Origin: a virus
Virus record (IMG/VR): IMGVR_UViG_3300019776_000932
Span: 1-24,726 of that record
Reading direction: 5' to 3' (one strand)
Length of the DNA stretch: 24,726 bases
The position numbers and the translations under genes are program-made. The notes beneath the pieces were generated by a model that made no database searches, was not told the origin of the DNA, and saw only the letters and a program-made list of their open reading frames with translations. How positions within the stretch are numbered: the stretch's first letter is position 1; each line of letters begins with the position of its first letter. Positions 1-24,726 of the stretch are shown piece after piece.

Positions 1-543
1 GTTGGGCTCAGTATTTATTCTGACACTTATGAGTATTATGCCCCAGAGAAAGGAAGCGATCGCCATCACAGAATGGTACTCAATCAATTGGAGAATCTTT
101 TAGAAAAACCAAAAGTTGCTAAGAACACAAAGACAATAACTTTTTTGCATCAAATAGCAGAAAAGATGCATAGGCGTTCTATGATTGTTATTTTTACAGA
201 TATGCTACAGTCTGAAGATGAAGAAGCACTGTTTAATGAATTGCAACATTTGAAACACGATAAACATAAAGTAGTTTTGTTTCATGTGATTGATAATAAA
301 ACAGAATTGAATTTTGATTTTGATAACGCCCCAAGGAAATTTATTGACATGGAATCAGGGGAAGAGATAAATATTTTTGCAGACACTATCAAAGAGGAAT
401 ATGAAAAACAAGCTGATTTGTATTTTAAAAAAATAGCTGAAACCTGTGCGCAGAATAAAATCAAATACGTTCCAGTTAGTGTTGGGGCTAATTTTGAGAA
501 GATACTTACCACATACTTGGTTGAAAAACAAACTTTTGGTTAG
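1..543 (+). CDS. DUF58 domain protein, C-terminal part (5' end outside window)
   Basis: The reading frame is open from base 1, so the gene begins upstream of the window; about 180 C-terminal residues are visible. The visible part starts with the pattern VGLSIYSD, followed about 50 residues later by RRSMIVIFTDML. This strand-turn-strand pattern matches the von Willebrand A-like fold of DUF58 proteins. Members of the family are usually encoded beside MoxR AAA+ ATPases and are thought to help fold or activate membrane or periplasmic complexes. The ATG at 73 is internal, because the residues before it fit the family. This is chromosomal flank, outside the inserted element. The family call is fairly sure; the exact role is unknown. 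Confidence 0.8.
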   Translation, partial: VGLSIYSDTYEYYAPEKGSDRHHRMVLNQLENLLEKPKVAKNTKTITFLHQIAEKMHRRSMIVIFTDMLQSEDEEALFNELQHLKHDKHKVVLFHVIDNKTELNFDFDNAPRKFIDMESGEEINIFADTIKEEYEKQADLYFKKIAETCAQNKIKYVPVSVGANFEKILTTYLVEKQTFG

Positions 544-581
544 TACAAGGGGATTTAAAAAAAATATTTTTCAAACAAACG

Positions 582-612
582 TTTGCAGATGTCAAAATCT
601 ATAGTATATTTG
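582..612 (+). promoter_or_regulatory. Bacteroidota-type promoter of tRNA-Asp
   Basis: TTTG at 582-585 and TATATTTG at 605-612 match the Bacteroidota primary-sigma consensus (TTTG near -33 and TAnnTTTG near -7) with a 19-bp spacer. It lies just upstream of the tRNA gene, so transcription should start a few bases before the mature 5' end. Confidence 0.75.
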
Positions 613-630
613 CAACCGCAATTAAGCAGA

Positions 631-704
631 GGTTTGGTAGTTCAGTTGGTTAGAATACATGCCTGTCACGCATGGGGTCGCGGGTTCGAGTCCCGTCCAG
701 ACCG
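631..704 (+). tRNA. tRNA-Asp (anticodon GTC)
   Basis: A full cloverleaf can be folded by eye. The 7-bp acceptor stem pairs 631-637 with 697-703. The D stem is 640-643/653-656. The anticodon stem CATGC/GCATG holds a CTGTCAC loop with anticodon GTC at 665-667. The T stem is 680-684/692-696 with loop TTCGAGT. The discriminator base is G704, as expected for aspartate. CCA is not encoded. The last 16 bases (689-704) are also the start of the direct repeat that bounds the inserted element, so insertion left this gene intact. Confidence 0.97.
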
Positions 705-829
705 CTAAATTGGGAAGAAGCGATTCAGAAATGAATCGCTTTTTTGCCCAATAAAAGCATCTAAAATAGTTGTGTTGTTTTCGTCACGCCTTTGTAAAGC
801 GTGGCCGGTTTAGTAGTTAGACCAATGAA
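689..829 (+). repeat. Left direct repeat (attL), tRNA-Asp 3' end plus downstream DNA
   Basis: This stretch matches 24586-24726 over 141 aligned bases with mismatches only at 714 (G/A) and 791 (T/C). Identity starts inside the T arm of tRNA-Asp (base 688 already differs) and runs through the tRNA terminator. The right copy reaches the end of the window, so the true repeat may be longer. A duplicated tRNA 3' end next to a tyrosine recombinase gene is the usual sign of site-specific integration. Confidence 0.93.
719..745 (+). terminator. Rho-independent terminator after tRNA-Asp
   Basis: A perfect 9-bp stem, AGCGATTCA/TGAATCGCT, with loop GAAA is followed by a run of six T. It lies 15 bases past the tRNA and within the duplicated att region, so each element end carries a copy. 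Confidence 0.9.
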
Positions 830-858
830 AAGCTTTCCACTTTGTGGATGGCTTTTTT
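829..858 (+). terminator. Second terminator-like hairpin inside left end
   Basis: AAAGC (829-833) pairs with GCTTT (851-855), and TCCAC (836-840) with GTGGA (844-848), around a 2x2 internal loop and a TTT apex; T-rich DNA follows. It begins exactly where comparison with the right repeat stops at the window end. Alternatively it is a structural part of the recombination site. Confidence 0.5.
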
Positions 859-886
859 GATTTTAGGGCTGTTGCTCAACAGTCAT

Positions 887-910
887 ATTTCCTCAATCTT
901 AAGAGGAAAT
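887..910. repeat. 8-bp inverted repeat upstream of integrase
   Basis: ATTTCCTC (887-894) and GAGGAAAT (903-910) form a perfect inverted repeat with an 8-base gap, 70 bp upstream of the recombinase start. It could be an operator or a recombinase/accessory-factor site; the sequence does not decide. Confidence 0.45.
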
Positions 911-921
911 GGCATCCTTTT

Positions 922-956
922 AGGTGCCCCACTTTATTTCTCAGGTGCCCCACTTT
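922..956. repeat. Paired 14-bp direct repeats (possible integrase arm sites)
   Basis: AGGTGCCCCACTTT occurs at 922-935 and 943-956 with a period of 21 bp, two helical turns, so both copies face the same side of the DNA. They are GC-rich relative to their surroundings and lie 24 bp before the recombinase ATG. Arm-type integrase sites or an autoregulatory operator are plausible roles. Confidence 0.55.
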
Positions 957-979
957 TCTAAACACAAACTCTAAAAACA

Positions 980-2185
980 ATGAACAATTATAAAATTTCA
1001 ATATTATTTTTGCTACAGAAGACAAAAGTAAACAAACAAGGAAAATGTCCTGTTAGATGTAGAATAACGTATAATGAAGGAAGATACGAATTTGCATCTG
1101 GGCAGTTAATAAACCCTGATATGTGGAATAGTAAACTCCAATTACTAAAGCCCCCTAATGAAGAAAATATATTTGTTAATTCACAATTAAGCCTGATTAA
1201 AAATAAAATTAATCAGGCTTTTTTGTACTTACAAATGAAGAACGATAGTTTTTCTGTTGATGATCTTTACGCACAGTTTAAAGGAGAGAAAACTAAAAAA
1301 GAATTTGGTATCATTGAAGTTTATGATTTGTATACCGTTAGGATAAATAAGCTTGTTGGAATAGAGCTCAAATTAGTTACCTATAAGAAATACATTGAGT
1401 CGCGCAACCATCTTTTAGGCTTTGTGAAATGGAAGTTTAAAGCCAATGATTTCAAGCTAAAAGACCTTAAATTCAACTTTATTACTGATTATGAGTACTA
1501 TCTGAAAACCGAAAAAAACCTTCAACAGAGCACGTTGAATAAGGCAATACAGCGTTTTAGAAAAGTTCTTCAGTATGCAATAAGTCAAGATTATTTAGAC
1601 AAAGATCCCTTTGGTATTTATAAGCCGTTAAAGGTTAAAAAAGAGGTGATTTACTTGAGTGTTTTAGAATTATCAAATCTAGAAAAACAGAATTTTTCAC
1701 AAATTAGATTAAGTAATGTTCAAGACCTTTTTATTTTCTGTTGCTACACCGGCCTAGCTTTTAACGAGATGGCTCATCTAGAAAAGCAGCATATTCAAGT
1801 AGGTTTTGATGGTATTAACTGGATCAAGATGAAACGAGAAAAAACACAAGGGTTAGTCTCGATTCCAATACTGCCGAAAGCACAGGAAATTATGGATAAA
1901 TACTCTTTAGAGGACAATCGAATCTTTCCCTCAATCAGCAACCAGAAGTTTAATTCTTACCTTAAGGAGATTGCAGACATTCTAGGTATTGAAAAGCGAC
2001 TCACTCATCACATTGCTAGAAAAACATTTGCGTCAACCGTTCTGCTTTATAATGATGTCCCAATGGAAATTGTATCTGAATTATTAGGACATTCCAAGAT
2101 GAGTACAACACAAGAGAGTTATGGTAAAATCGTTCAGAAGAAAGTAAGTGAAGCGATAAAGAATCTTGCTGAGAGATTAAAGTAA
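980..2185 (+). CDS. Tyrosine recombinase / integrase (Bacteroidota arm-domain type)
   Basis: Site-specific recombinase of 401 residues, the likely integrase and excisionase catalyst of this element. The N-terminal arm-DNA-binding domain (about 1-90) and SAM-like core-binding domain (about 105-215) precede the catalytic domain (about 225-401). Catalytic residues visible are K288, the H344-xx-R347 box, H371 in LLGHS and the nucleophile Y381. The position usually held by the first catalytic arginine reads TGLAFNEM, with alanine at 260. Loss of this arginine is known in Bacteroidota recombinases such as IntDOT, so the protein may still be active. The gene reads inward from the tRNA end, as expected, and stands alone. 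A decayed paralogue lies at 16350-17554. Confidence 0.93.
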   Translation: MNNYKISILFLLQKTKVNKQGKCPVRCRITYNEGRYEFASGQLINPDMWNSKLQLLKPPNEENIFVNSQLSLIKNKINQAFLYLQMKNDSFSVDDLYAQFKGEKTKKEFGIIEVYDLYTVRINKLVGIELKLVTYKKYIESRNHLLGFVKWKFKANDFKLKDLKFNFITDYEYYLKTEKNLQQSTLNKAIQRFRKVLQYAISQDYLDKDPFGIYKPLKVKKEVIYLSVLELSNLEKQNFSQIRLSNVQDLFIFCCYTGLAFNEMAHLEKQHIQVGFDGINWIKMKREKTQGLVSIPILPKAQEIMDKYSLEDNRIFPSISNQKFNSYLKEIADILGIEKRLTHHIARKTFASTVLLYNDVPMEIVSELLGHSKMSTTQESYGKIVQKKVSEAIKNLAERLK

Positions 2186-2191
2186 ATCCCC

Positions 2192-2255
2192 ATCCTTCTC
2201 AAGATAAAGTACGAACCTCAAACGTACTCTAATTCTTGAGAAGGATTTATTTTTG
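2192..2255 (+). terminator. Two-tier hairpin after integrase, conserved beside both recombinase copies
   Basis: An outer 13-bp stem pairs 2192-2204 with 2234-2246 and an inner stem pairs AGTACG (2208-2213) with CGTACT (2223-2228), followed by a T-rich tract. The same structure follows the decayed recombinase at 17563-17617. There the one outer-stem change gives a G-T wobble and the last inner base pair has changed on both sides. Terminator function is most likely; a recombinase binding role is also possible. Confidence 0.7.
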
Positions 2256-2575
2256 ATTAATCTACTCGTTTTGAGGTTTCCCGCAAAGTAATTAAAACCA
2301 GATGATTTATATTCGCAGGATTAGTTTGTTTCGATGTGATGTTTTAAACTTATCGTAGTTAATTTTTTATAAATTAGCTGAGTAATTTTAATAAGGCATC
2401 GAGTGGCAAACCTGATGGTTAAAACGAATAAGGAGTTTTTACTAACTAAACATCATTTTTTACTCTGAGGTAAAAATAACAACACTAAATTTACCTTTTA
2501 AAATAATAACAAAGTAAACCTATCTATAAAGCAGAACATTAACCAATTAGAAAACAAATTCAAGAATAAAATACA
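2256..2575. other. Gene-free leader between integrase and hsdM
   Basis: No open frame or RNA gene was recognised here. The first about 40 bases are similar to DNA after the second recombinase (TTGAGGTTTCCCG near 2271-2283 and 17642-17654). Further on, TTTTTAC (2457-2463) and GTAAAAA (2470-2476) form a 7-bp inverted repeat. Weak -7-like elements follow near 2486-2499 (TAAATTTA, TACCTTTT). This is the likely promoter and control region of the defence operon, but no clear -33 box is seen. Confidence 0.4.
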
Positions 2576-5056
2576 ATGGCGATTAAAAAATCAGAATTAT
2601 ACAGTTCCCTGTGGGCAAGTTGTGACGAATTAAGAGGGGGAATGGATCCAAGTCAATACAAAGACTACATACTGGTTTTATTATTTGTAAAATACGTTTC
2701 CGATAAGTATGCCAACGACCCCGATGCCTTGATTGAAATACCCGAAGGCGGTAGTTTCAAGGATATGCAGGCATTAAAAGGTAACAAGGATATAGGAAAT
2801 CAAATCAATATTATTATTGGTGTATTAGCTGCTGCAAATGACCTGAAAGGAGTTATTGATGTTGCCGATTTTGCTGACGATGACAAATTAGGTAAGGGCA
2901 AAGAGATGGTAGATAAACTTACCAACCTGATTACTATTTTTGAAAATCCTGCACTAGACTTTAGCAAAAACCTTGCAGGTGGCGATGATATTTTAGGTGA
3001 CGCTTTCGAGTACCTTATGAAAAACTTTGCCACCGAAAGCGGAAAAAGCAAAGGACAATTCTACACACCAAGTGAAGTAAGTCGTGTAATGGCTAAAGTG
3101 TTAAGTATTCACGATGCAACAAACAAAACTACATTTTATGACCCAACCTGTGGCTCAGGATCATTGCTTTTAAAAGCCTTGGACGAAGCCGAAGGTAAAG
3201 GTACAATTTATGGACAAGAAAAAGATGTAGCAACGGCTGCCTTGGCTCGTATGAATATGATTTTACACGGACAAGAAGCGATTGAAATTCACCGTGGACA
3301 AAGCACACTTTCCGACCCATTTTTTAAAGACAGCGACGGTTATTTAAAAACCTTTGACTTTGTGGTGGCTAATCCTCCTTTCTCCTCTAAGAACTGGACT
3401 AATGGCTTTAATCCGCAAGATGATCTTTATGGGCGTTTTGAAAAAGACGAAGTGGAAAGTGCTAAAACAGGCAAAGCATCCTACAAAACACCTCCGGATA
3501 AAAATGGCGATTATGCTTTTCTATTGCATATTCTTAAATCATTAAAAAGCACGGGTAAAGGAGCTTGTATTTTGCCGCACGGAGTTTTATTTCGTGGAAA
3601 TGCCGAAGCCGAAATCCGCAAGAGTTTAATAGAACGTGGTTATATCAAAGGCATCATTGGATTACCTGCCAACTTGTTTTATGGCACGGGAATTCCTGCT
3701 TGTATTATTGTAATGGACAAGGAAGGGGCGAATGACCGCAAACATATTTTTATGGTAGATGCGAGCAAAGGCTTTGTCAAAGACGGAAACAAAAATCGCC
3801 TACGAGAACAGGACATACACAAGATTGTGGACATTTTCAACAAGCAAACTGAGTTTCCTAAGTTCAGCCGATTGGTGAGCGTTGAAGAAATTAGCGACCC
3901 AAAAAACGATTTCAATTTAAACATCCCAAGATATATTGACAGCCAAGAAGTAGAGGACATACAAGATATTGAGGCACATTTGTTGGGCGATATTCCAACC
4001 ACAGATATAGAAGCATTGCAGGAGTATTGGGAAGTCTATAATACCTTGAAAGGAGAATTATTCTCTTCAAGCAAAAGAGCCAATTACAGCCAATTAAAAA
4101 TAAGCAAAGACAACATCAAACAAACCATTTTTGACCATCCGGAGTTTGTTACTTTTAGTAAAGAGATGGACACATTGTTTACCGATTGGAAGACAAGAAA
4201 CACCCTAACTTTAAAAGCATTAACTGTTGGTATTAAACCCAAGAAAACCATTTTCCGAATCTCGGAAGATGTGTTAACAGCCTACACAGGCAAAGCTTTG
4301 ATGGACAAATACGATGTGTACCAGCATTTGATGAATTACTGGAACGACGTAATGCAAGATGATTGCTATTTGATTGCTGCCGATGGTTGGAAAGCCGAGC
4401 TAATCATTAAGAAGCATACCAAAGCAGCTACCGTTTGGGATTGCGACTTAGTACCAAAAACATTGGTAATCGACCGCTATTTCCTTGCCGAGAAAAAAGC
4501 CATTGAAAAACTAGAAGCCGACAAAGAAGCCATTGCCACCCAACTCACCGAACTAGAGGAAGAACACAATACAGAAGATGGCTATTTTGCGGACTTGGAT
4601 AAAGTGAACAAAGCCAATGTACAAAAACGACTGAAAGAACTACTGGCAACAAAACCAAAAGGGAAAAAGCAAAATTTATCCTTTGCAGCCGAACCCGAAA
4701 CAGCCTATGGAGAACAAGCAGTTTTAGAATTGTATTTAAAACTACTAGACGACCAAACCGAACTGAACAAAAAAATAAAAGAAGCTACAACTGCCTTGGA
4801 TATTAAAGTGATTAATCGCTACAAAACACTTACCGAAAACGAAGTAAAACAACTCGTGGTGGATGATAAATGGATGGCAAGCATAGAGCGAAGTGTAAAA
4901 ACCGAAATGGAACGTATTAGCCAACGCCTGACCCAGCGCATAAAAGAACTGGCAGAACGCTACGAAACACCCCTACCCAAACAAACTACCGATGTAGCTG
5001 AATTAGAAAATAAAGTTACTGCTCACCTCAAAAAAATGGGATTTGTATGGAACTAA
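2576..5056 (+). CDS. hsdM: Type I restriction-modification DNA methyltransferase subunit HsdM
   Basis: Adenine-N6 methyltransferase subunit of a type I RM system; with HsdS it methylates the host sites that HsdR would otherwise cleave. An N-terminal HsdM_N domain (about 5-150) is followed by GQFYTP (160-165), the SAM-binding motif I DPTCGSG (189-195) and the catalytic motif NPPF (266-269). At 826 residues it is much longer than the roughly 500-residue classical HsdM. The extra C-terminal part (about 490-826) is charged and helix-rich with probable coiled-coil segments, a form also seen in other long HsdM proteins. First gene of the operon; its end overlaps hsdS by 10 bases. Its DNA looks less AT-rich than the genes at 6315-10085. 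Confidence 0.96.
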   Translation: MAIKKSELYSSLWASCDELRGGMDPSQYKDYILVLLFVKYVSDKYANDPDALIEIPEGGSFKDMQALKGNKDIGNQINIIIGVLAAANDLKGVIDVADFADDDKLGKGKEMVDKLTNLITIFENPALDFSKNLAGGDDILGDAFEYLMKNFATESGKSKGQFYTPSEVSRVMAKVLSIHDATNKTTFYDPTCGSGSLLLKALDEAEGKGTIYGQEKDVATAALARMNMILHGQEAIEIHRGQSTLSDPFFKDSDGYLKTFDFVVANPPFSSKNWTNGFNPQDDLYGRFEKDEVESAKTGKASYKTPPDKNGDYAFLLHILKSLKSTGKGACILPHGVLFRGNAEAEIRKSLIERGYIKGIIGLPANLFYGTGIPACIIVMDKEGANDRKHIFMVDASKGFVKDGNKNRLREQDIHKIVDIFNKQTEFPKFSRLVSVEEISDPKNDFNLNIPRYIDSQEVEDIQDIEAHLLGDIPTTDIEALQEYWEVYNTLKGELFSSSKRANYSQLKISKDNIKQTIFDHPEFVTFSKEMDTLFTDWKTRNTLTLKALTVGIKPKKTIFRISEDVLTAYTGKALMDKYDVYQHLMNYWNDVMQDDCYLIAADGWKAELIIKKHTKAATVWDCDLVPKTLVIDRYFLAEKKAIEKLEADKEAIATQLTELEEEHNTEDGYFADLDKVNKANVQKRLKELLATKPKGKKQNLSFAAEPETAYGEQAVLELYLKLLDDQTELNKKIKEATTALDIKVINRYKTLTENEVKQLVVDDKWMASIERSVKTEMERISQRLTQRIKELAERYETPLPKQTTDVAELENKVTAHLKKMGFVWN

Positions 5057-6318
5057 GAGCAGGTTATAAAAATACGGAGGTTGGTTTAATTCCTGAGGAT
5101 TGGGAGGTAAAAACCTATGATGATGTTTTTGAATTCTTAGCTACTGCAACTTATTCACGAGCAGAATTGACCGAAATTGACAATGTTAAATATGTTCACT
5201 ATGGAGATATTCATACCAAATGGAATTTTTTTTTAGATATAAAGCAAAGTAATCTTCCAACAGTAAGAGATGGACAGGTGAAGAATTACCATTTACTAAA
5301 AGATGGTGACGTTATTATGGCTGATGCTTCGGAAGATTATTCTGGAATTGGTAAAAGCGTAGAAGTTAAAAATTTAGGTTCTGTCAAAGCAATTTCTGGA
5401 TTACATACTTTCCTATTTCGTGATAAAAATGAAGTCTTTGTAAATGGATTTAGAGCATATATTCATTTCAATAAAGTTGTCAAAACTCAATTTGATAGAC
5501 TTGCAACAGGTTTGAAAGTATATGGTGTTTCAAAAGGAAATTTAAAAACAGTAAAAATTCCAATCCCGACCAAAGCTGAACAAACCGCCATTGCCACAGC
5601 CCTATCCGATGCCGATGCTTTGATAAGCGGTTTAGAAAAACTCATTATTAAAAAACGCAACATCAAGCAAGGGGCAATGCAAATACTCCTGCAACCAAAA
5701 GAAGGTTGGGTAGAGCAATCTATTTTTCAAATTGCGGATAGTAAAAAAGAACTTTTTGATGATGGAGATTGGATAGAATCTGAACACATCACTGACAAAG
5801 GGATACGTTTAATTCAAACAGGAAACATTGGAGTAGGAAGTTATATTGAGAAAGAAAACCGCAAATATATTTACAAAGAATCCTTTGAGAGATTGGGTTG
5901 TAAATTATTGAAAGTTGGTGATTTGTTAATTTGTAGGCTTGCAGAACCAGCAGGAAGAGCTTGCATTTTTCCATTTATTGGAGAAGAAAAAGTTATTACT
6001 TCAGTTGATGTTACTATTTATAGACCGAGAGAAGAAGCTGTAAATAGACAATTCTTAAATCAAATATTCTCTACAAGTAATTGGTTTAGATCAATAAGTG
6101 ATTTATGTGGGGGAACAACACACAAAAGAATTTCAAGAGGTGCACTTGGTCGAATTAAAATTTTACTTCCAAAAATTGAAGAACAAACCCGTATCTCCAC
6201 CATCCTTTCAGATATGGATATCGAGATAACAGCATTAGAAACTAAGTTGGGAAAATATAGAAAGGTTAAGTTAGGAATGATGCAAAACCTTTTAACTGGT
6301 AAAATACGGTTGGTATGA
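5047..6318 (+). CDS. hsdS: Type I RM specificity subunit HsdS
   Basis: DNA sequence-recognition subunit of the HsdMS methylase and HsdRMS nuclease, 423 residues. It has two target recognition domains (about 15-172 and 222-372). The first begins with the typical TEVGLIPEDWEV-like lead (10-21). A helical spacer is at about 172-218 (PIPTKAEQTAIATALSDAD) and a second at about 373-420 (LPKIEEQTRISTILSD). Both targets can therefore differ, giving a bipartite recognition site that cannot be predicted here. The spacer DNA resembles hsdM in composition while the recognition domains are more AT-rich, the usual picture of recognition-domain exchange. It overlaps hsdM by 10 bases and the next gene by 4. 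No second hsdS or inverted partial copy was found nearby. Confidence 0.95.
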   Translation: MELRAGYKNTEVGLIPEDWEVKTYDDVFEFLATATYSRAELTEIDNVKYVHYGDIHTKWNFFLDIKQSNLPTVRDGQVKNYHLLKDGDVIMADASEDYSGIGKSVEVKNLGSVKAISGLHTFLFRDKNEVFVNGFRAYIHFNKVVKTQFDRLATGLKVYGVSKGNLKTVKIPIPTKAEQTAIATALSDADALISGLEKLIIKKRNIKQGAMQILLQPKEGWVEQSIFQIADSKKELFDDGDWIESEHITDKGIRLIQTGNIGVGSYIEKENRKYIYKESFERLGCKLLKVGDLLICRLAEPAGRACIFPFIGEEKVITSVDVTIYRPREEAVNRQFLNQIFSTSNWFRSISDLCGGTTHKRISRGALGRIKILLPKIEEQTRISTILSDMDIEITALETKLGKYRKVKLGMMQNLLTGKIRLV

Positions 6319-7031
6319 AAGGAAGTAAATATGCAATATTAAAATTGGTGGAATCAAGTAATTTTCTCAATATCATAAATGATTTGCTTAAACCAACTGG
6401 AGCAAAAGTAAGTACTTATGACAATTGGATGCCTAAAAGCATAAGTTATGATAAAGAAGCCGAATTAAATGACTTTCTGAAACATAATTTCAATACTAAG
6501 TTATCAAGCGATATTACTAAATGGTGGCTACACAAGGACGCAACAACCCCAAACTGGGATTTGATTGCTAGCTGTACAATCAATGACAAACGAGGTATTC
6601 TCTTAGTCGAAGCCAAAGCGCATTGTTATGAATTAGAGAATGAAAGTAAAGGCAAAAAACTTGATATAGATGCATCAGAGGATTCTAAATTAAACCACCA
6701 AGAAATAGGCAAAGCTATTGAGCAAGCCAATTCCGAAATCAACAAGAAAATCAGTGGCGTTGCCATTTCACGAGATAATTGTTATCAACTCTCAAATCGA
6801 GTGGCTCACGCTTGGTGGTTAGCCAATCAGGGGATTCCTGTCATGCTAATGTATCTTGGGTTCCAAGAGGTGAAAGATATGAATGACGGTAAAAACCGAC
6901 TCTTTACTTGCCATAATGATTGGCAAGAATGTTTTACTAAGCACGCAGAACAAATAGGAGTGGATAAGATTATTAATAAAAGTGTTGATTGCGGAAATAG
7001 TAAATTCATTACGATTTGTAGGATTTTATAA
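6315..7031 (+). CDS. Unnamed PD-(D/E)XK nuclease-like protein within the RM operon
   Basis: I do not recognise a named family for this 238-residue soluble protein. It shows a plausible PD-(D/E)XK core: PNWD with D82, then about 16 residues later LLVEAKAH with E99 and K101, preceded by a helix containing E50 that could be the first core helix. The middle (about 105-160) is lysine- and glutamate-rich, followed by a hydrophobic HAWWLANQGIPVMLMYLGF segment (165-183) that fits a core strand and helix. It starts in an ATGA overlap with hsdS and lies 22 bases before mcrB, so it is translated as part of the operon. It may be an extra effector nuclease or a DNA-binding accessory; nuclease activity is inferred only. 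Confidence 0.6.
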   Translation: MKGSKYAILKLVESSNFLNIINDLLKPTGAKVSTYDNWMPKSISYDKEAELNDFLKHNFNTKLSSDITKWWLHKDATTPNWDLIASCTINDKRGILLVEAKAHCYELENESKGKKLDIDASEDSKLNHQEIGKAIEQANSEINKKISGVAISRDNCYQLSNRVAHAWWLANQGIPVMLMYLGFQEVKDMNDGKNRLFTCHNDWQECFTKHAEQIGVDKIINKSVDCGNSKFITICRIL

Positions 7032-7053
7032 ATGGAAAATAGAATAATATAAA

Positions 7054-8787
7054 ATGGAGTTTAAAGATATAGGAGACTTAGTTAATAAAGTGAACACTGC
7101 GTTAGGAGGGTTCTGCAATGAATTTGGCAGAGAACGAAAAGAACTTGCAGGTTTAGGAAAAGTGCCTAAGCGGGGTATTTTGTTTACTTATGATAAGAGC
7201 AAAGGCAATAACTGGGCTATAAATGAAGGTGGCGGTACAGAGATACAATATCATCTTGTATTCGATAGTGATGACTTAGAAATCAGATATGGTTTAGGTT
7301 TCAATACACAATATGTGCCTTTTGCCAATCAAATGAGTACTGTTGAATATATGCAACCTTATATAAATGGTTTTCTCAATCACGAAAAACAAATAAGACA
7401 GATTTTATCAGATTATGATTTTATATATGGTACTATAGAACAACTCAAAAAACCGAAGCATAACCAATACACACTTTTTGGCAAATCACTGAGTGTTGAA
7501 GAAAAAGACGAATTGTATTTCATCGAAGACATTGAATTTGAAACTATTATAGACGATTTAAAAAAACAGTTTGAACCATACAAGATTATATTTACTGAGA
7601 AAAAAAACTTCAAAAAAGTAGCAATGAGTATTCAAAACAACATTAATGTACTAATTCAAAAAGGACAAATCATTTTACAAGGCCCTCCAGGAACTGGTAA
7701 AACCTACACGGCAAAAGATATTGCAGAACAAATGCTTTTTTCAAAAGTTTCTGATGACAAAAAACTACAAAAGACTTTACTTGAAAGTACTGAGCAATTC
7801 AAACTCATTCAGTTTCATCCAGCCTATTCATACGAAGATTTTGTGAGAGGAATTGTTGTGAAAACAGATATTAGTAGTATTCCAGAATATCGCACTGTGA
7901 ACAAAATTCTTGGAGAATTTGCGAGAAAAGCAAATGAAAGTAATTTATCAGGAGGAACCGATGATTTTGATAGAGCTTGGAATGAACTTGTTCTGGAAAT
8001 AAATGCTGGGATGGTAACTAAAATTGGCAGTAGCGGTGTGGAAGTGGATATAAACACTCAAGGAAATATTAGGTTTAAATCTCCTGTTGCTACTTATGAA
8101 AAAACATATGAACTCTATAAGTTTGGGAAAACTGACTTAAAATATGAAACATACAATAAAATAGTTCTTAACTACCTGAAAGATACTAAGGAAAAATACA
8201 AACTGAAAGATTATGTTTCCCCAAAATCAATCAATTCAGACATACCTTACGTACTTATTATTGATGAAATAAACCGAGCCAACTTGCCTGCTGTACTGGG
8301 CGAATTAATTTATGCCTTGGAATACAGAGGCGAGAAAGTAGAAAGTATGTATGCAACAATAGAAGAAGGTAATACATTAATTTTACCTCCCAATCTTTTT
8401 ATTATCGGAACGATGAATACTTCCGACCGCAGTGTAGGACATATTGATTATGCTATACGCAGACGATTTGCGTTTATTGATGTTCTACCAAAAGTTCTAG
8501 AAGGGGATTATTTTGAACTGGAATTATTTAAATTCGTTTCTTCTCTCTTTATTAAAAACTTCGATGAATATATGCTGGACAATACGGTTGAGTTAAAAAT
8601 CTCCGACCATTTATCCGAAGAATTCAGACCGGAGGATGTTTGGTTAGGTCATAGTTATTTTATCAATGGTAAAGGAGATTTTGGCTTGAGAGTAAAATAT
8701 GAAATCATTCCTATTTTAAAAGAATATGTAAAAGATGGTATTCTTAAACAAAGTGCTGAACCAATAATCAACGCATTGTTAAGATGA
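7054..8787 (+). CDS. mcrB: McrB-like AAA+ GTPase of a McrBC restriction module
   Basis: AAA+ motor of 577 residues; McrB proteins bind modified DNA through the N-terminal region, translocate with GTP hydrolysis and activate the McrC nuclease. Walker A GPPGTGKT is at 210-217 and the McrB signature FHPAYSYEDFVRG at 254-266. Walker B LIIDEINRAN is at 401-410 and the sensor region GTMNTSDRS at 452-460; RRRF at 469-472 provides the likely arginine finger. The N-terminal about 190 residues form the presumed target-reading domain, whose specificity is not evident. It starts 22 bases after the PD-(D/E)XK gene and overlaps mcrC by 4 bases. Its position between hsdS and hsdR, not beside the RM operon, is the odd feature. 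Confidence 0.92.
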   Translation: MEFKDIGDLVNKVNTALGGFCNEFGRERKELAGLGKVPKRGILFTYDKSKGNNWAINEGGGTEIQYHLVFDSDDLEIRYGLGFNTQYVPFANQMSTVEYMQPYINGFLNHEKQIRQILSDYDFIYGTIEQLKKPKHNQYTLFGKSLSVEEKDELYFIEDIEFETIIDDLKKQFEPYKIIFTEKKNFKKVAMSIQNNINVLIQKGQIILQGPPGTGKTYTAKDIAEQMLFSKVSDDKKLQKTLLESTEQFKLIQFHPAYSYEDFVRGIVVKTDISSIPEYRTVNKILGEFARKANESNLSGGTDDFDRAWNELVLEINAGMVTKIGSSGVEVDINTQGNIRFKSPVATYEKTYELYKFGKTDLKYETYNKIVLNYLKDTKEKYKLKDYVSPKSINSDIPYVLIIDEINRANLPAVLGELIYALEYRGEKVESMYATIEEGNTLILPPNLFIIGTMNTSDRSVGHIDYAIRRRFAFIDVLPKVLEGDYFELELFKFVSSLFIKNFDEYMLDNTVELKISDHLSEEFRPEDVWLGHSYFINGKGDFGLRVKYEIIPILKEYVKDGILKQSAEPIINALLR

Positions 8788-10085
8788 TAATACTAAGCGA
8801 ACAATATGGCTACAGAAACCCAAAATCAATAGAGAATATTGAACGCTTTGTTGGCGCATTAAAAAATAAACCTTACAGTAAATCTATTCAACGTGGAGAG
8901 AATAAGGCATACTGTTATAATATACATCATTCAGGAAGTGAAATCGATCCCTACCGTTTTGAAACTTCTTATTTCGTAGGAGTTGACTGGATTGTAGAAA
9001 AAGAATTATCTATATATGTTAAGCCGAAGTTAGATGATAACAATTCTGAAGTGAATTATGTAAAGATGCTTTTCGAAGCTCTAAAAGAACCTGAAAACTA
9101 TAATCACTTAGACCAACTGTGTGAAATAAATTTTGATAAGCCATCTATCTCTATTCAACAAAGTCAAGATTTATTAACTCCTCTGCTCCTCATCCAGTAC
9201 ATCAACATCTTGAAAAAGATTGTACAGAAAGGATTAAAGAAATCATATTACCAAGTCACAAAAAATCTAAATGCAAAAATTAAAGGAAGAGTTTTAATAA
9301 ATGAAACGATTAAGAAAAATCATTTCAACAACAAAATGCTTTTTAACTACTGCCAATACTCAGAATTTGGCATCAATAGCATTGAGAATAAGATTTTGAA
9401 AAAAGCATTGGAATTTTCAATAGCTGCAATGCAGAACTTAAAGGGAATAGAAACAACACAGATTAAAGGATTGTTGAATTACATTCAACCCGCTTTTGTA
9501 AATGTAGATAGCGAAGTAGATATTAATGAATTAAAGTATGTCAGACCAAACAAACTATATAAAGAGTACGAACAAGCACTCAAGTTTGCAAAACATATTT
9601 TGAAACGATATGGATATAACATATCAACTGCAAATTCAACTGTAGTTAATACCCCTCCTTTCTGGATTGATATGAGCAAACTTTTTGAGCTGTATGTTTT
9701 TTCAAAACTGAAAGAACGGTTTAACCATCATAAAGAAGTTACCTATCATAAAAAATTTAATTATCTAGAACCTGATTTTATTGTAAATTCGAAAGATAAA
9801 TCTTGTATAATGGTTGTAGATGCAAAATACAAACCGCAATATCAAGATGGCAACATCAACACAGAAGACATCAGACAGATTAGTGGTTATGCAAGACTTA
9901 ATAAAGTGTATGATTTTTTAGAATTTGAAAAAGATAAAATAATAGATTGCCTTGTTATTTACTCAAATCAGGGTGCAAAAAGAACAGATTTCAAAGGAGA
10001 AAATTTTAAGCTTGAACTAGAGAAAGAGTATAATAGTTTTTATAAAATTGGAATTGAATTGCCGATAAAAAACAATAAAAAATGA
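8784..10085 (+). CDS. mcrC: McrC-like endonuclease subunit
   Basis: Nuclease partner of McrB, 433 residues, start in an ATGA overlap with mcrB. The N-terminal half (about 1-290) is the McrB-interacting part. The C-terminal part holds the PD-(D/E)XK core: EPDFIV with D331, VVDAKYKP with D346 and K348, and a downstream Q365 within a helix (DIRQISGYARL). Conserved PFWIDMSKLFELYV (292-305) is typical of the family just before the nuclease core. McrBC modules cleave DNA carrying modified cytosine or other modified bases. Strong translational coupling to mcrB on one side and hsdR on the other means all are made together. Confidence 0.92.
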   Translation: MIILSEQYGYRNPKSIENIERFVGALKNKPYSKSIQRGENKAYCYNIHHSGSEIDPYRFETSYFVGVDWIVEKELSIYVKPKLDDNNSEVNYVKMLFEALKEPENYNHLDQLCEINFDKPSISIQQSQDLLTPLLLIQYINILKKIVQKGLKKSYYQVTKNLNAKIKGRVLINETIKKNHFNNKMLFNYCQYSEFGINSIENKILKKALEFSIAAMQNLKGIETTQIKGLLNYIQPAFVNVDSEVDINELKYVRPNKLYKEYEQALKFAKHILKRYGYNISTANSTVVNTPPFWIDMSKLFELYVFSKLKERFNHHKEVTYHKKFNYLEPDFIVNSKDKSCIMVVDAKYKPQYQDGNINTEDIRQISGYARLNKVYDFLEFEKDKIIDCLVIYSNQGAKRTDFKGENFKLELEKEYNSFYKIGIELPIKNNKK

Positions 10086-13000
10086 GCAAAGTAGGACAAA
10101 TAGAACGTGCCACCCAAAACCGCATCGTGCGATTGTTTCAAGAGCAATTAAAATATGGGTATTTGGGTAATTTAGAAAAGGAAGAAGACAACAGCAATGT
10201 GGATGAAACTTTGCTTACGGCACATTTAACCAAACAAGGTTATAGTCCTACACTCATTAATAAAGTTTTGTTTGAATTTAAAAAGCTAGTAACCATCAAC
10301 ACTAGCGATGACCTATATCAAGCCAATAAAAATGTATATGCAGCACTTCGTTATGGCATCAATGTAAAGGAAGAAGCAGGACAAAACAAAACAACGGTTC
10401 ATTTAATAGACTGGAAAAACCCACAGCAAAATGATTTTGCCATTGCTGAAGAAGTAACCATCAAAGGACAACATAAAAAACGCCCTGACATCGTTATTTA
10501 CATTAACGGTATTGCTTTGGGAGTGTTAGAATTAAAACGAAGTACCGTTTCGGTTTCCGAAGGTATTCGCCAAAACAATGACAATCAAAAACATTTGTTT
10601 ATCAAACCATTTTACACCACCATTCAGTTAGTAATGGCAGGACAAGATGTAGAAGGGTTGCGATATGCAGCAATTGACACTTCGGAAAAATATTATTTGA
10701 AATGGAAAGAAGTAAGCGAAGAGTTTAATTCAAATGATTCTTATCTTTTAGGATTGACCAAGCTTATCAGACAGAAAGCCGACCAAGCCAATAATCTTTT
10801 GGATAAGCATATTATAGAAATGCTTAACAAAGAACGATTACTCGAAATCCTTCACGACTTTGTAGTTTTTGACCGTGGACAAAAGAAGTTTTGCAGACCC
10901 AATCAATACTTTGGTTTAAAAGCTGCACAGGAGCACATTCGTCTAAAAGAAGGTGGTATTATCTGGCACACACAAGGTAGCGGAAAGAGCTTGACGATGG
11001 TGTGGCTCACGAAATGGATACGGGAATACAACCCAAATGCAAGAGTATTAATCATTACTGATCGAGACGAACTGGACAAACAAATTGAAAAGGTTTTTAA
11101 AGGTGTTGATGAACATATAGTAAGAACAAAGAGCGGAGCTGATTTAATTGAAAAATTGAATGACACAAAGCCTTGGCTGTTGTGTTCGCTCATTCACAAA
11201 TTCGGCAACAAAGAAGAAGCTGACTACGATAGTTATTTACAAGAACTAAAAAATAGTTTGCCAAAAGACTTTAAACCTAAAGGAGATTTTTATGTTTTTG
11301 TAGATGAATGTCACCGCACCCAAAGCGGAGATTTAAACAAAGCAATGCGACAACTCTTAGGTGAAAAGGCTTTATTTATTGGTTTTACAGGAACGCCTAT
11401 TATGCAAGCTGATAAAAAGCAAAGCATTACTATTTTTGGAAAATACATACACACCTATAAATTTGATGAAGCCGTAAAAGATGGTGTAGTATTAGATTTA
11501 AGATATGAAGCAAGAGACATTGAACAAAAAATATCTTCTCCAGATAAAATTGATACTTGGTTTGACAGCAAGACAAAAGGATTAACCGACTTTGCCAAAA
11601 CTGAACTCAAACAGAAGTGGGGAACAATGAAAAAAGTGTTCAGCTCAGTGGGACGATTACAGAAAATTGTTGCCGATATTTTGTTGGATATGGAAACCCG
11701 TGAACGACTGCAAAACGGACGAGGTAATGCGATTCTGGTTTCAGGTAGTATTTACAATGCGTGCCGTTATTATCAGTTGTTTCAAGAAGCAGGTTTTACA
11801 AGATGTGCTATCATCACTTCCTTTGCTCCAAGTTATGCAGATATAAAAGGTGAAGGTGAAGGACATACTGAAAAGTTGATGCAATATGAGATTTACCAAA
11901 AGATGCTCAATGGTAAAACAAGTGAGGATTTTGAAGATGAAGCCAAAAAGAGATTTATAGATGAACCTGCACAAATGAAGCTCTTGATAGTAGTAGATAA
12001 ACTGCTTACTGGTTTTGATGCTCCAAGTGCAACTTATCTATACATTGATAAAAGTATGAAAGACCACGGCTTGTTTCAAGCCATTTGCCGAGTAAATCGA
12101 TTGGACGGAGACGATAAAGATTACGGGTACATCATTGATTATAAAGACTTGTTTGGCAGTTTAGAAAATGCCTATAATGATTTTACTTCCAAAGCCTTTG
12201 AAGACTACGATAAAGCAGATGTGGAAGGATTGTTAAGCGATAGGCTCGACAAAGGGAAAGAACGATTAGATGATGCCTTGGAAACAATTAAAGCATTGTG
12301 TGAGCCTGTAGTTCCTCCTAAAGGCACAAAGGAATACATTGCCTATTTCTGTGGAAACACACAAATTCCAGATGATCTTAAAGATAGCGAACCTAAACGA
12401 GTGGCTTTATACAAAGCTGTCATTTCATTGATTCGTGCCTATGCCAACATCGCAGATGAAATGGAAGAAGCAGGCTATAAACCAAACGAAATTGAAAACA
12501 TCAAAAATGACTTAAAACACTTTGAAAGTGTTCGTAAAGAAATCCAATTAGCTAGTGGAGATTGGGTTGATTTAAAGCAATACGAGCCAGCAATGCGCCA
12601 TTTAATTGATAGCTACATTGGAGCGGAAGAAAGTAAAAAAGTTTCTGCTTTTGATGATTTCAGTTTAGTAGAATTACTTGTAAAAGACGGCACAAGTGCT
12701 TTAAATAAATTACCTGAAAGCATCACGAAAAACAAAGCAGCAATGGCAGAAACCATTGAAAACAACTTGCGAAAAGTAATCATTGAAGAAAGTCCAACCA
12801 ATCCGATTTACTACGAAAAAATGAGCGTGTTGCTTGATGAGTTAATCAAACTAAGAAATGAAGAAGCAGCAGAATACGAAAAGTATTTAGAAGAGATAAT
12901 AAAACTAGCTGTAAAAGTAAAGAAACCTGAGACAAGCAACGAATATCCTTCAAGCATTAATACGCAAGCTAAACGAGCTTTGTATGACAACTTAGATAGG

Positions 13001-13189
13001 GATGAAACACTTTCTATGGTGATGGATGCAGCAATAATCTATGGTAAGCACGATAATTGGGAAGGGAACTTGGCAAAAGAAAAACACTTGAAAAATAAAG
13101 TGGTTAAGCCTGTTTTAGAAGAGCACCATAAACCTGAAAAGTTAGAGCCTATTTTCGAAGTTATTAAACAGCAAAAGGATTATAAGTAG
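10082..13189 (+). CDS. hsdR: Type I restriction endonuclease/translocase subunit HsdR
   Basis: Motor and nuclease subunit of the type I enzyme, 1035 residues, a normal length. The N-terminal HSDR_N nuclease has RPDIVIY with D136 and ELK at 150-152. The superfamily 2 helicase part has Walker A TQGSGKS (297-303), DECH (408-411) and FTGTP soon after. It ends with the helical C-terminal domain that docks to HsdM. It starts in an ATGA overlap with mcrC and is followed after 2 bases by the metallopeptidase gene. DNA composition again resembles hsdM more than the mcrBC block, suggesting hsdM, hsdS and hsdR share a history and the block between them was inserted. Confidence 0.96.
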   Translation: MSKVGQIERATQNRIVRLFQEQLKYGYLGNLEKEEDNSNVDETLLTAHLTKQGYSPTLINKVLFEFKKLVTINTSDDLYQANKNVYAALRYGINVKEEAGQNKTTVHLIDWKNPQQNDFAIAEEVTIKGQHKKRPDIVIYINGIALGVLELKRSTVSVSEGIRQNNDNQKHLFIKPFYTTIQLVMAGQDVEGLRYAAIDTSEKYYLKWKEVSEEFNSNDSYLLGLTKLIRQKADQANNLLDKHIIEMLNKERLLEILHDFVVFDRGQKKFCRPNQYFGLKAAQEHIRLKEGGIIWHTQGSGKSLTMVWLTKWIREYNPNARVLIITDRDELDKQIEKVFKGVDEHIVRTKSGADLIEKLNDTKPWLLCSLIHKFGNKEEADYDSYLQELKNSLPKDFKPKGDFYVFVDECHRTQSGDLNKAMRQLLGEKALFIGFTGTPIMQADKKQSITIFGKYIHTYKFDEAVKDGVVLDLRYEARDIEQKISSPDKIDTWFDSKTKGLTDFAKTELKQKWGTMKKVFSSVGRLQKIVADILLDMETRERLQNGRGNAILVSGSIYNACRYYQLFQEAGFTRCAIITSFAPSYADIKGEGEGHTEKLMQYEIYQKMLNGKTSEDFEDEAKKRFIDEPAQMKLLIVVDKLLTGFDAPSATYLYIDKSMKDHGLFQAICRVNRLDGDDKDYGYIIDYKDLFGSLENAYNDFTSKAFEDYDKADVEGLLSDRLDKGKERLDDALETIKALCEPVVPPKGTKEYIAYFCGNTQIPDDLKDSEPKRVALYKAVISLIRAYANIADEMEEAGYKPNEIENIKNDLKHFESVRKEIQLASGDWVDLKQYEPAMRHLIDSYIGAEESKKVSAFDDFSLVELLVKDGTSALNKLPESITKNKAAMAETIENNLRKVIIEESPTNPIYYEKMSVLLDELIKLRNEEAAEYEKYLEEIIKLAVKVKKPETSNEYPSSINTQAKRALYDNLDRDETLSMVMDAAIIYGKHDNWEGNLAKEKHLKNKVVKPVLEEHHKPEKLEPIFEVIKQQKDYK

Positions 13190-13191
13190 TA

Positions 13192-13920
13192 ATGGAAGAA
13201 ATAAAAGTGTTAGAAATTAGCTCTCAACTTTCTATTGATGTAGTTCGTAAAGACATCAAGAATATGCACTTGGCGGTATATCCTCCAACTGGCAGGGTTC
13301 GAATAGCAGCACCTTTAAGAATTGATGATGAAGCGGTACGACTTTTTGCTATTTCAAAAATTGCTTGGATAAGAAAGAATCAACGGAACTTTAATTCTCA
13401 GGAGCGACAAGCACCACGACAATTCAAAGAAAGGGAAAGTCATTACTTCCTAGGCAAACGCTATCTTTTGAGAATCATTGAAGAGGAAGCACCGCCTAAA
13501 GTCGTGTTTAAGACCAAAACATATATCGACTTATATGCAAGACCAAACAGCACTTTAGAACAGCGTCAAACGATTATAAATGAATGGTATCGGGCGGAGT
13601 TAAAGAAACTCATTCCGGTTATCATTGATAAATGGGAAAATCAAATTGGAATATCAGTTAATGACTGGCAAGTAAAGCAAATGAAAACCAAGTGGGGAAC
13701 TTGCAACATAGAAAAAAAGAGAATTTGGATAAACTTAGAGTTGGCTAAGAAGCCATTGCATTGCTTGGAATATATCGTGGTTCACGAAATAATACATTTA
13801 TTAGAACGACACCACAACGACCGTTTCCTGAGCCTAATGGAAAAATATATGCCCCAATGGAAGTTTTATAGAGAAGAATTAAATCGTTTGCCTGTAAGCC
13901 ACGGAGAGTGGAAGTATTAA
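13192..13920 (+). CDS. YgjP/DUF45-type zinc metallopeptidase-like protein
   Basis: Protein of 242 residues with a C-terminal HEIIH zinc motif (H198, E199, H202), a likely third ligand at H207 or H208 in ERHHNDRF, and the family-typical MKTKWGTCN segment (164-172) before it. These features define the YgjP-like/DUF45 family, often annotated as M48-like. Such genes frequently sit right after hsdR in type I RM operons; their role there is not settled, with controlled proteolysis of HsdR one idea. The start lies 2 bases after the hsdR stop, so it is the last gene of the operon. Family assignment is good, function uncertain. Confidence 0.87.
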   Translation: MEEIKVLEISSQLSIDVVRKDIKNMHLAVYPPTGRVRIAAPLRIDDEAVRLFAISKIAWIRKNQRNFNSQERQAPRQFKERESHYFLGKRYLLRIIEEEAPPKVVFKTKTYIDLYARPNSTLEQRQTIINEWYRAELKKLIPVIIDKWENQIGISVNDWQVKQMKTKWGTCNIEKKRIWINLELAKKPLHCLEYIVVHEIIHLLERHHNDRFLSLMEKYMPQWKFYREELNRLPVSHGEWKY

Positions 13921-14158
13921 GAAATAGAAATTTTTCTGGAGAAGTAAAAGCTACACTTGGAGAGGTTTCTAGTTAGCAAGGTGTTTTAGAGTTTAAGAGG
14001 TATTTGTTTGAGAGAAGAAGGCTTAATGATAGCTCCTACAATAATATAAGGCAAAGTAACTTAAAAAACATTTTCTTAAAATACATAGTTAAATAGTTGG
14101 AAACAAAAAATTAAACATAAATTAGCATCATCATCCTTTATAAGAATATAAAATTTAT
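13921..14158. other. Intergenic region before the ATPase-nuclease gene
   Basis: AT-rich, with no open frame or obvious hairpin terminator. No full TAnnTTTG promoter was found. It separates the defence operon from the next gene, which is likely transcribed on its own or by read-through. Confidence 0.35.
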
Positions 14159-16111
14159 ATGACAAAAATTAACACATCCCGTTTCGTGCAAGGTTCTTTG
14201 TTTGAAGAAGATTACTTAATTAGAACATTAGGAGCATTAGTAAATTCGCCAGAAATTGCGTTGACTGAACTAGTTGCAAACGCTTGGGATGCTGGAGCAA
14301 CAATTGTAAATATTATTATACCTAACGAGTATGGAGGTAAGTTAATTATTGAGGACAATGGTACTGGGCTGACTAAAGATCAATTTTTAACTAGATGGAT
14401 GAAGTTAGGTTACAACAGGTTAAAACATCAAGGAAAAAACGTATTATTTCCTAAGGGAGTAGAAGGAAAAAGGTTTGCTTATGGACGTAACGGAATTGGA
14501 CGACATGGTTTATTGTGCTTTAATAATGAATATTCAGTAATAACAAATTCAGAAGGAATAAAATCAAAATTTATTATAACAACATTAAATGAAAGCCAAC
14601 CATTTGTTATAAAGGAAAATATCTTTGAAAAATCAAAAACAGCAGGAACAAGACTTGAAGTAATAGTCAATAAAAATTTACCAAAATCAGATAGAATGCT
14701 TGATATAATTTCTGCAAGGTTCCTGCATGATCCAAAATTCAAAGTTTCTATAAACAAGAAAACTGTTCCATTAGAACAACTGACAGGTTTAATTAATTCG
14801 AAACCAATTTTGGTTGGTAAAACCAATCTTACTGCACATTTTATTGACTCGCAGAAATCAGGGCGCTCAACTATTTATCAAGGTGTCGCGTTTTGGCAAG
14901 GAGGTCGCCTTGTTGGAGAACCATCTTGGATTCTAGGGACAGAATTTATTTTGGATGGTAGAACTAAATATGCCAAAAGATATACTATTGTAGTTGAAAC
15001 AAATGACTTAGCCGATTTTATAATTGAAGATTGGACTGGTTTTAAGAAAGATGAACATATGAATGCTGTATATGCAGCCGTAGGTGAATATGTAAACGAA
15101 ATGTTTGGTATAATTGCTAGCGACAATATAGAAGAAACAAAACAGCAAATTAGAAGCGACTATGCAAGTGATTATGCAATACTCTCGCCACTTGCAAAAT
15201 ATGAATTAAACGAAGCTATTGAATCAATAACAATTACACATCCAACGGCAAAACAAGAATCAATATCAATAGCAGTCGAAGCAATTATTAATTTAGAAAA
15301 GACAAGAAACGGCAAAGACCTTTTAGTAAAACTTTCTAAATTAACTGAAGATGATATTTCAGGCCTTAATGAATTACTTAATAAATGGTCGGTTAGAGAC
15401 GCATTAAGTGTTTTGGACGAGATTGACAATCGAATTTCTGTAATTGAAGCTATCAGAAAATTATCAAGAGACAAAGATGTTGATGAACTTCATGTTTTAC
15501 ATCCATTAGTAACAGGGGCAAGATGGTTATTTGGTCCAGAATTTGAATCAGCGGAGTATTCTTCAAATAGGCAACTCCAAAATGCTGTTGAAATAGTATT
15601 TAAAACTAAGATCGATAAAAAGGTTTTCAATAATCACAGGAAAAGACCAGATATTGTTGTTCTGCCAAATTCAACTATTTCGATTACAGGTACAGAAAGC
15701 TTCGATTTGGATTCATCTCTTTCAACCGTAAATAGAATACTTCTTATTGAACTCAAAAAAGGAGGTTCAAAGCTTTCAAGAGATGAGAGAAATCAAGCAA
15801 CAGGCTATGTAGAGGATTTTATGAATTGTGGTGCTTTAATAGGAAATCCACACATAGAGGCTTTTGTTATTGGAGCTGAATTTTCAGAAAAGGTTCAACC
15901 AATGACAACAGTTTCCAATGAAAATAAAGTTGAACTAGGCAAAGTTAGGATCAGCACCTTTGCTCAGTTAGTTGACACAGCAGAGAAAAGACTTTTTGGG
16001 TTAAGAAATACGTTAAGTGAAAGATATGATGATATTCCTGGTATGGATTTATTTCGTCAGCAAGCAAAGCAATTAAAGGTACATTTTGAAAAAGATGGCA
16101 CAAATAATTAA
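14159..16111 (+). CDS. GHKL/HSP90-type ATPase fused to DUF4263/Shedu-like PD-(D/E)XK nuclease
   Basis: Two-domain protein of 650 residues. The N-terminal GHKL ATPase shows the N-box ELVANAWDAGA (37-47, with E37 and N41), the G1 box EDNGTG (65-70) and the G2 box GRNGIGRHG (109-117), as in HSP90, MutL and MORC proteins. After a helical linker (about 325-440), the C-terminal domain has a LHPLVTGARWLFGPEF lead (447-462), RPDIVV with D498, LLIELKK with E531 and K533, and Q546-xxx-Y550. This order fits the PD-(D/E)XK core of DUF4263/Shedu nucleases. MORC/MutL-like ATPases are known beside RM genes, and Shedu nucleases carry varied N-terminal sensor domains. I infer a single-gene defence nuclease gated by an ATP-driven clamp. 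It stands alone after the RM operon. Confidence 0.82.
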   Translation: MTKINTSRFVQGSLFEEDYLIRTLGALVNSPEIALTELVANAWDAGATIVNIIIPNEYGGKLIIEDNGTGLTKDQFLTRWMKLGYNRLKHQGKNVLFPKGVEGKRFAYGRNGIGRHGLLCFNNEYSVITNSEGIKSKFIITTLNESQPFVIKENIFEKSKTAGTRLEVIVNKNLPKSDRMLDIISARFLHDPKFKVSINKKTVPLEQLTGLINSKPILVGKTNLTAHFIDSQKSGRSTIYQGVAFWQGGRLVGEPSWILGTEFILDGRTKYAKRYTIVVETNDLADFIIEDWTGFKKDEHMNAVYAAVGEYVNEMFGIIASDNIEETKQQIRSDYASDYAILSPLAKYELNEAIESITITHPTAKQESISIAVEAIINLEKTRNGKDLLVKLSKLTEDDISGLNELLNKWSVRDALSVLDEIDNRISVIEAIRKLSRDKDVDELHVLHPLVTGARWLFGPEFESAEYSSNRQLQNAVEIVFKTKIDKKVFNNHRKRPDIVVLPNSTISITGTESFDLDSSLSTVNRILLIELKKGGSKLSRDERNQATGYVEDFMNCGALIGNPHIEAFVIGAEFSEKVQPMTTVSNENKVELGKVRISTFAQLVDTAEKRLFGLRNTLSERYDDIPGMDLFRQQAKQLKVHFEKDGTNN

Positions 16112-16349
16112 TTAAAAAAGTTAAAAATAATTTGGCAAAAATAATTAAGCCAAAAAGACTCAGAGCATCAAAGAGAATAACAGAACAAGACGCAAGAAAC
16201 GAATTTGAAAGCGATTTTAGTATGTGATTTACAATTATCAGAAATAACGGTTTTTCTTTATGAAAGATTAATTCCCTAATCCACTTTTAATCTTTTCATT
16301 GTTAAATTTGAATGATACATCTATTCTTCAACTTTATATCATTGGAATT
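16112..16349. other. Intergenic region before the decayed recombinase
   Basis: AT-rich DNA with one weak hairpin, TTTGGC (16131-16136) with GCCAAA (16149-16154), not followed by T on the plus strand. No copy of the tRNA-Asp att sequence could be found here. This is the junction between the defence cargo and the second element backbone. Confidence 0.35.
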
Positions 16350-17554
16350 ATGCATCAGGAAAAAATCTCGGTTCTGTTTGTATTAAACTCAAGCAGGACT
16401 AATCAAAAAGGATTATGCTCTCTTTATTGTAGAATCACCTTAAACAAGGAAAGAAAACAATTCTCTACAGGATTATTAGTTAATCCAACCCATTGGGAAA
16501 GCAAGCGTCAAGAAGTAAGTACTTATGAGCCTAATCACAAATATATCAATGCTCAGATAGAGCGAATTCAGGTTAAGATTTATAACATAGCTTTAGTTTT
16601 TCAACTGCAAGGAATTAAGTACTCGCTTGAGGATATATGTAATGAATACAAAGGTGTAGAAAGCAAAAAGAAGGAGTGTGTATCATCGTATTACAATCAA
16701 TATTTATCAAGAATTAAAAAGCTTATAGGTCTGGAGATAAAACAAAACATATGATAAGTTCGACTATGTCGGTAAAGATTTAGAAGCTTTTATAAAATCG
16801 AAATATAAAAAGTCTGATTTGTCTTTAGAAGAGTTGAATTTACAGTTTCTCGATGATTTTGACTACTTTCTAAAGACCGAGAAGAATCAAAAACAAGTGT
16901 AACTATCAACAAGGAGATTCAACGGCTTAGAACACCTATAAAACGAGCTATTTCAGAAGGTTATTTAGATAGGAGCCCGTTATATTATATAAGTCAAAAA
17001 CAGTTCGAAAAGAGGTTGTATTCCTTTCTGTAAAAGAACTCAGAACTCTTGAAGAAGCAGTGTTACAACTAAAAAGATTGTGTATGATTCAAGATTTATT
17101 CATCTTCTGTTGTTACACAGGACTAGCCTATAATGAAATGGTAAATCTTGAGAAGCAGAATATCCAATTAGGGTTTGATAACATTAACTGGATTCAGATG
17201 AAGCGAGAAAAAACTCAACGTCAACTCTCCATTCCTATTCTTCCTAAAGCACAAGAAATCATTTATAAATACCTAACAGAAAGTAATCGCATATTCCCTT
17301 CTATAAGTAACCAGAAATTCAATTCATATTTAAAAGAAATTGCTGCTATTATAGGGATTGAAAAAAGGCTTACTCATCACACGGTAAGGAAAACATTTGC
17401 TTCAACTGTTCTCCTATATAATGACGTACCGATGGAAATCGTCTCAGAGCTTTTAGGTCATTCTAATATGACAATTACGCAGGAGAGCTATTGGAAAATT
17501 GTGCAGAAGAAAGTGAGTGAGGCAATAAAAAATCTAGCTGAAAAATTAAAATGA
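16350..17554 (+). pseudogene. Decayed second tyrosine recombinase, paralogue of the 980-2185 gene
   Basis: The reading begins at the ATG at 16350 (KISVLFVL matching KISILFLL of the intact copy). It runs through the arm domain until a frameshift near 16745 brings the stop at 16752-16754. Translation continues in another frame as TYDKFDYVGKDLEAF, shifts again near 16900 (to TINKEIQR) and a third time near 16985 (to YKSKTVRKEVVFLSV). It then stays open to the stop at 17554 with the catalytic part intact: K in MKREKTQ, HxxR in HHTVRKT, LLGHS and the Tyr in QESYWK. Like the intact copy it has alanine in TGLAYNEM. At least three frameshifts make it non-functional as a full protein. The 3' flank is also homologous to that of the intact gene. 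Confidence 0.88.
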
Positions 17555-17562
17555 AATTCTTC

Positions 17563-17625
17563 ATTCTTCTCAAGACAAAGTACAAACTTAAAAAGTACTC
17601 CTATTCTTGAGAAGGATTTATTTTT
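17563..17625 (+). terminator. Second copy of the recombinase 3' hairpin
   Basis: The outer stem pairs 17563-17575 with 17605-17617 with one G-T wobble, and the inner stem AGTAC (17579-17583) with GTACT (17595-17599). A T-rich tract follows. Compared with the copy at 2192-2255 the structure is kept although bases differ, which argues that the hairpin matters. Confidence 0.68.
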
Positions 17626-17701
17626 GATTAACCTAATCGTTTTGAGGTTTCCCGTAAGGTATAGTTAAAAAAGTAGTTTAGGTTTATATGGAATCAATCA
17701 G

Positions 17702-17938
17702 TTATTGTTTTTTATCATATTTAAACAATTCTGAGACATCAATTTTAAGTGCTTTTGAAATAGCGAACAACGTAGTTACAGAAGTATTAATAACACCTCT
17801 TTCTATTCTGCTAATCTGTGAGATTTCTACACCTAGCTCATTAGCAAGCTGTTCTTGTGTAAAACCTTTTGCCAAGCGAAGTTCTCGGAGAGCGTTTCCG
17901 AAACCAATTAAAATGATTTTTTTATCTAGTTTATCCAC
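17702..17938 (-). CDS. XRE-family helix-turn-helix repressor
   Basis: Small DNA-binding regulator of 78 residues, almost entirely one HTH_3 domain: LRELRLAKGFTQEQLANELG (18-37) followed by ISQISRIERG (39-48) is the classic Cro/C1-type turn and recognition helix. The start codon is GTG at 17938-17936; no in-frame ATG lies close upstream. It is the only clear minus-strand gene in the window. It faces away from the genes to its right, and a 22-bp palindrome lies 31 bp upstream of its start, in the divergent control region. It likely represses itself and the rightward genes of the element, as phage-type or element repressors do. The opposite-strand open frame over it is a shadow. Confidence 0.93.
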   Translation of the reverse strand: MDKLDKKIILIGFGNALRELRLAKGFTQEQLANELGVEISQISRIERGVINTSVTTLFAISKALKIDVSELFKYDKKQ

Positions 17939-17969
17939 AGAATAAAATTCTAATAATAAACTAATTTTT

Positions 17970-17991
17970 ATATAGGCAAATTTGCCTATAT
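17970..17991. promoter_or_regulatory. 22-bp perfect palindrome, probable XRE operator
   Basis: The half-site ATATAGGCAAA (17970-17980) is followed directly by its exact reverse complement TTTGCCTATAT (17981-17991). It lies between the leftward XRE gene and the rightward genes and overlaps a plus-strand -7-like element, so bound repressor would block that promoter. The operator role is inferred from position and symmetry. Confidence 0.78.
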
Positions 17992-17994
17992 TTG
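17987..17994 (+). promoter_or_regulatory. -7 element of a rightward promoter
   Basis: TATATTTG matches TAnnTTTG and sits on the right half of the palindrome. No good TTTG box is found about 19 bp upstream, so the promoter may be weak or need help. Confidence 0.5.
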
Positions 17995-18147
17995 AACGAA
18001 TGCCATTATAGAATTTAAGGGACGCAACCTGTAAAGAAGGGTTCTCTTTAAATCTGAATAGTGAATCGAGAACATAAACAGATTAAATAAAAAATAAAAA
18101 ACGGATACCTGATGCCGGAATAAGTAGGGAACAATTAAATAACATTT
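17995..18147 (+). other. Long untranslated leader before the small membrane protein
   Basis: About 150 bases follow the presumed rightward promoter without a credible gene. GTTCTC (18041-18046) and GAGAAC (18068-18073) could pair across a 21-base loop. No known riboswitch or small RNA was recognised. Confidence 0.35.
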
Positions 18148-18318
18148 ATGAAAGAATCAGAACCAAAAAATTCATCAAGATTAATAATTATCTTAGTTAC
18201 GGTTATCGTAATAGCCTGTCTATTTGTAAAGAGAACAAAAGAAAGTCATCTAGGCTATACAAAAACAACCTTCTCAATCAATAATTTTGTTATATACGAT
18301 CATTTTACTAGAGAATAA
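18148..18318 (+). CDS. Small single-span membrane protein (56 residues)
   Basis: ATG at 18148 to TAA at 18316-18318 encodes 56 residues. A polar N-terminus (MKESEPKNSSR) is followed by one strongly hydrophobic stretch at about 12-27 (LIIILVTVIVIACLFV) and a basic segment (KRTK). This suggests a single transmembrane helix with a short soluble tail. It lacks a known family. It is the first gene after the XRE operator in the rightward direction, with another membrane protein 53 bases on. Small membrane proteins at this place in elements can act in exclusion or maintenance, but nothing in the sequence proves this. It is short, so the call rests on the membrane pattern and context. Confidence 0.5.
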   Translation: MKESEPKNSSRLIIILVTVIVIACLFVKRTKESHLGYTKTTFSINNFVIYDHFTRE

Positions 18319-18371
18319 TACTTCAAGTGAATTTAGAAAAATGAAAGAAGATAATAGTAAATAACAATAAT

Positions 18372-18644
18372 ATGGCAAAAGCTTTAAAGATAATTTTTAT
18401 AATAATAGCTGTCTTAGTTGGTTTAATACTTTTAGGAACTGCATTAGGAATTATCTCAACCGTAATTAATTTTATAACAAGTAATGAAATTATATTTTAT
18501 GTAATTTTAACCATTATCTGTGGTCTAATCGTGCTAGTGTTGGGTAAGAATGTTAACTCTGAAATTCGTGGTATTGCTTATTTATTATTAGCTCTATCGA
18601 TATTAAATCTAATAGGTATTTTTATAGCCAGCTTATTTGATTAA
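18372..18644 (+). CDS. Small multi-span membrane protein (90 residues)
   Basis: The protein is 90 residues and mostly hydrophobic. Three likely transmembrane helices lie at about 5-32, 40-59 and 67-88, with a short polar loop GKNVNSEIRG (58-67) between the last two. No family is recognised. It follows the 56-residue membrane protein in the same direction and is closed off by a strong terminator. The two genes thus form a short unit downstream of the XRE-controlled promoter. The role is unknown; no catalytic motif is visible. Confidence 0.68.
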   Translation: MAKALKIIFIIIAVLVGLILLGTALGIISTVINFITSNEIIFYVILTIICGLIVLVLGKNVNSEIRGIAYLLLALSILNLIGIFIASLFD

Positions 18645-18674
18645 CCTCACATATTTAATCATAAACTTACATTC

Positions 18675-18703
18675 AAAAGCCTAACCATCGTGTTAGGCTT
18701 TTT
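18675..18703 (+). terminator. Rho-independent terminator after the membrane gene pair
   Basis: A perfect 11-bp stem, AAAAGCCTAAC/GTTAGGCTTTT, closes a 6-base loop (CATCGT) and ends in five T. It can act on both strands. Confidence 0.88.
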
Positions 18704-18761
18704 CATTTAAAAAAGTTGTCAAACTTGTCTTTTGAAAATTTTAAAAAATTTTTTTTTCAGA

Positions 18762-18848
18762 GAGCAAGATGATCCCTCATCCAACCGCCCTGCTTCTGTA
18801 GGATGGGATAGTCCCCCCTATGAGTCTAAATTAATAAAGAAAGTAACT
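18762..18848 (+). other. GC-rich segment upstream of the small pre-ATPase gene
   Basis: This stretch has C- and G-runs (ACCGCCCTGC, TAGTCCCCCC) that stand out against AT-rich neighbours. CATCC (18779-18783) and GGATG (18801-18805) could pair. It is in frame with the next gene and open from a TTG at 18732, so it may be an N-terminal extension of that protein, a structured leader or a transfer-origin-like site. Confidence 0.35.
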
Positions 18849-19193
18849 ATGGTTAAGATTATTGATGTAAAAACAATTACAACAGAAACAGGAAAGGAAT
18901 TTAATATGCTGGTTGTTCAAGGAGGAATAGAACCTCTCGTAAGCAATAAAACGGGTAGAATTTATCTAACAATGCGCAAGGCAAACATTTCTACAACATT
19001 CGATGCTGCTTCTTGCAAATCCCTTGTTGGTTCAGAACTGCCTGGCAAAGTTGAGAAAATAGAATGCGAACCCTATGAGTACACCGTTAAAGAAACGGGA
19101 GAAATCATAACATTAAAACACAATTGGCAATACGTGGATGAAGACTTTATAAACGCCAATTCACAAGTCATCGACAAAAAGTTAGTCAATTAA
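18849..19193 (+). CDS. Small protein before the Sak4-like ATPase, possible ssDNA-binding partner
   Basis: From the ATG at 18849 the protein has 114 residues. A longer reading from a TTG at 18732 would give 153, but ATG after an A-rich stretch is the more normal start. The sequence alternates short beta-strand-like hydrophobic runs (VKIIDVKTI, FNMLVVQGG, GRIYLTM, KVEKIECEPYEYTV) and has no transmembrane part, compatible with a small beta-barrel such as an OB fold. It directly precedes the Sak4-like ATPase gene; in phages such ATPases often pair with single-strand-binding proteins. That pairing is inference, and the family is not recognised. Confidence 0.6.
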   Translation: MVKIIDVKTITTETGKEFNMLVVQGGIEPLVSNKTGRIYLTMRKANISTTFDAASCKSLVGSELPGKVEKIECEPYEYTVKETGEIITLKHNWQYVDEDFINANSQVIDKKLVN

Positions 19194-19204
19194 AAAACAA
19201 AAGT

Positions 19205-19235
19205 AAGAGAGCATCGAAAGGTGTTCTCTTTTTTT
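19205..19235 (+). terminator. Terminator or attenuator between the small gene and the Sak4-like gene
   Basis: AAGAGAGCA (19205-19213) pairs with TGTTCTCTT (19222-19230), including one G-T wobble, and is followed by a long T run. It lies 22 bases before the next ATG and no promoter fits between, so read-through would be needed to express the downstream genes. Confidence 0.75.
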
Positions 19236-19257
19236 ATTACACTAAAAACAAATAGTT

Positions 19258-20151
19258 ATGAAACTACAAAAAGCTGAAAGGCATCAAGTAAAATTAAGAA
19301 TCGGACTTTCAGGTCCAAGTGGATTTGGAAAGACCTATTCTGCATTATTAATGGCTTATGGAATTACAAATGACTGGAACAAAATAGCATTGATAGATAC
19401 GGAAAATAAATCCGCAAGTTTATACTCGCATCTTGGAGATTTCAATGTATTGTCTCTGGAAGAACCTTTTGCCCCAGAACGCTATTTGAAGGCGATTAAG
19501 CTATGCGAGGATTCAGGTATGGAATTAATTATTATTGATTCAATAAGCCACGAGTGGCAAGGGAAAGGTGGCTGTTTGGAAGCTCACGAACAATTAGGAG
19601 GTCGATTCCAAGACTGGGCTAAAATAACCCCTCGTCATCAGTCTTTTATTGACGCTATCATATTGTCCAAGTGTCATATAGTCGCTACTTCTAGGAGCAA
19701 AGTGGATTACAGTCTTGATAAGGATGGAAATGGAAAAACTAAAGTGATGAAGTTAGGAACTAAGTCTATAACTAGGGAAGGTTTCGAATACGAGCTTACA
19801 GTCAATTTCGAATTTCTGAACGATAAACATTTAGTATCAGCATCCAAAGACAGAACAGAATTGTTTTCTAACAAACCTGAGTTCATTATCAACTCTTCAA
19901 CAGGAAAGAAACTGATTGAATGGTGTAACCAAGGAATTTCTGTTGAAAGGATAAAAGAAGAAATTAATTCTTGTGAAACAGAAGAAGGTCTAAAACTGAT
20001 CTATGCAAAATATCCAAATCTAAGCTCTGAACTCTATCCTGTTGCAATGGCAAGAAAAGAAACACTTGACAACGTCTCAGCACAAGTAATCTACGAAGAA
20101 GAAATAATTAACAACTTACACCCACAAAACAATGAATTTAGTATTAAATAA
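19258..20151 (+). CDS. Sak4-like RecA-fold ATPase (phage-type recombination)
   Basis: ATPase of 297 residues of the short RecA-like phage type annotated as AAA_24 or Sak4. Walker A GPSGFGKT is at 19-26, an acidic strand IALIDTEN at 43-50, and Walker B LIIIDSISHEW at 90-100. Later HIVATSRSKVDYS fits the strand with the sensor residue. Such proteins help single-strand annealing or strand exchange during phage and element DNA recombination. The C-terminal part (about 200-297) is more variable and helical. Its end overlaps the DUF3871 gene by 20 bases in another frame, so the two are probably translationally coupled. The family call is firm; the exact recombination role is inferred. Confidence 0.83.
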   Translation: MKLQKAERHQVKLRIGLSGPSGFGKTYSALLMAYGITNDWNKIALIDTENKSASLYSHLGDFNVLSLEEPFAPERYLKAIKLCEDSGMELIIIDSISHEWQGKGGCLEAHEQLGGRFQDWAKITPRHQSFIDAIILSKCHIVATSRSKVDYSLDKDGNGKTKVMKLGTKSITREGFEYELTVNFEFLNDKHLVSASKDRTELFSNKPEFIINSSTGKKLIEWCNQGISVERIKEEINSCETEEGLKLIYAKYPNLSSELYPVAMARKETLDNVSAQVIYEEEIINNLHPQNNEFSIK

Positions 20152-21133
20152 CACTGAGCATCAAATCATAGAAGAAGCACAAGTAATTCAATCTGAGAGA
20201 AAGAACTTCATTGAAGCTAACACGCTCCAAGTAGATTTAGAACATCTAAGGAATGAATGCATCGTTCCTGTCTTTTCTAAAGATAATGAATGTACTATTA
20301 GCCACTATGAATTTATCAAATATACTGAGGATGTAATCACCAATGTACTATCAAATAATATACAGCTAGAAGAACAAATCAGGGTGAGCCATATGGTGAA
20401 GGGAAGAATACCTTCTGCCATTGGAAAACCTGCTAAAGATCTTTCGGAACAAGAGAAAACACTTTACTATGAACGTATGGCTTTCGTTATAGAAATTCCA
20501 CAAATCAGTCAGGTTGTTAATGGTAACCGATTGAATTTATCTATAGGAGGAGTACGTGCTTACAATCAAGAAAATCTGTATGGCAAGAAATCTATAGAGA
20601 AATTCAAAGTTTTTATAGGCTTCCAAAACACAGTCTGCTTGAACTTATGCATCTCGACCGATGGATTAGCTGAAAGTATTAGAATCAGTTCGATTGGCGA
20701 ATTGAAATCAAAAATACTGGAATTGATTAATGGCTATGACAGAAAGCAGCATCTAGAGAACTTACAGGAACTAGGCATTTACAGCATTAGCCAAGACCAG
20801 TTTGCTTTTCTGATTGGAAAAATGAAAATGTTTCAATACTTATCTAAAGAAGAGAGAAAAGATTTATTTCCGCTTTCTATAACAGATTCACAAATCACCT
20901 CAATTGTTAAGGATTATTTCTCTGATGTATTCTTTTGTAGTATAGATGGTACTATAAATTTGTGGAAACTATACAATATTTTCACAGAAGCGAACAAGAC
21001 AAGCTACATCGATAATCATTTAGAACGTAATGTCTCAGCGTATGAGTTCATAAGATATCTAGCTAAATACGTTAAAAGCGGTGAGCCTAATTGGTTCATC
21101 AATAATTTAAGTATAGCTAAAACGGGTAAGTGA
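20132..21133 (+). CDS. DUF3871 family protein
   Basis: Protein of 333 residues that I recognise as the Bacteroidota DUF3871 family, found on mobile elements. The N-terminal IEANT segment (27-31), the VPVFSKDNECTISHYEFI stretch (about 46-63) and the RIPSAIGKPAKDL motif (92-104) are typical. The general pattern resembles DUF932/plasmid-type proteins thought to act on element DNA, but no biochemical role is established. It begins inside the last 20 bases of the Sak4-like gene and ends in a TGATG junction with the next gene, showing one coupled unit. No enzyme motif could be pointed to. Confidence 0.75.
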   Translation: MNLVLNNTEHQIIEEAQVIQSERKNFIEANTLQVDLEHLRNECIVPVFSKDNECTISHYEFIKYTEDVITNVLSNNIQLEEQIRVSHMVKGRIPSAIGKPAKDLSEQEKTLYYERMAFVIEIPQISQVVNGNRLNLSIGGVRAYNQENLYGKKSIEKFKVFIGFQNTVCLNLCISTDGLAESIRISSIGELKSKILELINGYDRKQHLENLQELGIYSISQDQFAFLIGKMKMFQYLSKEERKDLFPLSITDSQITSIVKDYFSDVFFCSIDGTINLWKLYNIFTEANKTSYIDNHLERNVSAYEFIRYLAKYVKSGEPNWFINNLSIAKTGK

Positions 21134-21381
21134 TGGATGTAAATGCTTACGGCTTTCTTCTAAAATATAGCTCTCCTTATAGTATTCTTGTCGTTACAAA
21201 TGAGGACAAGCTTATTGAGCTAAACTGTCCTTTTAGAGTAGAAGTGATTAAAAACATCAAGAATATGATGGTATCTCAAACCAAAGAAGTAACTCAGGTA
21301 AAACTAGCTACAAACAACAAGCTTGTTTATATCATCGAAGACAGACCGTATTTTTATGATTATTTTACTATATTGCTTTGA
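21133..21381 (+). CDS. Small hypothetical protein after DUF3871 (82 residues)
   Basis: The ATG at 21133 shares one base with the DUF3871 stop (TGATG), typical of stop-start coupling; a GTG one codon earlier is the alternative. The 82-residue protein begins MDVNAYGFLLKYSSPYSILV and has mixed beta-strand character with no transmembrane part or known motif. It seems to be a small partner of the DUF3871 protein, but no family or function is recognised. Confidence 0.6.
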   Translation: MDVNAYGFLLKYSSPYSILVVTNEDKLIELNCPFRVEVIKNIKNMMVSQTKEVTQVKLATNNKLVYIIEDRPYFYDYFTILL

Positions 21382-21462
21382 ATTTTAAGGAGTTATGCTG
21401 TATTTTGAATAACCAAGCTTTTGAGTCGGTTTCTCCTCCATCAAAAAACCCCTGAAAACGCA

Positions 21463-21470
21463 CCAGCTGG
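21463..21470. repeat. Short palindrome CCAGCTGG
   Basis: A perfect 8-bp palindrome in the gap between the small gene and the terminator. It is too short to assign a function. Confidence 0.25.
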
Positions 21471-21482
21471 AATGATAAAATA

Positions 21483-21512
21483 GGAGAGCTATTAATTTGG
21501 CTCTTCTTTTTT
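21483..21512 (+). terminator. Rho-independent terminator after the Sak4-DUF3871 unit
   Basis: GGAGAGC (21483-21489) pairs with GCTCTTC (21500-21506) with one G-T wobble around a 10-base loop, followed by six T. It ends the transcription unit that includes the Sak4-like and DUF3871 genes. Confidence 0.75.
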
Positions 21513-21578
21513 ATAATAAGTCAGTTTATATGAATTCATTTAGATACATTCGCCAGATTTAAAAAGAAAACATAAACT

Positions 21579-22448
21579 ATGAATGAAAAGCGCTCACTTG
21601 TAATTCCTAAAATCGATCTAGTTAAGATAATTGATAAGAAATACTTTTATAGCCTTAAAAGAGATTTTCTTTCCAATGACTCTGTTTTTGAAAACCAAGA
21701 ACTATACGATGATTTTATGAGAGATCCAAAACCAAACTTAAAACCTGATACTATTACTATACATAAATATGATTATGAGGTTTCTGAGGAGGTTGAAGGA
21801 GTCGATGAGAATGGCGTCTTTGGCATCAGTGGCGGAGATGTTATCAGCAAAGAACTTAAGGAAAATGAGGATATAGAATATAATTTTTTTACAGACTACT
21901 TAATTCTAGGTATAGAAAAAGGTCGGAAATCGTATCTCATAGATATTAACAAATCATTAGTAAATGCTGATAAATTTAAAGAGCATATCTTAATAGGCTT
22001 CTTCACTGAAAAAAAAATAGAGATTAGAACAGCTCTTGATAAAACCACAAAGGTTAAAGAATTTATAAAGAAAGATTTTAATATCAATCTAATAAGTTGT
22101 TTGAACAGCATCTTAGATAAGATAAATTCTCTTGAAAAAATTCATTTACCATCAAAAAAAATCAACTTATCGTTGAATAAAGCAGAGGCTTTACTTTTGT
22201 TTCATGCGCTTTATGAAAAGGATGTTTTTACAGAAGCAACTAATAAAGCTGATCTCGGAAGGTTTATTGATCAACATGTAACATATAGAAAACTAAATAT
22301 AGACAAAGTCGTTAAGAAAGCATACGATTCGACTTTTGGTTTAATTTCTCCGAAAAAAGAAGGTGTCAAAGGTCAGCCAATAAGCCTTGAATTACTACAA
22401 AGACTAGAAAAAATTGAAGACGGACTGTTCGATTTTTTAAAAAAATAA
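21579..22448 (+). CDS. Hypothetical protein of 289 residues upstream of the RepA-like gene
   Basis: I do not recognise the family. The N-terminal half (1-130) is acidic with a glycine-rich NGVFGISGGD loop (about 78-87); the C-terminal half is helical. The segment LSLNKAEALLLFHALYEKD (about 198-216), then DLGRFIDQHVTYR, looks like the helical C-terminal domains seen in several Bacteroidota mobile-element proteins. There is no transmembrane helix or nucleotide-binding motif. It follows a terminator, so it has its own promoter, and precedes the iteron-like region and the helicase gene. A regulatory or replication-accessory role is possible but not shown. Confidence 0.62.
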   Translation: MNEKRSLVIPKIDLVKIIDKKYFYSLKRDFLSNDSVFENQELYDDFMRDPKPNLKPDTITIHKYDYEVSEEVEGVDENGVFGISGGDVISKELKENEDIEYNFFTDYLILGIEKGRKSYLIDINKSLVNADKFKEHILIGFFTEKKIEIRTALDKTTKVKEFIKKDFNINLISCLNSILDKINSLEKIHLPSKKINLSLNKAEALLLFHALYEKDVFTEATNKADLGRFIDQHVTYRKLNIDKVVKKAYDSTFGLISPKKEGVKGQPISLELLQRLEKIEDGLFDFLKK

Positions 22449-22462
22449 CGAAGGGTAATTTA

Positions 22463-22486
22463 ACACCCCGTAATAGCACACCCCGT
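22463..22486. repeat. Paired 9-bp direct repeat ACACCCCGT
   Basis: ACACCCCGT occurs at 22463-22471 and 22478-22486, 15 bp apart, just past the stop of the 289-residue gene and before the helicase gene. It stands out as C-rich in AT-rich DNA. It may bind a replication protein or regulator. Confidence 0.5.
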
Positions 22487-22532
22487 CAATTTATCTATTT
22501 ATATTTTCGCGTTTATAATCACTCGGACATAC

Positions 22533-22556
22533 TGACTATCCTTACTAAGCTGACTA
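22533..22556. repeat. Three iteron-like 9-bp repeats upstream of the RepA-like gene
   Basis: TGACTA (22533), TTACTA (22542) and TGACTA (22551) are spaced exactly 9 bp apart, ending 52 bp before the helicase ATG. An array of short regular repeats before a replication gene is the pattern of a plasmid-type origin or an autoregulatory operator. The copies are short and one is imperfect, so this is tentative. Confidence 0.45.
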
Positions 22557-22608
22557 GCAAAGTAGTTTAGAAAGTCACCTGAGAAACATAAATTCAAAAT
22601 TATAAAAT

Positions 22609-23727
22609 ATGAATGACAACATTATTGAAACAAATTCTAATGGATTTGTAAAAAAGAAAATGAATGTCACTAAAGCTAGTGATTTAATTCTGAGAGTAGA
22701 AAGTGAACCTGAACCAACAATTCTCTGGAATGGAATTGTTGAAGGTTCTAAAGGATTGTTTGTTGGTTTAAGTAAAACCGGAAAAACAACAATGGCCGAG
22801 AACTTGGCGATTTCCATTGCTGTTGGCAGAGTAGAGTATTTAGATTTTCCTTTATCAGGAATCCCTAAAAAGATTTTGTTTGTTAATCTTGAAGAAAGTT
22901 ACGGCTTACGCACTCGCCGTAATATAAAACAAATTTCAAAACTTACAACATCTGAAAGAACCCACTTCGATGAAAACTATTTATCGATTCCCCCAGACGA
23001 TTTTCCTGAGTTTATAAATTCTGAAGAGGATTGGATTAAATTAAGGGAATGTATAATTGATTCAGAAGCAGATGTAATTTTCATTGACTCTCTCTCTCAT
23101 TTAGTAAAAGGACAAATAGAAGTGAGCGAGGTTTTCCTAAAATTTGTGAGGACATTTAGAGAACACATCATATCATTAAAAAAGACAATCATTATTATAC
23201 ATCATAACGTAAAAGGCAATGACAAGCCAATTACCCAAGATAGTATTGCAGGAAGTAGAATTGTTTGTCAGGAATTCGAATATGCAATAGGAATGAGTAA
23301 TATCCCTAATGAGAATGGGGGTAAGTATTTATGTATGCTTTATAATAAATACATTGAAACAGATGATACTAAAGCAATCCTATATAAAATTAATGAACAA
23401 AATTGGCTTGAAAAACTAGGAGAAGCTAACAGATATCATTTGTATTCTACAACAAAGCCTGACAAAAGACAAGACTCAACAAACAAAGATTTGATTTATA
23501 ATTATTGTCAGAGTCAGAGTAGTCTGGGTAGTCAGAGCATTTTAAGTGCGGACTTAATGAAGATGTTTGTAAGTAACGATTCTAAATCAATGGCTAAAGA
23601 CACACTTTATGCATCATTAAAGAAATTGACTGAAGAAGGTAAAATAGAAAGACTGGAAAAAGGGGTATATGAACTTAAAAGAGAAAATGAAGATGAAAAA
23701 GGAGAAGGAGAATTACTTGGTTTATAA
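22609..23727 (+). CDS. RepA-like AAA_25 replicative helicase with C-terminal winged-helix part
   Basis: ATPase of 372 residues of the RepA/AAA_25 hexameric helicase type used by plasmids and integrative elements. Walker A GLSKTGKTT is at 53-61, Walker B VIFIDSLSH at 156-164, and the IIIIHHN strand (194-200) and SIAGSRIV (212-219) fit the conserved later motifs. A serine/glutamine linker (QSQSSLGSQS, near 299-308) made of repeated GTCAGA-type DNA leads to a C-terminal region (about 309-365) that looks like a winged helix (LKKLTEEGKIERLEKGVYEL). It likely unwinds element DNA at an origin, perhaps the repeats just upstream. Its last 59 bases are overlapped by the next gene. Confidence 0.84.
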   Translation: MNDNIIETNSNGFVKKKMNVTKASDLILRVESEPEPTILWNGIVEGSKGLFVGLSKTGKTTMAENLAISIAVGRVEYLDFPLSGIPKKILFVNLEESYGLRTRRNIKQISKLTTSERTHFDENYLSIPPDDFPEFINSEEDWIKLRECIIDSEADVIFIDSLSHLVKGQIEVSEVFLKFVRTFREHIISLKKTIIIIHHNVKGNDKPITQDSIAGSRIVCQEFEYAIGMSNIPNENGGKYLCMLYNKYIETDDTKAILYKINEQNWLEKLGEANRYHLYSTTKPDKRQDSTNKDLIYNYCQSQSSLGSQSILSADLMKMFVSNDSKSMAKDTLYASLKKLTEEGKIERLEKGVYELKRENEDEKGEGELLGL

Positions 23728-24358
23728 AGTTGTAAACGAACAAACACAAGAAGTTTATGTAGGAGTAACCACAAAGTCTTTAGAAGAGAGAAAAACAGAT
23801 CATATTCAGAAATCAAATAAAAAAGGCTGTAGTTATTTTCAAGAAACTATCGGAACTTATGGCTCCGATGCTTTCACTTGGGAACAAATAGATACTGCTT
23901 CCGATATAAATAAATTAGCTGAAAAAGAAATCGAATATATTCTAAAGTATAACAGTTTTCAAGGAGGGTTAAATAGTAATAAAGGTGGTGGAGGATTCAG
24001 AAAACAAGTATATCAATTCGATATAGGTACAGGAAAATTACTGAACAGTTACGATGATCTAACCAGTGCGGCTAATGCAGTAAGTGCGACCAAAAAGAGC
24101 ATAAGCAATGTTTGTCTGAACATAGATAAAACGTGCAAAGGTTTTTACTGGAGCTATTCCATTACAAGTGAATTTATTACCAGTTCTGATGCGAGAAAAA
24201 AAAAGGTTATACAATACAGTCTAAAAGGCGACTTATTGGCTCATTATATTTCTGTAGCAGAAGCCAGTAGAATTTCACGTATCTCCAAGACCTGTATCGC
24301 TAGATGTTGTCGAGGCGAACGGGAACAAAGCGGTGGATTTCTTTGGAAATATTCTTAG
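23669..24358 (+). CDS. GIY-YIG homing-type endonuclease with NUMOD1 repeats
   Basis: Endonuclease of up to 229 residues. The GIY-YIG domain lies near residues 15-105: the GIY strand reads LVYKVVN, the YIG strand VYVGVT (29-34), the catalytic Arg is likely R41 in SLEERKTDH, and the metal-binding Glu E87 in AEKEIEY, ending in GLNSNKGGGG. Two NUMOD1-type DNA-binding units follow, VYQFDIGTGKLLNSYDDLTS (114-133) to FYWSYS and VIQYSLKGDLLAHYISVAEA (180-199) to GFLWKYS. The start overlaps the helicase gene by 59 bases in another frame; Met7 (23687) or Met9 (23693) would reduce this. It is a free-standing homing-type nuclease, the last gene before the right end. Confidence 0.87.
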   Translation: MNLKEKMKMKKEKENYLVYKVVNEQTQEVYVGVTTKSLEERKTDHIQKSNKKGCSYFQETIGTYGSDAFTWEQIDTASDINKLAEKEIEYILKYNSFQGGLNSNKGGGGFRKQVYQFDIGTGKLLNSYDDLTSAANAVSATKKSISNVCLNIDKTCKGFYWSYSITSEFITSSDARKKKVIQYSLKGDLLAHYISVAEASRISRISKTCIARCCRGEREQSGGFLWKYS

Positions 24359-24585
24359 AACTAAAGGCGGTGTAAAAAACGTCTTTTTTATTTTAAAAAA
24401 GTTACTTTTAACTCTTATTAAGAGGATTAATGAGAGACTGTTGTTATTACTTAAAAGAAGTAACAACTACTGTTTATAGATAAACAAACGCTGTAAATTA
24501 ATAAAAAAGACAAACAATTCGGTGACATAAAAAAGACATAACAATGTAAATCATTGATAACATTCTAAGTAACTCAACAAAGATT
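24359..24585. other. Right-end non-coding region with repeats (probable arm-site region)
   Basis: No gene is seen in these 227 bases. They hold a 13-bp palindrome CTCTTATTAAGAG (24412-24424), a hairpin GTTATTACTT/AAGTAACAAC (24443-24452 and 24458-24467, one mismatch), and two near-identical direct repeats (ATAAAAAAGACA followed by AACAAT) about 26 bp apart. Dense repeats next to the right att copy fit binding sites for integrase and bending proteins. Confidence 0.5.
24501..24545. repeat. Direct repeats near the right end (possible integrase arm sites)
   Basis: ATAAAAAAGACA then AACAAT at 24501-24518, and the same with one inserted T at 24527-24545, lie 41 bp inside the right att copy. Position and spacing suggest recombinase arm-type sites. 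Confidence 0.5.
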
Positions 24586-24726
24586 AGTCCCGTCCAGACC
24601 GCTAAATTGGAAAGAAGCGATTCAGAAATGAATCGCTTTTTTGCCCAATAAAAGCATCTAAAATAGTTGTGTTGTTTTCGTCACGCCCTTGTAAAGCGTG
24701 GCCGGTTTAGTAGTTAGACCAATGAA
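24586..24726 (+). repeat. Right direct repeat (attR), ends at window edge
   Basis: Second copy of the 141-bp repeat at 689-829, with two mismatches. It carries only the last 16 bases of tRNA-Asp (24586-24601), so it is not a second tRNA gene, plus the terminator. Similarity still holds at the final base of the window. Confidence 0.93.
24616..24642 (+). terminator. Duplicated tRNA terminator in the right repeat
   Basis: This is the same 9-bp stem, GAAA loop and T run as at 719-745. Here it lacks the tRNA gene in front. Confidence 0.85.

Follow-up and report, generated by a model that had tools for sequence, protein, structure and literature searches.

The window analysed here, the whole stretch of 24,726 nt recorded in IMG/VR as IMGVR_UViG_3300019776_000932, contains a ~23.9-kb segment bounded by direct repeats that span at least 140 nt and include the 3′ end of a tRNA-Asp gene (Table 1). 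In relatives, the same gene beside the tRNA, which we take to be DUF58-like, and the tRNA-Asp sequence are found uninterrupted. Together, the bounding repeats and the uninterrupted site indicate an integrative island and not a plain phage, and no capsid, terminase or portal gene was found among the window ORFs checked; the virus label given to the window in IMG/VR looks doubtful. Besides the intact integrase of the island, a second tyrosine integrase (16299-17554) is decayed by stops and frameshifts, and its C-terminal part is closely similar to the intact one. A 112-nt repeat (85% identical, 2179-2290 and 17550-17661) lies at the 3′ end of each integrase gene, which suggests a second related element, a duplication, or an integrase-linked site.

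Table 1. Features of the island and of the GHKL ATPase-nuclease gene (positions in the window)
Feature	Position	Strand	Basis or remark
Left direct repeat, candidate attL: tRNA-Asp 3′ end (tRNA 631-705) and downstream sequence	690-829	+	Recurs at 24587-24726
Intact tyrosine integrase of the island	980-2185	+	Pfam Phage_integrase, SAM_5, Arm-DNA-bind_5
Operon of HsdM, HsdS, 238-aa protein, McrB-like, McrC, HsdR and YgjP-like genes	2576-13920	+	Upstream of the GHKL gene; not a recurrent partner
GHKL ATPase-nuclease gene, paraMORC3 / GHKL-Shedu kind	14159-16111	+	ATG start, 650 aa; ORF call, Pfam, homologues
GHKL (Bergerat) ATP-binding domain, residues ~30-165	14246-14653	+	Pfam span, conserved columns, fold matches
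S5-like middle domain, residues ~172-298	14672-15052	+	Nearly invariant columns, model secondary structure, Foldseek
Helical linker, residues ~299-424	15053-15430	+	Helices 299-436 predicted in AlphaFold2 model
C-terminal PD-(D/E)XK nuclease domain, residues 425-622	15431-16024	+	A6 alignment, profile matches, model core
Right direct repeat, candidate attR, reaching the window end	24587-24726	+	Copy of 690-829

The upstream operon has its McrB-like and McrC genes embedded in a type I restriction-modification (R-M) run whose genes mostly overlap by 4-10 bp, suggesting one transcriptional unit that combines type I and type IV-like restriction. The 238-aa protein of this run (6315-7031) gave no match in searches of Pfam, NCBIfam, PADLOC and PHROGs. 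In another Bacteroidota genome, a 35% identical homologue (L173, 8730-9458) directly follows an HsdS-like gene and precedes an HsdR-like one; no McrBC match was found there, and this context suggests that the protein may be an accessory of type I R-M.

The gene under study is intact, reading through 650 codons without a break and with all catalytic residues present. The initial annotation had proposed an Hsp90/MORC-like ATPase fused to a nuclease in exactly this ORF, and for the ATPase half both Pfam and fold matches bear it out. HATPase_c_3 matches residues 30-138 (2.7e-15), in agreement with the proposed GHKL family, and the N-box (E37, N41, D44), the first glycine motif (D66-x-G68-x-G70), the second (G109-R-N-G112-x-G114) and G163-T164 are all in place, so that the N-box, G1 and G2 motifs first read from the sequence are complete. 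The S5-like domain retains K273-R274 and D291-W292; K273-R274 holds a candidate catalytic basic residue, a role that K273 would fill. A full-length AlphaFold2 model (mean pLDDT 73, pTM 0.46) matches Hsp90/TRAP1 and MORC3/MORC2 structures in Foldseek with E values of 1e-14 to 1e-11, over alignments of ~390-450 columns to Hsp90 N and M domains and MORC ATPase cassettes, and the N-terminal 300 residues thus model as an Hsp90/MORC-type GHKL+S5 module. The top NCBIfam match is the BbrUII/HgiDII restriction-enzyme family (4.5e-30), followed by MutL models over residues 25-76, and the REase_II matches in PADLOC are limited to the ATPase (best 3.5e-10), with SduA not significant at 0.017. The C-terminal half has no significant match in Pfam.

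The C-terminal domain carries E443, W456, R496-P497-D498, E531-x-K533, Q546 and Y550. The RPD, IELKK and QxxxY motifs had been recognized at the outset in PD-(D/E)XK order, and the residues named then (D498, E531, K533, Q546 and Y550, with N41 in the ATPase) are correct and conserved down to 21% identity; the list had missed E443, an invariant residue at the start of the domain that supplies the first E of an E-D-ExK motif. Conservation was read from an alignment of 18 sequences, reaching down to 21% identity, and from a second set of 22 rows. E37, D66, G68, G70, G109, G112 and G114 are invariant in both. In the 18-sequence alignment N41, E531, K533, Q546 and Y550 are invariant and D498 nearly so, and D44, R110, T164, K273, R274, W456, G459, R496 and P497 are invariant or nearly invariant; in the second set E531 is the nearly invariant one and D498 does not vary. 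These columns indicate that the catalytic residues of both halves are strongly constrained. One homologue (L048, 7782-9761) has VDLK in place of (I/V)ELK, with D instead of the catalytic E.

To assign the nuclease, we compared profiles by hhalign, using one profile of the C-terminal domain (A6), a second built from the closer clades only (A2), and a reference of 12 canonical Shedu domains gathered with PF14082. A6 matches canonical Shedu SduA_C with a probability of 97.9 (E 6e-13, 152 columns) and aligns the E, D, E-x-K and Q positions with one another, and A2 still matches with a probability of 93.4. Control HSDR_N nucleases reached 92.4 against A6 over merely 65 motif columns and 16.8 against Shedu; as the Pfam E value for HSDR_N was 0.059 as well, this identity was rejected. 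The BbrUII-type clade has a nuclease domain related to both sides, with probabilities of 98.3 (1e-14) to the C-terminal domain and 96.8 to Shedu. Independent links exist too: full-length relatives (e.g., one at 24% identity, 1e-18) score 32 bits on SduA_C against a cut-off of 27, and two A1 members match SduA_C in Pfam (best 3.1e-6). The window protein itself has no SduA_C match in Pfam at E<=1, nor has its C-terminal fragment, a local SduA_C-type HMM did not match the protein, and a PDB sequence search with the nuclease profile returned no match. A separate model of the C-terminal part, of moderate confidence (pLDDT 73, pTM 0.68), shows a strand/helix core of restriction type. Foldseek returned nothing significant for it (best E 0.015), and the matches listed include no Shedu structure; the top ones are mostly PD-(D/E)XK nucleases (McrC, MspJI, EcoO109I, BspD6I, NucC, EndoMS), which on its own would be weak evidence. 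A chance PD-(D/E)XK motif is excluded by the catalytic set kept to 21% identity and by the profile match. From this match and the bridging homologues we conclude that a PD-(D/E)XK nuclease related to Shedu forms the C-terminal domain, even though the protein fails the direct Pfam test; the Shedu-like nuclease first suspected here is upheld at the level of profiles, not by a direct SduA_C hit.

A genome scan yielded 13 relatives, and the 12 that are full-length (64-74% identical in the best segment) come from eleven Bacteroidota and one Riflebacteria MAG; a Seramator homologue is 74% identical over the full length. The Riflebacteria homologue (68% identical) adjoins a RES-HEPN toxin-like gene and represents a probable cross-phylum transfer, or MAG contamination. 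The thirteenth relative, from Chryseobacterium defluvii (L014, 8983-9468), is reduced to the C-terminal nuclease portion (161 aa, 61% identical) and is likely a remnant. More distant relatives on alphaproteobacterial plasmids are 28-33% identical across ~94% of the length, and a single-sequence viral scan with the window protein found no close relative. Most proteins with the nuclease domain have the GHKL half too, the exceptions being fragments or split genes; in one contig (L052, 6812-8794, shared with L112) the ATPase and nuclease halves form two consecutive ORFs, pointing to a split system or to a gene that has been broken. Relatives at the protein level (1e-10) occur in 9 of 395 sampled genomes of the phylum and nuclease-profile matches in 18 of 395, a sparse distribution such as a mobile defence gene would predict. 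The clade of the window protein belongs mostly to Bacteroidota, and its members share no conserved neighbours.

This last point follows from comparing loci. The gene starts 238 bp past the YgjP-like gene that closes the upstream operon and runs in the same direction; a search around it for terminator-like sites, this gap included, found none. None of the genes neighbouring it in the window recurs near the 12 close homologues, pairwise comparison of neighbours within the clade revealed no common partner gene, and some close homologues adjoin unrelated household or polysaccharide genes (SusD, peptidyl-tRNA hydrolase, glycosidases). A conserved partner gene was rejected on these comparisons of 12 loci, and the gap together with the non-recurring neighbours indicates that the gene stands alone, as a single gene in a defence island, which is how it had first been described; a type I R-M/McrBC operon lies upstream. 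Canonical Shedu genes were seen near two homologues, 10 bp downstream on the same strand in one (L022, 6007-9412) and two genes upstream in a tight same-strand run in the other (L011, 6612-10899); two cases are too few for a partnership.

The pairing of domains is not new. The initial annotation knew of no named system with it, but paraMORC3, VcSduA and the BbrUII/HgiDII enzymes all precede the window protein. ParaMORC3 was described in 2008 as GHKL+S5 with a C-terminal restriction-endonuclease-fold domain carrying E-D-ExK, prevalent in proteobacteria and Bacteroidetes and partly stand-alone; paraMORCs are often linked to R-M, and some of those found apart from R-M genes were suggested to have been recruited to repair (Iyer, Abhiman and Aravind 2008, PMC2292703). 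Likened to this family by its description, the window protein shares intact GHKL motifs with all the ATP-binding signatures, an S5 fold C-terminal to GHKL, and the E-D-ExK domain (E443, D498, E531, K533), and we found no defining difference. VcSduA joins GHKL to DUF4263 and protects E. coli from phage, and protection is lost with E27A in the ATPase or K557A in the nuclease; the growth curves point to direct restriction instead of abortive infection, and the ATPase is proposed to control the nuclease (Nat Microbiol 2025, PMC12137116). V. cholerae is also reported there to be protected from a vibriophage, and VcSduA is assigned to Shedu type I-D, following Gu et al. 2025 as cited in that paper.

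Compared by description, VcSduA and the window protein are both single proteins in which an N-terminal GHKL domain is followed at the C terminus by a DUF4263/SduA_C-related PD-(D/E)XK nuclease, and the ATPase E and nuclease K are conserved in both; a GHKL domain joined N-terminally to the nuclease, the mark of type I-D, is thus present. Unlike that of VcSduA, the window nuclease has no direct Pfam SduA_C match, and 496 residues separate the N-box E from the catalytic K against 530 in VcSduA (E27, K557), which weakly suggests that the two probably belong to different clades. Canonical Shedu SduA (PF14082; e.g., PDB 8ti8, 8ps4) shares the order E / D / E-x-K / Q in the profile alignment, so the homologous nuclease and its catalytic residues are found without a match at the gathering score, but the solved proteins have N-terminal domains of their own where the window protein has GHKL+S5. 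The BbrUII/HgiDII enzymes (NF050001; e.g., the "ParaMORC3" of phage PhiR44_1) have a GHKL ATPase and a homologous nuclease in ~650 aa; they carry RxDI..IELKRP where the window protein has RPD..IELK, and significant pairwise similarity (37%) is limited to ~105 ATPase residues. The GHKL-nuclease pairing, its phage-blocking function and the gating idea are therefore already published, the pairing since 2008 and the anti-phage activity since 2025, and the window protein is a divergent member of a known architecture that adds a divergent clade. Homologues in a named system with another function had been set as grounds for refutation; this holds in part, since paraMORC3 and VcSduA are homologues described under a name, but the function described is the predicted one.

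Since the best curated match is to BbrUII/HgiDII and the nuclease domains are homologous, the protein could be a sequence-specific type II restriction enzyme of that type, with its methyltransferase elsewhere or orphaned. Its NF050001 score is 104.8 bits where the cut-off is 550, and the stretch that matches best lies in the ATPase; the PhiR44_1 protein scores 751. Nearly all BbrUII-type loci on viral contigs have a C5-methyltransferase ORF within ~50-420 bp; none was found beside the gene in the 12 loci of the window clade, some of which are cut at contig ends, nor beside the window ORF, which is flanked by HsdR/YgjP and the broken integrase, and no ORF with an N6-methyltransferase motif lies near the 12 closest relatives. 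In a tree of 72 GHKL-nuclease proteins, built by a quick method with long branches and used for the unity and separation of the window clade alone, this clade is fully supported, near an alphaproteobacterial clade and apart from the methyltransferase-linked one. The split between clades is not absolute, as a clade-II relative (L027) has a methyltransferase-like ORF directly upstream. Identification as a BbrUII restriction enzyme was rejected on the cut-off and methyltransferase tests, and we consider a type II enzyme of this kind unlikely; the protein is best read as a stand-alone ATP-gated nuclease. A start 238 bp past the operon in the same orientation, the failure to find a terminator-like site in the gap, and the R-M links of paraMORCs (PMC2292703) would fit an accessory effector that senses stalled HsdR or McrBC complexes, yet the operon genes recur at 0 of 12 close homologues and some of these have the unrelated neighbours named above, making such a role decidedly improbable.

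A MutL-like nuclease for mismatch or very-short-patch repair, outside defence, draws on the MutL resemblance of the N-terminal sequence and on the repair recruitment suggested for versions outside R-M contexts (PMC2292703), but the sparse distribution by protein and by nuclease profile, the location on a mobile island, and the fact that the sole tested stand-alone protein found with such an architecture is anti-phage (PMC12137116) make it very unlikely. Decay into an inactive gene, as has happened to the nearby second integrase and as the split or fragmentary relatives (L052, L014) might suggest, is hard to reconcile with an unbroken 650-aa frame, a full set of catalytic residues and the full-length identity to the Seramator homologue, and we give it hardly any credence. 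The clade could also be a functionally distinct GHKL-nuclease branch that responds to a trigger of its own and perhaps cooperates with a canonical Shedu nuclease, as the Shedu genes near two homologues might hint; we regard this as rather improbable, and if the pairing were true it would make a two-nuclease, ATP-gated system.

Taken together, the window protein is quite probably an anti-phage nuclease of the paraMORC3 / GHKL-Shedu kind, gated by ATP, acting as a single protein and carried as cargo of a tRNA-Asp island in a Bacteroidota chromosome. No phage assay on a member of the window clade was found in the literature consulted, and a defence function is inferred from homologues such as VcSduA. 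In the mechanism we propose, the protein would most likely form a homodimer through its C-terminal half, and ATP binding would bring the two GHKL+S5 modules together as a clamp that encloses DNA, or else a phage structure bound to DNA. The helical linker would relay the ATP-bound state to the PD-(D/E)XK domains, a presumed coupling of ATPase and nuclease, and these would cut foreign DNA with metal ions held by D498, E531 and K533, assisted by E443 and Q546. The trigger of the nuclease is likewise a putative element of this proposal.

In conclusion, with this protein the range of GHKL-gated immune nucleases grows to include a clade, mostly from Bacteroidota, that neither Pfam SduA_C nor PADLOC-DB 2.0.0 recognizes as Shedu. 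It also links paraMORC3, Shedu type I-D and the BbrUII/HgiDII enzymes, which have been named separately, through their homologous nuclease domains, and it offers a model for testing how a GHKL nuclease that has no methyltransferase distinguishes foreign DNA from its own.
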